Source: a virus
Direction: 5' to 3' (one strand)
IMG/VR virus record: IMGVR_UViG_3300050014_000823
Span: 1-64,000 of that record
Length of the DNA: 64,000 nt
The notes beneath the pieces were generated by a model, which saw only the letters and a list, made by a program, of their open reading frames with translations, made no database searches and was not told where the DNA came from. This document shows, one piece after another, positions 1-64,000 of the stretch (position 1 is its first letter; the number at the start of each line of letters is the position of its first letter). Both the position numbers and the translations under genes were made by a program.

Positions 1-2
1 CA

Positions 3-326
3 CGATTGAGTAAAAGTATTCGTGCTTCGATTGGTACTTGGAATTGGAAGTATTGGTTAAAGAGACTTGAAATGCAGTGTGAATTAAACCGTGTTTCGTT
101 CAGAACTGTTAGTCCTTATTATACCAGTACGACCTGTCCAGCATGTGGTCATTCCAATCGGGGGAACCGAAATGGAGAGAAGTTCTTATGTCAGAATTGT
201 GGTCACGCTGACAACGCAGATGTTAATGCAGGTAAGAACATTTTGAATCGGTTTCTCACGGGACAATACGGTGCTCGTTACAAACAGGAAAATCAAGAGA
301 ATTTAGTTGTTACTAATTTTTTGTAG
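3..326 (+). CDS. tnpB: TnpB-like RNA-guided nuclease, C-terminal part (partial at left edge)
   Basis: The frame is open to the window edge, so only the C-terminal part is seen. It carries the TnpB/OrfB zinc ribbon (CPAC and CQNC pairs) followed by ADVNAGKNI, which in this family holds the last RuvC catalytic aspartate. TnpB proteins are omega-RNA-guided nucleases of IS200/IS605 elements. No transposase TnpA is visible. The stop is TAG, and the frame continues in register into the next ORF, so suppression would fuse the two products. Confidence 0.85.
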   Translation, partial: RLSKSIRASIGTWNWKYWLKRLEMQCELNRVSFRTVSPYYTSTTCPACGHSNRGNRNGEKFLCQNCGHADNADVNAGKNILNRFLTGQYGARYKQENQENLVVTNFL

Positions 327-332
327 ATTTTT

Positions 333-566
333 ATGAACGGTCATTATGGTTTCTCTCTTGGTAATCCAATTATTCCCGAATGGTGTAAAATTATCGACAA
401 AATATTGGAACTATGTGTTGCAACTGACCCTGAGTTTCAAATATGTCAAGTAAAAATCAAATTCGGCACAGTACATTTCAATGTTCATAGTGAAATTATT
501 GAAGATTGTCACGATGTGGATAGGTTGATAATGAGCACATTATTTGACCGAGCATTAATTTATTGA
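333..566 (+). CDS. hypothetical protein, 77 aa
   Basis: I do not recognise this small protein. It begins six bases after the TAG stop of the TnpB gene and is in the same reading frame, so it could be a separate gene or a suppression-dependent extension. It has several Cys and His residues but no clear metal motif. It ends just before an ECF-type promoter. Confidence 0.55.
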   Translation: MNGHYGFSLGNPIIPEWCKIIDKILELCVATDPEFQICQVKIKFGTVHFNVHSEIIEDCHDVDRLIMSTLFDRALIY

Positions 567-573
567 CTTTTTT

Positions 574-602
574 GTAACATTTTTTGAGCATTTACGTATA
601 AT
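574..602 (+). promoter_or_regulatory. ECF-type phage promoter
   Basis: GTAACATTT (574-582) and ACGTATAAT (594-602) are at the standard spacing. The ATG of the next gene lies six bases after the -10 box, so the transcript is probably leaderless. Confidence 0.8.
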
Positions 603-607
603 CACGT

Positions 608-892
608 ATGAAAAAGTTACCAATCATAGAAATCACCGAACTATTCCTGGTCAAATCAGGATGGGATAGGACATTCGTTGGTCAGATAATCAGAGAAACT
701 GACGAAGATGGTCTATCAACTGTCCGTGGCAACGTTGTTGTTAACGAAGGAATGATTTGGAGTGCTGCAAACACGCAGGACGAACTTGGAAATAATCTTG
801 ACGATATTTGTACAATGAAACTCGACATGAACCTTCACGATAATGTTGGTGTCAGAACTGTTGTGGCAAATACAGCATTTTTTATGAATTAA
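608..892 (+). CDS. hypothetical protein, 94 aa
   Basis: No family is recognised. The start ATG lies where transcription from the promoter at 574-602 should begin, which suggests a leaderless mRNA. The next gene starts on the base after the TAA stop, so the two are probably co-translated. Confidence 0.7.
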   Translation: MKKLPIIEITELFLVKSGWDRTFVGQIIRETDEDGLSTVRGNVVVNEGMIWSAANTQDELGNNLDDICTMKLDMNLHDNVGVRTVVANTAFFMN

Positions 893-1162
893 ATGAAAGA
901 TTTTGAATTACTCAAGCGTACTTATCCAGTCAGTGAATTTGACCGTCCTTGTGATGGTTACGATTATATTTTAAAGAATAGTACTGAGGAAGAAAGACTG
1001 GAATGGGGAGTTAAAATGGATGAGTTGCAGAGGGTAATTAAGACAGGCGAAAAGTATATGTATCAAGTGGCAAGAGAAGGACAGTCATTCAGAACCATGT
1101 ATTTATGCTTTACAAATTATGCGATAATAAGAAAATATATATTCAAACTGGAAGATGAGTAA
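893..1162 (+). CDS. hypothetical protein, 89 aa
   Basis: No family is recognised. The protein is acidic and mainly helical in appearance, without membrane segments. It abuts the upstream gene and overlaps the next start by eight bases, as in a small operon driven from 574-602. Confidence 0.7.
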   Translation: MKDFELLKRTYPVSEFDRPCDGYDYILKNSTEEERLEWGVKMDELQRVIKTGEKYMYQVAREGQSFRTMYLCFTNYAIIRKYIFKLEDE

Positions 1163-1340
1163 CACTGATGAAAGATATCGACAATATGTCGATAACTGCA
1201 AGAAGCAACCCCGCAGCTTTGGAGATTGGCTGAGAGTCACAACTATGTTTATACATCATCGTGAAATCATTAGACCTATGATAATTTGGTGGCAAGATTT
1301 AAGAAAAACAGAAGGACTTCCAAATCCCAAATTAAGATGA
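1155..1340 (+). CDS. hypothetical protein, 61 aa
   Basis: A short basic protein with an aromatic, hydrophobic central stretch around residues 30-46. No family is recognised. It overlaps the preceding gene and is the last coding gene before the tRNA. Confidence 0.6.
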   Translation: MSNTDERYRQYVDNCKKQPRSFGDWLRVTTMFIHHREIIRPMIIWWQDLRKTEGLPNPKLR

Positions 1341-1379
1341 AACCGAAAAACAACATAAAACTTTACGATACCGTAAGAT

Positions 1380-1452
1380 GCTTCCGTGACTGAATGGTTA
1401 AGGTGTCAGACTCTAAATCTGATTTGTGCAGGTTCGATTCCTGTCGGAAGTA
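1380..1452 (+). tRNA. tRNA with CUA anticodon (amber suppressor)
   Basis: A full cloverleaf can be drawn. The acceptor is GCTTCCG with CGGAAGT (first pair G-U). The D-arm contains GG. The anticodon stem is TCAGA/TCTGA around the loop CTCTAAA, which gives anticodon CTA. The variable loop is five bases and the T-arm is GCAGG-TTCGATT-CCTGT, with discriminator A. CCA is not encoded. A CUA anticodon reads UAG stop codons. The anticodon arm resembles that of the classical supF tRNA. The amino acid it carries cannot be read from sequence. The next gene contains an in-frame TAG at codon 3. Confidence 0.92.
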
Positions 1453-1514
1453 CAAAAATAATTGATAATTTGCTTGGAGATTAAAAATATTGTAGTAATT
1501 TTGCTCGTCATACA

Positions 1515-1523
1515 GTATTTATA
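1515..1523 (+). promoter_or_regulatory. GTATTTATA motif, putative late promoter
   Basis: An exact copy of the second recurrent promoter-like motif lies 36 bases upstream of the peptidyl-tRNA hydrolase ATG. Confidence 0.5.
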
Positions 1524-1559
1524 TATCTACGACAATTATTAACAATTAAATTTACGATT

Positions 1560-1910
1560 ATGAAGTAGGTTAAATTAGTAACAGTAACAAGAAAAGACCT
1601 GGATGCAGGTTACCAATTAGCGCAGACTATACACAGTAGTAGTCGATTTGCGTATCATTATCCCGAACTACATCGGGAATGGATTGAAAAATCCGAATAT
1701 GTTGTATCACTTTCCGTGGACAACGAAGAATCCCTCAATGACCTTTATAACAAATTAAAAAGCAATGGTGCTATTGTTGTGGCTTTTCATGAGCCAGACA
1801 TACAGGACCAGTTGACTTCTATTTGCTATTATGGTACGCCAGTAATGCGTAAGCATACGCAGAAGTTAGACTTAGCACTCAAAGAAGTTGAAGTCGCAAC
1901 TAAAAATTAA
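1560..1910 (+). CDS. PTH2-family peptidyl-tRNA hydrolase with in-frame TAG at codon 3
   Basis: The product would release tRNA from peptidyl-tRNAs that drop off ribosomes. The frame reads Met-Lys-TAG and then a PTH2-like sequence: KLVTVTRKDL, an AQ..H segment, FHEPDIQDQLTSI and a C-terminal LDLAL. After the TAG no ATG, GTG or TTG occurs until GTG at 1716, which would delete the conserved N-terminal half including the RKDL and AQ..H regions. Making the whole protein therefore appears to require initiation at 1560 and reading through TAG, presumably by the CUA tRNA encoded just upstream. An alternative is a non-canonical start after the TAG. The family assignment is from motif memory. The readthrough is inferred. 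Confidence 0.8.
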
Positions 1911-1932
1911 ACCCGCAATTAAATTTAAGACC

Positions 1933-1968
1933 ATGAAGCCATACTTATAGATTATCCGACCCCCATAA
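1933..1968 (+). other. mini-ORF with internal TAG
   Basis: ATG AAG CCA TAC TTA is followed by TAG and, five codons later, by TAA. The leader (AATTAAATTTAAG before the ATG) is very like that of the peptidyl-tRNA hydrolase gene. It may be a minigene or regulatory leader peptide, or chance. Confidence 0.25.
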
Positions 1969-1993
1969 TGGTGTGATTATTACCGAATTCGCA

Positions 1994-2010
1994 ATTCGCA
2001 AATTGCGAAT
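1994..2010. promoter_or_regulatory. perfect 17-bp dyad, possible operator
   Basis: ATTCGCAA-A-TTGCGAAT is a perfect palindrome about an A, preceded by an overlapping direct copy of ATTCGCAA at 1987-1994. It lies in the non-coding leader of the gene at 2079. Confidence 0.4.
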
Positions 2011-2078
2011 CAACCACAAAATCAATAAATTACACGATAAATTAACAATAATTAACAAATAAATAAATTTACACCAAT

Positions 2079-2519
2079 ATGGAAACAACAGTAAAATCAA
2101 CAAAAATGACATCACACGATAGTGCTGATTTAATTAAAGGTATTGAAACCGCCTTAGACGTAGTTCTTGAAAAGGTTACAGAAGAAGATTGGAATCTTCC
2201 ACTCATTAGTATTGACGACAAAAACTTAAATGCAAGAGTCATTCACATGACCTTAAACCAGAGAAAGAAATTAAAAAATAAACTCAATGGTTGTATATAT
2301 AAGAAGAGTCTGAGAGCAATAAACACCTTCTTACATTTCTTACACAGACATGTGCTTGAAGAAAAAACTCCTGCTCCGGAAGTCCGTATTTCTGAGAAGG
2401 AAGTTAAAATCCAAGCAACTCGTAAGAAATACGTGGAAGCACGAAACCTTGCAATAAAATTGTACAAGGAATATAAGGACGAAAAGGGCGATTTTTACAA
2501 AAAGAAAATGGCTAAATAA
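2079..2519 (+). CDS. hypothetical protein, 146 aa
   Basis: No family is recognised. The protein looks all-helical, with a long charged Lys/Glu-rich C-terminal half (residues about 100-146) that could be a coiled coil. It is followed by a strong intrinsic terminator, so it is the end of a transcription unit. Confidence 0.75.
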   Translation: METTVKSTKMTSHDSADLIKGIETALDVVLEKVTEEDWNLPLISIDDKNLNARVIHMTLNQRKKLKNKLNGCIYKKSLRAINTFLHFLHRHVLEEKTPAPEVRISEKEVKIQATRKKYVEARNLAIKLYKEYKDEKGDFYKKKMAK

Positions 2520-2523
2520 TAAT

Positions 2524-2554
2524 AAAGGGGGAAAATATTAATCCCCCTTTTTTT
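2524..2554 (+). terminator. intrinsic terminator
   Basis: The stem AAAGGGGGA / TCCCCCTTT is followed by a run of T. Confidence 0.88.
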
Positions 2555-2624
2555 ATTTTTCCTTGCATATTTACTACGGATTGTGTAGTTTTACGCAAAA
2601 TAATTTTATTTTAAAAACCGAATA

Positions 2625-3077
2625 ATGTCAGGTACTACAATTCAAACCGATAATGACCGTGGAGTAATTTTCACACCAAAAGAAGAAATAAGTGTAAAGT
2701 CAGTATTGACTCCCGAAGAATTACAAGCAAAGTTACCTAAAGACGTAGAACTCCTTGAGAGTGATGCCGAAGTCGAAGGTAAATTAATGGATGGTATGGA
2801 AGAACTTGCTAAAGACCTCACGGATGAGGAAAAGAAAGCCATTTACATTCAACAATTAAAAGAGTCTCACATAAGATTCAAACCAATTAAACATGGCGTT
2901 ACGAAAAGTGTTGTTGTTGGTACAGAACCTACGTTCTATGGTAGAAAACGTGTTCTGAGAAGCAAAGGAATTATAACAAATGTAACAACCAATCAGTTCG
3001 ATGCAGATTATCGTAAGAAGCGTCAACGTAAAAATAAAATGGCGAAAGCCAGCCGAAGGTTAGCACACAAAAAGTAA
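2625..3077 (+). CDS. hypothetical protein with basic C-terminus, 150 aa
   Basis: No family is recognised. The first 90 residues are acidic. The last 30 are strongly basic (RKKRQRKNK, then ASRRLAHKK), which suggests nucleic-acid binding or internal packing. Its TAA overlaps the ATG of the next gene (TAATG), so the two are probably translationally coupled. Confidence 0.75.
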   Translation: MSGTTIQTDNDRGVIFTPKEEISVKSVLTPEELQAKLPKDVELLESDAEVEGKLMDGMEELAKDLTDEEKKAIYIQQLKESHIRFKPIKHGVTKSVVVGTEPTFYGRKRVLRSKGIITNVTTNQFDADYRKKRQRKNKMAKASRRLAHKK

Positions 3078-3865
3078 TGGGTGACAATACAGGATATTCC
3101 TTAGAAGGAAACGGTATGGACTTATCTAAATTAGGTCCAAACGGCAACTATTTTGCAGGTTCTGCAATAACAACCACATTCAATACAAACTACATGCAGG
3201 TCATTCCTAATAGTCACTATTATAGTGATTTAAATCAGTTGGTAACATACCTTGGCTATATACAAAGTTCGGGTAATCAATGGTATACTGCTTGGAGTGC
3301 AGAAGTCGAACAACTTATCATCGGCTTAGAAAATACAATCAAAAATGGTTATAAAATTAAAATGGTTGGTGATTCGGAACTTGATTTTAACGAAAGACCG
3401 TATCATGTTTTTATGTCAGTTGAAAGTATGATTGCTTTTATTAAGGATGTTGATATTAGTGCTGATTATAATGCCAATGAATTTTTAAAAGACTTTATCA
3501 TTGCGATTGAGAATACTAAAAAAAGTGGATATAATTTAACAAACGGATTAAAAATGGAAAGAAAAGAGATTTACAACCGTCTTGATGGCGAAAGAGATTA
3601 TCAGGACAAAAATTGGGGTTCACGCAGACAAATGGACGGAACACCTGATGAAGAAAAACCAGTTGCTGAGTGGATTAACTACATAGAATATCACTTGGCA
3701 AAAGCTAAAGAAAAAGTATATCATCTTGATACAGGTGGTGCTACTGATGAGTTACGTAAAGTTGCTGCACTTGCAGTACGTGCAATGGAAATTCACGGTT
3801 GTCCCCCAAGAGGCGGTACACCTGTTGTTGGTGGTGAGAAGCCATCGTGCGATTGCAAAAAATAA
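3077..3865 (+). CDS. hypothetical protein with a DUF550-like C-terminal segment, 262 aa
   Basis: The C-terminal third (about residues 195-245) contains an EWINYIEYHL stretch followed by ELRKVAALAVRAME, which resembles the DUF550-type domain found in many phage proteins. The N-terminal two thirds is not recognised. The last residues are Cys-rich and may bind a metal. It is the second gene of a string running from 2625 to about 4563. Confidence 0.75.
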   Translation: MGDNTGYSLEGNGMDLSKLGPNGNYFAGSAITTTFNTNYMQVIPNSHYYSDLNQLVTYLGYIQSSGNQWYTAWSAEVEQLIIGLENTIKNGYKIKMVGDSELDFNERPYHVFMSVESMIAFIKDVDISADYNANEFLKDFIIAIENTKKSGYNLTNGLKMERKEIYNRLDGERDYQDKNWGSRRQMDGTPDEEKPVAEWINYIEYHLAKAKEKVYHLDTGGATDELRKVAALAVRAMEIHGCPPRGGTPVVGGEKPSCDCKK

Positions 3866-3884
3866 TATTACAATAACGGAAAAA

Positions 3885-4001
3885 ATGACAAAATTCTGGA
3901 AAACACTTGGCGTGATATTCGAATGGATTATGAATATCATATTTGCTGCCATACTTTTTGGTGGCGGTGCATGGTGCATATGGGAAATGTTTATTAAGTA
4001 A
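3885..4001 (+). CDS. small membrane protein, 38 aa
   Basis: One hydrophobic helix fills residues 9-33 and is followed by a short polar end. The stop TAA overlaps the next ATG. The tiny size and the tight coupling on both sides support a real gene. Confidence 0.6.
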   Translation: MTKFWKTLGVIFEWIMNIIFAAILFGGGAWCIWEMFIK

Positions 4002-4366
4002 TGGAACAACTTGTTGACTTAAATAATACGTTCTGGGATAGACTTCAAGAATACGTGACTGACTTACGTGTAGATGCACGATGGGTATTACGTGGACTTA
4101 CTGACAAAAAATCTTATGGTTCACTGAGAATCGTGTCACATCCGGACTTACCGCCTGGACAACTTCGTGCATTCTTCACGTATGTTATGACCATTAAACC
4201 TAAGACTAAGGAACAGAAACTCAAGGCGATTGAGGACTACCAAATGGAAATAACCGAAATGGAAGTTTACTCGATTAACGATGACATTAAGACCGAAACA
4301 CAGACTTATGTAGCACCATTTAAGGAACTTGAAGAAATGTTCGGTGTAAAAGTATTTGGAAAATGA
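4001..4366 (+). CDS. hypothetical protein, 121 aa
   Basis: No family is recognised. It looks like a soluble mixed alpha/beta protein with an acidic C-terminal half. It overlaps the small membrane protein gene by one base and the next gene by four bases (ATGA), which indicates operon organisation. Confidence 0.75.
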   Translation: MEQLVDLNNTFWDRLQEYVTDLRVDARWVLRGLTDKKSYGSLRIVSHPDLPPGQLRAFFTYVMTIKPKTKEQKLKAIEDYQMEITEMEVYSINDDIKTETQTYVAPFKELEEMFGVKVFGK

Positions 4367-4563
4367 AAAAAGAAATAGTAGAACTACTTGTCGATAACAC
4401 GGGTGTTTCAACAGAGCAAGCAACTATTATTGCAAGAAAAATAGATAGACTTTATAAGCAGAGTCATATAGACCTACTTAAAGAATTTATCGAACACCCA
4501 ACTAAGCCGGGTTATAAGCGACATGATATTCTCGATAGAATCAAAAAGTTAGAAAATAAATAA
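4363..4563 (+). CDS. hypothetical protein, 66 aa
   Basis: A small helical protein. The N-terminal segment, including STEQATIIARKIDRLY, looks like a UBA- or helix-bundle-type fold, but no assignment is made. It is coupled to the preceding gene by an ATGA overlap. Confidence 0.65.
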   Translation: MKKEIVELLVDNTGVSTEQATIIARKIDRLYKQSHIDLLKEFIEHPTKPGYKRHDILDRIKKLENK

Positions 4564-4577
4564 TAAAACAGAATAAA

Positions 4578-5489
4578 ATGGCAAAAAAAGAGAACGATTT
4601 AGTAAAAGAAGTATTAATGGAAAATCAAGAAAAAAAGGAAAAAGAAAAGGACTACAGTGCTGTTACAGGCAAGGGTGGTGGCTTACGCTTTAACAAAGGT
4701 AAACTGAGATACGACTTGGTTGAACCACGAGCATTTGAAGACTTCGTTCAGGTGCTTACCGATGGTGCAAACAAGTACTTCGACAGAAACTGGGAACGTG
4801 GTTTATCATGGACCTCAGTTCTGGCTTCACTTAAAAGGCACTTGGCTGCCATTGAAAAAGGTGAAGACTATGATAAGGAAAGTGGTCGCTTACATATTGC
4901 TCACGCAGCTTGTAACGTACATTTTCTCAATGCATTCTACTATAGCTTTCCACAGGGTGACGACAGACCTAAAAGGTTCTTAAACATCCCTAAAATCGGT
5001 CTGGACATTGATGGAGTGCTCGCTGATTGGACAGGTGGATGGGCAAAAATTTATCCCGAAGTTTCAGCAACACCATATTCTTGGTATTTTGACAGAGTTG
5101 TTGGTAAGCGTTTCAAAGCAATGGAAGCTGCAGGAACTCTCGATGAATTCTATATGAATCTTGAACCTCTGATGCAAGCAAAAGACTTAACTTTCGAGCC
5201 ACACTGCTATATTACATCACGTCCTGTTTCACAAGAAATCTCAGAACAATGGTTGGATAAACACGGATTTCCGTCAAGACATGTTCACAGTATTCAGATG
5301 GGTGAAAGTAAAGTGGATGTAGCCAAAGCTGCAGGTGTTGAAATATTTATTGACGATTCATACGAAAATTTTGTTGCCTTAAACAACGCAGGTATATGTA
5401 CATACCTGTACACAGCATCTTGGAATACCAAACATGATGTTGGTCATCTTAGGCTTAACTCGCTGAATGACTTGCCGTTGCTGAAGTAA
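4578..5489 (+). CDS. dATP/dGTP diphosphohydrolase domain fused to HAD 5'-nucleotidase domain, 303 aa
   Basis: Residues about 33-130 match the dATP/dGTP diphosphohydrolase N-terminal (MazZ-type) domain: GLRFNKGKLRYDL, a Trp-Glu-Arg-Gly segment, and the helix with LHIAHAACN. Residues about 138-303 are a HAD phosphatase of the 5'(3')-deoxyribonucleotidase type. Motif I is GLDIDGVLADW (nucleophile and acid/base Asp) and the late acidic motif is IFIDDS. Together they could convert a dNTP to dNMP and then to the nucleoside. MazZ supplies the 2-aminoadenine pathway in Z-DNA phages, but PurZ and DatZ are not seen here, so a general role in dNTP pool control is equally possible. Confidence 0.85.
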   Translation: MAKKENDLVKEVLMENQEKKEKEKDYSAVTGKGGGLRFNKGKLRYDLVEPRAFEDFVQVLTDGANKYFDRNWERGLSWTSVLASLKRHLAAIEKGEDYDKESGRLHIAHAACNVHFLNAFYYSFPQGDDRPKRFLNIPKIGLDIDGVLADWTGGWAKIYPEVSATPYSWYFDRVVGKRFKAMEAAGTLDEFYMNLEPLMQAKDLTFEPHCYITSRPVSQEISEQWLDKHGFPSRHVHSIQMGESKVDVAKAAGVEIFIDDSYENFVALNNAGICTYLYTASWNTKHDVGHLRLNSLNDLPLLK

Positions 5490-5523
5490 AAAATTTGCAT
5501 GTTTTTTGTAGTAATTATAGACT

Positions 5524-5558
5524 AACCGTCATTTGTGAGTATTTATAAATGACGGTTA
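5524..5558 (+). terminator. hairpin terminator with promoter motif in its loop
   Basis: The stem AACCGTCATTT / AAATGACGGTT encloses a loop that contains GTATTTATA. A T/A-rich tract follows. Confidence 0.7.
5539..5547 (+). promoter_or_regulatory. GTATTTATA motif, putative late promoter
   Basis: An exact motif copy lies in the loop of the hairpin at 5524-5558, 30 bases upstream of the gene at 5578. Confidence 0.55.
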
Positions 5559-5577
5559 TTATATATAAAGCAAAATC

Positions 5578-6066
5578 ATGGGAAATATTTTTGAAGACAT
5601 AGTTCAGGACGTTGAGGTAAAGCCAAGTAAATCAAAACTTGTACTTAAATGGGTTGTTAGAATAGCGATACTGCTAATTTGTGGTGCATTTGTATTTGGT
5701 CAACTCAAAATAAAGAGTATGAACAAAGTAAATACTTTTGAAAAATCACTACAAGAAAATACTGAAGCAATTAAAGATTTAAACAAAAAGACAGAAGAGG
5801 GTTTTAAGGCGGTTAATGGTAGAATAGATAAGGCATATGATGATGGAAACAAGGTGTTTAACGATTGGACCATATTCAACAAAGACCAACTTAAAATGGT
5901 TATAGACTACGGGCAGACAAATAAAGAAATGTTGAAAAGAATGCTTGATTTAAATGTTACAGAAAAAACCAAATCTGTTGAAAATCAGGTTGAACAAGCA
6001 AAAAAGGACACAAGTACTTACAATTCAAGAATTATTGTAAAGCCAGTTATTAATCCAAAGAAATAA
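5578..6066 (+). CDS. membrane-anchored coiled-coil protein, 162 aa
   Basis: A single transmembrane helix at about residues 24-44 follows a short Lys-rich cytoplasmic start. The rest is a long polar helix with heptad-like spacing (about 50-150). This is the layout of spanin-like or envelope-anchored phage proteins, but no family is recognised. It is preceded by its own putative late promoter. Confidence 0.75.
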   Translation: MGNIFEDIVQDVEVKPSKSKLVLKWVVRIAILLICGAFVFGQLKIKSMNKVNTFEKSLQENTEAIKDLNKKTEEGFKAVNGRIDKAYDDGNKVFNDWTIFNKDQLKMVIDYGQTNKEMLKRMLDLNVTEKTKSVENQVEQAKKDTSTYNSRIIVKPVINPKK

Positions 6067-6070
6067 TTTT

Positions 6071-6397
6071 ATGCCAGTTACACCGAGAGAGTATAGTAAG
6101 GAAACATTTTTAACTTTCTTACATAAGAATAATGTTTCCGATAGTATTGTGAATAAATTTATGCAGTTGCCGGAAAAGGTTACAAAAAGAGGTAAAGAAT
6201 TTAAATTGTTCATATCGTCAACATGGTACGATACTGGTAAGACATATTATAACTTCGAACTTAATTATTACTCAGAAGAACTTGTCGAGTATTTATTTAC
6301 CTATAAAGTATTTGACGATGTGGAGAGAAGTATTAATTTTTTGCTTTGTGAATTAATAAATAAACACTATATTGCAAAACCAGAACACTGTAAGTAA
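6071..6397 (+). CDS. hypothetical protein, 108 aa
   Basis: No family is recognised. It is rich in Tyr and Phe and looks like a small globular protein. Its stop codon overlaps the start of the phosphoesterase gene by one base, so the two are probably translated together. Confidence 0.7.
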   Translation: MPVTPREYSKETFLTFLHKNNVSDSIVNKFMQLPEKVTKRGKEFKLFISSTWYDTGKTYYNFELNYYSEELVEYLFTYKVFDDVERSINFLLCELINKHYIAKPEHCK

Positions 6398-7026
6398 TGA
6401 AAATTTGTATAATATCGGACACGCACAATAAGCACAAGCGTTTAGGTCAACTACCTATTGCTGATATGATTATTCATTGTGGTGACTTTACTTCAATAGG
6501 TCAAAGCCATGAGATTCAAAATTTCATGGGATGGTATAGTCATTTGCCGTTTAAATACAAACTTATTATTGCAGGAAATCACGATTGGTTGTTTGAAAGA
6601 AATCGTTTAATTGCAATGGAAAAAGTGCCTGAGAATGTAACATACTTAGAAGACTCAGGTATAGAAATCGAAGGTATTAAGTTCTGGGGAACTCCCGTAC
6701 AACTACCGTTTAATAATTGGGCATTTAATCGTCCGGAAGAAAAAATTAAACAGCATTGGGAAGCAATACCAGATGATACTGATGTGCTTATAACACACGG
6801 ACCACCAAACAGTATTTTTGACTGGAGCATATACGATAAAATTCACACAGGTTCACCATCGTTATATTTCGAAGTACTGAACAGAATTAAGCCTAAATTG
6901 CATTGCTTTGGTCACATCCACGGTGGCTATGGAATTAAGGTAATTGAGAATACTACCTTCATTAATGCCTCAAATCTCGATGAAGATTACATGTGTGTGA
7001 ATGCACCAGTTTTATTCGAAATATAA
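6397..7026 (+). CDS. calcineurin-like metallophosphoesterase, 209 aa
   Basis: The metal-binding motifs of the metallophosphoesterase superfamily are all present in order: SDTH (D8, H10), HCGD (D30), GNHD (61-63), a THGPP segment and CFGHIHGG near the C-terminus. Such enzymes hydrolyse phosphodiesters or phosphomonoesters with two metal ions. The substrate cannot be inferred. Phage members have been linked to cyclic-nucleotide or RNA 2',3'-phosphate chemistry. It is followed by an intrinsic terminator. Confidence 0.88.
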   Translation: MKICIISDTHNKHKRLGQLPIADMIIHCGDFTSIGQSHEIQNFMGWYSHLPFKYKLIIAGNHDWLFERNRLIAMEKVPENVTYLEDSGIEIEGIKFWGTPVQLPFNNWAFNRPEEKIKQHWEAIPDDTDVLITHGPPNSIFDWSIYDKIHTGSPSLYFEVLNRIKPKLHCFGHIHGGYGIKVIENTTFINASNLDEDYMCVNAPVLFEI

Positions 7027-7054
7027 AAAGTCAGATGCGTCTGACTTTTTTGTT
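7025..7054 (+). terminator. intrinsic terminator
   Basis: The perfect stem AAAAAGTCAGA / TCTGACTTTTT has a four-base loop and a T tract. Confidence 0.88.
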
Positions 7055-7064
7055 TTAATCCTGA

Positions 7065-7073
7065 CTATTTATA
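7065..7073 (+). promoter_or_regulatory. CTATTTATA motif, putative late promoter
   Basis: One mismatch to GTATTTATA, only three bases before the ATG at 7077. Confidence 0.45.
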
Positions 7074-7076
7074 GTT

Positions 7077-7697
7077 ATGAAATCAGTTAATCGTATTATT
7101 AAAGAGGAAGTCCGAAGATATTTAAAAGAATCTGACGAAGACATAGATTGGGATTTATACGAAAAACTCGATGATGTAAAGCGTGAGGTTCTTGATGGAT
7201 TTCTTAGAGACAGAGAAAAGGGAATAAAACAACAACCCTGGCAATTAGTGCCATTTGCAAGACTTAAGAAAATTTGGGAAGACTTTATGAACTACGGTGT
7301 TGTCAGAGATACCCGTGGCTTGGAAATGATTGAAGACATAATTCAGACCAACATTTTAAAACTTTACGTAAACACCGAATTATCGGGACATTCAGAAGCA
7401 GACCCGGCAGATGACTTTGAAGAATATGGTTATACCGACCAAGACAAAGAAGACTTTTATAGCTATATTGATAAAATCAGTGACTATGCTTTCAATGACT
7501 TTGGCGGCAGAAGATTAGGACTAACAACATTACTCGGTCAACTCAGAAAAGCACGTACACCCGAAGAAAAACTTCCAATTCTCGACCAAATATTAAACGT
7601 TGTTCACCAGACATCTGACTTAGCATCATACTTTGTAGAAGGTGGTTCATCGGCATTGAGCCAATTAAGCGGTAGTCCGTCTCAAGTACCTGCATAA
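7077..7697 (+). CDS. hypothetical protein with IIKEE N-terminal leader, 206 aa
   Basis: The start, MKSVNRIIKEEVRRYLKE, is a short amphipathic helix ending in Glu. Two other genes here (13389 and 29375) begin with a similar (I/L)IKEE segment. It resembles capsid-targeting leaders cleaved by the prohead protease in T4-like phages, so the protein may be packaged in the capsid. That role is inferred. The rest is acidic, helical and unrecognised. Confidence 0.75.
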   Translation: MKSVNRIIKEEVRRYLKESDEDIDWDLYEKLDDVKREVLDGFLRDREKGIKQQPWQLVPFARLKKIWEDFMNYGVVRDTRGLEMIEDIIQTNILKLYVNTELSGHSEADPADDFEEYGYTDQDKEDFYSYIDKISDYAFNDFGGRRLGLTTLLGQLRKARTPEEKLPILDQILNVVHQTSDLASYFVEGGSSALSQLSGSPSQVPA

Positions 7698-7735
7698 AAA
7701 TATTAAATAAATCTTGTCTTTTCGAAAACTTCGTC

Positions 7736-7744
7736 CTATTTATG
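7736..7744 (+). promoter_or_regulatory. CTATTTATG, weak late-promoter-like motif
   Basis: Two mismatches to GTATTTATA, 35 bases before the ATG at 7780. Confidence 0.3.
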
Positions 7745-7779
7745 GTAAAAAATTACTTTTACATAAATTCACGATTTAC

Positions 7780-8103
7780 ATGAATATCAGCGAATTATTC
7801 GAAAAATTACAAGACGACATTTCCGAAGAACTTAATGGAGAATTAATATTAGAGGGTAATTGTATTATCTGGTCCTATGATTTGGACCGTGACGGTGCAA
7901 CACAAGATTTAGAGATTAGTGATGACGATGATGTTGAGTTTGACTTTGCATCAGCAACAAGTCCAGAAGAATTACTACAACAAGGATACGATGAGGATTT
8001 AATTGTAATTGAAGGTTGTATAGCACAGTTAGATGATTTTGCAGAATGGTCATATTCTGACCCAGAAATAGCAGACACCATAATTTCTTTTAAAATATTC
8101 TAA
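7780..8103 (+). CDS. acidic hypothetical protein, 107 aa
   Basis: Very acidic, with a run of Asp around residues 46-52, and almost no basic residues. This could be a DNA mimic or a small structural protein. The ATG at 7780 is preferred to an upstream TTG because the sequence before it looks non-coding. An ECF-type promoter follows the stop. Confidence 0.7.
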   Translation: MNISELFEKLQDDISEELNGELILEGNCIIWSYDLDRDGATQDLEISDDDDVEFDFASATSPEELLQQGYDEDLIVIEGCIAQLDDFAEWSYSDPEIADTIISFKIF

Positions 8104-8110
8104 GTTTTCT

Positions 8111-8139
8111 GTAACATTCTCCTATAATTTTCGTATAAT
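8111..8139 (+). promoter_or_regulatory. ECF-type phage promoter
   Basis: GTAACATTC and TCGTATAAT are 20 bases apart start to start. It drives the nucleotidyltransferase-HNH gene pair. Confidence 0.8.
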
Positions 8140-8156
8140 TGCGAAAAGATTTTATT

Positions 8157-9203
8157 ATGGGAGGCAAGGCACTAAACAAATATGGAGTTTTCACCGAAAG
8201 GAAAAACACAGACGAATTCCTGAGACTTGGAAAGTCAATTCAGAATACGCTTGAATATTATTTTTTGACACAGCGTGATACTGAACTTGAAACTCATGTT
8301 GTTCGTTGTTATCGTACTAAGGCAGACCACGGTGACTTGGATTTGCTTGTGAAGATAACACCAGACATGAATATCGATTACAAGAGTCTTATTCATCTTA
8401 TGTTCTTGCCAAAGGCTATTAACGCCAACGGTGGAGTATATTCATTCGATTACCAAGGATTTCAAGTTGACTTTATTCCTATTCCTGAAAGTAAGTGGGA
8501 GTCAGCTAAGATTTATTACAGCTATGACCCGCTTGGTAACATCATGGGAAAGACTTATCACAAGTTTAACCTGTCATATGGTTGGGAAGGTTTGTTCTAC
8601 AAGTACAGAAATGCTCATGGAACAAACAGTGAAAATATCCTGCTTACTAACGATGCCCGTAGAATCTTCGACTTCGGTGGATATGACTACGACAGGTACT
8701 TGAAGGGTTTCGATACACTTGAAGAAATCTTTAGGTTTGCTATTGACAGCAAGTACTTTGACTCAGAAATGTTTCAAATGGAAAACTTGAAGTCAATTGA
8801 CAAGAAAAGAAACCGTAAGAGAGGTTCATATCATTTGTTTTTGAATTACATTAAAGACAACGGTATTACAACAAGATACAGTTTCTGTGAAGATAAAGAT
8901 TGGTATCTTACTGCTATTGAAACTGCTTTTCCCGAATCTGACCTTGGTTTAAAAATAATTGGTTTGAGGCAGATAGATAAGAAAAACAAACTGATTGCAG
9001 ATAAATTCAATGGTGAACTTGTTATGGAGTGGATTCCCGGACTTAAAGGAAAAGAATTGGGTGTAATAATTGGCGATTATAAGCTATGGTGGGGAGAATA
9101 CTTTGAAGAATTTATTCTCAAGACTGCACCCAGTGACATTCGGGATAACTTCATAGGAGTTTACAATAAGATTATTTCAACAAATAAAAAACTAAATGGC
9201 TGA
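8157..9203 (+). CDS. nucleotidyltransferase-fold protein, 348 aa
   Basis: The first 120 residues show the pattern of Pol-beta-type nucleotidyltransferases: a GGKAL start, a DLDLLV segment (catalytic Asp pair) and a third Asp in FQVDFIPI. The C-terminus contains WIPGLKGKELG, like the last helical domain of CCA-adding and related enzymes. It could transfer a nucleotide to RNA or protein. The ATG at 8157 is preferred because an upstream TTG overlaps the -10 box. It overlaps the HNH gene by eight bases, so the two enzymes probably work together. Confidence 0.75.
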   Translation: MGGKALNKYGVFTERKNTDEFLRLGKSIQNTLEYYFLTQRDTELETHVVRCYRTKADHGDLDLLVKITPDMNIDYKSLIHLMFLPKAINANGGVYSFDYQGFQVDFIPIPESKWESAKIYYSYDPLGNIMGKTYHKFNLSYGWEGLFYKYRNAHGTNSENILLTNDARRIFDFGGYDYDRYLKGFDTLEEIFRFAIDSKYFDSEMFQMENLKSIDKKRNRKRGSYHLFLNYIKDNGITTRYSFCEDKDWYLTAIETAFPESDLGLKIIGLRQIDKKNKLIADKFNGELVMEWIPGLKGKELGVIIGDYKLWWGEYFEEFILKTAPSDIRDNFIGVYNKIISTNKKLNG

Positions 9204-10086
9204 AATTAGCGCAGGTAAAGAACGTAATAACATTCTGAAAGTCGGAAGTAAGAATCTGAACTCAGAGAATTGGAAGGTTCATCACCCGTCTGGAAGACAT
9301 ATGTTCACCTGTGGCGAAAAGAAAGCTAAGTGGTATGTTGATAGAGGGTTAGCTGATATCATTGGTAAGAAGATGATTAAGCTAACCTTTATTCCAAGGG
9401 GTAATGGCTTTGAAGATAACGAAGAGTTTGGTCGTAGCATCCGGGAAGCAAAATGTGTTGTAACGGGCATAGATGAAGGTCTGCAGAGACATCATATTGT
9501 GCCGTATTGCTACCGCACGTACTTCCCGGAAATCTATAAGTCTAAGAATCATCATGACGTGGTATTAATTAATCACGAAATTCACTCTGATTATGAGCAA
9601 ATAGCAAATGATTATAAGGATGAAATTGCCAGAATCTACGGAGTGCCAACAATCGGTGAACTCAACTCACAATACACAGGAAGATTGCGGGAAGCAGGAA
9701 AAGAAAATTCTATCCTACTGAACGCAATTCACTCATTATTCAAGTGCTATGGTCGAGTAAGTGAGGAAGTTAAAGTTGAAAAACTTCACTTCATTGCGAA
9801 CCGTATTGGTCTTGATTACGAAGTTGTCTCAAACTACAACTACATGCAGCTTTACAAAATCTATCTTTACCTGCAGGTAGTACATGAGAAGGAAATTTAT
9901 GACTTCAAGGAAAAAAATCGGCAGTACTATGACCACGGATATCATGTGGTACAGAAACTTGACACTGAGGAAAAGATTGAGGAATTTGTGAAACTCTGGC
10001 GAAACCATTTTATTAACACAATGCATCCACAGTTTATGCCACAAGGATGGTCCGTGGATTTCCGAATTAAAACAAAAATTTCATAA
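9196..10086 (+). CDS. HNH-like nuclease, 296 aa
   Basis: The segment from about residue 90 reads KCVVTG, then RHHIVPYCYR, then HHDVVLINHEIHSDYE. This is an HNH core like that fused to EXD2-type exonucleases, although the second zinc-ligand Cys pair is mostly missing. The C-terminal half is helical and unrecognised. Translation is coupled to the upstream nucleotidyltransferase, which suggests a nucleic-acid end-processing or repair module rather than a homing nuclease. Confidence 0.7.
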   Translation: MAEISAGKERNNILKVGSKNLNSENWKVHHPSGRHMFTCGEKKAKWYVDRGLADIIGKKMIKLTFIPRGNGFEDNEEFGRSIREAKCVVTGIDEGLQRHHIVPYCYRTYFPEIYKSKNHHDVVLINHEIHSDYEQIANDYKDEIARIYGVPTIGELNSQYTGRLREAGKENSILLNAIHSLFKCYGRVSEEVKVEKLHFIANRIGLDYEVVSNYNYMQLYKIYLYLQVVHEKEIYDFKEKNRQYYDHGYHVVQKLDTEEKIEEFVKLWRNHFINTMHPQFMPQGWSVDFRIKTKIS

Positions 10087-10143
10087 ATCTCTTGCACGTG
10101 TCAATTATTATAACTAATATTGTAATCTAAAAATAAATTCAAA

Positions 10144-10632
10144 ATGAAACTATACAAAGCGTTAAAACTGAGAAAAAAATTAGTAGGTGAAGTTGCTAAA
10201 CTGAAACAACAGATTCAAGCAAAAAACTCATTTACTGTGGGTTCGGTAGACCCAACAAAATTTAGTGTGGATAAAATCTATGCTGAACTCCAGGCAAAAA
10301 TCAACGATTTGGTCGGACTGAAATATGTCATTAACGAAGCTAATCGTCCGATTCAGGAACAGATTTACAGACTTTCAGAACTTAAAGCACTGCTTGTTTT
10401 CTGGAATGGCGTAAATGTTCAAGAAGGCGAACACATGGTTGGATATTCTGAGGCTAAGACCATTGAGTATGTTGCGCAGATTGACGAAATCAAACGCAAT
10501 CAGATGGTTGAAGACTTCCAGAAGAAAATCGATGTTATACAGGAAGAAATCGACACCTATAACTACACAACGGATGTTCCTTGGGGTGGTGTGAACGATG
10601 ACCTTCCAGAAGGACCAAACAAAGTGGAGTAA
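10144..10632 (+). CDS. DIP1984-like coiled-coil protein, 162 aa
   Basis: The start MKLYKALKLRKKL and the later helices match the general layout of the DIP1984/septicolysin-annotated family: long antiparallel helices with a conserved TD near the C-terminus (here TTDVPW). The function of that family is not known. About 200 bases of AT-rich non-coding sequence with no clear motif follow. Confidence 0.6.
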   Translation: MKLYKALKLRKKLVGEVAKLKQQIQAKNSFTVGSVDPTKFSVDKIYAELQAKINDLVGLKYVINEANRPIQEQIYRLSELKALLVFWNGVNVQEGEHMVGYSEAKTIEYVAQIDEIKRNQMVEDFQKKIDVIQEEIDTYNYTTDVPWGGVNDDLPEGPNKVE

Positions 10633-10834
10633 GAAAAACTGGGGTGTGTTATCGAGTAGCGAAGAAGCAGAAGTGAATATACGTTAGCCAAATGGCTTCA
10701 GAAACTGATAGTGATTTGAATGTTCAAAAGTCAGTATTCATGTTGTCAAAATTTAAGTCTCAAAACTTAAAACTCATTTAACTTTCATTTTTAACTTTTG
10801 ACCCAAAGATACACACTCCTTTTATTTTAATTCA

Positions 10835-11899
10835 ATGGACAATATAAAATTCGACTATAACAACATACTTATTGTGCCAGAGGTAAATACAGATATAGAA
10901 AGCAGATATAAAGACATAGTTCTTCCGAACATGTTACCGCTTTTTACTGCCCCAATGGACACTGTTGTTGATTTAAGCAACATGAGATATTTTTTGGCAA
11001 ACGGTATTAATGTTACTTTACCGAGAACAATTACATATGATTCGTTTCTCGAAAACACTAAAGTAAACACATCAATATTTACCCAAAACCTATTCATTAG
11101 CTTGGGTTTACAGGATATGGAGAAGCACTATAAGACTAACTTCAAAGTATTCCATAGGGATGCACATATTCTCATAGATGTAGCCAACGGTCACATGCAA
11201 AAGATTGTGGATATTGCAAGAGAAGTACGTAGACTTAGACCAGACATAAAATTAATGGTTGGTAATATTGCTAATCCCGAAGCATATGCTTGGTACGCAA
11301 AAAACCATTGTGTTGACTTTATCCGTGTGGGTATCGGTAACGGCAATGGCTGTCTCACTACCAAACAATCGGGAGTCGGATATCCGGGAGCATCACTCAT
11401 TCAAGAAACCTATAAGGTAAAGCAAGATTTTATAAAAAATAATGTTGCTGGTAAAGTTCCTGCAATTGTTGCCGATGGTGGAATGAAAGATTATGTCGAT
11501 GTAATTAAAGCATTGGCATTGGGTGCTGATTATGTCATGATTGGCTCAATCTTCAACAAAGCATTCGAAAGTTGCGCAAAGAATTATGTGTTTTATATTC
11601 CGGTAAACGATAAGATTGCCAACTATTGTTTTGACCATAAAATACCTGTCATGAAACATTTCCGTGGCATGAGTACCAAGGAAGCACAAAAAGCTATGGG
11701 AAAGACCAGTTTTAAGACTTCTGAGGGCGTTACGAGATACAGGAAGGTAGAATATCGCCTACAAGGTTGGGTTGAAAATTTCGAGCATTACTTGCGAAAT
11801 GCAATGAGTTATGCTAATGCCCGGACATTAGAGGATTTTATTGGCAAAGCAGATGTTTGCCAAATTACAAAAGCAGCATATGATAGATTTAACAAATAG
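10835..11899 (+). CDS. guaC: GMP reductase / IMP dehydrogenase family enzyme, 354 aa
   Basis: The sequence follows the IMPDH/GMPR barrel: an early FDYNNILIVP, the APMD segment, IDVANGH, a GNI strand, the catalytic loop GIGNGNGC (Cys at about residue 173) followed by GVGYP, then ADGGMKD and VMIGS, with an FRGMST flap. The absence of CBS domains and the length favour GMP reductase, which converts GMP to IMP with NADPH. With the dNTP hydrolase at 4578 it suggests that the phage remodels purine pools. The stop is TAG, backed up by TGA two codons later. Confidence 0.85.
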   Translation: MDNIKFDYNNILIVPEVNTDIESRYKDIVLPNMLPLFTAPMDTVVDLSNMRYFLANGINVTLPRTITYDSFLENTKVNTSIFTQNLFISLGLQDMEKHYKTNFKVFHRDAHILIDVANGHMQKIVDIAREVRRLRPDIKLMVGNIANPEAYAWYAKNHCVDFIRVGIGNGNGCLTTKQSGVGYPGASLIQETYKVKQDFIKNNVAGKVPAIVADGGMKDYVDVIKALALGADYVMIGSIFNKAFESCAKNYVFYIPVNDKIANYCFDHKIPVMKHFRGMSTKEAQKAMGKTSFKTSEGVTRYRKVEYRLQGWVENFEHYLRNAMSYANARTLEDFIGKADVCQITKAAYDRFNK

Positions 11900-12242
11900 G
11901 TCAGTTGAAGATGTTAACGCACTTATACAAAAATATGCTTCTGTATTAGAACTGATTAAGCCACAACATCAGCCATCAATGGCAGTCATTCTCGAAGTCG
12001 GCATCAACCACGTTAAAGAAAATTATCCCATGTTAGAACTTGATTGGAAAGTCTGGTCAATTGTTCTACTTAAAAACAAATACTTAAGTGGTCATTTAAA
12101 GAAGGAATCCGATATTCCTAAGACAATTGCTGACTTCGTTCAGCATATTAAGGACAATTATGCTGATTACATTCAGCAACTTGGTATGTTTACAAATGAA
12201 TTTGACAGAGACTATGCATTTCTTTGCAGGTATATGAAATAA
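11880..12242 (+). CDS. hypothetical protein, 120 aa
   Basis: No family is recognised. It looks like a helical soluble protein. I chose the ATG at 11880, which overlaps the GMP reductase end by 20 bases. A longer version from 11841 would overlap further. A bidirectional terminator follows. Confidence 0.65.
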   Translation: MIDLTNRSVEDVNALIQKYASVLELIKPQHQPSMAVILEVGINHVKENYPMLELDWKVWSIVLLKNKYLSGHLKKESDIPKTIADFVQHIKDNYADYIQQLGMFTNEFDRDYAFLCRYMK

Positions 12243-12243
12243 A

Positions 12244-12278
12244 AAATCGGTAGAAATCTTCCGATAATCTACCGATTT
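12244..12278. terminator. bidirectional terminator
   Basis: AAATCGGTAGA and TCTACCGATTT form an 11-bp stem between convergent genes. Part of the right arm is repeated again just downstream. Confidence 0.75.
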
Positions 12279-12297
12279 AGTTTATAATCTACCGATA

Positions 12298-12462
12298 TTA
12301 CGCCACTTGTAGTTCCTCCAATTGCGTCTCGTATTTTAACTTTAAAATTCTTAGGTTTTCTGTTTTCTTGTCGCTGATGCCATATTTTTCAAAATTGGCA
12401 ATTTTTGTTTCTAATTCTGCGATTTTATGTTCCAAAATCTCAATGTCTCTATCTTTAGCCAT
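12298..12462 (-). CDS. small coiled-coil protein, 54 aa
   Basis: A short, highly charged helical protein with regular hydrophobic spacing, starting MAKDRDIEILEHKIAEL. It is on the minus strand, with an exact GTATTTATA motif 32 bases upstream, opposite the similarly preceded gene at 12560. No family is recognised. Confidence 0.65.
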   Translation of the reverse strand: MAKDRDIEILEHKIAELETKIANFEKYGISDKKTENLRILKLKYETQLEELQVA

Positions 12463-12493
12463 AGCTTTTAAGTTTAAGTGTATTTTATTTTCC

Positions 12494-12502
12494 TATAAAT
12501 AC
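12494..12502 (-). promoter_or_regulatory. GTATTTATA motif, putative late promoter
   Basis: An exact copy on the minus strand that faces the gene at 12462. It is divergent from the copy at 12513. Confidence 0.55.
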
Positions 12503-12512
12503 TAAAGTGCTT

Positions 12513-12541
12513 GTATTTATACCCGACATTTAGTATATTTG
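12513..12541 (+). promoter_or_regulatory. GTATTTATA motif followed by host-type TATATTTG box
   Basis: GTATTTATA lies at 12513-12521, and TATATTTG, the Bacteroidota -7 consensus, at 12534-12541. The gene at 12560 could therefore have two promoters. Confidence 0.5.
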
Positions 12542-12559
12542 TTGATTAAAATTTAAATT

Positions 12560-12784
12560 ATGGAAAAGTATATCAGATACAAAAGATTCGCAGAAACTCA
12601 CAATGAGAAAACATTACAAGACTTTTACGATAGGCTCGTTACAGAAGGTTGGGAAATCGTTTATTATAATGAAATCCGTCAACCAACAGGACAATTATCT
12701 GCAACTCCACAAGAAATAAACATTCATGTTATTGCTCTTTGTGGTAAAAGACAAGATAATAGTCTTAAGCCTGAAGTCTTATGA
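12560..12784 (+). CDS. hypothetical protein, 74 aa
   Basis: A small protein that looks alpha/beta, with a segment like short nucleotide- or lipid-independent stress proteins (FYDRLVTEGWEIVYYNE). No assignment is made. It overlaps the next gene by four bases (ATGA). Confidence 0.65.
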   Translation: MEKYIRYKRFAETHNEKTLQDFYDRLVTEGWEIVYYNEIRQPTGQLSATPQEINIHVIALCGKRQDNSLKPEVL

Positions 12785-12957
12785 GCATTGATTCAGGTTA
12801 CTTAGTTGAAACTAAGACAGGCAAAAAGGGAAGAACCTATCATCGTGATAAGAAAGTAAATGGCAAAGTTGTCGTTTATATTGAAGGCGAAGCGGAAACA
12901 ACATTAAAAATGCTTTGTAATCCGGACAGCATAAAAATAATTGGATACGTAGATTAA
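12781..12957 (+). CDS. hypothetical protein, 58 aa
   Basis: A short beta-rich basic protein, coupled to its upstream neighbour by an ATGA overlap and followed five bases later by the next gene. The conserved spacing supports coding, but no family is recognised. Confidence 0.65.
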   Translation: MSIDSGYLVETKTGKKGRTYHRDKKVNGKVVVYIEGEAETTLKMLCNPDSIKIIGYVD

Positions 12958-12962
12958 CTGCA

Positions 12963-13349
12963 ATGGAAGAACTTAATTTAACACAGGGACACACATATCT
13001 TATCAGATATGGCGGTACTGAAACTCTTCATGAGATAAAAGTACTCACAATAACTGAAAAGGCATATCAAATCAGATGGCAGAGTGGTACAATTACATGG
13101 GAAATGAAAAGACGCATGGATAGTGATTATACTCTCTTAGAAGACATTAGCGATTTTCCAATATTTGTCGAAGGTACAACTATTACAACTACTGGAGAAC
13201 CACTTAAATTCGACATTAAATGGTCACAATGCCACGTATGTAAAGGATTTGGCACAGTTCCAGACCCAGGCAGCACCACAGGCAACAAACTATGCCCATT
13301 ATGTTTTGGTAGTAAAATGGTCTCAGATACGGTCCAAGTAAAGTCTTAA
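12963..13349 (+). CDS. protein with DnaJ-type zinc-finger C-terminus, 128 aa
   Basis: The N-terminal 80 residues look like a small beta barrel. The C-terminus has CHVCKGFG and, 20 residues on, CPLCFGS. This CxxCxGxG pairing is the zinc-binding repeat of DnaJ-like proteins. A role in protein or RNA binding is plausible but not shown. Confidence 0.7.
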   Translation: MEELNLTQGHTYLIRYGGTETLHEIKVLTITEKAYQIRWQSGTITWEMKRRMDSDYTLLEDISDFPIFVEGTTITTTGEPLKFDIKWSQCHVCKGFGTVPDPGSTTGNKLCPLCFGSKMVSDTVQVKS

Positions 13350-13362
13350 TTAAATCTCAAAC

Positions 13363-13371
13363 GTATTTATT
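13363..13371 (+). promoter_or_regulatory. GTATTTATT, late-promoter-like motif
   Basis: One mismatch at the last base, 17 bases before the ATG at 13389. Confidence 0.4.
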
Positions 13372-13388
13372 GGAAATAGTGTGTCAAC

Positions 13389-14336
13389 ATGCTTTCAATA
13401 ATACAGATAATTAAGGAAGAACTACAGGATTTTTACGACTATGGCGATGAGCAGAGCATGGTCGATAGGTATTATGAAAGAAACATAAGTAACAAACCTG
13501 CAACCCAAACACCTAAAGAACAAATCAATGCTGAGTTAATTGGGTACGTCACAAAACAATGGGGTGCTAAATTAAACGAACCAATTCCTGTATACAAAAA
13601 TCCTTCACGACTAATTGGCTTTGCTGCCAATGCAAGGGGTGTTTTATTAGAAGATGGTACATTCTTTCTCGCTCCGACTCCAAGTGCAATGCATGACAAT
13701 ATACTGGACATGCTTGCTGAGAAAGGCATTGTTCCAATGGGAAGAATACACGAATATTTCAATTTTTATCCAGATGAATTTATTGCGGTACAAAGATTCG
13801 GCACAACCGATATGTTCAACCAATCAAGTGCATATGATAGGTTTCCTGAGTATTATCAACAAATCTTCGATAATGCTAACAGAAGACAACCATACGAATT
13901 TAAGGAAATTCAAGACGATAATGTAAACGAAATCGAAAGTCCATTAGACCCAAATTTTCAGATATCTAACATACCACAAGGATATGACGGTAATATACTT
14001 AACGAAATGAAAAACAAAGTAACTAAACTCATAGAAAGCGCAATTGGCGGGTTCATGGGTAATGCACAAATATCAATAACTCCCGTAGAACCTGATTTTC
14101 GCTCAGGTAAGAATCAACCATTAACATATAGTGTAATGTATGAGAAGGAAGTCAACGGAGAACTAATTGAAATCGAAGGCACTTTGACCCCACATCACAC
14201 AGGTCGAGCAGTAGAATATGGTTTTGAACCAGGATACTTTACAGATGGTAGTCCTGCATCACAATATTGGGATGAAAATTGGGAAGCAATTACCGATGAA
14301 ATTACCGACAAATTCTACGATAGCGGACTGAGATAA
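13389..14336 (+). CDS. hypothetical protein with IIKEE N-terminal leader, 315 aa
   Basis: The start MLSIIQIIKEELQDFY resembles the leaders of the proteins at 7077 and 29375 and may be a capsid-targeting propeptide. The middle (residues about 80-130) looks globular and the region around 165-190 looks disordered. No catalytic motif is recognised. It is a likely virion protein by inference only. Confidence 0.75.
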   Translation: MLSIIQIIKEELQDFYDYGDEQSMVDRYYERNISNKPATQTPKEQINAELIGYVTKQWGAKLNEPIPVYKNPSRLIGFAANARGVLLEDGTFFLAPTPSAMHDNILDMLAEKGIVPMGRIHEYFNFYPDEFIAVQRFGTTDMFNQSSAYDRFPEYYQQIFDNANRRQPYEFKEIQDDNVNEIESPLDPNFQISNIPQGYDGNILNEMKNKVTKLIESAIGGFMGNAQISITPVEPDFRSGKNQPLTYSVMYEKEVNGELIEIEGTLTPHHTGRAVEYGFEPGYFTDGSPASQYWDENWEAITDEITDKFYDSGLR

Positions 14337-14377
14337 TCCCTAAAATTTTCTTATTTTTTCTAATTTTTGGTTGGCTA

Positions 14378-14635
14378 TCAGCGAATTACATCGTGAATGC
14401 TGGATTGCCTTGGAAGTAGCTGTTGAAGCATTGTAAAGAACTCTTGGTAGCTATTTAACTTCTTTTTTGACTGTTCAGCCTGATATTCTAATGTCATAAT
14501 ATGCTTCCAAATCATTTCGTCATTTTCGTCTTTTGACTTTCTGAGTTTCTCTTTGAGTTCCTCATACTTTTCCTTGCATTTATTCTCATATGCAGCTTGT
14601 GCGTGGTCGAAATACATAGTCTTATAATTTGTCAA
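14378..14635 (-). CDS. hypothetical coiled-coil protein, 85 aa
   Basis: Very rich in Lys, Glu and Gln, almost certainly helical. It overlaps the upstream minus-strand gene (14622-14834) by 14 bases. No family is recognised. Confidence 0.6.
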   Translation of the reverse strand: MTNYKTMYFDHAQAAYENKCKEKYEELKEKLRKSKDENDEMIWKHIMTLEYQAEQSKKKLNSYQEFFTMLQQLLPRQSSIHDVIR

Positions 14636-14834
14636 ATTCTGGTATCCAACGTTTAGGTAGTCTTCTGAACTTCATAGTCTTAGCCTCAATTACCGCTTCA
14701 TCTTCCTCATATTCTCTCCACGGTCTAACTTCGGTTTTCTTACCTTTTCTTCTGTCCTTAATAGACACGTCAAAGATAGCAATTTCCTTTTTCCAGAAAC
14801 GCCATAGGTCACGATTTTGACCGTATTTCCACAA
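14622..14834 (-). CDS. hypothetical basic protein, 70 aa
   Basis: Small and basic, with many Trp, Arg and Lys residues. No family is recognised and no promoter motif was found just upstream, so the start could differ. It is co-oriented and overlapping with the gene at 14378. Confidence 0.5.
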   Translation of the reverse strand: MWKYGQNRDLWRFWKKEIAIFDVSIKDRRKGKKTEVRPWREYEEDEAVIEAKTMKFRRLPKRWIPEFDKL

Positions 14835-14954
14835 ACTAAAGTTGCAGTTGGTAGTGCTATTGGAACAATTATAGGAATTTGGCTTTCAATACATATTCTT
14901 GGTGCTTAATGCATCACTTTAATTAATGTGTCGTCTTTAGTATAAATATTAGAC

Positions 14955-15182
14955 ATGGCTACATTAAAGAAAACCAAAAAGAGAGTAATCGCAGGAGTCT
15001 GCGGTGGAATCGCAAAATGGATTGACCCAGACATCAATCCATTAGGAATAAGACTTTTATGGTTCTTCTTGGGATTGTTTCACCCGTTCTGTATGCTGAT
15101 AATTTATGTGTTTCTTGCAGCAACACTAAGAACTGAGTTGACAATCTTTCAAGACGAAAAACAAAGTACAAAAGGTGAGTAA
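14955..15182 (+). CDS. PspC-domain membrane protein, 75 aa
   Basis: The PspC signature is clear: RVIAGVCGGIAKW followed by IRLLWFF and a hydrophobic helix (about residues 33-57). PspC proteins sense or buffer inner-membrane stress. A phage copy could protect the host envelope during infection or modulate the phage shock response. Confidence 0.85.
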   Translation: MATLKKTKKRVIAGVCGGIAKWIDPDINPLGIRLLWFFLGLFHPFCMLIIYVFLAATLRTELTIFQDEKQSTKGE

Positions 15183-15211
15183 TCACCTTTTTTCTTTTAA
15201 GGGTCTTTATA

Positions 15212-15220
15212 GTATTTATG
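15212..15220 (+). promoter_or_regulatory. GTATTTATG, late-promoter-like motif
   Basis: One mismatch, 15 bases before the ATG at 15236. Confidence 0.45.
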
Positions 15221-15235
15221 TGAAACAGCACTACT

Positions 15236-15877
15236 ATGTTAACATACGAAACTCATAAATCTGAAATTAGTAAAATATTTGATTTAATAAATTCGGGTAG
15301 ATTTTATTCTCTGACCTTTATTAAAAAGGGTGACGGTCAAGTACGATACTTAAACGGCAAACGCATGCTCTATAAAGCACCTGACGGTAGTGATGCCGTG
15401 GTAAAAAATGTCGGTTACGACCCAAAGAATTACAATCTTATCAGGGTTTATGACAGAAACGCATTGAACCCCAAAACCAATCAACGTACTGGCGGTTACA
15501 GAAGTGCAGCTCTTGAAAACATAGTTTATATTAAATGTGGTAGCGAACTATTTGATTTTGTACAGGAAAACGACATACAGAAAAGATTTCCACACGTTAA
15601 TCTACAAGAAATCCAAGGAAGAATGAAAATTGGGGATATTGTTGATGACGAAGCACAAAGCATTCAAGAAGATGTGGGACAATTAATGGGCATACCAGAA
15701 GTAGCAGAAATGCTTTCCAGAGTAGACCCAAATCTGACTCCTGAAGATATGCAGGGACTTTTACAACAAGAATACCAAGAAGGCGGTGACGAAGCAGTTA
15801 GAAAAATGTTCTACGAAATGTCACAAGGTACAGACTTACAGATACTCGGCAGAGGTAAATATGCACTTAAATTTTAA
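15236..15877 (+). CDS. hypothetical protein with SH3-like N-terminal domain, 213 aa
   Basis: Residues about 25-105 alternate short strands (FYSLTFIKKGDG, later YNLIRVYD and NIVYIKCG). Phage proteins of this type are often modelled as SH3-like or WYL-like barrels. The C-terminal half is acidic, helical and Gln/Glu-rich. No function is assigned. Confidence 0.7.
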   Translation: MLTYETHKSEISKIFDLINSGRFYSLTFIKKGDGQVRYLNGKRMLYKAPDGSDAVVKNVGYDPKNYNLIRVYDRNALNPKTNQRTGGYRSAALENIVYIKCGSELFDFVQENDIQKRFPHVNLQEIQGRMKIGDIVDDEAQSIQEDVGQLMGIPEVAEMLSRVDPNLTPEDMQGLLQQEYQEGGDEAVRKMFYEMSQGTDLQILGRGKYALKF

Positions 15878-15882
15878 TACAT

Positions 15883-16788
15883 ATGGACAATTTTTATTTG
15901 GTACTTATTAAAAGTAATGGTGAAATAATTCACAACATATTTGCAACATGTCATAAAGACTTAATCGCAAAATACATTAGTCCTGTCGATACAAGAGAAA
16001 ATAACTATTTTAAGGCTACTTATAGTCCTAAAGCTGGTTATAGACTTGACGATATCTTCAACTACCATTTACTTATCAACGAAATTTATGTTCCCGAATG
16101 GTTTAAAGATGAATTCGAAGTTGAAACTATGATAAAATTACAGGAAATTATAAACTCAATGATAATTAAGAACCACAAACAACTACTTTTACATGAAGGT
16201 GCAATATTAGTTGGCAATGCAATGGCTTCAGAATTAAAGCATTCTGTGGTTTTTGCCATGTATGATAATGCAATCATTGATGTATTAGATAATAATTCAG
16301 AAGTACATCTAATTACCGACAATTGTTACATAGTTGACATGAGAGATTCTACAAGAGTAGATGAAATGACTGGTTTCGCCAGAGTAAAAGAAATGCACGA
16401 TTATTCCAAAATCATGAAAATGTGGGGACAGTCGAAAGTCGGTGCTATGTTTAATAATTCCCGTATATCAATACTTAAGGGCGATGCAAAAATTACAGAA
16501 ATGCATGGAGCTGCAGTTGCCGACAGACTAAAACATGATTCACGTGTAGTTGAAATGCACGGTCACGCAGTAATCGAAGAAATGTGGGATTGGTCAACGG
16601 TTGAAAAAATGTTTGACCAGAGCCGAATAAATTTCATGGACGAAGATGCCAGAGTTTTAGAAATGCATGGTGACTCAACCATCGAAGAAATGTACGGTAA
16701 TGCTGTGGTTGAAAGACTATTCGAGAATTCTTTAGTTCGTAAAATCAACGAAAAGGCTAAGATACTTAAAAAAGAATTGGGCGAGTAA
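15883..16788 (+). CDS. nonapeptide-repeat (beta-solenoid) protein, 301 aa
   Basis: After an N-terminal domain of about 125 residues there are about 19 uninterrupted nine-residue repeats with the pattern x-S/A-x-V/I-x-x-M/L-x-G/D/N, for example DARVLEMHG and HAVIEEMWD. Regular small-hydrophobic spacing of this kind implies a solenoid, but the nine-residue period is unlike the usual five-residue (pentapeptide) or six-residue (hexapeptide) units. Pentapeptide solenoids can mimic DNA. Whether this one does is unknown. Confidence 0.8.
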   Translation: MDNFYLVLIKSNGEIIHNIFATCHKDLIAKYISPVDTRENNYFKATYSPKAGYRLDDIFNYHLLINEIYVPEWFKDEFEVETMIKLQEIINSMIIKNHKQLLLHEGAILVGNAMASELKHSVVFAMYDNAIIDVLDNNSEVHLITDNCYIVDMRDSTRVDEMTGFARVKEMHDYSKIMKMWGQSKVGAMFNNSRISILKGDAKITEMHGAAVADRLKHDSRVVEMHGHAVIEEMWDWSTVEKMFDQSRINFMDEDARVLEMHGDSTIEEMYGNAVVERLFENSLVRKINEKAKILKKELGE

Positions 16789-17892
16789 TTAAGCTGCCTG
16801 TTCTTCTCCTACCAAAATATTAAACTGTTCTTCGGGCAATGCCTGTCCCGTATCTACGTATTGGTGCAACAGGTGATATCCACCTTTGTCATTTTTGAAC
16901 TGCCATAGGTAGTTAAATTGCTCATTAGAAAGTAAGTGTCCTCTACCAATATATTTGGATTGTTCTTCGAAGCTAAGATTTTTAAACCAATCTAAGTCCG
17001 TATTGCCTCTGCCTAACTTCTCAGTTTCAGCAGTTTCTGCATTGGTCTTAGGTATATTCTGAAAGAGTTTATCAACTGGAACACCCTTACCCTTTAAATA
17101 TTCTAAGTAACCGTCTTCATTGTTACCAAAGTGTGCAACATTACCTGTGGTGTTATTAGCATCAGTTAATTCAATGCCGTGCTGTGTATAATCCAAAACA
17201 ACTATATGAAGCGGGTCATTTAATTCGAAGTTTTCATCTACTATATAATAGAAGGTACTGGTTTTGGTATCCCTATACGATTGCCACATCGTATTTGCAG
17301 GTTGACCAATACAGAAACCATAATGCTTGCCAGTTAATCCACCTGTGGTATACTTAATACACTTACCAACATCATTACCGTCATAAACCCTAATCTTATT
17401 GCCTTCCCAAATTGGTGGTTCGTCTGTCTCAACGTTTATCTTACCCTTCCACTGTGCATGACCTCTTGCCATTGCCTCAAGTCCGTGAATGAATTCTGCA
17501 AATTTTAAATAGTCTGGAAATGTCTTACCGTTTACAATATAACCTGCATCACTAATCTGTGGTGCAGCGATTTTATTTGTGTTCATCATTTCAGAAATAC
17601 TTCTGAAAAGCGTTTGTAAATCTCTCATGCCGTCTTGACCAATCTCAAGAAATGCTTTAGCAATGACAGGAAGCAATACTTGGTTCTTACTACCGTCAAA
17701 CTCTTTGAATTTATTTAGTGTTATTTGATTAACATCATCAGCAACACCGTTGTTTTTTCTCAGTATAGCCAGTGCCTGCTGTTCAGTCTGCTTAGACTCA
17801 AGGATAGCGTTTACGTTTTCAACGATTTGCTTTTTGTCTTTCTTATTATCGTACTCTGTTAAATATAAGAGTCTTTTAAATCTTTCGTCCAT
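16789..17892 (-). CDS. hypothetical protein, 367 aa
   Basis: The start at 17892 follows an exact GTATTTATA motif by 14 bases. A longer start at 17931 would overlap the upstream gene. The N-terminal 120 residues are helical. The middle includes KYTTGGLTGKHYGFCIG and a strand-rich section reminiscent of catalytic domains, but I do not recognise it. It lies directly downstream of the four solenoid paralogues and may belong with them. Confidence 0.75.
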   Translation of the reverse strand: MDERFKRLLYLTEYDNKKDKKQIVENVNAILESKQTEQQALAILRKNNGVADDVNQITLNKFKEFDGSKNQVLLPVIAKAFLEIGQDGMRDLQTLFRSISEMMNTNKIAAPQISDAGYIVNGKTFPDYLKFAEFIHGLEAMARGHAQWKGKINVETDEPPIWEGNKIRVYDGNDVGKCIKYTTGGLTGKHYGFCIGQPANTMWQSYRDTKTSTFYYIVDENFELNDPLHIVVLDYTQHGIELTDANNTTGNVAHFGNNEDGYLEYLKGKGVPVDKLFQNIPKTNAETAETEKLGRGNTDLDWFKNLSFEEQSKYIGRGHLLSNEQFNYLWQFKNDKGGYHLLHQYVDTGQALPEEQFNILVGEEQAA

Positions 17893-17906
17893 TGCTGTGA
17901 ATTTTA

Positions 17907-17915
17907 TATAAATAC
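17907..17915 (-). promoter_or_regulatory. GTATTTATA motif, putative late promoter
   Basis: An exact copy on the minus strand between the overlapping ends of two genes, facing the gene at 17892. Confidence 0.55.
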
Positions 17916-17917
17916 GT

Positions 17918-18391
17918 TTATACTTTATCAAATTTTTTATGTAAACGGTTTTCGAGATACTTTCTCAAGCCGGGATGCTTCTTAACTATGGCTTCCATGC
18001 CATAATACTTGTCAATACTTTCAATGTCAAAATGGTCAAGTAGGTCGGGATGATGCATTATAATTGTTGACATATCGTCATAATCAAGTCTGCTAACATC
18101 AAAATATTTTATTAACGAAGGTTGTCTGACAAGTACTTCCATCGTAAGCATACTATTGAAATTCAAATCATCTATGTAATCTGTCAGTGCAGGTGCTGCT
18201 TGCGGACTTTTCATCAGTAAAGCTGCTGTTTGGGAATCATCCAAATGTAAACCCATGCCAGGAATAATCATGTTATTATTAGCCATGTAAGCAAGTTCCC
18301 ATGTTCTTAGCACATAATCATAGGACTCCCGCATCGCAATCTGACGTTTACGAAAATAAGTATCAACCAATTGTTTCTGTGACTTGTCCAT
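17918..18391 (-). CDS. helical-repeat paralogue 4, 157 aa
   Basis: It starts MDKSQKQLVDTYFRKR, like the three genes upstream, followed by a shared YVLRTWE-type segment. The body repeats a P-x-L-x-x-x-(F/L) pattern about every 24 residues. The stop-start junction with the next paralogue is a single-base overlap. An alpha-solenoid binding protein is the likely fold. Confidence 0.8.
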   Translation of the reverse strand: MDKSQKQLVDTYFRKRQIAMRESYDYVLRTWELAYMANNNMIIPGMGLHLDDSQTAALLMKSPQAAPALTDYIDDLNFNSMLTMEVLVRQPSLIKYFDVSRLDYDDMSTIIMHHPDLLDHFDIESIDKYYGMEAIVKKHPGLRKYLENRLHKKFDKV

Positions 18392-19044
18392 TATTCAAGT
18401 GTTACGTTATCTCTCTTAATACTATCCATGTAAGGTTTTAATTCGGGCACATTCATTGCAAGCATTTTAGCTGTAACCTTGTCAATCTTATTCATAAACG
18501 GTTTGAGTTTTTCAGCTAATTCTGGCTGTTTTATAAGTACAATCGCCAAGTCCTCACTATCAAAGCGTCTGACATGCATCATCAAGTCATCAAGTGTTTC
18601 TGGATGAGCAGTGAGAATTTCTATGACATGTGGAGTCATTAAATGCATTATTTGTTCCGGAGTTAATGACTTAATAAGAGTTGGCTGTGCAAGTAATAGT
18701 TTATAAATCGAGTGTTCGTTGAGTTTTAATAAAGGACTTCGTGCATTCTGTTGCATGTACTGTATAAACTCTGGATGAACCTGTAATAATTCTTTTACTC
18801 TACTAACGTTTAATTTTTTCAAATAATACTTCAGAACCGATATTAATGACGGTTCTTTAATAAGTATTTCAGTTATGTCAGAACCATCAAGTTTATTTGG
18901 GTCAACCTTATCATACATTTCATTTTTAAGCATATAGATAGTCTCATAGAGACGATATTTGTATCTCCAGTTATCTCCTTGGCTTTGGGTAATATCCCTT
19001 TTACGCAAGTATGTATCGAGCAATTGCTTCTGTCCTTTATCCAT
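18391..19044 (-). CDS. helical-repeat paralogue 3, 217 aa
   Basis: It has the same N-terminal signature (MDKGQKQLLDTYLRKR) and repeats with a core of I-x-x-I-L-x-x-x-P-x-L. It overlaps both neighbours by 1 to 8 bases, which shows tandem duplication within one operon. It is more diverged than paralogue 2. Confidence 0.8.
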   Translation of the reverse strand: MDKGQKQLLDTYLRKRDITQSQGDNWRYKYRLYETIYMLKNEMYDKVDPNKLDGSDITEILIKEPSLISVLKYYLKKLNVSRVKELLQVHPEFIQYMQQNARSPLLKLNEHSIYKLLLAQPTLIKSLTPEQIMHLMTPHVIEILTAHPETLDDLMMHVRRFDSEDLAIVLIKQPELAEKLKPFMNKIDKVTAKMLAMNVPELKPYMDSIKRDNVTLE

Positions 19045-19636
19045 TTCTCTTATACATATAAGGTTTCAATTTATCACGTAATTCTGGTTGGTCGTTAAGA
19101 ATCATTATCAAATCCAAATGGTCAAGTAAATCCAAGTTGAATTTATCTACGAGCGATGGTTGTTTCTCCAAAACCTTTGCAATGTCAATGTGGTCAAACC
19201 TATTCGAACCGAGTTTATCGTATAATGACGGCTGATTTGAAAGTATGTCAGCAATGTCTTTGTGGTCCAATACGCTTAAATCAAACCTATCAACCAATTG
19301 TGGTTGCTTTGAAAGAATTACAGTAATGGGTGTATCACCTAAAACATGTATTCTTTCCGGCTTAAACCTGTCAATTAATTGTGGCTGTACTGATAATAAT
19401 ACCCCAAGTTCAAAATCATTAAGAATATTTGGTCTTTCAAGTTTGTCGAACCACTGCGGAAAATTAATTAGCATACTCACAATCGTTTTACGTGGCAACT
19501 TGTTAATATCTTTAGCACCTATTTTAAGTTCATAGTTTATCTCATAGGGATGAAAATGCATACCACTTCCTTGCTCCGTAGCAATTGCCCTCTTACGAAA
19601 ATAAGTATCAACCAATTGTTTCTGCGCTTTATCCAT
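19037..19636 (-). CDS. helical-repeat paralogue 2, 199 aa
   Basis: The clearest repeats of the group lie here: consecutive 24-residue units such as DIADILSNQPSLYDKL and DIAKVLEKQPSLVDKF, each followed by a DH turn. Each unit looks like a helix pair. The N-terminus again reads MDKAQKQLVDTYFRKR. No catalytic residues are evident. Confidence 0.82.
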   Translation of the reverse strand: MDKAQKQLVDTYFRKRAIATEQGSGMHFHPYEINYELKIGAKDINKLPRKTIVSMLINFPQWFDKLERPNILNDFELGVLLSVQPQLIDRFKPERIHVLGDTPITVILSKQPQLVDRFDLSVLDHKDIADILSNQPSLYDKLGSNRFDHIDIAKVLEKQPSLVDKFNLDLLDHLDLIMILNDQPELRDKLKPYMYKRNG

Positions 19637-20363
19637 TACGTTTGAGTTTATTTAAAATAGTTCTTAATTGTGGTCGCATCATTATCAAGTCATCAATATC
19701 CGAACCTTTTAGTTTACTAAGATTTAATTTATCTGCTAATTGTGGTTGTCCTACAAGTATTTCAATCTGCTGTCCGATGTTTAATTTATTCAAGTTAAAA
19801 GAGCCAACAGTACTTGGTTGTTTTACAATAACAGCAACAACTTCATCACCACTTAAATGTGGAAGTACTTTTACAAAGTTTTTGTTTTGTACTAAAGCTG
19901 GTTGTTTCATTAAAACCTGCATAATACTATCTCCATCAAGGTACGGTGCAACCACTTCACTAAAAAATCTTGTATCTGCATAACGTGGTTGCCTTATAAG
20001 TATACCAATTGTAAGGCTTTGAAATATCAGATTTTTTCCTTTACTGACAAAATATAACATTTGTTGTACTATTTCATCATCAGCCAATTCAGGACTTTTA
20101 ACAAAAACTCTCATTTTATCGTCAACATTCATTTTACCAAAATCTTCCCTTGTGAGTTTTGTACGTAGTTCTGGCATATCTGCAACAATTTCAGCAACAT
20201 CTTCTCCGGTAAAACCTTTACGAAGCGCATCGAATTCCACTATGCCAGTCTTTAACGCATAGACTTTCTCATAGGGTTTAAGTTTATAATCATAGCCATG
20301 TGGGGCGGCAATAATTCTCTTACGGAAATATGTATCTACCAGTTGTTTTTGTGACTTGTCCAT
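19629..20363 (-). CDS. helical-repeat paralogue 1, 244 aa
   Basis: This is the first and longest gene of the tandem set, beginning MDKSQKQLVDTYFRKR. An exact GTATTTATA motif lies 22 bases upstream and probably drives all four paralogues. The repeats (VLMKQPALVQ, VIVKQPSTVG, ILVGQPQLAD) keep the QP core. Confidence 0.82.
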   Translation of the reverse strand: MDKSQKQLVDTYFRKRIIAAPHGYDYKLKPYEKVYALKTGIVEFDALRKGFTGEDVAEIVADMPELRTKLTREDFGKMNVDDKMRVFVKSPELADDEIVQQMLYFVSKGKNLIFQSLTIGILIRQPRYADTRFFSEVVAPYLDGDSIMQVLMKQPALVQNKNFVKVLPHLSGDEVVAVIVKQPSTVGSFNLNKLNIGQQIEILVGQPQLADKLNLSKLKGSDIDDLIMMRPQLRTILNKLKRNG

Positions 20364-20385
20364 AGCAATGAATGATAATATTTTT

Positions 20386-20394
20386 TATAAATAC
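20386..20394 (-). promoter_or_regulatory. GTATTTATA motif, putative late promoter
   Basis: An exact minus-strand copy ahead of the four-paralogue operon. Confidence 0.55.
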
Positions 20395-20477
20395 TTTTAA
20401 TCACAGCTAATTTACTTGCATATATAATTTATATGTTATACATTTGCTCAGAAATAATTTTATTTAAAATACTTAAC

Positions 20478-20792
20478 ATGTACGAAGGAACAGCAAACGG
20501 CAACTTTAACAGCAACACTAAAGCATCGGCAGGTGAAATCAAACAAACAGAATCCGAAAGAATATTATTTGCATTAGACCACAAAATCGAAATGCTTGAT
20601 AAAACAGCCTCAAGCATTGTCACTAAAGTAACTTCTTTAGGTGGCTTTGAATTAGTTAAGGGTTCAGCAGACCCAAGTAAAGCCATACAGGGTGGCAACT
20701 TTATTGGTGAATTGGACTTGAGACTCGACAAACTTCAAAGTCTTGTAGAGGCTTATAGTGCAATTTTTTATAATCTCGAAAGACTGGCATAA
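20478..20792 (+). CDS. hypothetical protein, 104 aa
   Basis: First gene of a long co-directional string. The ATG at 20478 is preferred over 20433, whose extra residues are hydrophobic and translate the AT-rich leader. The protein is helical with an acidic character. No family is recognised. Its stop overlaps the next ATG. Confidence 0.7.
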   Translation: MYEGTANGNFNSNTKASAGEIKQTESERILFALDHKIEMLDKTASSIVTKVTSLGGFELVKGSADPSKAIQGGNFIGELDLRLDKLQSLVEAYSAIFYNLERLA

Positions 20793-20926
20793 TGCTTGAA
20801 CTACCACTCACCGAACTACAACTTAGGGAAATCACAAAGAACTACCCTGGAATTCGTTATAAGTACGACAAACAGGGTAAGTTCGTTGCCTATGCAAATG
20901 CTTGGACACTAATAATAGATGGATAA
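20792..20926 (+). CDS. hypothetical protein, 44 aa
   Basis: A tiny gene coupled on both sides by overlaps (TAATG upstream, eight bases downstream). Its composition is normal for the region. No family is recognised. Confidence 0.6.
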   Translation: MLELPLTELQLREITKNYPGIRYKYDKQGKFVAYANAWTLIIDG

Positions 20927-21431
20927 AAAGACTCTTAAATTAGAAATACTTGACCCCAAGGGAGAAGAAGTCAGAACACATGGTTTCGATTTTCATTCAT
21001 ATGAAGGAAACAGACTTCGTTTGACCATTGGTGACAATACCTATATTATGGATAAGAACGGCAAGTTAGTCATTCTTACTCAGAAAGAAATCGACCAAGA
21101 GGAACAACGCAAGAAGCCAAGAATAGGTGACATTCTCTATACCGACCCCAAGACGGGCAAAACTCAAACACTATTCGAATCACTGTTTCCAGTATTCACT
21201 GTGTGTTGCAGATACCCCGATATTGTAATTGGCGATAAGGGTTGTTCAGTCCGCATTAATGTTGCTGCCGAGAACGAAGAGAAAGCAGCTTTAACAGCAT
21301 TGGCTAACAAAGCATTTACCAAGCACATAAGAATGACAAATTTCGACATGAAATATCTCGATGTATATAAACCAAGTGGAAATTATGTCATTGGTCAGGT
21401 AAACTATTACGAAGGAGACGAAAGACTATAA
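20919..21431 (+). CDS. hypothetical protein, 170 aa
   Basis: A beta-rich N-terminal half (residues 1-60) is followed by a globular C-terminal half with two Cys pairs. No family is recognised. It overlaps its neighbours by eight bases and one base. Confidence 0.7.
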   Translation: MDKKTLKLEILDPKGEEVRTHGFDFHSYEGNRLRLTIGDNTYIMDKNGKLVILTQKEIDQEEQRKKPRIGDILYTDPKTGKTQTLFESLFPVFTVCCRYPDIVIGDKGCSVRINVAAENEEKAALTALANKAFTKHIRMTNFDMKYLDVYKPSGNYVIGQVNYYEGDERL

Positions 21432-21589
21432 TGGCAAAAACAATAATTAAAATCGAAGTAGAGGACATAAAGACCTCATTCTTAGGTGAAAACATCGAGT
21501 TAAAGATTGACGACAAACTTTCAATTGTTTTCAGTCGGCAGGCACTTGACGAACTTGTTATTGATTACACAAATCTAAAAGCAGAATAA
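21431..21589 (+). CDS. hypothetical protein, 52 aa
   Basis: A small protein that starts with a beta strand, with single-base overlaps to both flanking genes. No family is recognised. Confidence 0.62.
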   Translation: MAKTIIKIEVEDIKTSFLGENIELKIDDKLSIVFSRQALDELVIDYTNLKAE

Positions 21590-22029
21590 TGGAAAACATT
21601 TTAACTTTAAACGGCAAACGTTACAGACTTGTACCAATCGAAGCAGAATGGGAAATTACATTAATTGGTTTAAATGGCTGTCCTTGTGGTCACAATGGTC
21701 AAGTATTAACACCAAAAAATGCGGGAATTCTTGAAGTCACTCTTGGTAAAGAAACATTCAAGGTTGGTGAAATAATACGGGAAGGCAAAATTTTGGAATT
21801 CCTTTACAACCCAATTACTCATTATGTATTGGCAAGAATAGAAGGCAGTAAGAAACTTGTAGATGTTGATTCACTTAAAAAGTACGTAATGCCAGTTGAA
21901 CTTACAGAGGACGACAAAACTAAATTAGTCAGTCTGAAACAAATATTTCCTGAAGTTTATGACTACTTAAAGGAACAGGAAACTGAAAAGCCTGGCTATC
22001 CTTCAAGAAAAAATGCCGAATTACCATGA
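21589..22029 (+). CDS. hypothetical protein, 146 aa
   Basis: A likely soluble protein with a Cys-containing loop (GCPCGH, residues about 31-36). The C-terminal third is helical and charged. No family is recognised. An ATGA overlap links it to the next gene. Confidence 0.7.
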   Translation: MENILTLNGKRYRLVPIEAEWEITLIGLNGCPCGHNGQVLTPKNAGILEVTLGKETFKVGEIIREGKILEFLYNPITHYVLARIEGSKKLVDVDSLKKYVMPVELTEDDKTKLVSLKQIFPEVYDYLKEQETEKPGYPSRKNAELP

Positions 22030-22259
22030 TATTATACAGAGCGAAACCCGATACATGGTTCAAGGAAGGCACTGTAGCCGAACTAATTGAAAGCATTTAC
22101 ACCAACGAAGGTAAAGAATTCGGAATATTTCGGGGAACATATATTGTCGGTGACACTGGCTATGATAAGTTTTGGCATAATAAGGGTCATAAAGTCGGTG
22201 ATGAAGTCGTGATGAACGAACTCTGTTGCTTTGACGAATTTGAAAAAGAAACGATATGA
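22026..22259 (+). CDS. hypothetical protein, 77 aa
   Basis: A small strand-rich protein in which charged and aromatic residues alternate. The family is unknown. It is tightly coupled at both ends by four-base overlaps. Confidence 0.65.
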   Translation: MILYRAKPDTWFKEGTVAELIESIYTNEGKEFGIFRGTYIVGDTGYDKFWHNKGHKVGDEVVMNELCCFDEFEKETI

Positions 22260-22606
22260 GCATGATAGAAGGAGTAACCGATAGTCTGCACAAAGAACTT
22301 GTTAAATTAGCAGACATTTTAGAAACTTGTGAGTTAGGCAGTCCGGAGTATAAACAATATTCACGGGAATACCGCAAGGTCGCCAAAACACTATACCCTG
22401 ACATGTATAGAGCCAATGGTCAGAGAAAACCCCGACAGCCATTTATCAGAACACTAAAATCCTGTACATGTGGTTGTAGAGTAATAAGACTCAGACGTGA
22501 TGACAACGGTGTACAATTCAGTTGTAAAGACTGTGATAGAAAATCCGAAGTATGTAAAACACAACCAAAAGCAAGAGATAGTTGGAATAAAACCTTTGAA
22601 GTATGA
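22256..22606 (+). CDS. Lar-like zinc-ribbon protein, 116 aa
   Basis: The C-terminal half has CTCGCR, then CKDC, a Thr-rich gap and a final WNKTFE. This is the Cys-x-Cys-Gly to WN pattern of phage restriction-alleviation (Lar-type) zinc ribbons. Such proteins modulate Type I restriction in lambdoid phages. The role here is inferred from the motif alone. Two near-adjacent Met codons (22256 and 22262) are possible starts. Confidence 0.6.
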   Translation: MSMIEGVTDSLHKELVKLADILETCELGSPEYKQYSREYRKVAKTLYPDMYRANGQRKPRQPFIRTLKSCTCGCRVIRLRRDDNGVQFSCKDCDRKSEVCKTQPKARDSWNKTFEV

Positions 22607-23274
22607 CAATAAAAGAAGATATAAAATCAATGTTTTGGGAACCAGCCATTGACTATGCCAATACTGTAGAACCAATTACTTTTGAAACCGATGAAGAACT
22701 TCCTGCACAACAAGAACGTTGGGACTTAGTTCATAAAGCATATGGTAAAGGTGTTGAAGATGTCATAGACTTTGTTATGGCAAATTACAAACTTAAAGTA
22801 ATTGTCCCTGTGAAGAAAGAAACTGAGGAAGAAACACGTTTGAAACTCCGTGATAGTTTCGAATACCATGACATGTGCGCCAGAGCAACCTTGCATCCAG
22901 GAAAAAGTATTGATGATGTAAAACAAATTCATCTGAACAGAAGAATCGAAGACACATATAAGTTTGTCAACGAAATTCTTCTTAACACTACTCCAATGAA
23001 CACCCCTGAAACCCGCAGATATGTGGTTGATTTAATTCAGAAAAGAATTGAGTATAATGTTATTGTAAGGTGTAACGAAGAAAATAATCCACCTGATGTC
23101 ATTGACCAAAACTTACTTATTGCAGAACTTCTATGGAATGTTCCATATGACAGCAAAGGACCGCAAATGTTAAAATCTGTGTTGGTTTTTGGTAATAAAA
23201 TTGACGTGGAAAATTATAATTTTCAGAATTTTCTCGATAACGAAACATTTAAATTTATACAGAAAGGCATATGA
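22603..23274 (+). CDS. hypothetical protein, 223 aa
   Basis: A helical, acidic, soluble protein, the largest of the 20.5-26.6 kb gene string. No family is recognised. Four-base overlaps on both sides indicate translational coupling. Confidence 0.72.
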   Translation: MTIKEDIKSMFWEPAIDYANTVEPITFETDEELPAQQERWDLVHKAYGKGVEDVIDFVMANYKLKVIVPVKKETEEETRLKLRDSFEYHDMCARATLHPGKSIDDVKQIHLNRRIEDTYKFVNEILLNTTPMNTPETRRYVVDLIQKRIEYNVIVRCNEENNPPDVIDQNLLIAELLWNVPYDSKGPQMLKSVLVFGNKIDVENYNFQNFLDNETFKFIQKGI

Positions 23275-23513
23275 GAATACTTGAAGTAGACCCTAATCTT
23301 AAAGATGCTGACATAATATATAATGCATTTGACAACATCTTTTATTTCCTGGCTGAATACCTGCCAAAGTACTTCCTGCATAGTATTGACTATAATGGCG
23401 AGATATTGCAGATACCCAAATACATAACTCAAAAACACTACGACAGTCTTGACACAGAAACCAAAGAATTATTCAATGAACTCTGGGACTTAGTAGAAAT
23501 CAACAAATATTGA
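23271..23513 (+). CDS. hypothetical protein, 80 aa
   Basis: A small acidic protein rich in Tyr and Phe. No family is recognised. It begins within the stop of the preceding gene. Confidence 0.65.
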   Translation: MRILEVDPNLKDADIIYNAFDNIFYFLAEYLPKYFLHSIDYNGEILQIPKYITQKHYDSLDTETKELFNELWDLVEINKY

Positions 23514-23514
23514 T

Positions 23515-23811
23515 ATGGAAGCTAAAGACACCATTGAACTTAAAGGCAATATGTATCGGTTTATTACTGAACACCAAAGTCGATTTGTTCCAGAGACTTA
23601 CATCGAAGAAATACTCAGCGTCAAAATCAAAGAAGACGATGACGACCACGGACCTATGGGAAAACATTATGTTGTTAAATTAAAACAACGCATGCCAGAC
23701 TTCTCATTTACATCAGGTAACCAATATAAGTCGGTTGAAAGTACTTGTCTTGTGAATGCCCGACAATTCAATCATTTTGTGGGAAAACTTAAAGCAGTAA
23801 TATGGCTATAG
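23515..23811 (+). CDS. hypothetical protein ending in TAG, 98 aa
   Basis: A beta-rich small protein with an acidic loop of Asp residues. The stop is TAG. If it were suppressed, five more codons would be read before another TAG, and two more before TGA. It overlaps the next gene by ten bases. Confidence 0.66.
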   Translation: MEAKDTIELKGNMYRFITEHQSRFVPETYIEEILSVKIKEDDDDHGPMGKHYVVKLKQRMPDFSFTSGNQYKSVESTCLVNARQFNHFVGKLKAVIWL

Positions 23812-24083
23812 AAGGAAAACAGGGTTTAGTTACAATGACAACACCCGTAGAAGTTAAATTAGTGAAAAATAAAGTCAGAATTGAACTTAAAGGACATACT
23901 TTTCACTTGCAATGGAATGCCGATTTCATTGATACCAATGAAATACAGTTGATAAGGGAATTCGTGGAACTTGTTTATAAGGCAGGTTTCAGTGACGGTG
24001 CAAGTAAAGCAATGACTCCGAGTGAACAACGCCAAGATAGAATTGCAGAGATAATTTGTGGCGCATTAAATAATAAAAAATGA
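23802..24083 (+). CDS. hypothetical protein, 93 aa
   Basis: The N-terminal half looks like beta strands and the C-terminal half like two helices. No family is recognised. A four-base overlap joins it to the next gene. Confidence 0.66.
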   Translation: MAIEGKQGLVTMTTPVEVKLVKNKVRIELKGHTFHLQWNADFIDTNEIQLIREFVELVYKAGFSDGASKAMTPSEQRQDRIAEIICGALNNKK

Positions 24084-24442
24084 TAACAATTGACTTAACA
24101 AAAATCAAAAAATACTTCCGGTCATTCAGCATGTATCAACATCCAGATGACTACGAAATGCCCAAAACGACAATTAATGAGGCTGTAAAAAAAGTGTCTG
24201 AGGAAGTTAGTGTATGCTATGTCGAACCCTATCGTCCAGTATATAATGCTCAAGGATTTTCCTGTGCAATGTCAAATCAACCAACATTAACAGGTCAAGA
24301 TAATATTGCAATTGGTCATCAAACATTACACGGTACTTGTGCAGTAAGTTCAATGTCAGATGTATTTCAAGGTTGTACTTCCCTGTGTACAATACCCAAA
24401 GACCTTTTTAATAACATAAACGTACATTCATTATACGAATAA
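24080..24442 (+). CDS. hypothetical protein, 120 aa
   Basis: It has five Cys residues scattered in the C-terminal two thirds. No recognised domain. Confidence 0.65.
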   Translation: MITIDLTKIKKYFRSFSMYQHPDDYEMPKTTINEAVKKVSEEVSVCYVEPYRPVYNAQGFSCAMSNQPTLTGQDNIAIGHQTLHGTCAVSSMSDVFQGCTSLCTIPKDLFNNINVHSLYE

Positions 24443-24444
24443 TC

Positions 24445-24633
24445 ATGACAATAGAAATTCAATTAAAGGAAAGCAGTTTACCACAAATCTATGAGAATGT
24501 GATAAATGCCTATACAAAAGGACCAGTATACTGTGTACTTTTTGTTAACACTGTGGGAAAACGTGTAACACACAAATACCCGTTAATCTCAATTTTCAGA
24601 ATAATCGAAGATTACCCAGATAGTAAAAAGTAA
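24445..24633 (+). CDS. hypothetical protein, 62 aa
   Basis: A short mixed-structure protein, two bases from its upstream neighbour and overlapping the next start by one base. No family is recognised. Confidence 0.62.
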   Translation: MTIEIQLKESSLPQIYENVINAYTKGPVYCVLFVNTVGKRVTHKYPLISIFRIIEDYPDSKK

Positions 24634-25139
24634 TGTCAGACAAAGCACAAAGAAAAGCAAGTAGAAAAGCAATTCTTGCCAAAAAGCTAAAGGAACAAGA
24701 AATGCTTGAGCATCCAGAGTGGTGCTATTGCGAAGAAATACTTCATAAAGAAGCCGACATTGATATCAACGAACCAATTGGCTGTACAGAACCAATAGAT
24801 GGTTTTCCACGTTGGAATTCCAGTGGATTCACACAAAATATCTATAGGTGTAAACGCTGTGGTAAACAATACGTCATTCCTATGGCATTCGCAGCAACTG
24901 CAGAAGGCTTCGTAGAATTCGTAGAAACAGAACTGGAAATTCAAGAGCAAGCCAGAAAAGAATTAATTACAAAACTACTTGCTGCCGTAAATAATGTCGT
25001 ACATAATGGTCGTATCGGTACTGCTAATTATATCAGTATTCCAGAAAAAAATCTACAGCATATCGCTGACGGACTTGGTGTTACCTTGGAAGAAGCTGCA
25101 GAAATACTCCAGGAATATTTCAAACCTAAACTCAATTAA
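24633..25139 (+). CDS. hypothetical zinc-ribbon-like protein, 168 aa
   Basis: The central part contains CYC and a later YRCKRCGKQY, a likely zinc ribbon. The C-terminal 70 residues form helices like a small DNA-binding module. The function is unknown. Confidence 0.68.
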   Translation: MSDKAQRKASRKAILAKKLKEQEMLEHPEWCYCEEILHKEADIDINEPIGCTEPIDGFPRWNSSGFTQNIYRCKRCGKQYVIPMAFAATAEGFVEFVETELEIQEQARKELITKLLAAVNNVVHNGRIGTANYISIPEKNLQHIADGLGVTLEEAAEILQEYFKPKLN

Positions 25140-25141
25140 TC

Positions 25142-25584
25142 ATGGGAAGCAGATATACTAAAAGTATTCCGGAGTTCATATACTTCACCGACTGTGGTAA
25201 TGGTTGGTACAGTGGTCCATTCGTAAAGAATCCCTGTAAAGGCAAGAATGCCAATACTGACGGACTAATTATTTGTAAAGTAGTGGTTGTTCCAAAACTC
25301 GTTACAGAAGAAAAAAGTAATTTCTCACCAGAAACTCAACAAAGAATTACTGACTTGGAGAAAAAGGTAAATTGCTCGTAGAAGAACTTAAAAAACTCAA
25401 ATATACCGAAGCACCACAAATAACTGGTAATGTCGAAGAACTACAGAAACTCGAAGCATGGCTGAAGTCTGATGTGGGACGTGAAACAATCAGGCAATCA
25501 CAAATAGATGCAGACAAAGCAATCGAAGCATTAGGCTTGAGAGACATCGACTACGATAAATTACGTGAACCCTTTACAATTTAA
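25142..25584 (+). CDS. small gene needing a -1 frameshift
   Basis: Frame 1 (25142-25381, 79 aa) ends in TAG. Frame 2 runs to TAA at 25584 but has no ATG, only a TTG at 25372. A -1 shift at the AAA-AAG codons near 25361-25366 would join them into about 147 residues with a continuous coiled-coil pattern (ITDLEKK, then GKLLVEELKKL). AAAAAG is a plausible slippery run. An assembly error is equally possible. Confidence 0.55.
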
Positions 25585-25586
25585 CT

Positions 25587-25766
25587 ATGGAAAATCTATT
25601 AGAAAGCAAATCCGGTGACATAAATGCAGACAATGCATTTGTTGTCAGATACCAAGCAACAACACACGCATTGGGACAAATGAAAGATAAAACTCTTGAG
25701 AATGCCCAGAACTGGCTGAAAGCCAATGAAGAACGATATAATAATTTAACAAAAAATAATAAATAG
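25587..25766 (+). CDS. hypothetical protein ending in TAG, 59 aa
   Basis: A small helical protein with a C-terminus rich in Asn and Lys. It uses TAG as its stop, followed by TAA six codons later in the same frame. No family is recognised. Confidence 0.6.
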   Translation: MENLLESKSGDINADNAFVVRYQATTHALGQMKDKTLENAQNWLKANEERYNNLTKNNK

Positions 25767-25768
25767 CT

Positions 25769-25984
25769 ATGGCAAAATTTTCTTTAATTAATGTCGAACA
25801 AGATTTCGATTTTCACTTCCAGGAAGGTGACCAAATCGTTTTCGAAATGCCACCCTTCTGTAGTGGCGACTATGCTGCAATCGTTAAAAAAGACCCGGAC
25901 TTCGGATTGTTTATAGAGAGCGAAGATAACTATTTTGAAGGTTGCCGGGACTTCGAAGTAATGCGTAATGGTGAAGTAATATGA
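25769..25984 (+). CDS. acidic hypothetical protein, 71 aa
   Basis: A small, acidic, strand-rich protein that looks like a compact barrel (GDQIVFEMPPF, then DYAAIVKKDPDFG). No family is recognised. Its last four bases overlap the next start. Confidence 0.65.
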   Translation: MAKFSLINVEQDFDFHFQEGDQIVFEMPPFCSGDYAAIVKKDPDFGLFIESEDNYFEGCRDFEVMRNGEVI

Positions 25985-26322
25985 TAATCTTTTTAAGAAA
26001 TCAGAATAACAGGACAATCTTAGATTTAGACTGTTATGTAAAAACCGAATATACTGGTGAACCAACACCAATGAAATTCGTTGAAATCAGTGCGGATGTC
26101 TCAATACTATACTACTCGAAATTCTTACTGGAAAATCTCGACAGACAGGAAGAAATAATTCAGGACTTCTACGACATGTCAGAACTCCGTGGATGGCTGT
26201 GGGAAAGATATTTCATGGGTGGCGATAACGACCCTGAGAAATACGATGACGTAATCAGAGAATTACGGATTATGATTAAAGGCTATGCCAATAAGTATAA
26301 CTTACGTTACGTAGAAGACTGA
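25981..26322 (+). CDS. hypothetical protein, 113 aa
   Basis: A mixed alpha/beta acidic protein, coupled to both neighbours by overlaps of four bases and one base. No family is recognised. Confidence 0.68.
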   Translation: MIIFLRNQNNRTILDLDCYVKTEYTGEPTPMKFVEISADVSILYYSKFLLENLDRQEEIIQDFYDMSELRGWLWERYFMGGDNDPEKYDDVIRELRIMIKGYANKYNLRYVED

Positions 26323-26585
26323 TGACTAATCCACTTAAATCCGAAGAGAGTTTCACTAAATTTGTGAATGGACTCTGCTGTAACGGTTGCAAGTTTCTCG
26401 TAAATGATGTCTGTACAGAGAAAGATGCAAAGCTGCATGACGTAGACAGGTCATGGCTCGTACAAGATGCAATTAACCAATCCCTGCATGCAACTAATGA
26501 TGAGGCAAAAATCTATCATAAAGAATTTGCCGATAATATCAACAACTACTATCTTTGCGAAGAATTCATAAGTAGAAAACAATAA
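26322..26585 (+). CDS. Cys-rich hypothetical protein, 87 aa
   Basis: Four Cys are clustered as LCCNGCKFLVNDVC, and a fifth lies near the C-terminus (YYLCEEF). This is a likely metal or Fe-S site. It is the last gene of the overlapping string that began at 20478. Confidence 0.66.
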   Translation: MTNPLKSEESFTKFVNGLCCNGCKFLVNDVCTEKDAKLHDVDRSWLVQDAINQSLHATNDEAKIYHKEFADNINNYYLCEEFISRKQ

Positions 26586-26627
26586 CGAAGTTACGTTGCC
26601 TTTCGATTTATAAAAAATTATAAAAAC

Positions 26628-26948
26628 ATGGAAGTAAGAAAAAAAGTAGACACAATTAAAGTAGATTTTAAGTGTCCTAAATGCAACACTGGCTTTTTAA
26701 GACCAACAGGAAGAGTCCTTACAAGCTACCCACCACAATACCCACATAGATGCAATAATCCCGAATGTGATTACAATGAAACATTCAGCGATAAGACTTA
26801 TCCACACTTAGACTATGAATTCGATAACAGTATTCAAATACGTAATGGTAATACAATCGATATAATTCACGGCAAAGGTGACTCAGAATTCTGTACCGAC
26901 AAGAAAGAACCCTTCGATAATTACGCAAGAAGACCATCGGGAAAATAA
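26628..26948 (+). CDS. zinc-ribbon protein, 106 aa
   Basis: CPKC and CNNPEC (about residues 17-47) form a zinc ribbon of the transcription-factor type. The rest is unrecognised. A weak GTATTTA-like sequence follows the gene. Confidence 0.7.
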   Translation: MEVRKKVDTIKVDFKCPKCNTGFLRPTGRVLTSYPPQYPHRCNNPECDYNETFSDKTYPHLDYEFDNSIQIRNGNTIDIIHGKGDSEFCTDKKEPFDNYARRPSGK

Positions 26949-26980
26949 ATCGTAGGGTATTTACTATTGTAAAGTGTCCT

Positions 26981-27838
26981 ATGATTATGAAACGACTTTT
27001 GTTGATATTTATTATCTGCCTATATGCAAATAACATACAATTCGCAGATAATAATTATCTACCACAACAGGTCCGGACAGAATACTCAAACGGCAGTCCA
27101 ACAACACTTGGCATAGACTTATATGTTAATAGCAACCACTGGCAAACAGAGTTTATACAGGAATATCAAAAATTAATACGGGATACTTTATATAACGACA
27201 TTCAGTTCCGTACCGTTAACTTTAAGAAAGAACAAGGACGGAAGTACGACAAAGGTTGGCTTGGCTATACCGTCATTACAAGTATCAGTGCAGAAGTCGT
27301 AATAAATAACATGGAGAAATACCGTGGGGTTGAATTTAGTCCTGTAGACAGCAGTAAATATACCGATGACGATTACTTCCTTAAAGCAACAGTCTACCAT
27401 GAGATAAGTCACTATTATTTCTACCAGTTACAGATTGAAATGACTAAGGTTAGGAATGTTCACGTTGACCAATATTACTTGCAGTCAATGACGATGTTCC
27501 CAAACGTTGAAATGCAATACGGTGCTAAATTCATTGAGGAAGGTTGGTGTGAATATATGATACAAAAATACCGCATATGTCCGACCTTTAAAACTATTCA
27601 CGTTCCTGTGTCAGATAGGGAATTCCAAGACAAAGAATTAATCTATGACATACAGTACAAATACGCCTCAAAGTTTATCCGGGATTTCCTTGACATGTTT
27701 CAAGAACTCGATGGCAGACCTAAAGTCGGATTAATGATTTTACTTAATAACAGACCACCCACATATAAAGAAATCCTAAAGCCTGAGTTATATTACTGCA
27801 GAATTAAGTTAGGTTTACAGCCAAACCCAGAGTATTAG
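26981..27838 (+). CDS. secreted zinc metallopeptidase-like protein, 285 aa
   Basis: A hydrophobic N-terminus (about residues 4-20) looks like a signal peptide. HEISH at about residue 140 is the HExxH zinc motif, and EEGWCEY about 55 residues later supplies the usual glutamate ligand of gluzincins. The product would act in the periplasm or at the cell surface. The stop is TAG. The same frame stays open into the next small gene. Confidence 0.75.
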   Translation: MIMKRLLLIFIICLYANNIQFADNNYLPQQVRTEYSNGSPTTLGIDLYVNSNHWQTEFIQEYQKLIRDTLYNDIQFRTVNFKKEQGRKYDKGWLGYTVITSISAEVVINNMEKYRGVEFSPVDSSKYTDDDYFLKATVYHEISHYYFYQLQIEMTKVRNVHVDQYYLQSMTMFPNVEMQYGAKFIEEGWCEYMIQKYRICPTFKTIHVPVSDREFQDKELIYDIQYKYASKFIRDFLDMFQELDGRPKVGLMILLNNRPPTYKEILKPELYYCRIKLGLQPNPEY

Positions 27839-27839
27839 A

Positions 27840-27848
27840 GTATTTATG
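27840..27848 (+). promoter_or_regulatory. GTATTTATG, late-promoter-like motif
   Basis: One mismatch, two bases after a TAG stop and 14 bases before the ATG at 27863. Confidence 0.45.
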
Positions 27849-27862
27849 ATAAAATATCAACG

Positions 27863-28059
27863 ATGAAAATTAAGTATTTTCCAATCGTATTAGCTGTGAC
27901 ATTTTTTGCCCTACAACTTATTGCCTATTTAACCCAAACACCATTAGTCATCCCTACTGCAATTGTGGCGGGACTAATTTTTTATTCTTTTGCTTTAGTG
28001 CTTCTGCAATAGCTTTAGGATTTGTTATAATTGCAGTATACAATATGATAAAAGCCTGA
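27863..28059 (+). CDS. small membrane protein with apparent frameshift
   Basis: The first frame gives a hydrophobic protein (two membrane helices) that stops at TAG 28010-28012. The -1 frame, entered near the T6 run at 27978-27983, continues as another hydrophobic helix (IALGFVIIAVYNM) to TGA at 28057-28059. A frameshift, natural or from assembly, would give about 65 residues with three membrane segments. Confidence 0.5.
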
Positions 28060-28068
28060 GTATTTATA
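28060..28068 (+). promoter_or_regulatory. GTATTTATA motif, putative late promoter
   Basis: An exact copy, 17 bases before the ATG at 28086. Confidence 0.55.
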
Positions 28069-28085
28069 ATTTTAATACAAAGACT

Positions 28086-29351
28086 ATGAACTTAGAGTTG
28101 AACAGAAGGTTGCACGAACTATACGACAAAAAGAATAAGCTATACTACCACGGCAGAGAACAGGGTAAAAGACCCTATACTGGCACATACATATTTATAA
28201 CAGATAATATGGGTTATGCTGCAGGGTACTCAGATGGCGATAAACTCTATACCTATACTGTTCCCTTTGGAGAAGATAAGATTTTCAGTATTAAGAACAA
28301 GAAAGACTTATTAGTTTTGCAACAATATGTGAATAATGAAACAATCAACGCTGTTTTACGTGACAGTGGTGCTGGACAAGAAATGGATTGGGCTGCCTTG
28401 TCATATATCAGTACCGATGATTACGAAATGCCAGAAGAATTATTTCAACACGCAGGTTACTTAGCTATAAGACTAAAAGAACGTCAGGGCATAGATAGTC
28501 TATATGTTTTTGACGAAAATGACCTGGACTTTAAAGGTGAGATTGACATCAGTACTCCCGAAAATATAAAGAAGATAGGGGACTTCTACAGGGAATTTAC
28601 AAAAGATAAGAACTTCCTGCAAGAAAGAATTATAAAGGAATTAACACTGTTGGTCGAAGGACAACATGGTACAATAGACAATGGTAACGAACAAGGCAGT
28701 ATTGATAATGGCAATGAAAATGGACATGTAGTTGCAGATGGAGTAGCTGATAAAGCTGCAGAGAAATTATTCAATATACCCGACCCAAATACCGCTATGA
28801 ATAGACAAGCAACATCTGCTATGGGTCAGCAACAAGCAAAAACTCCGAGTCCAAGCGACCCCAAAGGAACACTCGTTGGATTTATAGAAGACAGGTTTAG
28901 TTCACCAATTGGTGGCAATAAGAAAATACCCGGCACAAACATCTATCTTAACCCCAAAAGTTTAGATGAGTTTGAAGCCGATGTTAAAGCCGTCAGCAAT
29001 GACGTAGGCGATATGTTCGTCTCACAGGCAGACGCTGATATCTATCACTCAGATATAGTCAACGCAGTGGATAAACAAGATGTGTATAGGGGTTATATTG
29101 GCAATGCTTATGATGGTCAGGACACTATAACCTGGCATAGAATAAATAAGTCCGATGACTTTGGCTTTAGTGTAAGTTATTTGGACTTTAATAAGAATCC
29201 AGAGAACCACGCACAACGAGATAAACTCATGCAGATAGTCAAACAAAAGAATCCACGTTATAACTTCCTGCCTTTTTATTGGAGAGAGGAATGGAACAGG
29301 AGATACGACAGTGAGAATGACATGAACAACGACAGTTTACAAAATTACTAA
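28086..29351 (+). CDS. ADP-ribosyltransferase-like N-terminal domain protein, 421 aa
   Basis: Residues about 12-60 read LYYHGREQG, TGTYIFITDN and a following Tyr-rich helix. This arrangement resembles the R-S-E class ART fold found in phages (YHG..., FIT..., later Glu), but the catalytic Glu cannot be fixed by eye. Residues about 195-265 are low-complexity, with repeated DNGNE and GS segments. The C-terminal part is unrecognised. It could modify host or virion proteins, or be a packaged protein. Confidence 0.5.
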   Translation: MNLELNRRLHELYDKKNKLYYHGREQGKRPYTGTYIFITDNMGYAAGYSDGDKLYTYTVPFGEDKIFSIKNKKDLLVLQQYVNNETINAVLRDSGAGQEMDWAALSYISTDDYEMPEELFQHAGYLAIRLKERQGIDSLYVFDENDLDFKGEIDISTPENIKKIGDFYREFTKDKNFLQERIIKELTLLVEGQHGTIDNGNEQGSIDNGNENGHVVADGVADKAAEKLFNIPDPNTAMNRQATSAMGQQQAKTPSPSDPKGTLVGFIEDRFSSPIGGNKKIPGTNIYLNPKSLDEFEADVKAVSNDVGDMFVSQADADIYHSDIVNAVDKQDVYRGYIGNAYDGQDTITWHRINKSDDFGFSVSYLDFNKNPENHAQRDKLMQIVKQKNPRYNFLPFYWREEWNRRYDSENDMNNDSLQNY

Positions 29352-29374
29352 ACAATATTCTAATTCAGTGCTAA

Positions 29375-29818
29375 ATGAATCTCAAGGGTCTTATAAAGGA
29401 AGAAATCAGCGCATATAATAATAGCGTATTCACGGACCTGCCCTTGGAATTATTTCAGAAACTCCGTATGCGAAAGTTCAGTGATGAGGCAAACCGCAGT
29501 CATATGAAACTCTATAAGGCAAAGGATGGCAAAGACTATATTATTTCTAAAGAGATTAATCGTGATGTATTCCGAGTTAGTACTCTTGACGGTGAACAAA
29601 TAGCAGTAGCAGTGTTTGATGACGATAACGCTGGTTATTTCACTGGCTATGAAACATCCCAGAGTATTATGGTACAGCCTGAGTATAGACGTTTAGGACT
29701 TGCTACTGCACTGACGGACTTCGCTGAGACAATCTACGGTAAACCCTACAGACCAACTAAGGTTCTGAGTGAACCTATGCAGGGATTCGTAAAGAATAGG
29801 TTCAATACGACTTCATAA
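29375..29818 (+). CDS. GNAT-family N-acetyltransferase with IKEE leader, 147 aa
   Basis: The acetyl-CoA-binding motif A appears as MVQPEYRRLGLATAL (RRLGLA matches R/QxxGxG/A). The N-terminus MNLKGLIKEEI matches the leader motif seen at 7077 and 13389, so the enzyme may be packaged in the virion. The substrate is unknown. It is the last plus-strand gene before the G-rich intergenic region. Confidence 0.75.
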   Translation: MNLKGLIKEEISAYNNSVFTDLPLELFQKLRMRKFSDEANRSHMKLYKAKDGKDYIISKEINRDVFRVSTLDGEQIAVAVFDDDNAGYFTGYETSQSIMVQPEYRRLGLATALTDFAETIYGKPYRPTKVLSEPMQGFVKNRFNTTS

Positions 29819-29964
29819 TTGTTTTTGCGGACACCTTGTTTTCAGATTTCCAAATTTTTTCTATAAAATTTTTACCCTTTTAAACATTTTGTAACTACCT
29901 GATAATCAGGAAATCCTAAAAATTTTCTGGAATTTTTTTACTATACCGAACTTTGTCGTGTAGC

Positions 29965-30030
29965 ACCCCCACCCCCTAAAACGGGGGGTCCGGGGGGGGT
30001 CTGACGGGGGGGGATACGGGGGGAGGGTGG
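29965..30030 (+). repeat. G-tract cluster, potential G-quadruplex
   Basis: Two C-runs are followed within 60 bases by five G-runs of three to eight bases, in an otherwise AT-rich genome. The 280-base intergenic region 29819-30100 otherwise holds only a dyad and a terminator. Confidence 0.8.
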
Positions 30031-30033
30031 TAG

Positions 30034-30050
30034 TGTAGAATGATTCTAAA
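30034..30050. promoter_or_regulatory. TAGAATGATTCTA dyad, possible operator
   Basis: A perfect 13-bp palindrome about G, one of four related dyads. Confidence 0.45.
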
Positions 30051-30053
30051 TAA

Positions 30054-30083
30054 CAGAGGGTGTGTCGTTTGGCACACCCTCTG
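30054..30083. terminator. hairpin between convergent genes
   Basis: CAGAGGGTGTG and CACACCCTCTG form an 11-bp stem with an eight-base loop. There is no long T tract, so the efficiency is uncertain. Confidence 0.65.
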
Positions 30084-30100
30084 ACTGACTAAGGTTGTAG

Positions 30101-30622
30101 TTAGATAACTACGTAAGTAGTTTTGCGGAATTTCAGCCTCTTAACGTTGTCGATACTTATTTCCCTGTGGTAAATTGCTGTTTCAGTACCCTGATATTTT
30201 GCGGGGTCACTTGCAGGAAAATACTGTTTAATGACTGCTGAAGGAATGAAGTTTAACGCACTGTCAAAATGTAACGCTCTGAAGGTCTGCTGTGCCTTGT
30301 AGGTAAGGTAAAACGTTCCTTTGGTTACATGTGTACTCAAGGCAGTTGAGAGGCGTTTTCCTGCACCTTTCCATAATGGCTGACTGACAAATTCACGTTC
30401 TTTATTTTCACGTTCTAACTGATTGTTAACGCTATTTTCGTAAACATATCCAACCATACCGCCAACGTTTGCAATTTTGGTAACGTTGCCAAATTTTGCT
30501 TTGCCCTCTGCTGTCAGTTTAGGTTCTGTTACATACTGTAAGCTAACAGGCTGTGCGCCAAAATTCCAATTTCTTAACATTTCGATTAATTCTGCTTTGG
30601 TGATGTTTTTCTGATTTTTCAT
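30101..30622 (-). CDS. hypothetical protein, 173 aa
   Basis: A soluble, basic protein of unknown family. Its promoter and leader (AAACCAAAAAAATTAAGAC before the ATG) look like those of the plus-strand ECF-controlled genes. It is divergent from the sigma factor gene, a typical place for a regulator or anti-sigma factor. No such domain is recognised. Confidence 0.72.
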   Translation of the reverse strand: MKNQKNITKAELIEMLRNWNFGAQPVSLQYVTEPKLTAEGKAKFGNVTKIANVGGMVGYVYENSVNNQLERENKEREFVSQPLWKGAGKRLSTALSTHVTKGTFYLTYKAQQTFRALHFDSALNFIPSAVIKQYFPASDPAKYQGTETAIYHREISIDNVKRLKFRKTTYVVI

Positions 30623-30669
30623 GTCTTAATTTTTTTGGTTTATACTATGTCTGTTTGTGTCGTCTGATT

Positions 30670-30699
30670 CTTATACGTTGAAAAGTTACAAAATGTTTC
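30670..30699 (-). promoter_or_regulatory. ECF-type phage promoter, one base longer spacing
   Basis: On the minus strand, GAAACATTT and ACGTATAAG are 21 bases apart start to start. It faces the gene at 30622. Confidence 0.55.
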
Positions 30700-30821
30700 A
30701 TTTTTTTCATTTATTTTTCATTTATTTTCACTTTTATTCACAACCTGGCACCAGGTGGGCGTTTGCGGTGATGGCATTCGTACATTGTTTTCCTTATATA
30801 TATAGGTGTGCTGATAGCTTG

Positions 30822-30838
30822 TTTAGAATCTGTCTAAA
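30822..30838. promoter_or_regulatory. TTTAGA-N5-TCTAAA dyad, possible operator upstream of sigma gene
   Basis: TTTAGAATCTGTCTAAA ends 13 bases before the degenerate ECF promoter of the sigma factor gene. It is one of four related dyads. Confidence 0.5.
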
Positions 30839-30851
30839 TTGAGGGTAAAGT

Positions 30852-30892
30852 GTAACATTTTTTTTTATATCTCGTTAAAGGTAGTATATTTG
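30852..30892 (+). promoter_or_regulatory. tandem promoters of the sigma factor gene
   Basis: GTAACATTT (30852-30860) with TCGTTAAAG (30872-30880) is a degenerate ECF promoter at the exact standard spacing. TATATTTG (30885-30892) matches the host Bacteroidota -7 box. Host transcription followed by autoregulation is a plausible reading. Confidence 0.6.
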
Positions 30893-30928
30893 ACAACTGA
30901 ATTGAATGTTTAACTAATACATAAAGCT

Positions 30929-31495
30929 ATGAATGAAGTAACCAACAGAGCAACAGAATTAGAATTTAATGCAATTTATAAAGAGTTCAAACCGGCAATA
31001 GTTGCGCATTTGCGGACAAAAATCAAAAACGAGGAAGAGCGTGATGATATTGAAATGAGAGTATGGGGCAAACTTAATGAAAACCTACATACACACAATA
31101 TTGCCAAAGGTAAACTTAACACGTGGTTATTCACAATCGTAAAAAACGAAATCATTGATTACTTTCGTAGTGACAGGTATAAGAAACACGAAGCAATGAC
31201 AACCAAAGTGTCTGCAATGGTCAACGAAGAGGGTGTTGAGGCGTTTCAGTTTATCGGTGACAATACGGCAAGTACTGAAATCGAAAACAATCAGTTATCC
31301 GATAAAATACTCAACGCATTTGAAAAAATCAAACCTACCTACAAAGATATAGCAATACAGTATTTTCTTTATGAGAAGCAATACACTGAAATTGCGGATG
31401 CAATGTCCATACCATTAGGCACTGTAAAAGTGGCAATCATGAGAGCAAGAGAAGTACTGCAAAACAATCTTAAAGTCGAGTACGCAAGTTTATAA
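30929..31495 (+). CDS. ECF-type RNA polymerase sigma factor, 188 aa
   Basis: Length and architecture are those of Group IV sigma factors. Region 2 includes LNTWLFTIVKNEIIDYFR (about residues 57-74), with the usual aromatic and basic -10-binding helix. Region 4 at the C-terminus contains YTEIADAMSIPLGTVKVA, a helix-turn-helix for the -35. It should direct host RNA polymerase to the GTAAC-N16-CGT promoters that cluster directly downstream. No anti-sigma factor is identified. Confidence 0.88.
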   Translation: MNEVTNRATELEFNAIYKEFKPAIVAHLRTKIKNEEERDDIEMRVWGKLNENLHTHNIAKGKLNTWLFTIVKNEIIDYFRSDRYKKHEAMTTKVSAMVNEEGVEAFQFIGDNTASTEIENNQLSDKILNAFEKIKPTYKDIAIQYFLYEKQYTEIADAMSIPLGTVKVAIMRAREVLQNNLKVEYASL

Positions 31496-31544
31496 TGTAC
31501 TCAAAAGCACTTAGGGCAATGTACAAAAATATATTGTCCTAAGT

Positions 31545-31573
31545 GTAACAAAAACCAGGAATTTACGTATAAT
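31545..31573 (+). promoter_or_regulatory. ECF-type phage promoter
   Basis: GTAACAAAA and ACGTATAAT are at standard spacing. It is followed by the AACCAAAACA leader and the gene at 31600. Confidence 0.78.
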
Positions 31574-31599
31574 CAATAGTAACCAAAACATATAAAGCT

Positions 31600-31854
31600 A
31601 TGGCAAAAGAAAAAATTACCCCACGTCCGCTTCCGGAAATCACTGCTGAAATCAGAAAAGATTGGAAACCAATGTACAGACCTGCACAGGCACACTTCGA
31701 AGCATTCGAGTATGCAGATAATGTCAACCAAATGTACGGCATGGACTCTGTAAAGAGTGAGATATTGTACTTTCTTGGCAATGCTCAGACTTGGAAAGGT
31801 GACGTTGCAAGACGCATAAAACTCGAACTCAAAGCACTCGTTGGCTTAAAGTAA
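31600..31854 (+). CDS. conserved hypothetical protein, 84 aa
   Basis: The segment ITAEIRKDWK and the C-terminal YFLGNAQTWKGDVARRIKLE resemble a small family common in Bacteroidota mobile elements and phages. Its function is unknown. It is the first gene downstream of the sigma factor with its own ECF-type promoter, and is followed by a terminator. Confidence 0.75.
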   Translation: MAKEKITPRPLPEITAEIRKDWKPMYRPAQAHFEAFEYADNVNQMYGMDSVKSEILYFLGNAQTWKGDVARRIKLELKALVGLK

Positions 31855-31872
31855 AACTAATGTTCATTGTAC

Positions 31873-31901
31873 AAAAAGAGGGAATTATTTCCCTCTTTTT
31901 T
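31873..31901 (+). terminator. intrinsic terminator
   Basis: The stem AAAGAGGGAA / TTCCCTCTTT has a T tract that runs directly into the next promoter. Confidence 0.85.
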
Positions 31902-31930
31902 GTAACATTTTCAGCGAATGTACGTATAAT
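31902..31930 (+). promoter_or_regulatory. ECF-type phage promoter
   Basis: GTAACATTT and ACGTATAAT are at standard spacing, immediately after the terminator. It drives the gene at 31957. Confidence 0.82.
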
Positions 31931-31956
31931 ATAGAGTAACCAAAACAGAATGTACC

Positions 31957-32175
31957 ATGTCACACAGAAGTGCAGAATATCAAGCCGAAAGGTTAAGACG
32001 TACAACAGTACGCAAGGAGAGGCGCAAATCTGCAAGGCAAACCAAATATTGGCGGTATGGCAGACAATCAGAGGGTACTTGCCCGGATTGTGGCGGTCAA
32101 ATGTCTTGGTGCAGTTGTTGCCAAGTATGGAGCAAAAGTTGTTGTGTTGAATATGGTACTTGTCAATGTTCATAA
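31957..32175 (+). CDS. Cys-rich basic protein, 72 aa
   Basis: The first 40 residues are strongly basic (Arg-rich). The last 30 hold nine Cys in CPDCGG, CSCC, CCVE and CQC groups, so a zinc-binding nucleic-acid protein is likely. No family is recognised. Its stop lies six bases before the anticodon-less tRNA-like element, and both may share one transcript. Confidence 0.7.
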   Translation: MSHRSAEYQAERLRRTTVRKERRKSARQTKYWRYGRQSEGTCPDCGGQMSWCSCCQVWSKSCCVEYGTCQCS

Positions 32176-32181
32176 ATAAAC

Positions 32182-32238
32182 TGGGTGTTAGCGCAGTGGT
32201 AGAGCGAAATGTCGGGGGTTCGATTCCCTCACACCCTA
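32182..32238 (+). tRNA. tRNA-like element lacking the anticodon arm
   Basis: The acceptor strands pair for six base pairs (GGGTGT/ACACCC) with a U-U mismatch at the end. U8-A9, a D-arm with AGTGGTA and a T-arm GGGGG-TTCGATT-CCCTC are all canonical. Only about seven bases (AAATGTC) lie between D- and T-arms, where about 22 are expected, so the anticodon arm is missing cleanly. It cannot decode. It may be a pseudogene, a processing signal or a decoy. Confidence 0.75.
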
Positions 32239-32259
32239 CAAATATATTGTACAATAAGT

Positions 32260-32288
32260 GAAACATTTCTGTTGATTGTACGTATAAT
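32260..32288 (+). promoter_or_regulatory. ECF-type phage promoter
   Basis: GAAACATTT and ACGTATAAT are at standard spacing, driving the gene at 32315. Confidence 0.8.
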
Positions 32289-32314
32289 ACTATGTAACCA
32301 AAACATATAAAGCT

Positions 32315-32656
32315 ATGGCAATGAAAATTTTCACACAGGTAATTATCAATGCTTTTAAAAAGCAGGGTAAGACAGGCAACAAATCAATGAAGGATATTTT
32401 TATCATCTGCAAACTGTTTAACCCCGGCGGTGCAGGTACATGGTATTTGTACGAACAGGAAGACGAGGACACGTTTTGGGCATTCGTGAACTTAGGTGAC
32501 GTTGTAATGTCCGAGTGTGGCACTGTATCAATGTCCGAGTTAATGTCTTACAGAGGTCCGTTTGGCTTAAAGATTGAACGTGACAAGTTTTTTGAGCCGT
32601 TCTCCATGACCTTAGAGGAAGTTTACAACAAGGTAAAAGCAGGACAGCACGTCTAA
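32315..32656 (+). CDS. DUF2958-family protein, 113 aa
   Basis: KLFNPGGAGTWYLYE in the first half, and RGPFGLKIERDKFFEP in the second, match the DUF2958 pattern found in conjugative elements and phages. No function is known for the family. It has its own promoter and the AACCAAAACA leader. Confidence 0.8.
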   Translation: MAMKIFTQVIINAFKKQGKTGNKSMKDIFIICKLFNPGGAGTWYLYEQEDEDTFWAFVNLGDVVMSECGTVSMSELMSYRGPFGLKIERDKFFEPFSMTLEEVYNKVKAGQHV

Positions 32657-32685
32657 AAATAAGTTGAAAATATGTCCCTCAGAGT

Positions 32686-32713
32686 GTAACATTTACGGGG
32701 TTTTTCGTATAAT
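32686..32713 (+). promoter_or_regulatory. ECF-type phage promoter
   Basis: GTAACATTT and TCGTATAAT, spacing one base shorter than usual, driving the gene at 32739. Confidence 0.76.
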
Positions 32714-32738
32714 CACCTGTAACCAAAACACACAGACT

Positions 32739-33257
32739 ATGAATACTTATTTCACAAACGAATGTTTATCAATCTCCTTAGAGAGGCATAAAGATAATAC
32801 CTTAAGTCTTGAAATCGGTTCAGACTTTGGCAACCAAAGATATCACAAACAGCAACTACATGTATGTGAAAAACGTCTTGCAAGTGCTGTTGAAGGATTT
32901 TGGAAATCAACAAAAACCAAAAAACTTCAAGGTGTTCATGTTGGCTTCGGTGAAATCGACCATTATGACGACATGACTGACATATATCATACACCAACCG
33001 CCTTCATTAAAAGAGGCAAGAGAAAAGTAGAAACAAGTTGGAGAGAACACGGCAGTATACCAAAGGATTGGAGCATTAACCTACATGCGGCAATTGCTGA
33101 CACAACCACAATTAATCCCGTGCTTGAAGTCGTTAAGAATGCCATTGGCTTTTCTAAGTTCAAAGCAATTGAGAAGGAACTCATTAAAAAATTCCGTCCT
33201 GTATTGCAGAAGAAAAAAGAATATGGTAATTATTACAGTGAAAATTATGTAGACTAA
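32739..33257 (+). CDS. hypothetical protein, 172 aa
   Basis: The ATG at 32739 follows the promoter and leader. An upstream in-frame ATG at 32664 lies before the promoter and is rejected. The protein is basic at the C-terminus (KKFRPVLQKKKEY). No family is recognised. Confidence 0.75.
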   Translation: MNTYFTNECLSISLERHKDNTLSLEIGSDFGNQRYHKQQLHVCEKRLASAVEGFWKSTKTKKLQGVHVGFGEIDHYDDMTDIYHTPTAFIKRGKRKVETSWREHGSIPKDWSINLHAAIADTTTINPVLEVVKNAIGFSKFKAIEKELIKKFRPVLQKKKEYGNYYSENYVD

Positions 33258-33259
33258 CT

Positions 33260-33288
33260 GAAACATTTCCTCTGCAAATACGTATAAT
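33260..33288 (+). promoter_or_regulatory. ECF-type phage promoter
   Basis: GAAACATTT and ACGTATAAT are at standard spacing, driving the methyltransferase-like gene at 33312. Confidence 0.82.
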
Positions 33289-33311
33289 CAACTGTAACCA
33301 AACCAAAGACA

Positions 33312-33944
33312 ATGAAAAAATTAAGGATATTATTAGCATGTGAAGAAAGCCAAGCAGTAACAATAGCTTTCAGAAAACTTGGACATGAGGCTTACAGTTG
33401 TGACTTACTTGAATGTACAGGTGGTCACCCCGAATGGCACATACAAGGTGATGTAACTGTTGTACTTAAGCAACATTGGGACTTAATAATAGCATTCCCG
33501 CCATGCACACACTTAGCAGTAAGTGGCAACGCACACCGTGCTAAGAAACAGGCAGACGGACGTGAGGCAGAAGCAATAGCATTCTTTATGATGTTTGCCA
33601 ACCACGAATGTACGCACATAGCAATTGAGAACCCCGTAGGTATAATGTCCACTAAGTGGAGAAAGCCTAATCAGATTGTACAGCCGTGGCAGTTTGGACA
33701 ACCCGAAAGTAAGAAGACATGCTTATGGTTGAAAGGGTTACCAACATTGACTCACACCAATGTACTACCAAAACCCGCATGCGGATATTGGGACAACCAA
33801 ACATCTGATGGACAGAACAAACTCTTGGTTGACGGCAAATGGATAGCTTACAATGACCCACGGACACCCGCCTTAAGGTCAAAAACATATAAGGGAATTG
33901 CACAGGCAATGGCAAAGCAGTGGTCAGACTACCTAACAAAATAA
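33312..33944 (+). CDS. C5-cytosine methyltransferase-like protein, 210 aa
   Basis: It keeps the order of small phage C5-methyltransferase-fold proteins: a start like motif I (RILLACEESQ), FPPCTHLAVSG with the motif IV catalytic Cys at about residue 65, and IENPVG as motif VI. It is shorter than classical enzymes and lacks an obvious target-recognition domain. Such proteins may methylate or hypermodify phage cytosines. It is followed by a terminator. Confidence 0.8.
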   Translation: MKKLRILLACEESQAVTIAFRKLGHEAYSCDLLECTGGHPEWHIQGDVTVVLKQHWDLIIAFPPCTHLAVSGNAHRAKKQADGREAEAIAFFMMFANHECTHIAIENPVGIMSTKWRKPNQIVQPWQFGQPESKKTCLWLKGLPTLTHTNVLPKPACGYWDNQTSDGQNKLLVDGKWIAYNDPRTPALRSKTYKGIAQAMAKQWSDYLTK

Positions 33945-33974
33945 TTTGTCTTGTTTTGGTTTATACTCAGAAAG

Positions 33975-34014
33975 ATGGGTGAACCGTTTAATCAGAACGG
34001 CACCCATTTTTTAT
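33975..34014 (+). terminator. intrinsic terminator
   Basis: ATGGGTG/CACCCAT with an inner CCGTT/AACGG stem is followed by a T-rich tract. Confidence 0.82.
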
Positions 34015-34048
34015 TTTATGCATATGATGCAAAAATCCTGGCATTTCT

Positions 34049-34077
34049 GTAACATTTTTCTCAGTTTTTCGTATAAT
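34049..34077 (+). promoter_or_regulatory. ECF-type phage promoter
   Basis: GTAACATTT and TCGTATAAT are at standard spacing. It has a longer leader (about 60 bases) before the gene at 34145. Confidence 0.82.
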
Positions 34078-34144
34078 CATTCATAAGACACACACAGACT
34101 AACAGTCTTAAACCAAACAGAGTATAAACTTAAAACCAAACAAA

Positions 34145-35002
34145 ATGAAGACAAAAACATTATCACTTAGCAGAACAGATTTTCCAGTTGTTAGTTCACT
34201 TGACAACCTTGAAGTTGGAAGAATTTACACAACATTCAAACCGGAAATTATTAAGTCCCTGGAATTTAACAGAGGCGCAAAAGACGGATTTCTTCCTGAA
34301 AGAGTTGCAGCTTTACAGGCAAAGTTTGATACAGGTTTATTTTATATGAACGTCTGTCATGTTCTTGTCAACAGTAAAGGAAAAGCAATTGACGGAAACA
34401 ACAGAAAGAAAATGCTTTCAAACAACAAACAGGGTGTCAATTTTATGATTACAGCACAGCCGGAATTTAATCTTGACAATGAATCTGAAATTCTCAACAA
34501 CGTATCTGAATACAATTCGGTGAACTCAGCATGGAACGGCAAAGATGCTTATGAATCAGCACTCGCATTCAATGAAGCTGCCGCAGTCGCAATCGACAAA
34601 CTAAAAACCTGGGTTGAAAACACCTACGGCATTAATGCAGACATTTTCACACCGAGCAGACTTATTGCAATCGTTACCAAATTCAAACAGGGACTGAACG
34701 GTAAAGTACAGCCAAGACGTGCATATTGTAACAAAGAAACTGCAAGTGTACTCGAATCACCGGAATTTAAAGAACACCTATTGTTCTTAGTGAATGTTAT
34801 ACAGTTTGTACAGTCAAACAACAATTCAATAACAGCTTTTGATGTGGTTCGTTGCTTACTTCCTATAATGTGGAAGAAAGAGTTAAGTCAGAAAGTTGTT
34901 CTCGCAAACGTTAAAAAACGTGGTTTCAAAGGTATGGACAATACCAAAATGGCAGGTGTTAAGGCAAGAGTTACCGAGATACTGAAAATAGGAAATGTCT
35001 AA
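34145..35002 (+). CDS. ParB-like nuclease-domain protein, 285 aa
   Basis: Residues about 48-90 look like a ParB/Srx N-terminal domain: a helix followed by YMNVCHVLVNSKGKAIDGNNR, the IDGxxR signature that binds nucleotide. The remainder is helical and unrecognised, and no ParB HTH is evident. In phages such domains occur in DNases, DNA modifiers and regulators. Confidence 0.7.
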   Translation: MKTKTLSLSRTDFPVVSSLDNLEVGRIYTTFKPEIIKSLEFNRGAKDGFLPERVAALQAKFDTGLFYMNVCHVLVNSKGKAIDGNNRKKMLSNNKQGVNFMITAQPEFNLDNESEILNNVSEYNSVNSAWNGKDAYESALAFNEAAAVAIDKLKTWVENTYGINADIFTPSRLIAIVTKFKQGLNGKVQPRRAYCNKETASVLESPEFKEHLLFLVNVIQFVQSNNNSITAFDVVRCLLPIMWKKELSQKVVLANVKKRGFKGMDNTKMAGVKARVTEILKIGNV

Positions 35003-35037
35003 TGTACAGATAGTTGTGGGTGGCATTGTCCACCCAC

Positions 35038-35046
35038 TATTTATTA
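35038..35046 (+). promoter_or_regulatory. CTATTTATT, weak late-promoter-like motif
   Basis: Two mismatches, 18 bases before the ATG at 35065. This gene lacks its own ECF-type promoter. Confidence 0.3.
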
Positions 35047-35064
35047 ACCTTAAAACCACAGACA

Positions 35065-35547
35065 ATGAATACAGAAATACTTATTGAAAGATACAGACGA
35101 AGTAATGAGCATGAGCATATAGTAATGTCCGCAACAATCAGAACATTAATGCCAACAATTTTTGACCAAAACAATACTGAAACCATTGTTCAGCAGAGAA
35201 TAAAAAGAACCAAAGGTCCAACACTTTTCCTTGATGCATCAAATGGAAATCTTACTGCAACAGGTCAGCATTATCGTAAAACTGAAATGAGAGTTGGAAA
35301 TATCTTTGTTGAAGTAAAACATCAAAACACTGTCAGCAACATACAGGAATCTGTTATGGGTGAAATTGCAAGAGCAGAAAACATTAAAGGTCAATACTGG
35401 CTTGTTCTTCTTGGTGATGCATATAGAAGACCTATAATAATTTCTGAATTTGTAAGGATGATTTTCAAATACAAATTACAAAATAAGGTGAGAATGTTTT
35501 TAAGTGTTGAGGAATATATTCTTGCATTACAGGACGAAAATTTGTAA
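35065..35547 (+). CDS. hypothetical protein, possible PD-(D/E)XK fold, 160 aa
   Basis: The middle shows TGQHYRKTEMRVGNIFVEVKHQ, where E-x-K following a strand resembles the PD-(D/E)XK nuclease core. The evidence is weak. The ATG at 35065 follows the leader AACCACAGACA, so the upstream in-frame ATG is rejected. The stop overlaps the next promoter's -35 box. Confidence 0.6.
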   Translation: MNTEILIERYRRSNEHEHIVMSATIRTLMPTIFDQNNTETIVQQRIKRTKGPTLFLDASNGNLTATGQHYRKTEMRVGNIFVEVKHQNTVSNIQESVMGEIARAENIKGQYWLVLLGDAYRRPIIISEFVRMIFKYKLQNKVRMFLSVEEYILALQDENL

Positions 35548-35572
35548 CATTTTCCGGGCAAATACGTATAAT
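35544..35572 (+). promoter_or_regulatory. ECF-type phage promoter
   Basis: GTAACATTT and ACGTATAAT are at standard spacing. The -35 box includes the stop codon of the upstream gene. Confidence 0.82.
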
Positions 35573-35597
35573 CATCAGTAACCAACACAGACATAAA

Positions 35598-36188
35598 ATG
35601 AAATCAGAAATTACAGTACGGTCACAGGGAATAAAAGGCGGTGATGCCAAATTCGAAGATAAAGGTTCAGCTACACTCTATCTCACAGACAGAGGACAGA
35701 AAAGAACTGACTTGGTAATTGACGTTGATTCATTCCGGGGTTCCGGGACGACATATAAAAGACGGGAAAAGACTTTAATAAATATTGACTTTGAGAACAC
35801 GCCTATATTTCATGGCACGGTTGAAGAACTTGTTGCAAGGCTGAAAAAACCCGCAACTGAATTCAAACAGACAGTTGAATTCAAATCACGTGGATTAGTT
35901 CTTGGTAATCTTTTCATGGGTGGTGAAGGTGCATATAAAGCAAAGACACTGAAAGCCAATAGTAAAAAAGAACTGATTGAAAAAGCTGTTGATATGTTGC
36001 TCGATGGCAGTCTTGATGGTGGCATGGGTTTTGACGGTTTACTTGGAGCAATGCTTGAGATAACAACTGTTACTACGTTCATTGTCAATGACAAATGTTT
36101 TCGTAATGAAGAAACTGAAAGCGTATATATTGGCGACTTAACAGCCGAACAGATGCAATTTCTTGAAGAAACAGGAATGTATGTGTAA
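35598..36188 (+). CDS. hypothetical protein, 196 aa
   Basis: Strand-rich in the first half and helical in the second, with a Gly-rich segment (GSLDGGMGFDGLLGAM) around residues 138-153. No family is recognised. The stop codon overlaps the following promoter. Confidence 0.75.
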   Translation: MKSEITVRSQGIKGGDAKFEDKGSATLYLTDRGQKRTDLVIDVDSFRGSGTTYKRREKTLINIDFENTPIFHGTVEELVARLKKPATEFKQTVEFKSRGLVLGNLFMGGEGAYKAKTLKANSKKELIEKAVDMLLDGSLDGGMGFDGLLGAMLEITTVTTFIVNDKCFRNEETESVYIGDLTAEQMQFLEETGMYV

Positions 36189-36213
36189 CATTCTCCCGGC
36201 AAATACGTATAAT
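36185..36213 (+). promoter_or_regulatory. ECF-type phage promoter
   Basis: GTAACATTC and ACGTATAAT are at standard spacing, overlapping the upstream stop codon. It drives the gene at 36238. Confidence 0.8.
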
Positions 36214-36237
36214 CTATTGAACCAAAACGACAAAACA

Positions 36238-36519
36238 ATGAAGACATTTTCAATACAATTCGAAGAATTAAAGGAGCAGGCAATTGATAAAATCCGGGAC
36301 TTAATAAAGTCCAAAGGTAAAGAATCGAAACACAGCAACAAAAGATGTTTGAAAGTCACAAAGGATGACCTACAATTTAATCTTGGCGGTGGAAGATATC
36401 TCACTGAGATAAATGCAGAAACCCTGGTTGACAATGATGGATATGAATACAATTTTTATGTCCTAAGTACAGAAGACTTTTTATCAGTAACCGATTATCT
36501 GATAGCACAATATAAATAA
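36238..36519 (+). CDS. hypothetical protein, 93 aa
   Basis: The ATG at 36238 follows the promoter and an AACCAAAACGACA leader. A longer ORF from 36163 would start before the promoter. The protein is basic at residues 20-45. No family is recognised. Confidence 0.7.
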   Translation: MKTFSIQFEELKEQAIDKIRDLIKSKGKESKHSNKRCLKVTKDDLQFNLGGGRYLTEINAETLVDNDGYEYNFYVLSTEDFLSVTDYLIAQYK

Positions 36520-36559
36520 TATAGTTTGGTTACTATGCTTTTGTTTGGTTACAAAAGAA

Positions 36560-36603
36560 AACCCCGTGAAATTTGAAACATTTCCGGGGTTTTTACGTAT
36601 AAT
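36560..36603 (+). promoter_or_regulatory. hybrid terminator and ECF-type promoter
   Basis: AACCCCG and CGGGGTT form a hairpin whose loop holds most of the -35 box GAAACATTT (36575-36583). Its T tract is the spacer leading to ACGTATAAT (36595-36603). It drives the gene at 36630. Confidence 0.75.
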
Positions 36604-36629
36604 CATTTGTAACCAATACTTATAAAGCT

Positions 36630-36860
36630 ATGGCAAAGAAGAAACTTTATTACACAGTCGAAAAAGAGATTGACGACAATGGTGGTGATGATACCCTCAC
36701 AGGTAACAAGACCATCACAGTTTACGAAATCGTAAACAACGAACCTAAAAAACTCACAGACATTGAGTGCGGAACAGAAGAGAACAGCAAAGATAAAATC
36801 AATGAGTATCTTGAAGACAATGGTTATGGTGATGATGAATTTACACTAATACTTCTGTAA
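36630..36860 (+). CDS. acidic hypothetical protein, 76 aa
   Basis: A strongly acidic small protein with a beta-hairpin-like start. No family is recognised. It shares a transcript with the gene one base downstream. Confidence 0.66.
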   Translation: MAKKKLYYTVEKEIDDNGGDDTLTGNKTITVYEIVNNEPKKLTDIECGTEENSKDKINEYLEDNGYGDDEFTLILL

Positions 36861-36861
36861 T

Positions 36862-37068
36862 ATGAGTAAAGCAACCTTTGTAAAAGAAATAACAGTTGAA
36901 GACCTTAATGGTAATCCTGTTGAAATGGAAGTCTATCAGCATGAGAACGGTGGTTTATTCGCAATAGACAGTTCATTCGTTGACCAAGTACTTGGTGATG
37001 AATTTGACAGAGTAGTAATTCCCGACCCATTTAATGAAGGCTTCATGCTGGAATTAGAAGAAAATTAA
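36862..37068 (+). CDS. acidic hypothetical protein, 68 aa
   Basis: An acidic small protein, probably a beta-rich fold. It starts one base after its neighbour's stop and is followed by a terminator. Confidence 0.65.
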   Translation: MSKATFVKEITVEDLNGNPVEMEVYQHENGGLFAIDSSFVDQVLGDEFDRVVIPDPFNEGFMLELEEN

Positions 37069-37074
37069 CGACTG

Positions 37075-37097
37075 AACCCTGTAACACAGGGTTTTTT
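37075..37097 (+). terminator. intrinsic terminator
   Basis: AACCCTGT / ACAGGGTT with a three-base loop and T6. Confidence 0.86.
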
Positions 37098-37146
37098 GTT
37101 GTAAATTAGAATCATATTCACTAATTTTGTATATTAATTTAAATAT

Positions 37147-37467
37147 ATGCAAACGAAAGAGAATAAAAAACAATGGAAGATTAATAATCCTGGAAAGGTA
37201 AAATTATATAATAAGAAGTCTGGATTAAAAAGATTCTATGGTATTACTGTAGAAGAATATGATTTACTGTTTAATAAACAGGAAGGTAAATGTTTAATAT
37301 GTGATAAGCATCAAAGTGAATTTAAGCGTGCATTTGATGTTGACCATAATCATAAGACAGGAATAATCAGAGGATTATTATGTGGTGGTTGCAACCTTCT
37401 TATTGGCAATGCTAAAGAAGATGTTAATATATTGGCACAAGCAATTAATTATTTAAATAATAATTAA
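37147..37467 (+). CDS. endonuclease VII-type HNH nuclease, 106 aa
   Basis: Zinc ligands CLIC and CGGC flank the catalytic DVDHNHKTG and RGLLC of the recombination-endonuclease-VII family. Freestanding genes of this type often behave as homing endonucleases. It lies behind a terminator, with a TGTATATTAA-like sequence upstream but no ECF-type promoter, which suggests insertion. It is closely related to the proteins at 39202 and 41986. Confidence 0.88.
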   Translation: MQTKENKKQWKINNPGKVKLYNKKSGLKRFYGITVEEYDLLFNKQEGKCLICDKHQSEFKRAFDVDHNHKTGIIRGLLCGGCNLLIGNAKEDVNILAQAINYLNNN

Positions 37468-37470
37468 GTT

Positions 37471-37499
37471 GTAACATTTACAGGGTTTTTTCGTATAAT
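37471..37499 (+). promoter_or_regulatory. ECF-type phage promoter
   Basis: GTAACATTT and TCGTATAAT are at standard spacing, driving the genes at 37524 and 37756. Confidence 0.82.
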
Positions 37500-37523
37500 C
37501 ACTATAACCAATACATAAAAGAC

Positions 37524-37754
37524 ATGGCAACATTTAAAGTAGTACACGAAATCGAAGTCGAAGCTAAGAACCCATTAGAAGCTGCAAAGACAGTACAGGA
37601 ATGGTTTGATGATGCTGACACCAAGTGGCAGTTCTACGTACAGAAAGAAGGTCAGAAGAAAATAGTCAGTGTAGACCTTAATGAAGACGATAGCGCAGCA
37701 GTTCTTCCTGTTGGTGCATATGAACCTATGATTCAACCCCTAATACAACTATAA
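37524..37754 (+). CDS. hypothetical protein, 76 aa
   Basis: A small protein whose first half alternates strand and helix. No family is recognised. It is followed one base later by the start of the next small gene. Confidence 0.66.
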   Translation: MATFKVVHEIEVEAKNPLEAAKTVQEWFDDADTKWQFYVQKEGQKKIVSVDLNEDDSAAVLPVGAYEPMIQPLIQL

Positions 37755-37755
37755 G

Positions 37756-37920
37756 ATGAACGGAAAAAAGAGAATCAATAAGGAAGCTACAGTACGGAAT
37801 ATCCGGAAAGCTGCAGAAGGCAACATAAGAGACATGGATGCCTTTGAAAAACAAATGGAGAACGAACAGGATATCCTGGATGCCTGCATCTTATGGGAAG
37901 CCGAAGTCGTATACCTGTAA
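37756..37920 (+). CDS. hypothetical protein, 54 aa
   Basis: A short, charged, helical protein, basic at the start and acidic at the end. It begins one base after the preceding stop. A hybrid terminator-promoter follows. Confidence 0.6.
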   Translation: MNGKKRINKEATVRNIRKAAEGNIRDMDAFEKQMENEQDILDACILWEAEVVYL

Positions 37921-37939
37921 AAATAAATCGAAAATAATT

Positions 37940-37978
37940 GCCCGGAAGTGTAACATTTTCGGGCAGTTTTCGTATAAT
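37940..37978 (+). promoter_or_regulatory. hybrid terminator and ECF-type promoter
   Basis: GCCCG and CGGGC arms enclose the -35 box GTAACATTT (37950-37958). A T tract leads into TCGTATAAT (37970-37978). No ORF follows at once, but a structured RNA does. Confidence 0.75.
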
Positions 37979-37984
37979 CATATA

Positions 37985-38070
37985 TAAGAAAGGGGTTCGT
38001 GCCACGCCAGCACGCAGAGGGTAGACTCCAACCTACCTTATACTCTGAGTTTAGACTCATTCTAAATAAG
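37985..38070 (+). ncRNA. candidate structured small RNA 1
   Basis: The stretch after the promoter has no ORF and folds into stacked hairpins: CGTGC/GCACG (37998-38014), then AGAG/CTCT enclosing GGTAG/CTACC (38016-38046). It ends with the dyad TTTAGACTCATTCTAAA (38050-38066). The next promoter begins nine bases later. The ends are inferred. Confidence 0.55.
38050..38066. promoter_or_regulatory. TTTAGA..TCTAAA dyad
   Basis: TTTAGACTCATTCTAAA is an imperfect member of the four-copy dyad family at the 3' end of candidate RNA 1. Confidence 0.42.
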
Positions 38071-38078
38071 ACCAAAGT

Positions 38079-38107
38079 GTAACAAAAACCCAGGTTTTTC
38101 GTATAAT
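38079..38107 (+). promoter_or_regulatory. ECF-type phage promoter
   Basis: GTAACAAAA and TCGTATAAT are at standard spacing, driving the gene at 38131. Confidence 0.76.
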
Positions 38108-38130
38108 ACCTGTAACCAACAATTAAAGCT

Positions 38131-38268
38131 ATGATTATACTCGAAGGTAAGAACCCAGATTTTTTTGCAGTATGGTCGTGTGACACACAGTGCTACACAG
38201 TCTATTACAAGAATCAAGTACTGATAAAAAAAGACAGATTTGCTGACATTAAATCTTATCTGAATTGA
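38131..38268 (+). CDS. hypothetical protein, 45 aa
   Basis: A tiny protein preceded by promoter, AACCAACA leader and AAAGCT before the ATG, just as for larger neighbours. Its TGA stop overlaps the next -35 box. No family is recognised. Confidence 0.68.
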   Translation: MIILEGKNPDFFAVWSCDTQCYTVYYKNQVLIKKDRFADIKSYLN

Positions 38269-38295
38269 AACATTTTCAAGTTTTTTTCGTATAAT
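38267..38295 (+). promoter_or_regulatory. ECF-type phage promoter
   Basis: GAAACATTT and TCGTATAAT are at standard spacing, overlapping the upstream stop. It drives the gene at 38323. Confidence 0.8.
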
Positions 38296-38322
38296 CTATT
38301 GTAAACCAAAACACACACAGAC

Positions 38323-39147
38323 ATGATGAAATTTACAACTATTGCAGATGCACGCAAACAGACAGGATTAAGTTACCTTGGTGGTATTGCCACAAGTGCA
38401 AAGATAAGCCACAGTAAACAATACAGTCATCAGTATACATATGGTATGTATCTTGCACCCGCTAAATTAAGTGGTCACAACGTTTGTAGCCACAGTACAC
38501 CCGAATGCCGTATGGGTTGTCTCAATACTTCGGGACGTGCAGGAATTGAGGAATTTTCGGGTATCACAAAGATAGCTGATTGCCGTATTAAGAAAACACA
38601 GTTGTTTTTTGACGAAACAGCATTTTTTATGCAGTGGCTGATTGCCGAAATTAAACAGGCACAGGCAAAAGCAGTCAGAGACAACTATTTCTTCTCTGTA
38701 AGGCTGAATGCAACATCAGACATTAATTGGGCAAACGTCTTGGTTGACGGTCAGAACATTTTTCAGATATTTCCACAGGTAAGTTTTTATGACTATACCA
38801 AAAATCATTTGAAGTTTGAAAACAAACCTTTGAACTATCACCTTACCTATTCTTACACAGGTCGCAATTGGGACAAGTGCATTGAATTACTTTCACGTGG
38901 TTTCAATATTGCAATGGTATTCAATGTAAAACACGAAAGTATGTCACCTGCAATGTACAAAGGTTATGCAGTGGTCAACGGTGACCTTACCGATTACCGC
39001 ATTGATGATGCCAAAGGTATTATAATAGGTTTGAAGTGGAAACGCATTGCAAACCGTATCAATGAGAAGAAAATTCTCAACAGTTGCTTCGTTGTCAATG
39101 TACAGTCTACAGTACCTAATGTACAACAACTGCAGTTAGTTGCATAA
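38323..39147 (+). CDS. GP88-like phage protein with Cys cluster, 274 aa
   Basis: The signature includes YLAPAKLSGHNVC, CRMGCLNTSG, VRLNATSDINW, VSFYDYTKN and KGIIIGLKWK. This is a widespread phage family of unknown function (GP88-type by memory). The three conserved Cys near residues 52-66 may hold a metal or Fe-S cluster. The family name should be confirmed by profile search. Confidence 0.7.
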   Translation: MMKFTTIADARKQTGLSYLGGIATSAKISHSKQYSHQYTYGMYLAPAKLSGHNVCSHSTPECRMGCLNTSGRAGIEEFSGITKIADCRIKKTQLFFDETAFFMQWLIAEIKQAQAKAVRDNYFFSVRLNATSDINWANVLVDGQNIFQIFPQVSFYDYTKNHLKFENKPLNYHLTYSYTGRNWDKCIELLSRGFNIAMVFNVKHESMSPAMYKGYAVVNGDLTDYRIDDAKGIIIGLKWKRIANRINEKKILNSCFVVNVQSTVPNVQQLQLVA

Positions 39148-39171
39148 TTAATGCATATAATGCGGGGAATA

Positions 39172-39210
39172 AATGTTTAATCACTTCAAATAATGCGGTG
39201 ATTAAACATT
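39172..39210. terminator. bidirectional hairpin terminator
   Basis: AATGTTTAATCAC and GTGATTAAACATT form a 13-bp stem between convergent genes. The right arm covers the stop codon of the minus-strand HNH gene. Confidence 0.75.
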
Positions 39211-39609
39211 CAATTCTAAATAAGAAATTGCTGATTTTAATGTTTCAATATTGTCATTACAATTACCTAAAAGAATATTACAATTTGGACAGAGTAAACC
39301 TCTAACACTTCCAGTAACATGATTATGGTCAATAAATATATGTCGTTTTCTTTCAAATTGTTTATTACATATTTTACATTTACCGTTCTGAGCATTGTAC
39401 ATATTAATAAAATCATCATGAGTTATATTATACTTACCATATTTTTTATTAAGTTTTTCACCAGGATTATTAGCGTATCTTATTCTATGACCAGCATTAC
39501 CACATTTTTTACAATAGTGGTCACGACCATATTTACCATTTATTCTTTTATGAAATTCATCAAGTGGTTTAGGAACTTTACATTTCGAGCAAATTTTCAA
39601 TTCTTCCAT
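39202..39609 (-). CDS. endonuclease VII-type HNH nuclease, 135 aa
   Basis: An N-terminal zinc pair (CSKC, CKKC) precedes the endonuclease VII core CKIC, IDHNHVTGSVRG and CPNC. It is inverted relative to all neighbours and has its own GTATTTATA motif, which suggests an inserted homing-type gene. The ATG at 39609 is chosen because upstream codons translate the promoter region. Confidence 0.88.
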   Translation of the reverse strand: MEELKICSKCKVPKPLDEFHKRINGKYGRDHYCKKCGNAGHRIRYANNPGEKLNKKYGKYNITHDDFINMYNAQNGKCKICNKQFERKRHIFIDHNHVTGSVRGLLCPNCNILLGNCNDNIETLKSAISYLELNV

Positions 39610-39623
39610 AATGTACAATTTAA

Positions 39624-39632
39624 TATAAATAC
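39624..39632 (-). promoter_or_regulatory. GTATTTATA motif, putative late promoter
   Basis: An exact minus-strand copy, 14 bases before the HNH start at 39609. Confidence 0.55.
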
Positions 39633-39659
39633 AAAGATAAAATGTTTTCTCCGCATTTT

Positions 39660-39688
39660 GTAACATTCTCCGCATATTTACATATAAT
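39660..39688 (+). promoter_or_regulatory. ECF-type phage promoter
   Basis: GTAACATTC and ACATATAAT are at standard spacing. The usual CGT is CAT here, so it may be weaker. Confidence 0.72.
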
Positions 39689-39712
39689 CACTATAAACCA
39701 ATACTTAAGACA

Positions 39713-40006
39713 ATGACAATCCAGGAATTTTTAGCAGACAATACAATCACAGATGAAAACATAATAATGGATGCATTATGCATACCAAAGTCAGCCAGAG
39801 GCGTATTCAAAGTACGACCATTGTACCCTATCGGTGTAGGTCAATGGAAGACAGATAAAATGCCGCCTCAGTGGTCAAACAATGACCAATTCACAATGGG
39901 AACAGTTTACCCTATCTATGACAATGAAGGTATCTTTGTAATAGGTAAAGACGGACAGGGTAAAAAGTTCAATGAGAACGACTGGAAAGAAGTAGTTTGG
40001 TTCTAA
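39713..40006 (+). CDS. hypothetical protein, 97 aa
   Basis: The C-terminal half looks like an SH3-type small barrel (TMGTVYPIYDNEGIFVIGKDG). The N-terminal 25 residues are helical. It has its own promoter and is followed 17 bases later by another gene. Confidence 0.68.
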   Translation: MTIQEFLADNTITDENIIMDALCIPKSARGVFKVRPLYPIGVGQWKTDKMPPQWSNNDQFTMGTVYPIYDNEGIFVIGKDGQGKKFNENDWKEVVWF

Positions 40007-40022
40007 AGTAATACTTAAGATA

Positions 40023-40283
40023 ATGACAGCTAAAAAACAGATAACCAAGAAGTTAAAGCCAACCAAATTATGGGTTGGTCACATACCTGGAATCTATGGT
40101 TACGGTGTTATGGTCGTTGAATTTTCAGAAGACCAAGCCAGGAAATCTTTGAAACGTGCATTTGCACAGGCAAAGAAATACAATGACGGTCAAATGAGTT
40201 TTGCCAATGCCTTCGACCATTGGGGTGGCAGAATATTCGAAATCGAAACAGGTAGATATTATGGTGATGATTTCAGTGAATAA
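40023..40283 (+). CDS. hypothetical protein, 86 aa
   Basis: A basic N-terminus, then a compact aromatic- and Gly-rich body (VGHIPGIYGYGVMVVEF). No family is recognised. It has no promoter of its own, so it is co-transcribed with the gene at 39713. Confidence 0.68.
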   Translation: MTAKKQITKKLKPTKLWVGHIPGIYGYGVMVVEFSEDQARKSLKRAFAQAKKYNDGQMSFANAFDHWGGRIFEIETGRYYGDDFSE

Positions 40284-40285
40284 TT

Positions 40286-40314
40286 GAAACCTTATTTGAG
40301 TTTGTACGTATAAT
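40286..40314 (+). promoter_or_regulatory. ECF-type phage promoter
   Basis: GAAACCTTA and ACGTATAAT are at standard spacing, driving the gene at 40341. Confidence 0.74.
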
Positions 40315-40340
40315 ACCTATAACCAATACACACACTAAAT

Positions 40341-41045
40341 ATGAAGAAATTATTAATCACACTCATTGTACAGGACGGTGAAAACCAACACAAACACAGA
40401 ATCCTGCACACCACTAACGGAAATGATATACACTTCGCAGCTCAGAGATATGCTGCAGGATTCTACGGTGATGATGAACCTGAACACCTGTTATCATGGT
40501 GGCAATTCCAGGCAGGTAGCATAGCAGTTGAAGTTGAGAATGTACGTGAACTCTCCGACTATGAGTATCAGCTATTGTCCGACCTCTTTGGTGGCATTGT
40601 ACGCAAACCATACTTTGAGATTGTACAGGCAGGTTTCAATGAAGGTCTTCAGAGAGAAGAAGTACAGATTCATTGTGGCGAAAATGGTAACTTGATGATT
40701 GCCAAAACTCCAGAAGGCTTCGTTGTTGACATATACAATCAGGATGAGAATATTGATTCTCTGACAGTCTGGGAAGACGACCTGTCACCACTGGAGATTG
40801 AAATCGACCCTAATGTACACGGGACTAAAATAAAAGAATTTCTTGACACTCAGGGACAAAAACATTCAGCTATAACAGCAGAACTTGGCTTACACCCTGC
40901 ACACAACATGAGTGATGAGATATTGATGGATGACTATTTCTACCTTGAAGGTAAAAAAGAGTGGTATCCAAAGAACAGTTCAATGTACGGTGATACTGAA
41001 CAGGCAATTGCAAACTTCTTGCAGGAAAATCGTGACGACTACTAA
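40341..41045 (+). CDS. acidic hypothetical protein, 234 aa
   Basis: Acidic throughout (many Asp and Glu), with a beta-rich first third. No family is recognised. A hybrid terminator-promoter follows. Confidence 0.75.
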   Translation: MKKLLITLIVQDGENQHKHRILHTTNGNDIHFAAQRYAAGFYGDDEPEHLLSWWQFQAGSIAVEVENVRELSDYEYQLLSDLFGGIVRKPYFEIVQAGFNEGLQREEVQIHCGENGNLMIAKTPEGFVVDIYNQDENIDSLTVWEDDLSPLEIEIDPNVHGTKIKEFLDTQGQKHSAITAELGLHPAHNMSDEILMDDYFYLEGKKEWYPKNSSMYGDTEQAIANFLQENRDDY

Positions 41046-41055
41046 AAATAAACTT

Positions 41056-41093
41056 GCCGGGACTGAAATAATTCCCGGCATTTTTCGTATAAT
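41056..41093 (+). promoter_or_regulatory. hybrid terminator and ECF-type promoter
   Basis: TGCCGGGA and TTCCCGGCA pair as a hairpin whose loop holds the -35-like GAAATAATT (41065-41073). The T5 tract runs into TCGTATAAT (41085-41093). It drives the gene at 41118. Confidence 0.78.
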
Positions 41094-41117
41094 CATCATT
41101 AACCAACACACACTGAA

Positions 41118-41855
41118 ATGAAAACAAATTGGAGCACACCTAAAACAAATATATTCGCAGGAATGTCAGACCTTCGTAAATGCCTTGCAGGTGGTAATAA
41201 AGCCAGACTTATAAGAGCACGCAATGAAGACTGTGAATTTCCAATAATGATTAAGAATGTGAATTCTGATTTCAGAAGCTATACCTTTAGTATTGGCTAT
41301 GCCAGCAGTATAAATAAAGTAAAGGCAGACCCAAATTTAAGTGAATTCGAAAAGCACCTTACATTGAACTATGTCTCTGTCTTCGGCAGTCAGGAAGCAA
41401 AGGACAGATATTATGAGACAGGCATATGTACTGTAGACAACTTTAAGAACATGGGTTGTAGTCATCTGGTACATGTCGATGACATGATTAAATTCCTGGA
41501 AGACACTAATGACCCAAGGGCAGCTTTATATAAAAGACAATACCGTGCCAATGAACAGGTAAATGATGTACAACACTTCTTTGACTTCTACAGATGTGAC
41601 AAAGGCAGTCCTCACACTATTAAGAAGTTCAAGAGAAAACTCTGGGTTGTTGATATGCTGGATAAAGATATGCCAGCACCCAGAACACCAATTCTTGTGT
41701 ATATCCTAAATGTACTGGCTTATCCCCTTAAGTACATACCCAACAAGTCAGTACTACGTATGCCAGAATATAAATGCGTAACATTCAGAATTGGTGCAGT
41801 GACAAATGGCTTCGCAGTAGAGTTTCATCTCCCAAAGAAATTCAGTTTTAAATAA
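41118..41855 (+). CDS. hypothetical protein, 245 aa
   Basis: A soluble basic protein with no recognised domain. The region after it (41856-41985) has a small GCGG-TTCAAT-CCGC hairpin that resembles an isolated tRNA T-arm, then a terminator with a promoter motif. Confidence 0.72.
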   Translation: MKTNWSTPKTNIFAGMSDLRKCLAGGNKARLIRARNEDCEFPIMIKNVNSDFRSYTFSIGYASSINKVKADPNLSEFEKHLTLNYVSVFGSQEAKDRYYETGICTVDNFKNMGCSHLVHVDDMIKFLEDTNDPRAALYKRQYRANEQVNDVQHFFDFYRCDKGSPHTIKKFKRKLWVVDMLDKDMPAPRTPILVYILNVLAYPLKYIPNKSVLRMPEYKCVTFRIGAVTNGFAVEFHLPKKFSFK

Positions 41856-41948
41856 AGATATTCTATGGCGGTTCAATCCGCACTCATTTGGTTTAGTGTT
41901 TTGGTTAACATGTCCCCGGAAGTTGTGACTCCGCTGGCTAAAAAGAGA

Positions 41949-41982
41949 ATCCCCTGTATTTATAGAATATGGGGGATTTTTC
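41949..41982 (+). terminator. terminator hairpin with GTATTTATA in its loop
   Basis: AATCCCC and GGGGGATT arms enclose GTATTTATA (41956-41964), followed by T4. The motif is the likely promoter of the HNH gene at 41986. Confidence 0.68.
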
Positions 41983-41985
41983 ATT

Positions 41986-42351
41986 ATGCAAACAAGAGAA
42001 CAAAGATTAGTGTATAAGAAGCGATATAGAGACAAGAATAAAGAAAAGATTCATGAATACAATCGTAAAACCAGTGAGCATAGGAAAATCCAGGATAGAA
42101 CACGTGCATTAAAAAGTTTTGGTTTAACTGCCGAAGATTACGACATTCTTTTCAATAAACAAGAAGGTAAATGTGCCATTTGTGGTAAGCATCAAAGTGA
42201 ACTAAAACCTGCACTATGTATCGACCATAACCATCAAACAAATAAAGTCCGGGGATTACTCTGTGGTAAATGTAATCGTGGACTTGGATATCTTAATGAC
42301 AGCATTGATTTACTGCAGCTTGCAATAAATTATCTTAAAATAAATAATTAA
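41986..42351 (+). CDS. endonuclease VII-type HNH nuclease, 121 aa
   Basis: A basic N-terminus of about 40 residues precedes the core CAIC, CIDHNHQTNKVRG and CGKC. It is very similar to the nuclease at 37147 (both have KHQSEL/KHQSEF and FNKQEGKC). It probably moves as a freestanding homing gene with its own late-type promoter. Confidence 0.88.
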   Translation: MQTREQRLVYKKRYRDKNKEKIHEYNRKTSEHRKIQDRTRALKSFGLTAEDYDILFNKQEGKCAICGKHQSELKPALCIDHNHQTNKVRGLLCGKCNRGLGYLNDSIDLLQLAINYLKINN

Positions 42352-42356
42352 ATCTT

Positions 42357-42385
42357 GAAACCTTTTCCCAGATTGTACGTATAAT
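42357..42385 (+). promoter_or_regulatory. ECF-type phage promoter
   Basis: GAAACCTTT and ACGTATAAT are at standard spacing. It is followed by a structured non-coding stretch rather than a gene. Confidence 0.76.
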
Positions 42386-42390
42386 CATTT

Positions 42391-42460
42391 GTACGACTGA
42401 GGTCTGACCGAGTAGACCTTCGAGTGCCTTTCAGTCCGAACTTAGAATCATTCTAAACAA
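42391..42460 (+). ncRNA. candidate structured small RNA 2
   Basis: An outer stem GACTGA/TCAGTC (42395-42436) encloses a GGTCT/AGACC hairpin (42401-42418). This is followed by the perfect dyad TTAGAATCATTCTAA (42442-42456). The arrangement of promoter, hairpins and dyad matches candidate RNA 1. The 3' end is unknown. Confidence 0.55.
42442..42456. promoter_or_regulatory. TTAGAATCATTCTAA dyad
   Basis: A perfect 15-bp palindrome, the best member of the four-copy dyad family. Confidence 0.48.
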
Positions 42461-42469
42461 GCATGGTCA

Positions 42470-42720
42470 TTGTCATGGACAGATTGTCCATGAGGAATGT
42501 CCACAGCCATTGTACGGAACAAACCTCTGCCATTGTACGGAATAGACTAAGGATTGTACAACATAATAAACTACAGATTGTACGGGTACAAGTACCCCCG
42601 AATGTCCGAATTATAAAAAACTATAAAAATCGTTTTGGCAAAAAAATATATTGGCTCGAAGTCGCACGTGTGGGGCATACAAAACCCCCACAATTCCCCA
42701 CTTTACCCCCTTTAGGATTA
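42470..42720 (+). other. non-coding region with ATTGTACGG repeats and C-tracts
   Basis: It contains a perfect hairpin (CATGGACA/TGTCCATG near 42475), four to five copies of ATTGTAC(GG), a GGGTAC/GTACCC hairpin, and C4-C5 runs near 42675-42710. An ORF at 42463-42753 covers it but has atypical composition and no leader, so I treat it as non-coding. The rest of the 600-base gap before 42952 holds only the next promoter. Confidence 0.5.
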
Positions 42721-42876
42721 AGGTCTTATAGTTGTCAGTGTGTAAGTGCTTGATTATCAATGATAGCATTTTGATATCAACTTAGTACAAAACCATACAA
42801 ATACTGTAATTATAGTACAGTTAAAACGGCATTAGTTATATTGTTTGTACAACAGTGAAAATAACTATGATTTTCT

Positions 42877-42905
42877 GTAACATTTCTCCCTGTATTACGT
42901 ATAAT
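42877..42905 (+). promoter_or_regulatory. ECF-type phage promoter
   Basis: GTAACATTT and ACGTATAAT are at standard spacing, driving the rIIA-like gene. Confidence 0.82.
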
Positions 42906-42951
42906 CACACACAGACAGCGTAAGTAGTACTAACCAATACACATAAGCAAT

Positions 42952-45339
42952 ATGAAAACCAACACAGGAACATTAAACTCACAGACAGTTGAAGGAACAA
43001 TCGGAACACGTCAGATGGGCATGGATGCCAACTCACAGGCGATTGTTTTTCAGATGTTTACAAAGAATATCTACAGTAATGCAATAGGTTCGGTTGTTAG
43101 GGAGATAACTTCGAATTGTTTTGATTCACACACAGAGGCAAAGATTAATCCTCTTGAATCACCTGTTATTATACGCAAGTCATTTGACCCTATTACTAAG
43201 AGTCATTATATAAGTTTCCATGACTTTGGTATGGGTATTTCACCAGACAGGATGGATAACGTTTACGGTGTATTCTTCAAGAGTACAAAGGCAGGTGACA
43301 ATGAGCAGATTGGTGGCTTCGGAATAGGTGGTAAAACACCTTTAGCATACAAACGCAGTACTGGTTTTGGCGAAGGCGAATATGACAATTCATTCTCAAT
43401 CATCACAAACTTTGATGGCATACGTTATGAGTATATAGTTTTCGAAGGCAAGAAAGGTCCAGAATACACTGACCCGATAATGTCTGAAACGACTGAACAC
43501 AATGGCACAGAGATAAAGATTCCTGTACTTGAAAAAGACATTACAAAGTTCAAGTCAGAAATGGTAAAGCAATTGTACTACTTTGAGAATGTTATCTTTG
43601 AGGGTTTTGTTAATGACCCGGAATATCCGACAGCAACAGAGAATTTGCTTACCAATGCTTATCAGATTGTCAAAGGCAAGACTTTCTTCTACAGAGGCAA
43701 TGATTACTCACAGTACACACATGTTTGTCTTGGCAGGGTAGCTTATCCGATTAATTTTGGATTACTTGGCTTAGATGGTTCAGATTACCGTTTCCCTGTA
43801 GCAATTAAACTGGAAATCGGTGAGATTGGAGTTACAGCCAGTCGTGAGACACTTGACTATAGTGAACAAACAATCAAGGTGTTAAAGGTTAAACTTGAAG
43901 CAGTTAAAGCAGAGATAACTGCAATGTTAAGTAAGCAGTATGAAAACATTGTGACCTTAGAGGATTACTTCAAAGTCAAAAATCAGTTCGGAGTATTGTA
44001 CATGCCGAATGGTGGTAGCTTTAAGGTTGGTGAGATTATCAAACAGAAAGACGTTGACTTCTCGAATTTCAAATATGGCTTCATGAAGATGCCGAATGAC
44101 AAACAACTCTTTAACTATTTCTTCGAAACCAAATTGTATGGTAAGAAGATTAAGAAAAGTAAGAAGAACAACTATGAGTATGATGATGAGGGCAACAGGA
44201 TTGAGGAAGGCGAATTGGTTGGTGGTTATGATACGATTATCAACAAGCATAATGTACTGTATCATTTCGAAGGTGAATTTCAGCGCAAACTTGTTAAACA
44301 GGCATGGTTAAAGAATCAGTGTACGACTTTCTACACAGTTACAACCAAGAATATTGTCAACAGATTTGAGACACGCAGAATGTCAGACCTGTTCAATGTA
44401 GACGATAAAGTTGTTGAGAGAGGTCTTGACGGTCAGCCAACACTTGATGCAAACGGTCAGCAGATTCCTACAGTGTTCATGAAAGGTTTACTTGAATTAC
44501 AACAGGAGTACTTTGAAATCATCAGCAAGTATTGTACAGCCTATGATGCTGTTGTTGTCCCGGAAGACTTCAAAGAGAGTCGTAAGAATGGTGCAAGGCG
44601 TTTGTCACAGGAGTACAAGAACATGACAATACCTGTTAAGATATTCGGTGGCTACAGAGGCACATTCAGAGTTAAACTTGACAGTCTTTTCAAACTTCAC
44701 ATTCCTATCTTTTACGGAACAAAGGAGAATGATTATCAGTTGAGACAGGCAAAAGAAATGTTCGGCATATTGTTCGAAAGCAGTAGCATCATTGGCAAGT
44801 ACAACGAAAGAACACATGAGTTCAGATTTGACAATGGCAAGAAAGGCATAATGTTCTTACAGATATCACAGGGTAATGTACGTTACATGGAGTACTGTCA
44901 ACAGGCATACCATATCAACGAATTCAAAACGAAAATGCTGAAACGTAAGGAGAATGCAGTGATGGAATACTTTCAGTCACAGAATTTCGTACACAAATTT
45001 GATACTGTCAATAGCTTTTACAAATCAAAAGCATTTGGTAAGGTTGCTCCGGAATGGCAGAAGAAGACCGATAAGATTAATGCTTTCATAAAGAAACAGT
45101 ATGTTGGTTATAACAATAACTGGGACAGGTACAGGTCAGAATTAAGTCGTTACTTTGACATCAACGGCATTGAAATGACAAAGGAACAACAGAAGTTCGA
45201 AGCTATCATCGAAGAATTCTCAGAACTTGAAGAAATGAATTCAGAGACAATGAGATACTTAGATGTCCCAAGTTATGACCTTGATGATGAGAAGCACACA
45301 GCATTTTGGGCAATAGTTAAGAAAGTTTTAGTGTACTAA
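42952..45339 (+). CDS. rIIA: rIIA-like GHKL-ATPase protein, 795 aa
   Basis: The N-terminal 200 residues carry the Bergerat ATP-binding fold: VREITSNCFDS (N-box Glu and Asn, about 49-59), DFGMGIS (91-97) and GGFGIGGKTPLAYK (121-134), as in phage T4 rIIA. The large C-terminal part is less conserved. RIIA-type proteins protect infected cells from prophage exclusion systems and affect lysis timing. No rIIB partner is recognised nearby. It has its own ECF-type promoter. Confidence 0.85.
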   Translation: MKTNTGTLNSQTVEGTIGTRQMGMDANSQAIVFQMFTKNIYSNAIGSVVREITSNCFDSHTEAKINPLESPVIIRKSFDPITKSHYISFHDFGMGISPDRMDNVYGVFFKSTKAGDNEQIGGFGIGGKTPLAYKRSTGFGEGEYDNSFSIITNFDGIRYEYIVFEGKKGPEYTDPIMSETTEHNGTEIKIPVLEKDITKFKSEMVKQLYYFENVIFEGFVNDPEYPTATENLLTNAYQIVKGKTFFYRGNDYSQYTHVCLGRVAYPINFGLLGLDGSDYRFPVAIKLEIGEIGVTASRETLDYSEQTIKVLKVKLEAVKAEITAMLSKQYENIVTLEDYFKVKNQFGVLYMPNGGSFKVGEIIKQKDVDFSNFKYGFMKMPNDKQLFNYFFETKLYGKKIKKSKKNNYEYDDEGNRIEEGELVGGYDTIINKHNVLYHFEGEFQRKLVKQAWLKNQCTTFYTVTTKNIVNRFETRRMSDLFNVDDKVVERGLDGQPTLDANGQQIPTVFMKGLLELQQEYFEIISKYCTAYDAVVVPEDFKESRKNGARRLSQEYKNMTIPVKIFGGYRGTFRVKLDSLFKLHIPIFYGTKENDYQLRQAKEMFGILFESSSIIGKYNERTHEFRFDNGKKGIMFLQISQGNVRYMEYCQQAYHINEFKTKMLKRKENAVMEYFQSQNFVHKFDTVNSFYKSKAFGKVAPEWQKKTDKINAFIKKQYVGYNNNWDRYRSELSRYFDINGIEMTKEQQKFEAIIEEFSELEEMNSETMRYLDVPSYDLDDEKHTAFWAIVKKVLVY

Positions 45340-45390
45340 ATATCAAATGTCCCCTGTAAATATTGCAGGGGACATTAAAATTTACCTACA

Positions 45391-45559
45391 ATGAATGAGT
45401 TAAAAACATACCTTCATAAACACTTTAGGTCACTACGCCAAAATAGCTTGTGATGAAGCACTTAGGTTAGAGAGAGAAGGCAAGAAAATGTCATGGTTGA
45501 AGTACAGGAAGATGAAGGCAATAGTAAGATTATACTTGCATGTAAATATTTGGTTTTAA
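45391..45559 (+). pseudogene. small gene interrupted by a +1 frameshift
   Basis: ATG at 45391 opens MNELKTYLHK, then TGA soon follows. The +1 frame from about 45425 reads GHYAKIACDEALRLEREGKK to a TAA at 45557-45559. The two halves join naturally as a small basic protein of about 56 residues. It may be a decayed gene, a sequencing error or a programmed shift. Confidence 0.45.
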
Positions 45560-45561
45560 CT

Positions 45562-45590
45562 GTAACATTCCTGGCAGCTTTACGTATAAT
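45562..45590 (+). promoter_or_regulatory. ECF-type phage promoter
   Basis: GTAACATTC and ACGTATAAT are at standard spacing, driving the gene at 45630. Confidence 0.8.
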
Positions 45591-45629
45591 CACACAGACA
45601 ATTAAATTACTAACTTAATACTAATAATA

Positions 45630-46211
45630 ATGAAAAGAGCAATAATTTTCTTAGTTGTATTTACACTATTCGTAGCATTTCTTGGTTACAGTGTTTTTGA
45701 TTCACGAAGAAAGGCAACAAATGAACTTGCTCTTAAGTACGTCAACTATAATGACATCAATGGTGATATGATATTTACTGATGATGCAGGTGGCAGAGTT
45801 GTACTTACCTTTGAAGAACAGAGGAATGTCATTGATATCTTCGATAAAGCCGATGAAATTACAGAGATTTATATAAAAGAAAAGATTGAGAATTATATTG
45901 AGCGTGAATTGTTTACTTACAATGACAAGGTTTACAAGTATTATTATGTGTTTGACAATAAGCATGTCAAATCATACATATCAATTACTACCAATCAAGT
46001 TAAGGCTAATATGGAACGTCTTGGCGTTGATACAAAGCATTCGTTATTGGCGTATGATGCGTTTGACAGAACCGTTATGGTAAGCAGAATAACTAAGTTC
46101 ACTGATTATTTCAGCAGATACAAATTAGACCATTTGAGGCGCAGAAGTAAGACAGAGATAGCAAATCAGAAAGTCGAGAAAATACTTGAAAATAAACCAG
46201 TAAAACTGTAA
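45630..46211 (+). CDS. membrane-anchored hypothetical protein, 193 aa
   Basis: A hydrophobic segment at residues 4-23 is a membrane anchor or uncleaved signal. The rest is polar with many Tyr and Lys, facing the periplasm if the usual orientation holds. No family is recognised. The stop overlaps the next -35 box. Confidence 0.75.
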   Translation: MKRAIIFLVVFTLFVAFLGYSVFDSRRKATNELALKYVNYNDINGDMIFTDDAGGRVVLTFEEQRNVIDIFDKADEITEIYIKEKIENYIERELFTYNDKVYKYYYVFDNKHVKSYISITTNQVKANMERLGVDTKHSLLAYDAFDRTVMVSRITKFTDYFSRYKLDHLRRRSKTEIANQKVEKILENKPVKL

Positions 46212-46236
46212 CATTCCCGGAAACTTTTCGTATAAT
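46208..46236 (+). promoter_or_regulatory. ECF-type phage promoter, leaderless
   Basis: GTAACATTC and TCGTATAAT are at standard spacing. The next ATG is six bases past the -10 box. Confidence 0.8.
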
Positions 46237-46241
46237 CACAC

Positions 46242-46688
46242 ATGGCAAGCAAAAGAAAAAGAAGTACTGATTACAGAAGGGAATTGAAAGACCTTCAAGC
46301 ACAGGAGAAAGCACTGAGGGCACGCATAATTAAACATGCGGAAGAACTTTGTCAGAAATATCCGGGTGTGCGCATCGGTGAATTCTGTGTTATTGACTAC
46401 ATAAGATTTGTTGAAGACAATAACCTTACAGAAGCATTTATGGTAATGGAAGCCATTGAGAAAGACCTGGAAGCAAAGCATCCGCATAAGCAGACAGCAT
46501 TTGAATTTCCGACAGTTGTTCCTGCACCGCCAGTAGGTGAAAGATTTATCATCAGTGATGGTGTGGCTTATACAAGAAAATCGGAAGAAGAGGCTATGAA
46601 GTGTTCTAAAAGTCCCGATGGTAAACATCAGTTCGGGTTTGATGGTTCAACCTGTAGTTATTGTGGCGCAAATGTAGCATACCTTTAA
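46242..46688 (+). CDS. hypothetical protein with C-terminal zinc motif, 148 aa
   Basis: A basic coiled-coil start (residues 1-45) leads to a C-terminal CSKSPDGKHQF...CSYCGANVAYL, a likely zinc site. Transcription should begin at the ATG, so the mRNA is probably leaderless. Confidence 0.72.
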   Translation: MASKRKRSTDYRRELKDLQAQEKALRARIIKHAEELCQKYPGVRIGEFCVIDYIRFVEDNNLTEAFMVMEAIEKDLEAKHPHKQTAFEFPTVVPAPPVGERFIISDGVAYTRKSEEEAMKCSKSPDGKHQFGFDGSTCSYCGANVAYL

Positions 46689-46698
46689 AACTAAATAT

Positions 46699-47070
46699 AT
46701 GAGAATTAAAATAAGTGAAATAGACCTGTTGACATTCAACAATTTAAAGGGTAAAATGCTCTTGAAGTCAGACACGCATAGATTATATGTCATCGCAGAC
46801 TTCAAAACAGAGGTTGTGGAAGAAACTGTGATGGAGAAACCTTCATTGTTCAAGAAAGCAGTACCTGTTCAGAAGAAACAATTGTACTTGACAGGTGTGA
46901 ATGTACACGCATGGCATTCAACAGGTAAATTCCTCGGTGACTTGACCGATGATTCAGCAGAATGGTTACTCCGGAGAGACCTGTACAGAATTCGACAGAA
47001 TTGGATTGACTTCTGTGACCAACTCAAAGCATTCGGCTTTAAAATAGCTGAAATCAATCCAGAAGCATAA
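46699..47070 (+). CDS. hypothetical protein, 123 aa
   Basis: A soluble protein with a beta-rich first half and basic helical end. No family is recognised. It follows its neighbour by ten bases and has no promoter of its own. Confidence 0.7.
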   Translation: MRIKISEIDLLTFNNLKGKMLLKSDTHRLYVIADFKTEVVEETVMEKPSLFKKAVPVQKKQLYLTGVNVHAWHSTGKFLGDLTDDSAEWLLRRDLYRIRQNWIDFCDQLKAFGFKIAEINPEA

Positions 47071-47095
47071 TTTTTAAACCTTAAAATCATATACT

Positions 47096-47407
47096 ATGAA
47101 AGCTACAATTAAATTTATTGCATTGTTCACAGGATTTCTTTTTTCGCTGTTCCCTACAATGGCAGCATTTATATATCTGCTTTCCGGGAAGCAAGCATTC
47201 ATAGACTTTATTACAGGAATATCCTCAGAAAGATTTTGGCTGTTTGGTATACCATTGTTCATTGTAACCATGACAGCTTCTGTTTTAACTCTTATGGAAA
47301 TGATGTACTTCAAAAGTCCAGCTAAACAGGCAAAACCATTGTCCGTTGATGACCCAGACCTTGAGAAGAAAATTAAGAGATTAAATATGTTGGAAACCCA
47401 ATACTAA
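47096..47407 (+). CDS. two-helix membrane protein, 103 aa
   Basis: Hydrophobic helices at about residues 4-30 and 44-68 are followed by a charged cytoplasmic tail. Size and layout resemble holins, but no family is recognised and the location is not a lysis cassette. Confidence 0.72.
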   Translation: MKATIKFIALFTGFLFSLFPTMAAFIYLLSGKQAFIDFITGISSERFWLFGIPLFIVTMTASVLTLMEMMYFKSPAKQAKPLSVDDPDLEKKIKRLNMLETQY

Positions 47408-47460
47408 TATAACTAATTTATAATTTGTCATGTTTATAAGAATCTTTTTCATCTTGCTCA

Positions 47461-47469
47461 GTATTTATG
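47461..47469 (+). promoter_or_regulatory. GTATTTATG, late-promoter-like motif
   Basis: One mismatch, five bases before the ATG at 47475 of the HNH gene. Confidence 0.45.
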
Positions 47470-47474
47470 TCAAT

Positions 47475-48263
47475 ATGGCAAATAATACTATGGGAGCAAA
47501 CGTAAAATTCACAGAAAAACAAAAACAAATTGTTGTTGATATGTACGCCAAATGTGGCAGTCCAATGTCAGAAATTATTGAAAGATGTAAATCAGATATT
47601 CCTGAAGATATTAGATTTTCAATTAGTAGAGAAACAGTTTATAAATTTTTAAAGGAAAAAAACATTCCGTTAATTAGAAAAACAGGAGTTAAACATAATT
47701 TGATTGGTAAGACATTTGGTTATCTAACGGTAACTGATATGGCACAAACAAAAAAATCGGGTAGACTACATGAATGGAGAGCAATGTGTAGATGTAATAA
47801 TTGCGGTAAAGAAAATGTCGATGTTCGTCCACAAGCATTATTAAGGGGTGCAACTACTTCTTGTGGATGCCGCAGAGACCTATATATAACTAATAGTGGT
47901 AAAAACAATAAGCACTATAAAGGATATGAAGGATTAAATGGCACATATTGGGGAAAAATAAAAAAACGTGCAGAAAATAGAGGACACACATTAATTGTCA
48001 GTATTGAATATGCGTGGAATTTATATTTGCAACAAGATTGTAAATGTGCACTTACTGGATTACCAATTGGATTTGGAGTAGCAATTGCTAATAGAAAAAG
48101 TAGTGATACCACAGCTTCTTTAGACCGAATAGATTCTTCGAAAGAATATGTCGAAGGCAATGTACAATGGGTTCATAAAAATATTAATATTATGAAAAAT
48201 GTATATGACCAAGATTATTTTATACATTTATGTGAATTAGTTACTAAAAATAAAAAGGCATGA
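47475..48263 (+). CDS. HNH homing endonuclease with N-terminal helical domain, 262 aa
   Basis: The C-terminus has the typical phage HNH sequence ASLDRIDSSKEYVEGNVQWV followed by NIMKN. The middle has CRCNNCG and a second Cys pair (SCGCRR) as a zinc site. The N-terminal 80 residues contain a helix-turn-helix-like segment. I chose 47475 because 47430 would place the promoter motif inside the gene. It overlaps the macro-domain gene by four bases. Confidence 0.85.
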   Translation: MANNTMGANVKFTEKQKQIVVDMYAKCGSPMSEIIERCKSDIPEDIRFSISRETVYKFLKEKNIPLIRKTGVKHNLIGKTFGYLTVTDMAQTKKSGRLHEWRAMCRCNNCGKENVDVRPQALLRGATTSCGCRRDLYITNSGKNNKHYKGYEGLNGTYWGKIKKRAENRGHTLIVSIEYAWNLYLQQDCKCALTGLPIGFGVAIANRKSSDTTASLDRIDSSKEYVEGNVQWVHKNINIMKNVYDQDYFIHLCELVTKNKKA

Positions 48264-48718
48264 CAGAAATTAAATATATTATTGGGGACGCTACTTATCC
48301 ACAAGGAGAAGGAAAGAAAATCATATGCCACATTACCAATGATTTACGCTATTGGAACAAAGGATTTGTTCTTGCCCTAAGTAAGCGTTGGTCTGAACCC
48401 GAAAAGGTTTACAGGAATATGCCAGACAGTCAATTGATGCTCGGTAAGGTAATGATTGTACCTGTGGAGAATGACATTATGGTTGCCAACATGGTTGCAC
48501 AGAAAGGTGTTGGTAATGATTCCAATGGTCAGCCACCAATCAGGTATGGTGCATTAAGAGCTGCACTTGCAGAGGTCAATGATATAGCATATCGTACAGG
48601 TGCAACACTTCACATGCCTAAAATCGGAGCAGGTCTCGCTGGTGGTGACTGGAATATCATTGAGAAAATCATCGAAGATGTTGCAAGTGTTGATGTTACA
48701 GTTTATACATTAAATTAA
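48260..48718 (+). CDS. macro-domain protein (ADP-ribose hydrolase-like), 152 aa
   Basis: The sequence follows small macro domains: an early YIIGDAT, then ICHITND, a later GVGNDSNGQPPIRYGAL and PKIGAGLAGGDW, which build the ADP-ribose-binding loops. Phage versions are often annotated as Appr-1''-p phosphatase. It could remove ADP-ribose added by host defences or by a phage ART such as the candidate at 28086. It is coupled to the HNH gene by an ATGA overlap. Confidence 0.85.
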   Translation: MTEIKYIIGDATYPQGEGKKIICHITNDLRYWNKGFVLALSKRWSEPEKVYRNMPDSQLMLGKVMIVPVENDIMVANMVAQKGVGNDSNGQPPIRYGALRAALAEVNDIAYRTGATLHMPKIGAGLAGGDWNIIEKIIEDVASVDVTVYTLN

Positions 48719-48719
48719 T

Positions 48720-49069
48720 ATGAATATAATAACTATTTGTGGGAGAACTTACTCCGTTGAAGGCAATAAGATTGTCGTCAAGAACAGTCCAAAGAAGCGT
48801 CCCGAACTTGGCAACTATGTCATGGTTAATAATGTTGTCATTGAAAGCAACATTGTGAGAAGGATATTAAAGTAACCTTCGAAGGTGACTTAGCATCCTT
48901 AGATTGTACCACATGTACCATTAACGGCAATGTACAGGGTAATGTCGATTGCACCACGATAAAGTGTGGTGATGTTGGCGGTGACATTGATTGCACTACA
49001 ATTAATTGTGGTGATGTGAAAGGTGATATTGACGGAACAACTGTCAATTGTAAAAAAATAAAGATGTAA
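48720..49069 (+). CDS. Cys/Gly repeat protein needing a -1 frameshift
   Basis: The first frame (48720-48875, 51 aa) ends in TAA. The -1 frame from about 48840 has no start codon but continues with a repeat of about 14 residues (DCTTIKCGDVGGDI, DCTTINCGDVKGDI) to TAA at 49069. Joined, they give about 115 residues: a small globular start and a beta-solenoid-like tail. The shift may be real or an assembly error. Confidence 0.55.
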
Positions 49070-49094
49070 ATGTAAATCGTATTATGATTTTACA

Positions 49095-49102
49095 TATATT
49101 TG
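49095..49102 (+). promoter_or_regulatory. host-type TATATTTG box
   Basis: A match to the Bacteroidota -7 consensus TAnnTTTG, upstream of the mini-ORF at 49137 and the gene at 49236. No clear -33 element. Confidence 0.4.
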
Positions 49103-49235
49103 TATTCGGATTTACTAACAATTAAATCTACGCCTATGATTAAGAGATAACCATTGCCCGTCCGTTAGCATTATGATAATGTCCACAGGACCTAATCATA
49201 CAAAAATAATTATTGAACCCATATAATAAACATAC

Positions 49236-49649
49236 ATGTCCAAAGAAGAGTTTATTACAATTGACTTAAAACTTCCTAATCACTGCAACGAACTATCCAA
49301 AGCAGAGGAAGTAATCGAAAAATACAAAAAGAGATTCGAAATAATGCAGATGCAAAGAAGCATCAATGATGCAAGTCATGTAGAATTATTCGAAGAAATC
49401 GTCCGATGCCTCACATATGTAGGCAAACTATCTGAACCCGCCTTTGCAATTGAAGACCAACTTGAAAAAGAGTATGTGTTAAAATTTAAACATGCTCCTG
49501 CACTTGGTAAGCAACTCTGGCTTGAACACTATGACGAAGTTCACCACCCTTATACCATTTTAAAGAATCGTTGTTACAGACTGTTGGAACTCCTTGACCA
49601 GGAATACTTTGACAGACACGGTAAACAACCACCTAACTGGAAAATCTAA
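49236..49649 (+). CDS. hypothetical helical protein, 137 aa
   Basis: All-helical and acidic, with no membrane segment. No family is recognised. It is the last plus-strand gene before a bidirectional terminator and the switch to minus-strand genes. Confidence 0.74.
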   Translation: MSKEEFITIDLKLPNHCNELSKAEEVIEKYKKRFEIMQMQRSINDASHVELFEEIVRCLTYVGKLSEPAFAIEDQLEKEYVLKFKHAPALGKQLWLEHYDEVHHPYTILKNRCYRLLELLDQEYFDRHGKQPPNWKI

Positions 49650-49662
49650 CGATACATAAAAT

Positions 49663-49695
49663 AAAAAAAGCACTGTGATTAACAGTGCTTTTTTT
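49663..49695. terminator. bidirectional intrinsic terminator
   Basis: AAAAAAAGCACTGT / ACAGTGCTTTTTTT stem with a five-base loop, between convergent genes. Confidence 0.9.
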
Positions 49696-49714
49696 ATTTA
49701 GCTTGTCCGGTAGC

Positions 49715-49750
49715 TTCCCCACTAACTTCCCCACTAACTTCCCCACTTAC
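49715..49750 (-). repeat. 12-bp tandem repeat, three copies
   Basis: TTCCCCACTAAC occurs twice and TTCCCCACTTAC once, back to back. The last copy covers the stop codon of the gene at 49747. In a different minus-strand frame the repeat reads SGEV. Confidence 0.85.
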
Positions 49751-50187
49751 ATCTGTGAAAAATGCCTTCTCATTATTCTTTCGAAGAGCTGCAGAAGGTC
49801 AGTATCATTGCACTTTTGAAAGCTATAATTACTGATGTGAATATTATCGTTGGTAATAAAGAAATGCATCCAACGCATCGAGGACTTGTTGAAGCCTTGA
49901 TGCTCTTCCTTAAGTTCGTATATCCTGTTTAACAACAGTTTACGCATTCCAATTCCTGGCAGCTTCTGAACAACTGCAGGGATAAACAGGTCATCAAATT
50001 CAAGTCCTGTGAGATATTTCCAAGTAACAAGTTTATACTTAGCTTCCAACATGGTTTCATTATTCAACCTACCTTTAGGGAATACAATGCAATGCCTTAC
50101 ATTACCTTTTGTGAAGGCAATATAGGTTTGGAGATTTGACATAACAAATCCCTGACTTTTCAGATAATCATAGAGTTTCTTTTTCAT
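49747..50187 (-). CDS. hypothetical protein, 146 aa
   Basis: A basic, mixed alpha/beta protein that starts MKKKLYDYLKSQGF. No family is recognised. It lies six bases downstream of the helicase gene and is probably co-transcribed with it. Another frame over its 3' end has an unusually protein-like tail ending in SGEV repeats. Confidence 0.7.
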   Translation of the reverse strand: MKKKLYDYLKSQGFVMSNLQTYIAFTKGNVRHCIVFPKGRLNNETMLEAKYKLVTWKYLTGLEFDDLFIPAVVQKLPGIGMRKLLLNRIYELKEEHQGFNKSSMRWMHFFITNDNIHISNYSFQKCNDTDLLQLFERIMRRHFSQM

Positions 50188-50193
50188 CGTAAT

Positions 50194-51789
50194 TTATTTA
50201 AATATGTTCCAAAAACTTTTCTTTTCTTTCTGTCTTTCAACCATTCTGACTTTCAGGTTTGCTGTCATAACTTTCAAGCAATCGACATACCAACCATTGA
50301 GTTTTGCTTGGTTAAATGCTTGTATGTCATTTGCTTTCCACTCGGCAAGCAAACCATATCTCCCTGCTGATTCAACACATTTCTCTTTAGTCCAGAAGTC
50401 CGCAGGTTTCCTTGAGAGGAATTCTGCACGCACGTCTTTTATGTCAGCCATCGTGTAGGTCCTGAGTGCACCGTCTTTCTCGTATACGTCTTTAAAGAAG
50501 TCAAAGACAGGTAAATTTGAGAAGTCAATAGGTTCATAAAAACGGTTGGAGTTTCCACCAACGGTCTTTTTGGTTTTATAGTCGTATTTCTTCTGACCTT
50601 TAATAACAGGTATTTTAAGGTCATCGAAGTTTTTGCCATTAAATTTCATGAAGAATTCTTCACTGCTCATTGCCAAAACACCTGTCATAACGTACTTATA
50701 ATAGTCTTCCTTGTCTCTCGGTGCTATCTTGAAGAATAACTTTTTAATGCCATCAGGATGCTTTCTTACTACTCGTGAGAAGAGTTGATATATCCTGTCG
50801 ATGTTCTGTGAAGTTGACATATCAACGATATTTACGAGTCTTGTATAGCTAAATCCAAGTATGCCTCTGCCTACAACGATAAGTACAAGGCAATCATCAT
50901 TCGATGTGAAATATTCAATCTGTGATGAGTCTAAGTCAATATCAGAAATGCTCAATGCAGACTTAATTCCAACTGCATCGAAGTACTGTTTAATCTGCAT
51001 TGCCTGTGCCTGTGATTTACAAGCAAACATAGTCTTACGAAGTTCGGTAAGAGTCTGTTTCCAAGTTCTGATGTTTTTGTTATCTGTTATCTTTGAGATA
51101 ATCTTACCTAATAGTTCGTCAAGAGTTTTCCGGGTTTCATTATCTCTTATTTCGATTTCACCCTTTAATTCTTTCTCACTGTTGTAGTCTTTGATAATAT
51201 CGAAGTTGTAACTACTTGTTGCTATTTCAACTCTAACGTCTGCTGCCATACCTTCATCGTAAATGGTAAGTAAAGGAACAGCTATAATCGAGTAGTTCCG
51301 GAGTATGAAAGGTGAGGGTGTTCCTGTAAGCAGTAGTTGTTTACTTGGCTTAACCATCTTAATTATGTCCTGTACCATTTCAGCGAAGTAAAACTGATGT
51401 GCTTCATCAACAACTAATAAGTCGATGTGTGGTAAATTTTTACCACAAAGGGTCTGAGGTAAGCAGACGTTAACCTGTGATTTATGTTTGAATTCTGTGA
51501 ATTTTTCCACTAAATTGTAACTAAAGCCGGGATGAACTTCATTAAGAACATCATTGAACTGTGTGCGGAGAATGGTTGTACCATGTGTGAGGACTAATAC
51601 CTTTGCGAGAGGATGCTCGATAAGGTAGTCTTCAATGCTGTATATAGCCATGATAGTTTTACCTGCGGAAGGACAAGCTGCTAAGATAGTTACATCTTGT
51701 TTGCTCATACTTGTCTTGATTTTCTGCAGAACATCTGACTGATAATTCAGTGTCTTTAATCCTCTATATGTAAACCAATCTTTCATCAT
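50194..51789 (-). CDS. superfamily 2 helicase, 531 aa
   Basis: Motif I is ACPSAGKT (residues about 38-45), motif II VDEAH (127-131), motif III LTGTPSPF, and motif VI QLFSRVVRK in the second RecA lobe. It resembles phage UvsW-type or restriction-type SF2 helicases. It is likely to unwind branched DNA or support recombination and replication. Its promoter places transcription start at the ATG, so the mRNA is probably leaderless. Confidence 0.88.
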   Translation of the reverse strand: MMKDWFTYRGLKTLNYQSDVLQKIKTSMSKQDVTILAACPSAGKTIMAIYSIEDYLIEHPLAKVLVLTHGTTILRTQFNDVLNEVHPGFSYNLVEKFTEFKHKSQVNVCLPQTLCGKNLPHIDLLVVDEAHQFYFAEMVQDIIKMVKPSKQLLLTGTPSPFILRNYSIIAVPLLTIYDEGMAADVRVEIATSSYNFDIIKDYNSEKELKGEIEIRDNETRKTLDELLGKIISKITDNKNIRTWKQTLTELRKTMFACKSQAQAMQIKQYFDAVGIKSALSISDIDLDSSQIEYFTSNDDCLVLIVVGRGILGFSYTRLVNIVDMSTSQNIDRIYQLFSRVVRKHPDGIKKLFFKIAPRDKEDYYKYVMTGVLAMSSEEFFMKFNGKNFDDLKIPVIKGQKKYDYKTKKTVGGNSNRFYEPIDFSNLPVFDFFKDVYEKDGALRTYTMADIKDVRAEFLSRKPADFWTKEKCVESAGRYGLLAEWKANDIQAFNQAKLNGWYVDCLKVMTANLKVRMVERQKEKKSFWNIFK

Positions 51790-51794
51790 ACAGT

Positions 51795-51823
51795 ATTATA
51801 CGTAAAGATTGAAATAATGTTAC
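51795..51823 (-). promoter_or_regulatory. ECF-type phage promoter, leaderless
   Basis: On the minus strand GTAACATTA and ACGTATAAT are at standard spacing. The helicase ATG follows the -10 box after five bases. Confidence 0.8.
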
Positions 51824-51829
51824 AGTTTG

Positions 51830-52115
51830 GTGCATATAAATGGAGAAACCCTCAAAGAACCTTACGCTTCTGGCAGTTTCCGGTTTCCCTTGCGTGTCTG
51901 TCAGTTTCCAGTTCTAAGAAGGTCTCTCTATCCGATTTCCTGTGGATGAGGAAACATCCCTCGGATAACCATTTCCGTCAGAGTGGCATGTTGTGTGAGC
52001 AGGACGCTACCTCTGCCTATGCCTTCCTCAGTGGGTTGGCATGTTCGAATCGCTCTATTACTATCACACCTTTCGTTTCTCCTGCCCGAAGGCAAATTAA
52101 CGGTTGGTTTTCTTG
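51830..52115 (-). ncRNA. structured non-coding RNA, downstream part
   Basis: No convincing ORF covers this stretch on the transcribed strand. Many stems can be drawn: GCC-TTCG-GGC, GGCAT/ATGCC enclosing GCAG/CTGC, TATCCGA/TCGGATA enclosing GGATG/CATCC, and several G-GAAA-C tetraloop-like elements. It follows the tRNA-like domain on the same transcript. I cannot match it to a known RNA class. Confidence 0.5.
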
Positions 52116-52247
52116 TGGTCGAAAAGGGAATTGAACCCCTATTATTTGCGTTGTTCCTACGCACTTGTCACACTGTTGTCCACATGTCGAGACAGGGAAC
52201 ACCCATCCGTATGGCAGTGAAGCATTCAGCCTTATGCTAATTCAACC
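52116..52247 (-). ncRNA. tRNA-like RNA with enlarged anticodon domain, 132 nt
   Basis: The acceptor GGTTGAA pairs with TTCGACC (one G-U), with discriminator A. U8 follows. The D-arm is AGCA-loop with GG-TGCT. The T-arm is AGGGG-TTCAATT-CCCTT. Between D- and T-arms lie about 80 bases where about 23 are normal. They contain a CACTG/CAGTG stem and a TGCGT/ACGCA stem, but no loop with U33. It begins about ten bases after an ECF-type -10 box, so it is the 5' end of the transcript. Confidence 0.6.
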
Positions 52248-52257
52248 GATTATACGT

Positions 52258-52286
52258 ATTATACGTATAAGCCAGGAAAATGTTAC
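52258..52286 (-). promoter_or_regulatory. ECF-type phage promoter of the structured RNA
   Basis: On the minus strand GTAACATTT and ACGTATAAT are at standard spacing. A second CGTATAAT-like copy lies just downstream. Confidence 0.8.
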
Positions 52287-52304
52287 AAAAAATACAGAAA
52301 AAAT

Positions 52305-52345
52305 AAAGGGTGTCGTTCTGGTTAAACAATTCACCCTTTTTCTAA
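52305..52345 (-). terminator. intrinsic terminator of the minus-strand operon
   Basis: Reading leftward, AAAGGGTG and CACCCTTT pair and are followed by a T-rich tract. It ends the gene series whose last member is at 52372. Confidence 0.72.
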
Positions 52346-52371
52346 CCTTAAAACTAATCTATGAAAAAAAC

Positions 52372-52701
52372 CTATTTCTTTCGTATCACCATGATACTGT
52401 CGTTCTCTACAAGAATTTCTTTAACGAGAATACTACGTACTCCCTCACCATTTTGTGGATTAATAATAATGGTTGTCTGTTGAGTCTTACCCACAGGATA
52501 GGTAATAGAATTAACATTACCGCCAGGAAGTATGGCTACTTTAACACTGCCAATACCTGTTGACACTGTATAAATTTTCAGACCTTTGAGTTCATCGGGC
52601 AACCCTGCTTCATTACCATTAAGTATCTGATTTGTTTTGCCGGGATTACAACTTGCCATAATGACAAGTAATAGAATTGCGAATAGTTTAATTGCTTTCA
52701 T
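52372..52701 (-). CDS. lipoprotein, 109 aa
   Basis: A lipoprotein signal peptide with lipobox IMASC (Cys at about residue 18) predicts export and lipidation. The mature part is beta-rich. It is the last gene of a long minus-strand operon, and its stop is TAG. Phage-encoded lipoproteins often block superinfection, but nothing specific supports that here. Confidence 0.72.
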   Translation of the reverse strand: MKAIKLFAILLLVIMASCNPGKTNQILNGNEAGLPDELKGLKIYTVSTGIGSVKVAILPGGNVNSITYPVGKTQQTTIIINPQNGEGVRSILVKEILVENDSIMVIRKK

Positions 52702-52708
52702 ATAAAAT

Positions 52709-52894
52709 TTATTTAATTAATGTGTCATAATATGCGCTTCTCCAACCCATGCCATCAGTAATTCTTTGGGCATACCAATTGAATTTTCTCCAACGGAAGA
52801 TAAACCAAAAGGTTATTACAATATAGTGTTTTGGTTCTGCATAGCTGATTGCTCCGTATGCTCGTTTGATTTTATCTGTGTCTATTGTTATCAT
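52709..52894 (-). CDS. small hydrophobic-basic protein, 61 aa
   Basis: A mildly hydrophobic aromatic stretch at residues 22-40 may associate with membrane. It overlaps the upstream gene by four bases (ATGA). No family is recognised. Confidence 0.62.
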   Translation of the reverse strand: MITIDTDKIKRAYGAISYAEPKHYIVITFWFIFRWRKFNWYAQRITDGMGWRSAYYDTLIK

Positions 52895-53145
52895 CCCATC
52901 ATCCCCATATTTCTGAATATTGTTGACCGGAAGTTATCTGCAGCACTACTGTCACTACTACTGTAGCCACCACCAACTGAAACGTTATCATAATCAATAG
53001 GTTTCTTACCTTCCTTAACTCTTTCTTCGTTTCTTTCTTTGCGCTGTTTTTCAATCTTCTTACCAAATCTGTAAGAGTCTATGAGGATATAGGCGAAGAA
53101 ACCTAATATCAGCACACCACACAATATGTCAGTCATGTCAAACAT
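52891..53145 (-). CDS. single-pass membrane protein, 84 aa
   Basis: A membrane helix at about residues 5-25 is followed by a basic segment and a Ser/Gly-rich tail. I chose the start at 53145 (a shorter overlap with the upstream gene). A start at 53169 is possible. Confidence 0.66.
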   Translation of the reverse strand: MFDMTDILCGVLILGFFAYILIDSYRFGKKIEKQRKERNEERVKEGKKPIDYDNVSVGGGYSSSDSSAADNFRSTIFRNMGMMG

Positions 53146-53368
53146 TGAGTACGTTATCAATTTTGTCACGAATTTCTGTTTTTATTTCTTTAAGTAATGC
53201 TTTACGCTTTTTGAGTTCCTTTTCATCTTCTTCATGCCCGTAATCGGCAGACTCTGCTTGAACTCGAATATTTTTGGTGGAACTACCATCATATATACCA
53301 TCATCAATAAGATGATACATACTTTCAAGTTCGGCTAAGTTTAACTCTCGTAGTCTTGGATATTTCAT
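53138..53368 (-). CDS. hypothetical protein, 76 aa
   Basis: A charged helical protein with a Lys/Glu-rich C-terminal half. No family is recognised. It overlaps the next gene by eight bases. Confidence 0.64.
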   Translation of the reverse strand: MKYPRLRELNLAELESMYHLIDDGIYDGSSTKNIRVQAESADYGHEEDEKELKKRKALLKEIKTEIRDKIDNVLNV

Positions 53369-53380
53369 TGTATATTAAAT

Positions 53381-53776
53381 TTACTGTTCCCAAGGTTCTG
53401 GACCAAACATTCCACCACCCCAAGCAGGTTGTACCCTACGTGGTACAGGTTGTGGTTCGTAGTCACTTATTTCAATTCTGTGGTTCTGAGGAATATCGAA
53501 CTGCTGTATCTTTGCTTTGCTGATAGGATATCTGACCTGTCTCGGCTGTTGACTGCAACCATGCCAATGTTTGCGGGTTTGGTGTAAACTGCCATTTAAC
53601 AGATATTCGTCATAAATAGCTGTGCGTTTGTCGAAACCCTTGTCATAGCCTTCATCGTAAGGAAATTTCTGACGGAGTATCTGTACACCATTAAGGAAGT
53701 AAAGTAAGTAGTTTCTTTTCTTACCATCAGCACACTTCTTACTGCACTGAACTTTACATGTGAGTTTGTATTCCAT
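53381..53776 (-). CDS. hypothetical protein with Pro-rich tail, 131 aa
   Basis: The start at 53776 overlaps the region of the upstream TGA, so extra upstream residues (to 53845) would run through another gene. It has four Cys and a C-terminal tail rich in Pro, Gln and Gly. It may be a small structural or adaptor protein. No family is recognised. Confidence 0.68.
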   Translation of the reverse strand: MEYKLTCKVQCSKKCADGKKRNYLLYFLNGVQILRQKFPYDEGYDKGFDKRTAIYDEYLLNGSLHQTRKHWHGCSQQPRQVRYPISKAKIQQFDIPQNHRIEISDYEPQPVPRRVQPAWGGGMFGPEPWEQ

Positions 53777-53777
53777 A

Positions 53778-53936
53778 TCAATCGTCATAAGATTTTTTAA
53801 GTCTAACATCATCATCGTCTTGAGTAACAACACTATCATCGTCACTGTTCAAGTGTCTTTGAGTCATCGACTTTTCTTCCTGTTCTTTCTTCTTGACAGG
53901 AGTTTCTTCTTCTTTGTCGTTTTTACCGTACCACAT
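53778..53936 (-). CDS. small charged protein, 52 aa
   Basis: Almost entirely Lys, Glu and Asp, with an Asp run, so probably disordered. It starts within the stop of the upstream gene (TAATG) and ends just before the next start, which supports a real gene. Confidence 0.58.
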   Translation of the reverse strand: MWYGKNDKEEETPVKKKEQEEKSMTQRHLNSDDDSVVTQDDDDVRLKKSYDD

Positions 53937-54316
53937 TATCTTAATCCTTCTTCGGTTATTACTTCTTTGATTACTGCTAAGACTTGATTCATTTCAGAGA
54001 GTTTTATGCGGTCCAAAATATCTTCACGTTCAGAAATTAACAAGTCGTTATCCCTGTACTCAACTTCGTAATTCCAGTTCTTAATCCATACAATTGCCTT
54101 ACGCAAAAGTATTGTGGTCTCGACCTTTAAATTACTTTTATGACTTCCGGACTTAACAAGTTTTCCGATAATTTTTTCCGAAATTTCCGTTTCCTTTTCT
54201 TTTAGTTGGTCATTAATTTCCGCACGGGTTCTTCGCACCTGTTCTTCACTATGAAGTGCAGACTCACCTAAAAGAATTAAATCAATTGCTTTCGGACTAT
54301 CAGTCTTTGTTGCCAT
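53936..54316 (-). CDS. hypothetical helical protein, 126 aa
   Basis: A charged, all-helical protein. No family is recognised. It lies four bases from the upstream lipoprotein gene and overlaps the next start. Confidence 0.7.
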   Translation of the reverse strand: MATKTDSPKAIDLILLGESALHSEEQVRRTRAEINDQLKEKETEISEKIIGKLVKSGSHKSNLKVETTILLRKAIVWIKNWNYEVEYRDNDLLISEREDILDRIKLSEMNQVLAVIKEVITEEGLR

Positions 54317-54320
54317 GACC

Positions 54321-54644
54321 TTAGTATATCAGTGCTTCGTCAAGACCACGTTCAATGTTTTTCATACCATCGGGTCTGAAATTAGACACTGAATAAGTAG
54401 GACGTAGTTCATCACCCTTTTTATCACTAAAAAGTACACCTGTGTTGGAGTCAGTAAGTTCCTCAACGACTGCTTTAACGCTGTCGGGTTTAAGATAGAC
54501 GATATCACCTATCTTATACTTGTGCTTGACAGATGATTCAGTATAATCACTGCTGTTCTGTCCACGTTTGTCGATGTTTCTTGATGTGCAACTGTTAAGC
54601 AGTATTACACAAAGTAGTAGTGCTAAAAATTTCGATGTTTTCAT
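54321..54644 (-). CDS. lipoprotein, 107 aa
   Basis: Signal peptide with lipobox LNSC (Cys at about residue 19). The mature domain from about residue 45 looks like a small beta barrel (YKIGDIVYLKPDSVKAVVEEL). It overlaps the upstream gene by one base. Confidence 0.72.
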   Translation of the reverse strand: MKTSKFLALLLCVILLNSCTSRNIDKRGQNSSDYTESSVKHKYKIGDIVYLKPDSVKAVVEELTDSNTGVLFSDKKGDELRPTYSVSNFRPDGMKNIERGLDEALIY

Positions 54645-54853
54645 TAGAATTTCTTTTTTACGTAGGTTAATACATAAGCGATAATTACGAGTACAAGTCC
54701 GATAGCTTGTTGAACCTTTACATCGGCACGTGCAGCTTTCTGCATTTCATGATAGCCGGGATAGTTACTGATATGAACTGCACAATAGATTAGCAGTCCA
54801 AGTCCGATTACCGTAAAGGCAATCATAAGAATGAGTTTAATGTTCTTTTTCAT
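54644..54853 (-). CDS. two-helix membrane protein, 69 aa
   Basis: Hydrophobic helices at about residues 5-26 and 46-65 are separated by a short polar loop. Small size and basic ends fit an inner-membrane protein. No family is recognised. Confidence 0.68.
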   Translation of the reverse strand: MKKNIKLILMIAFTVIGLGLLIYCAVHISNYPGYHEMQKAARADVKVQQAIGLVLVIIAYVLTYVKKKF

Positions 54854-54864
54854 AGTATATGTAT

Positions 54865-55080
54865 TTATTCGAATAAAAATTTCTTGTCTTCAGGTATCAC
54901 TCCAAAGGGACACCAAGTACCAACGCTTTTATAACCAAAGCATTCATTTGTTATTTCACAACCCGGAGAGCAACACCCCCAAGCATTACAACCTGTGTTA
55001 TATTTACACATAATACAATCAAGTACTTTAACGTGTTGTGTCCACTCTTTGCCTCTGGTTGTAATTACTTTATCTTCCAT
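54865..55080 (-). CDS. Cys-rich protein, 71 aa
   Basis: Ten Cys in about 40 residues (CIMC, C, CC, C, C, C and others) suggest zinc or Fe-S binding. A TATATTTG box lies four bases before the ATG, so a separate host-type promoter is possible. Confidence 0.68.
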   Translation of the reverse strand: MEDKVITTRGKEWTQHVKVLDCIMCKYNTGCNAWGCCSPGCEITNECFGYKSVGTWCPFGVIPEDKKFLFE

Positions 55081-55095
55081 GATGCAAATATATAA

Positions 55096-55473
55096 TCAAT
55101 AATCGAGAATTCCAAGTGCTCTACGAATTTCATCGGCTTTCATTTCCTTGCCATTCTCATATGCTTCCTCCATCTTATTGGTTATGATAGTTGTAAGAGT
55201 ATTGGGATTAACACGTTTAAGAAACAACCTGTTGAGATAGTTGAAGATTTTATACTCAACTTCTCCGTTAATCTTCACCTGTTCAAGCAGTTCTGTGAGA
55301 CGTTTTCCTGGCACAGTGTCCTTGAATATTTTTATACTACCGCCCAAAATAAGGTCATCAATCCAATATGAATTACTGTTTTCCTTGATATCAACCTTAG
55401 TGTCTGGACCTTCATAACACTTATATGCACTGCAAATGTGCGGTCCTTTTCCAATTATTACATCGTCCCACAT
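55096..55473 (-). CDS. hypothetical protein, 125 aa
   Basis: A mixed alpha/beta soluble protein. No family is recognised. It lies ten bases from its upstream neighbour. Confidence 0.7.
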   Translation of the reverse strand: MWDDVIIGKGPHICSAYKCYEGPDTKVDIKENSNSYWIDDLILGGSIKIFKDTVPGKRLTELLEQVKINGEVEYKIFNYLNRLFLKRVNPNTLTTIITNKMEEAYENGKEMKADEIRRALGILDY

Positions 55474-55483
55474 AGTATATAAA

Positions 55484-56017
55484 TTAATCAGTTAACCAAC
55501 CAAATACATTATTCATGATGTGTGTGCAACCATCACAGATTTCCTGTTCTTCTGTAGAGAACACAAATTTGAATCCTTTGTGTCTGCGAGACTTTAAGAT
55601 TTCGTCAATCTTAACAGTTTCAAGTGGAACTTTGCAGACTTCTGCATATTCTTGTCCAATTCTGTAGCCATCAAGAACGCTAACAGGACCACCACCGAAG
55701 TAACCCAATACCCAAATGTTTCTTTTCTGCTCAGTATCATAGTACTTGCGAAAGTCGGCATTCTTAAGGTCAAGATTTTTCACCTTTGGTATACGGTCTT
55801 CAACTTTGACGATGATGTTGCAATATTCGGCAACCCAATCGGTTTCACTACCACTCATTAAGCGGACAATAACTCTGTTATTATCCATAAAGCCATATTC
55901 AATGACTTCGGCATTCGGATGACAAACTTTACCATCAATACCTTTAAGGTCAACTATGTCGCCTTTGCGGAGTCCGTAGTATCTACTGCGGGTTTCGTTA
56001 TCAAATGGTTTCTTCAT
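55484..56017 (-). CDS. hypothetical protein, 177 aa
   Basis: The first 60 residues (YYGLRKGDIVDLKGIDGKV) resemble a KOW/SH3-type small barrel. The rest is unassigned, with a possible metal site at CDGCTH near the end. It overlaps the preceding gene by one base. Confidence 0.7.
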   Translation of the reverse strand: MKKPFDNETRSRYYGLRKGDIVDLKGIDGKVCHPNAEVIEYGFMDNNRVIVRLMSGSETDWVAEYCNIIVKVEDRIPKVKNLDLKNADFRKYYDTEQKRNIWVLGYFGGGPVSVLDGYRIGQEYAEVCKVPLETVKIDEILKSRRHKGFKFVFSTEEQEICDGCTHIMNNVFGWLTD

Positions 56018-56385
56018 TACTTCTTTGAATATACTGATTTAAGCAATTCTTTGTGTTCGGCTTCTGTACCGATAAATTCCAAGTAGAGTTTCTGTCCGGG
56101 TTCAATGCGAATATTTTCATCACTGATATCGAATTCTTGCCAACCACGCATTTCAATTACCATTAGTAAACCTTTGCGGAGTTCTGCAATCTTAATACGT
56201 TGCTGATGAAACTTAATGGCATTTTTACTATCCTCAATGATATAATCCCAAATATGCTCATTGTCATATCTTGCAACGACTTGTTTATTATCCATTTCCA
56301 TGTAAGAGACTTCCCTCAAGTCATGTGCAATGAGTTGACGGATTTCCCATTGTGGAAAACTTCTGTGCATTTCTGTTTCTTTCAT
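56017..56385 (-). CDS. hypothetical protein, 122 aa
   Basis: A soluble protein with helical first half and strand-rich second half. No family is recognised. Single-base overlaps on both sides show operon organisation. Confidence 0.7.
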   Translation of the reverse strand: MKETEMHRSFPQWEIRQLIAHDLREVSYMEMDNKQVVARYDNEHIWDYIIEDSKNAIKFHQQRIKIAELRKGLLMVIEMRGWQEFDISDENIRIEPGQKLYLEFIGTEAEHKELLKSVYSKK

Positions 56386-56795
56386 TATAGTACTGTTTTA
56401 ATTAAGTCTATTGCATCGGCAATGAATATTTGCTCATTGCTTTTCATTGCTTCTTCCTGCATATATTTTACTGCTCCCATGCGAAGATTTTCTCCGGGTT
56501 TATTATCATTCCATAATTCTTTTACAACTCCCTGTACTAAAGGTGTAAACCAATTGGGATATACTAATGGTTTCTTACCGTCACCCAACTTACCACTCAA
56601 CACAAGATAATTTAAATAATTAAGTGTTCTCATATATAGTGAGTGTGTCATGTTTCTGGTTGCAAGTGCACCCAAAACAACTTCAACAGTAACAATGCTT
56701 GCTTTCATACTTTGATAATATGTCATACCATCGTTCATTCTGTGCGACTCGATTATACGAGCTGCGTTTTCCATTGCATCTAATTTGTGTTTCAT
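56385..56795 (-). CDS. hypothetical protein, 136 aa
   Basis: An all-helical protein with several Met residues. No family is recognised. It is one base from its upstream neighbour. Confidence 0.7.
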   Translation of the reverse strand: MKHKLDAMENAARIIESHRMNDGMTYYQSMKASIVTVEVVLGALATRNMTHSLYMRTLNYLNYLVLSGKLGDGKKPLVYPNWFTPLVQGVVKELWNDNKPGENLRMGAVKYMQEEAMKSNEQIFIADAIDLIKTVL

Positions 56796-56796
56796 T

Positions 56797-57066
56797 TTAT
56801 TCAGTCATTACACAATAACTACTACCCTCATAATAATATCCACCTTCTCCATAGGCAATACACCTTATGAAGCATTGTGTGAATATAAGTCCGTTTACCT
56901 CAAAGTCATAGTACCCATCCTCAAATTCCTGTTCATCATGAAAGAACAGTTGTGGCGCATAACCTTTTATTGGTGTATATTCAACATACGGACGTTTCCT
57001 GTCGTTGATAAACTCAAGTACTTCATCAGTGTTGATGTCGAGAAATTTGCTTTCTAAAATTTTCAT
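56797..57066 (-). CDS. acidic hypothetical protein, 89 aa
   Basis: A small beta-rich acidic protein with many Tyr and Phe. It overlaps the upstream gene by four bases. No family is recognised. Confidence 0.66.
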   Translation of the reverse strand: MKILESKFLDINTDEVLEFINDRKRPYVEYTPIKGYAPQLFFHDEQEFEDGYYDFEVNGLIFTQCFIRCIAYGEGGYYYEGSSYCVMTE

Positions 57067-57365
57067 ATCATTTGTACTTCTTTATAAAAGTGCATATCTG
57101 TCATTAATCTCAAGAAAATTTCAGTATGAACCTCATTTTCATAGGGGTCGAAACCACTAAACATCTGATTCTTTTTAATGAATTCATAGGTTTCGTCTTC
57201 ACAGAGTAATCCCCAAACAAAATCAGTGTTCCAATTGATTTTTAGCCTGGCATCAGTGAATCTTGTGGCAGACCTTAAGTCGTCTTTGTTAATACCAAAA
57301 AGGACGTGATTAGGTCTTGTTCGCCCTTCTTGGCTTTTTTCTGTAATTGCAAATACTTCTTTCAT
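57063..57365 (-). CDS. hypothetical protein, 100 aa
   Basis: A soluble protein of mixed structure. No family is recognised. It is one base downstream of the membrane protein gene. Confidence 0.68.
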   Translation of the reverse strand: MKEVFAITEKSQEGRTRPNHVLFGINKDDLRSATRFTDARLKINWNTDFVWGLLCEDETYEFIKKNQMFSGFDPYENEVHTEIFLRLMTDMHFYKEVQMI

Positions 57366-57366
57366 G

Positions 57367-58260
57367 TTACTTCAAGTTTTCAACTTTGGTTCTGAATACG
57401 TTGTTAGTACTGTCAGATAAAAATCCATACTCGAATTTAATCTTTGGGAGTTTCAATGCCCTGTTGTAGATGTTATTCGGGAACGTATCAAGCATAGTGT
57501 TATTCTGATTTGCAATAAGCTGGCAGACCTTTTCAATGCTGAAATATCCTTCACGCTGTTTGGTGATGTAGTTTGAGAGGTCAGCATAGAATGCTGTGAA
57601 CTGATTATAGTCGATATCCGGATATTTGCTTATCCATTTCCATGAAAGGTTTTCACCATCGGCAACATTTGCCATAATGATTTTGGTAACTTCAATGAAC
57701 ACGTCTTTATTCATGTTGGCTATCTGTGCCTTAGTCTGATAGGTTTTCCAGAGTTTATCGTAGAAGCCAAGTTTCTCTTCGACTTTCTGCTGATAGGTAT
57801 TCTGATATTTCTTTGAAGTATTATACATAAACACCGATTGCTTGTAGATGGTTTTACCAAATTTAGTAATGTTTACAACGACTATAAGTGCAATTGCAAG
57901 CCATATCCAACGTTTCCAACGGATAGGTTTCTTTGTAGCAGGTTCTTTTTCGTCTTCATCCCTGTGAGTACTTCTGTACTGATAGTTATCCCTGTCATAA
58001 AGAAATTTAAATGGTGGACTGTCGTTACTGAATTCCCAAATGGCATAGATAAGATAAACTATGTCAAATATGACCAAGAGTGCATTGAGTGCCATGTGAA
58101 TCCAACCATAACTTACGTATGAATGATATGAATCTTTAACAAAAGTATCGTTAAAGATTTGAGTTTCACTGAACATCCAAAAGTTTAGAAAAGTAAGTGC
58201 AATGCCTAAGAGTATTAAGACAATGACAACCATCGGACGGGTAATTTTAAAATTTTTCAT
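57367..58260 (-). CDS. three-helix membrane protein, 297 aa
   Basis: Membrane helices are predicted at about residues 10-29, 49-70 and 112-132, followed by a soluble C-terminal domain of about 165 residues that is probably periplasmic. No family is recognised. It is the largest protein of the minus-strand operon upstream of 52372. Confidence 0.76.
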   Translation of the reverse strand: MKNFKITRPMVVIVLILLGIALTFLNFWMFSETQIFNDTFVKDSYHSYVSYGWIHMALNALLVIFDIVYLIYAIWEFSNDSPPFKFLYDRDNYQYRSTHRDEDEKEPATKKPIRWKRWIWLAIALIVVVNITKFGKTIYKQSVFMYNTSKKYQNTYQQKVEEKLGFYDKLWKTYQTKAQIANMNKDVFIEVTKIIMANVADGENLSWKWISKYPDIDYNQFTAFYADLSNYITKQREGYFSIEKVCQLIANQNNTMLDTFPNNIYNRALKLPKIKFEYGFLSDSTNNVFRTKVENLK

Positions 58261-58280
58261 AATTTATTTAAATTTATTGG

Positions 58281-58715
58281 TTATTTTTTTGCGTATTGTT
58301 TAACAACTTCTTCTGCAGTCATTTTGTTTCTTGAAAGCCAACTCAGACTGAAATAGTACTTGCTTCGTTCAGCCAATATAACTTCTAATGCTTTAATGGT
58401 ATCTGGATGTTGTGGTACTAATCCTGTTTGTCTGCATGCCTTTTTAATCAGTGCTTGATATGCTTTGGTATTATCTGACCTTTTGGCTTTCTGACCTGCC
58501 TTCTGTGCTTCTGAGAGCAACACATTATAATGTCTATCTGAGCGTACTTCGTCTTCATTGAGTCCTGTTTCTGACATTATCTTGCGTAATAGTGCAGCTT
58601 CATTCTTGTTAGGATAATGCTTAGTAGGGTCATTGGCAATCTTCTTTGCCTTACGTTCAGTCGTGTATGTTCTGCTTTCTTGGCAGTCATCATCATAGTC
58701 ATAATAATAACTCAT
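58281..58715 (-). CDS. basic helical protein, 144 aa
   Basis: An acidic Tyr/Asp start (residues 1-12) precedes a Lys-rich helical body. It could bind nucleic acid. No family is recognised. Confidence 0.7.
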   Translation of the reverse strand: MSYYYDYDDDCQESRTYTTERKAKKIANDPTKHYPNKNEAALLRKIMSETGLNEDEVRSDRHYNVLLSEAQKAGQKAKRSDNTKAYQALIKKACRQTGLVPQHPDTIKALEVILAERSKYYFSLSWLSRNKMTAEEVVKQYAKK

Positions 58716-58719
58716 TGTC

Positions 58720-59256
58720 TTAAATTTTTTCTTTGTTTTCCATATACCACATCATAAACTCTGCTACCGCAATCCACGCTAATTCAATTGGCTTATACTC
58801 CATAGACTCATCATTGACGTAAGTGTTGATATTCATAGAATCTGAGATAAGTCTTTCACCCTTATATTCTTCTCCAGCACAATTGCCTTGATTGATTGCT
58901 ATATGTACACCACCGCCACCACAAATGGTAACGTTGATAGGAAATCCACTAAAATTTCCTTTTACTTTTATTCTGATTTCAGTTATTTTAACAATAACAG
59001 GCATCAGTGCATCCCAAGACTCGTGAAATTTAAGACTATAGTGATATCTTATAGATTTATCGGATTGATAGTTGTAGGTGTATTTACCGTCAATAAGGTC
59101 TTCGCCTTCGGTCCAGACATCTTCAAACTCCGACACATCATCGCCACAGAAATCAACGTAAGAAACTGACGTAGCCTTATCGAAATGTCGCCATCCAAGG
59201 AACTTTGCAATTTCGGTATTATATAATGCTAATTTTTCTTTATAAAATTTTTCCAT
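58720..59256 (-). CDS. hypothetical protein, 178 aa
   Basis: A soluble acidic protein. A Gly-rich stretch (CGGGGVHIAIN) near residue 115 is its most distinctive feature. No family is recognised. Confidence 0.72.
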   Translation of the reverse strand: MEKFYKEKLALYNTEIAKFLGWRHFDKATSVSYVDFCGDDVSEFEDVWTEGEDLIDGKYTYNYQSDKSIRYHYSLKFHESWDALMPVIVKITEIRIKVKGNFSGFPINVTICGGGGVHIAINQGNCAGEEYKGERLISDSMNINTYVNDESMEYKPIELAWIAVAEFMMWYMENKEKI

Positions 59257-59258
59257 AA

Positions 59259-59513
59259 TTATTCAATATGATATTCCCAATCGTTCCACATGCAGAGCAC
59301 ATAATACTTATCAATGTAACGTGCCCAATAACCTTTATGTTTAATCCATACACGGTAGACTACGAGTTTGTGTTCATCGTAATATGGGTCATCCTTATAC
59401 TGTGTCAAGGTAGGGTCATCAAGTATATAATCAATATGAACCTTACGAACTCTCTTAATGCTGTCCGTATGTGGAGTTTTTATATTATATGATTTACCTG
59501 CCTGGATTTCCAT
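59259..59513 (-). CDS. hypothetical protein, 84 aa
   Basis: A strand-rich basic protein with many Tyr and Trp. It is the first gene of the minus-strand operon behind the ECF-type promoter at 59549-59577. A TATATTTG box lies four bases before the ATG. Confidence 0.68.
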   Translation of the reverse strand: MEIQAGKSYNIKTPHTDSIKRVRKVHIDYILDDPTLTQYKDDPYYDEHKLVVYRVWIKHKGYWARYIDKYYVLCMWNDWEYHIE

Positions 59514-59517
59514 AGTG

Positions 59518-59525
59518 CAAATATA
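59518..59525 (-). promoter_or_regulatory. host-type TATATTTG box
   Basis: A -7 consensus just before the ATG at 59513, arranged as at 55085-55092. Confidence 0.32.
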
Positions 59526-59548
59526 AGTAAATTTTCTACTTTATATGC

Positions 59549-59577
59549 ATTATACGATAATAATGTGAAAATGTTAC
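59549..59577 (-). promoter_or_regulatory. ECF-type phage promoter
   Basis: On the minus strand GTAACATTT and TCGTATAAT are at standard spacing. It is the likely main promoter of the operon running left to 52372. Confidence 0.82.
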
Positions 59578-59580
59578 AGC

Positions 59581-59690
59581 TTCCCCCCATTTTTTTCATA
59601 GCTTCCCTTAAAAAAAATCTAAGTGTGTGATAATGATAGGATTAAAATTTGGCAGCTCCCCCCCGTTTTCACGGCAGCTCCCCTCCTTTT
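59581..59690 (-). repeat. G-tract repeats with GGGGAGCT motif
   Basis: Reading the minus strand, GGGGAGCTGCC occurs twice and GGG(G)AAGCT twice more, in a non-coding gap. The same motif recurs in the tandem repeat at 49715. Confidence 0.6.
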
Positions 59691-60110
59691 TTAATTTGTC
59701 ATGCCAGTAATCTGGAATGTAATGACAAGAAGTGCGAAGTCTCTTTTGGATAAACCAAGTTTTTTTCTAAGTTTATTTGAGGTAGTTCTTTCGAAGATAA
59801 ATGAGATAAGTGTGAAGCCACCGAAGCCAAAGATAAGAAAGAATGCCAATGCTTTATCAACTGTCCACATCCAATCGTTGTGACCGAAAGCATTTGCATT
59901 ATAGATGATGCCAAGTACAGCAATTAAAAGTATAAGTGGAAGTATTGCAAATCTTGCAAATGGTACACCATAGAGTTTATGCATACGAGTTATCCAAGGA
60001 AGTCTATAAGCATGTAATTCTTTCTCAATTAGGTCAAGTTGTTCTGTAGTAAAATCGAGTTCTGTTCCCGATATATGTACTGTTGCTCTACTGCTTTCCA
60101 TTGTTATCAT
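59691..60110 (-). CDS. two-helix membrane protein, 139 aa
   Basis: Helices at about residues 49-73 and 85-108 follow a 45-residue polar N-terminus. No family is recognised. A start three codons later (60101) is possible. Confidence 0.7.
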   Translation of the reverse strand: MITMESSRATVHISGTELDFTTEQLDLIEKELHAYRLPWITRMHKLYGVPFARFAILPLILLIAVLGIIYNANAFGHNDWMWTVDKALAFFLIFGFGGFTLISFIFERTTSNKLRKKLGLSKRDFALLVITFQITGMTN

Positions 60111-60125
60111 ATGATAGTTGTTTGC

Positions 60126-60134
60126 TATAAATAC
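60126..60134 (-). promoter_or_regulatory. GTATTTATA motif, putative late promoter
   Basis: An exact minus-strand copy, 15 bases before the ATG at 60110. Confidence 0.55.
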
Positions 60135-60653
60135 TTATGTTTGCAAACCAAACCAAATACCCTTTGGTTTTAACGTAGGTCTGATAGCTTCCAAAATTTT
60201 AACTTCAAACCTATTATCACCCGAATTTGGTGTCTCGGTAATTTCGTCAAAAGACCAACCGCAGCAATCTGTTGGCTTTGAAAGACATACATAGGTATTA
60301 CCATCAAATGTGAATTTCCTTACAGTGTCTCGGAGTAGTCCAATGGGATAGTTAGCTTTTCTCCAATCCTGAAAGTCTTTCGTACTACTGGCAACGACAC
60401 CAACTATCTTACCCTTTGGCTTTCTGTCATCCATGAGTTCTGTAATGACCAAATTGACAGCATTGAGACAATCAACATTCCAAATGGTGCTGTGATTCGG
60501 ATAAAAGCAATACTGTCGCCATCCCGGATACCATTTGATTTCACCAATAACTTCGTCATGATGAATATTTATAATGAAAATTGTCTTGGTTTTACCTGTG
60601 TCTTTGACCACATCAAACCTCAAATACTTTGTTGTTTTTAATGTTGTTGCCAT
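60135..60653 (-). CDS. hypothetical protein, 172 aa
   Basis: A soluble basic protein with alternating strands at both ends. No family is recognised. It overlaps the PAP2 gene by 16 bases. Confidence 0.7.
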   Translation of the reverse strand: MATTLKTTKYLRFDVVKDTGKTKTIFIINIHHDEVIGEIKWYPGWRQYCFYPNHSTIWNVDCLNAVNLVITELMDDRKPKGKIVGVVASSTKDFQDWRKANYPIGLLRDTVRKFTFDGNTYVCLSKPTDCCGWSFDEITETPNSGDNRFEVKILEAIRPTLKPKGIWFGLQT

Positions 60654-61234
60654 TTTAATCTTCTGTTAATTTCATAAGTAAGATATGCAGTTCCACTTCC
60701 GATTAATGCTCCTGCGAGTACATCTGTAGGATAATGCACACCTAAGTCCATTCGGGAATATGCAACAGTACCTGCGTAGAAATAAGCTGGTGCAATGACA
60801 TACCATTTAGGATATTGTAAACTCAATGATGTTGCTAACATAAAGGAAGTTGAAGTGTGTCCCGAAGGAAAAGACGGGTCATTACACAGACTTCCAGATT
60901 TGTTTACAATGATGCCGGGATATGTGGTAAATGGACGTTTGCGCTTAACTAAGTATTTTAATCCTGCAGTAATACCTAAGTTAATAATTGTTCCTGTTGC
61001 CAATACACCTGCATTCCGTAATAGTTTATCATCATGATTTGCAAGTCCGAAAATTGCCATACCAACTGGTACACCTGTAATCACATACATATCAGAGTTA
61101 GACATAAACCTGTAAAACCCATCAGAAGGTTGTACTTGTGGTGAGTTGATTGAATGAAGTATACGAAAGTCTATATTCTGACTAAATAATGAAATTGGTA
61201 GAAAAAGTAATAATAGTAGAATAAGATTTTTCAC
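60638..61234 (-). CDS. PAP2-family phosphatase, membrane, 198 aa
   Basis: A signal-like N-terminus (residues 1-18) and the three PAP2 motifs are present: KYLVKRKRPF, FPSGHTS, and YSRMDLGVHYPTDV. Such enzymes dephosphorylate lipid phosphates such as undecaprenyl pyrophosphate or phosphatidic acid at the membrane. In a phage it may remodel lipid A or the lipid carrier to prevent superinfection or aid lysis. It overlaps the methyltransferase gene by four bases. Confidence 0.88.
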   Translation of the reverse strand: MKNLILLLLLFLPISLFSQNIDFRILHSINSPQVQPSDGFYRFMSNSDMYVITGVPVGMAIFGLANHDDKLLRNAGVLATGTIINLGITAGLKYLVKRKRPFTTYPGIIVNKSGSLCNDPSFPSGHTSTSFMLATSLSLQYPKWYVIAPAYFYAGTVAYSRMDLGVHYPTDVLAGALIGSGTAYLTYEINRRLKWQQH

Positions 61235-63063
61235 AACATATCTATTTTGTTAATTGTTTCGAATATTACTTGTGCGACTTGCGGGACGATTGCGTTTCCA
61301 AGTGCGGTATTTCTACCAGCGTCCAATTTTCGGGATATCCCATTAAATACTCCGTGAATTCGGGATATTGCTTCATACCAATGAAGTCCAAAAGGGTCTC
61401 CAGATAGCTGAGTGCTATGTTGTGTCCCTTCCTCTTGGCTCTTGTCGGGTACTTCTCCCAACTGCCTTCCCGTGGTGTCGGAATTAAGTTCCACTTTGGC
61501 ACGTCCGATAATCCAAACCCTCTCTCGAATGTGGTATGCTCCGACTGCACAAGCCGGCAAACCAATCGTGAGTGTTTCGTAACCTTCAGTTTCCAATTGA
61601 AGCATAATCTGTTCGTAGGCATTACCATCGTCTGTTGTAAGGAGTCCAGAAACATTCTCTGCCACAAACCATCGGGGTTTGCATTCCCGTATAACTCTGA
61701 TATAATCGTCCCAGAGATATCTTTTGTCTTCTTTGCCGAGCATTTTTCCTGCTTTACTGAAAGGTTGGCAGTTGTGGACTGCAAGTCCGTTTGCTGTATA
61801 GGTGTTGTCATCTTCAATCTCTAAATTATATACCGTCTCATTTTTTGAGACTACTGTTATTTTTTTAAACAGACACCACACATAACCATTTTCATAAAAT
61901 CCATAACGTTTAGAATTTTTATGTAGTCTAAGATGATACTGTCTTCTTTCATTTACTGTTCGACCTTCAATTATGCAAATTCTTTTTGGTTTTGCTGTTC
62001 CAAGACTAACAGGTACTTTATATACGTTTCGTGCAACCCTTGTCATATCTAATGCAAGTTGTCTGCTTACTGTTGTTACTGATGTTAATCCGTCCTTTTC
62101 ATAACCATCAGCATCCTGCCAACCATCAAAAACGGCTTTTTGTTTTTCATTTGACAATTCAAACACTAATTGGGTTAAATGCTTTCCATGCGCATACATA
62201 CCAAACTGTATCATAAACTCATATAATTCTTGATTAGTGATATGAAATTTAGTACATGTTCTTTCGACTACCTTTGCCGAACTATAACCAGCATTTACTA
62301 TATATTTTTCAAGGTTATCTGCATCATCATTTGATGTGCAAATTATTACTCGATGATTATACGAATTCTTTCTACTATTTGGTTTATTTTTATCGGGTTT
62401 TCTTTTAGAATTATTAGTCCAACCATCACCAAGATATCGTCCAACCATGTACCAAAACTCAATAGAATGGCTATCGTTGTCGTTTGGTGTGTCGAGAACA
62501 TATCCGACATAATCACCCCTTTTTAAATTTTTTGCTTCGACAAAATATGGGTCAGTAAAAAATCTGTCATAACTTCTTCTTTCACGATTAAATTTATGAT
62601 ATTGACTTCTTACATAAAATGGATGCTCTGCAGTGGTTTCTAATGCATCTGGTAATCCTTGTGCTCTGACACTATAAATTTCATTGGCTTCCCGTTTCAT
62701 TAACGACAAGACTTTCTTATAGTTACCAGTATGTGTTAAAACTGAATCTTCTAATGACACTTCATTTATTTTAACATATCCTCTTTTAGTGGCAACCAAA
62801 GTATTTTCAGTAAAACAGGGGACACCGCCTGTGATGATATCAATTCTGTTTTTCCACTGAGAAAAATCGGTTGTTGTAATGTCTTCATAAGTAATACTGT
62901 TTGGGAAGTGCGCTTTCAGCACCTGTAGGCAGAATGGTTTTATCTCACAATGAAATTCGTTGGACCAACCAACTCTTTCAGCAGCCAAATCAAAGCCGCC
63001 AATACCGCTAAAAAGAGAGCCATGTTTTAACCTATTCTTTAAGTCCAAGTTGTTGTGGGTCAT
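61231..63063 (-). CDS. DNA cytosine-5 methyltransferase interrupted by an intein, 610 aa
   Basis: The exteins form a C5-methyltransferase: motif I HGSLFSGIGGFDLA (residues 14-27), motif IV P-C with the catalytic Cys, motif VI AENVSG, motif VIII HIRERVW and motif X GNAIVPQVAQ. The intein (residues 83-431) begins with Cys and ends with His-Asn just before Cys432, which is both the +1 splicing residue and the catalytic Cys. The spliced enzyme would have about 261 residues. It overlaps the upstream HNH gene by 32 bases. Confidence 0.9.
   Translation of the reverse strand: MTHNNLDLKNRLKHGSLFSGIGGFDLAAERVGWSNEFHCEIKPFCLQVLKAHFPNSITYEDITTTDFSQWKNRIDIITGGVPCFTENTLVATKRGYVKINEVSLEDSVLTHTGNYKKVLSLMKREANEIYSVRAQGLPDALETTAEHPFYVRSQYHKFNRERRSYDRFFTDPYFVEAKNLKRGDYVGYVLDTPNDNDSHSIEFWYMVGRYLGDGWTNNSKRKPDKNKPNSRKNSYNHRVIICTSNDDADNLEKYIVNAGYSSAKVVERTCTKFHITNQELYEFMIQFGMYAHGKHLTQLVFELSNEKQKAVFDGWQDADGYEKDGLTSVTTVSRQLALDMTRVARNVYKVPVSLGTAKPKRICIIEGRTVNERRQYHLRLHKNSKRYGFYENGYVWCLFKKITVVSKNETVYNLEIEDDNTYTANGLAVHNCQPFSKAGKMLGKEDKRYLWDDYIRVIRECKPRWFVAENVSGLLTTDDGNAYEQIMLQLETEGYETLTIGLPACAVGAYHIRERVWIIGRAKVELNSDTTGRQLGEVPDKSQEEGTQHSTQLSGDPFGLHWYEAISRIHGVFNGISRKLDAGRNTALGNAIVPQVAQVIFETINKIDML
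61771..62817 (-). mobile_element. intein with LAGLIDADG homing endonuclease
   Basis: The N-terminal splicing block starts CFTENTLVATKRG and a TAEHPFYV block B follows. Two LAGLIDADG-type helices are seen as FWYMVGRYLGDG and VFDGWQDADG. The C-terminal block is YNLEIEDDNTYTANGLAVHN. Its length of about 349 residues fits a full homing intein. Confidence 0.9.
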
Positions 63064-63577
63064 AACCTTTTCTGTCTATTAACATGTGACACGTGGGGCA
63101 AAGAATCCATATTTTTTCTGGTGTAGTATTCGCCACAGTTCTCCACGCACCTTTTCTTTTATACTTGGGTTTGTGTGCTATATCTAATACTCTATCTTCT
63201 CCACACGACTCACATTTTTTTGGTAAGTCAGGATATCTTTTATATAATCTTTTTAAATTTCCGTCACTACCGTTTTTATTTTTACTTGTGCTATAATATT
63301 TATCGTATATGTTAGGGTTTTGTTTTAAAAACTTTGCCCTTGATTGTCTCGCACTTTTAATTGCACATTCTTCACCACAGTGTAATGTACCTGCTTTATT
63401 TGGAATAAAATGTGTTCCGCACTGTTTACAAAATCTTCCAATGTCTCGAATTAAACCATCATTCTTCCTTCGTTGTTTTTCTTTACATGCAGGTGAACAA
63501 AATTTTCGTCTTGCTGTTTTCGCAGTATATTCTTTACCACAACAGATACAATATTTAACAACGGTGTTTATGTTCAA
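63032..63577 (-). CDS. HNH endonuclease with N-terminal zinc fingers, 181 aa
   Basis: Two MYM-like Cys clusters (CICCGKEYTAKTARRKFCSPAC and CKQCG...CGEEC, broken here) occupy residues 8-70. The C-terminal HNH has CESCG, LDIAHKP and WILCPTCHMLIDR. Its placement directly before and overlapping the methyltransferase suggests either a restriction-like pair or a freestanding homing gene. The stop is TAG. Confidence 0.82.
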   Translation of the reverse strand: MNINTVVKYCICCGKEYTAKTARRKFCSPACKEKQRRKNDGLIRDIGRFCKQCGTHFIPNKAGTLHCGEECAIKSARQSRAKFLKQNPNIYDKYYSTSKNKNGSDGNLKRLYKRYPDLPKKCESCGEDRVLDIAHKPKYKRKGAWRTVANTTPEKIWILCPTCHMLIDRKGYDPQQLGLKE

Positions 63578-63597
63578 TTATTTTCACAAAAATAATA

Positions 63598-63622
63598 AAT
63601 CCTTGCCGATTAAGCAAGGATT
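63598..63622. terminator. hairpin terminator
   Basis: AATCCTTGC / GCAAGGATT with a seven-base loop, A/T-rich on both sides. Confidence 0.72.
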
Positions 63623-63627
63623 ATTAT

Positions 63628-63840
63628 TTAAAATTCAAGAGGATTCCAACAAGCTATGCTGTAGTCAAGTTGAAGTTCTTTCCTGACTCTTTTTTTCTTC
63701 TTACGTGGATAGTTTTTAGTCTTTCTCCACTCAGCAAGAATCTGTTCTTTACGTTCTTCCTGTTGGGTTTTCATGTCATTCAACATTGACATGCCCATCA
63801 TAAGATATGCACCAAGTACCGGACTTATTTGTGAGTTCAT
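63628..63840 (-). CDS. hypothetical protein, 70 aa
   Basis: A helical Met-rich start is followed by a very basic stretch (YPRKKKKRVRKEL). No family is recognised. It is one base downstream of the partial gene at the right edge. Confidence 0.66.
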   Translation of the reverse strand: MNSQISPVLGAYLMMGMSMLNDMKTQQEERKEQILAEWRKTKNYPRKKKKRVRKELQLDYSIACWNPLEF

Positions 63841-63841
63841 A

Positions 63842-64000
63842 TTAACGTTCTTTACTGATTGAATTTACATCGACAAGTTTTTCGAAGGTTGCTTCACCGC
63901 CAGGAAATATGGTGATGTATGCCTGTACTTGGTTTTTATCCGCATATCTGACAAAGTAGTAGTCGTGCATTCCAGTGTTGTCGTGAAAGATTATCCTGTC
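63842..64000 (-). CDS. hypothetical protein, C-terminal 52 residues (partial at right edge)
   Basis: The frame is open to the window edge and ends in TAA at 63842. The visible part is strand-rich (YYFVRYADKN, then QAYITIFPGGEA). No family is recognised. Confidence 0.65.
   Translation of the reverse strand, partial: DRIIFHDNTGMHDYYFVRYADKNQVQAYITIFPGGEATFEKLVDVNSISKER

Follow-up and report, generated by a model that had tools for sequence, protein, structure and literature searches.

How is a gene expressed when its third codon is a stop codon, and what does the tRNA gene lying just in front of it, with an anticodon that matches this stop codon, have to do with its expression? The question is raised by the beginning of the window, i.e. 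the whole stretch of DNA that was analysed, which covers 64 kb from the beginning of a virus record of 299,144 bases.

The tRNA gene and the PTH2-like gene

The following features of the locus were identified:
1380..1453, + strand: predicted amber-suppressor tRNA gene (ARAGORN; Rfam RF00005, 62.9 bits; alignment with 22 other phage CTA tRNAs)
1413-1415, + strand: anticodon CTA of this tRNA (ARAGORN)
1454..1559, + strand: spacer of 106 nt between the tRNA and PTH2 genes (promoter and terminator scan)
1548..1562, + strand: start context AAATTTACGATTATG, common to the starts at 1933 and 2079 (13 in the window, 6.7 expected)
1560..1910, + strand: PTH2-like gene, 116 aa if TAG is read as a residue (Pfam PF01981; PHROG 1866; AlphaFold2; Foldseek)
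1566..1568, + strand: in-frame TAG at codon 3, the candidate gate (conserved in 48 of 50 homologues)
1569..1571, + strand: GTT behind the TAG, a purine and then T, conserved 3' context (36-locus comparison)
1933..1968, + strand: short ORF, ATG AAG CCA TAC TTA TAG ATT ATC CGA CCC CCA TAA

The tRNA at 1380-1453 was the single tRNA called in the window by ARAGORN, and its score with the Rfam tRNA model was the highest Rfam score in the genome. It has a short variable arm and CCA is not encoded. ARAGORN and Rfam agree with the first-pass annotation, which had placed a tRNA with the anticodon CUA directly upstream of a PTH2-like ORF. Judged by its fold and anticodon the tRNA would be an amber suppressor, whose charging and activity in the host are predicted. 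The name "tRNA-Pyl" given by ARAGORN is derived merely from the anticodon and we rejected it as an identity. No terminator was found on the + strand of the spacer and its promoter-like sites were not above chance; in the region 1100-2700 there were 10 such sites, with 7.7 expected, and terminator-like sites occurred exclusively on the minus strand. These scans make co-transcription of the tRNA with the PTH2 gene likely.

The ORF begins with ATG (1560), AAG and TAG, which are followed by 113 open codons up to a TAA, and the reading frame is identical before and after the TAG. The next ATG is located 93 codons downstream, and with the standard code the first start is a GTG at 1716, within the domain. 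The sequence is thus as described earlier, an ORF that runs on behind its TAG uninterrupted and without another early start. When TAG was taken as a residue, residues 5-78 of the protein matched the Pfam PTH2 profile (1.3e-5, 25.8 bits, above the curated cut-off of 23), with a score far under the stricter NCBIfam equivalog cut-offs. A match from residue 5 bears out the proposal that the conserved N-terminus lies behind the TAG. The AlphaFold2 model (mean pLDDT 91.8) has the PTH2 fold, and its best Foldseek matches were archaeal and human Pth2 with a TM-score of about 0.7-0.76. In this model, residues 5-11 form the first strand, so a start within the domain would break the fold. Among the homologues described below, H25, E78-P79 and T86 are invariant and Q22 and D80 nearly invariant. 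The profile and the model together indicate a PTH2-like protein, with hydrolase activity as a prediction only.

Upstream of ATG 1560 we noticed the pattern AAATTTA, 5-7 bases, ATG, which is the same at the next two starts, 1933 and 2079. The short ORF that begins at 1933 contains a second in-frame TAG and shows the pattern MK..(stop)I..RPP(stop), with a Pro-Pro-stop end. It was found nowhere but in the window and in L016 (about 933-969), in both cases with an inverted-repeat-like sequence behind it; the conserved downstream sequence CGACCCCCATAATNGTGTG was likewise found, besides the window, in L016 alone. This ORF may lie outside the tRNA-PTH2 unit.

The early TAG in homologous genes

Homologues were collected by tblastn of phage records and by IMG/VR scans, which yielded 50 phage homologues. 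Clustered by protein identity, they form 32 groups at 90% and 14 groups at 60%. A scan of genome contigs gave no relatives. The homologues come from the huge metagenomic phages LR756504, LR745206, LR756501, LR756502 and LR756500, from the Tenacibaculum phage pT24, from mycobacteriophages and from many uncultured contigs. An in-frame TAG was present at codon 2-8 in 48 of the 50, with 0-6 codons between the start and the TAG, and neither TAA nor TGA was found at this position in any of them, despite TAG being the rarest terminator in the examined part of the genome (26 of 289 ORFs). The same early TAG, which the first-pass annotation had suggested looking for in related phages, is therefore widespread. 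The N-termini that precede the TAG are mostly short (M, MK, MT, MN, MS, MNN, MKN, MTH and MKH), with longer ones (MKNT, MKDT, MKQH, MKNNH and MKKPFYY) and a single V in Myrna. The distance between the TAG and the conserved strand ranges from 0 to 13 residues, with the TAG remaining at codon 2-8, which indicates that the TAG is tied to the translation start and not to the protein or its domain.

We also looked for starts behind the TAG. Outside the mycobacteriophages we counted 44 TAG loci, none of which offers an ATG, GTG or TTG from the TAG to the KLxVxTRxDL strand. A start behind the TAG was rejected for these loci; homologues beginning with a normal ATG behind the TAG, which would have spoken against the first-pass annotation, did not appear. 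Mycobacteriophages are the sole homologues with a later start available, a GTG directly behind the TAG, and their database entries begin at that GTG. A sigma-70-type promoter scan of their upstream region found nothing, and in our reading the ATG-TAG of these phages may be a leaderless start. In pT24, the annotated PTH2 CDS begins 135 nt behind the ATG that precedes the TAG, an example of how current annotations shorten or miss this gene.

The surroundings of the TAG are conserved as well. Of 36 loci, 35 have a purine directly behind it (+4) and all 36 have T as the next base (+5), so that the following codon is always NTN (ATT, 21; GTA, 6; GTT, 3; GTG, 3; and ATA, ATC and CTT). A purine at +4 favours amber suppression. 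Between the window and L016, which are 84% identical, codons 2 and 4 carry synonymous changes (AAG/AAA and GTT/GTA) and the TAG is unchanged. A sequencing error, a pseudogene or chance could have been considered for a single genome, where one change from CAG to TAG would suffice, but the TAG is present in 48 of 50 loci and is kept amid synonymous changes, which refutes this explanation, and the probability left to it is negligible.

Linkage to CUA tRNA genes

Linkage was counted using one representative per 90% cluster (n = 32). In 12 clusters a CUA tRNA is found on the same strand, at most 200 nt upstream (34-192 nt); in 8 more it lies within 1.5 kb and in 2 elsewhere in the locus; in the fetched locus of the other 10, no CUA tRNA was called. 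Among these 10, L028 has one far off in its genome, and a two-pattern search detected none in LR756504 or the L037 contig. In two more of the 10, near 507378 of LR745206 and 609697 of LR756502, we observed divergent CUA tRNA-like sequences with an enlarged D-arm region and compensatory acceptor pairs; their acceptor arms are complementary and they were called by neither ARAGORN nor Rfam. We read them as putative CUA tRNA-like genes.

The bodies of the phage CUA tRNAs are very diverse, the constant parts being the tRNA core and the anticodon alone. An assignment of the isotype via the nearest isoacceptors was abandoned, as the answers differed between phages and none was consistent. The linkage has persisted while the tRNA changed or was replaced, so it seems to be the reading of UAG, rather than a given amino acid, that is kept. 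The PTH2 gene of L020 contains a second TAG at a position occupied by E, D or Q in several homologues, where insertion of Gln would fit.

Exceptions among the PTH2 genes

The two PTH2 genes without an early TAG belong to L024 (LR745208) and L066. A hidden TGA or TAA gate that would match the TCA and TTA tRNAs of L066 and L024 was looked for and is absent. The sister subfamily around L065 is mixed, with L065 itself having the early TAG. PTH2 in L133 and L135 (about 5548-6280) lies directly behind the terminal TAG of an upstream ORF, which is about 150 codons long, and shares its frame, with no start between the two; as a side reading, PTH2 might here be a read-through extension of that ORF. The codons behind the TAG are AGT and AAA. 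Behind its TAG, L134 has TTG ATG; in L129, L130 and L132 a CUA tRNA is situated just downstream and the early TAG is absent. The PTH2 of phage XacN1 was rejected as a member, having a canonical N-terminus without TAG, and that of Aeromonas phage AS-zj is T4-like and has no early TAG.

A second copy of PTH2 with an early TAG was seen in L042 (7169-7969). It is cut after about 29 codons and runs on into what appears to be a homing-endonuclease-type domain; behind it, at 7974, there is an intact copy that also has the TAG.

Stop codons elsewhere in the genomes

To see how far early stops occur in other genes, 45 stretches (732 kb) were scanned for an ATG followed by at most 8 codons, a stop and at least 80 open codons with no early start. 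The scan gave 33 cases with TAG, 14 with TGA and 10 with TAA. PTH2 accounted for 23 of the 33 (one being the interrupted copy) and the other 10 were background; no second recurrent early-TAG family was found in the 732 kb, PTH2 alone recurring.

These counts bear on a genome-wide recoding with code 15, in which TAG would encode Gln and be at this place by coincidence. Code-15 phages exist, and the second TAG of L020 at its E/D/Q position would agree with such a code. However, TAG serves as a stop and is rare within genes, opening it hardly alters the coding fraction of this genome and of most relatives, and dense in-frame TAG was not found in other core genes. We therefore rejected whole-genome recoding as very improbable. 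The code-15 phages (Lak, crAss-like) resemble the present ones in that the phage encodes a CUA tRNA, has in-frame TAG codons and infects a host that presumably uses the standard code, but there TAG is found in many genes and here essentially in one, near its start.

Expression of the PTH2 gene

We hold with good confidence that expression of the PTH2 gene is gated by the amber codon and that the tRNA belongs to the same unit. PTH2 would probably be made just when a UAG-reading tRNA works, in this phage and in dozens of diverse large phages. The switch had been proposed in the first-pass annotation: its core, an enzyme that depends on UAG read-through and on a switch with the nearby tRNA, is strongly supported by the comparison (TAG in 48 of 50, no later start outside the mycobacteriophages). 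Whether the linked tRNA is the reader is made less certain by the 10 of 32 clusters without a called CUA tRNA, though some of their genomes have one elsewhere. That read-through takes place, and that the tRNA of the window is the reader, we infer.

Ribosomes would begin at ATG 1560 and reach the UAG after two codons. If RF1 wins there, a dipeptide would be released; if the charged phage suppressor tRNA wins, a residue would be inserted and the hydrolase made. Through this competition the output of PTH2 would report charged suppressor tRNA over RF1 activity. With the tRNA just upstream on the same strand, one transcript would supply both the tRNA and the mRNA, giving a coherent feed-forward AND gate that would not leak before the tRNA has built up and would then respond in proportion to suppression. 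A leak dampener of the same design has been built in E. coli and is functional (PMC7969014). Its likeness lies in the suppressor tRNA and amber codon combined in one gene for leak-free AND gating; it differs in being engineered, whereas the phage unit is natural and conserved and targets a translation-quality enzyme. As for the purpose of the gate, we can only speculate; most likely peptidyl-tRNA recycling would be kept in step with suppression, matching the drop-off and stalling that arise from suppression and contested UAG codons. Alternatively, PTH2 could possibly strip the suppressor tRNA, forming a negative loop.

The amber gate is favoured by the exclusive use of the rarest terminator at the early position, the purine at +4, the linkage to CUA tRNAs in spite of their diverse bodies and the arrangement in L133 and L135. 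Against it count the clusters without a called CUA tRNA, L129, L130 and L132 with the tRNA and no early TAG, L024 and L066, and the invariant T at +5, which read-through alone does not explain. The T is accounted for by the main rival, in which ribosomes would terminate at the UAG and re-initiate on the AUU/GUA/GUG-like codon next to it, with the ATG-TAG mini-ORF as a leader: the NTN codons behind the TAG are near-cognates of AUG, and the mycobacteriophages have a GTG right there. Re-initiation, however, would work as well with TAA or TGA, whereas the early stop is always TAG; GTT, GTA and CTT, which make up 10 of the 36 codons, are not recognised start codons, L133 and L135 have AGT and AAA instead, and the linked CUA tRNA is left unexplained. 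We consider this rival unlikely.

The linkage, with its many tRNA bodies, also argues against a sensor of RF1 only, in which host near-cognate tRNAs would read the UAG if RF1 is scarce and the phage tRNA would be incidental. Such a design would resemble the way in which prfB senses RF2 and would suit the genomes in which no CUA tRNA was detected; we think it quite unlikely. The first-pass annotation had further speculated on an autoregulatory loop of the lambda bar kind, where peptidyl-tRNA drop-off from the ATG-AAG-TAG minigene is sensed by the hydrolase and regulates it. The ORFs before the TAG are indeed very short (1-7 codons), as in the bar minigenes, and the product is a homologue of peptidyl-tRNA hydrolase. 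Unlike bar, the phage frame runs on into a full enzyme and the length of the ORF is not fixed; the TAG lies anywhere from codon 2 to codon 8 and the second codon may be K, T, N or S, so no specific dipeptide minigene is conserved, and there is no evident route from the level of peptidyl-tRNA to UAG read-through. A loop of this kind is improbable.

Release factor-like genes near PTH2

The prfB gene for RF2 is autoregulated by a +1 frameshift at CUU UGA C. Like prfB, the PTH2 gene has an early in-frame stop that would tie its expression to termination efficiency; unlike prfB, it has no frame change, with no +1 shift at the TAG, the codon sensed would be UAG and the product is not a release factor. 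In many relatives, a gene for an RF1-like GGQ protein is located about 1-4 kb upstream of PTH2; it was not detected in the record of the window. These genes are interrupted in two ways, which were examined at the sequence level:
L037, 5757-6429: RF1-like gene, CTT TAG C split
L039, 4308-4984: RF1-like gene, CTT TAG C split
L049, 5358-6033: RF1-like gene, CTT TAG C split
L057, 2897-3572: RF1-like gene, CTT TAG C split
L060, 3761-4436: RF1-like gene, CTT TAG C split
L064, 5546-6221: RF1-like gene, CTT TAG C split
L036, 6069-6743: RF1-like gene, in-frame TGA
L041, 5360-6034: RF1-like gene, in-frame TGA
L042, 5208-5873: RF1-like gene, in-frame TGA
L050, 5081-5755: RF1-like gene, in-frame TGA
L052, 5983-6657: RF1-like gene, in-frame TGA
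L053, 3413-4087: RF1-like gene, in-frame TGA
L140, L141 and L142: RF1-like gene, in-frame TGA

In one group the gene (PPT motif, GGQ) is split at CTT TAG C and the remainder is in the +1 frame. The site is the UAG mirror of the prfB site, and it looks like a programmed +1 frameshift that would sense UAG; a 2016 review called the RF1 counterpart, with UAG, of the prfB-type site unknown (PMC5009743). In the other group there are two in-frame TGA codons at conserved places (one in L141), the frame continues, and the best NCBIfam match is release factor 1.

Tentatively, these genes could belong together in a phage module for UAG homeostasis, made up of the CUA suppressor tRNA and the UAG-gated PTH2, to which many relatives would add an RF1-like factor under the control of the CUU-UAG-C +1 shift or of in-frame UGA; we regard this as possible, somewhat short of an even chance. 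If it is true, the output of each part would depend on stop-codon decoding, and the phage would sense how termination and suppression are balanced in the cell that it infects, and set this balance.

A lone tRNA-Cys (GCA) is regularly found behind PTH2 (L036, L037, L039, L041, L042, L049 and L053), in phages whose RF gene has an in-frame UGA or the shift site. We also noticed tmRNA genes upstream in L042, L055, L056 and L057.

Relation to published work

Many standard-code phages carry amber suppressor tRNAs without a known target. The authors of the XacN1 study sought read-through genes for its suppressor tRNA and found none (PMC5852040), and in zeta crAss phages the purpose of "non-functioning" suppressor tRNAs was asked (PMC12386605). 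The PTH2 of jumbo phages, which is of the same family, was proposed to recycle peptidyl-tRNA in ribosome rescue, and that jumbo-phage overview mentions neither a TAG nor a suppressor tRNA (PMC7824862). In the open-access literature, a scope outside which most subscription papers and all preprints lie, our searches turned up neither a TAG in phage PTH2 nor a dedicated suppressor target. If the amber gate is correct, PTH2 would be the first dedicated target of phage suppressor tRNAs that hitherto seemed useless, and the unit would be a natural counterpart of the synthetic feed-forward circuit. A single, deeply conserved target makes the question of what such tRNAs are for directly testable, also in the culturable mycobacteriophages and pT24.

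Other genes of the window

At 61231-63063 on the minus strand, the window contains a gene for a C-5 cytosine DNA methylase with matches to Hint and intein-splicing domains within it, so the gene is probably interrupted by an intein. At the extreme end of the contig (6-326, + strand), there is, as judged by eye, an apparent C-terminal part of a TnpB/OrfB-type protein with a zinc ribbon.
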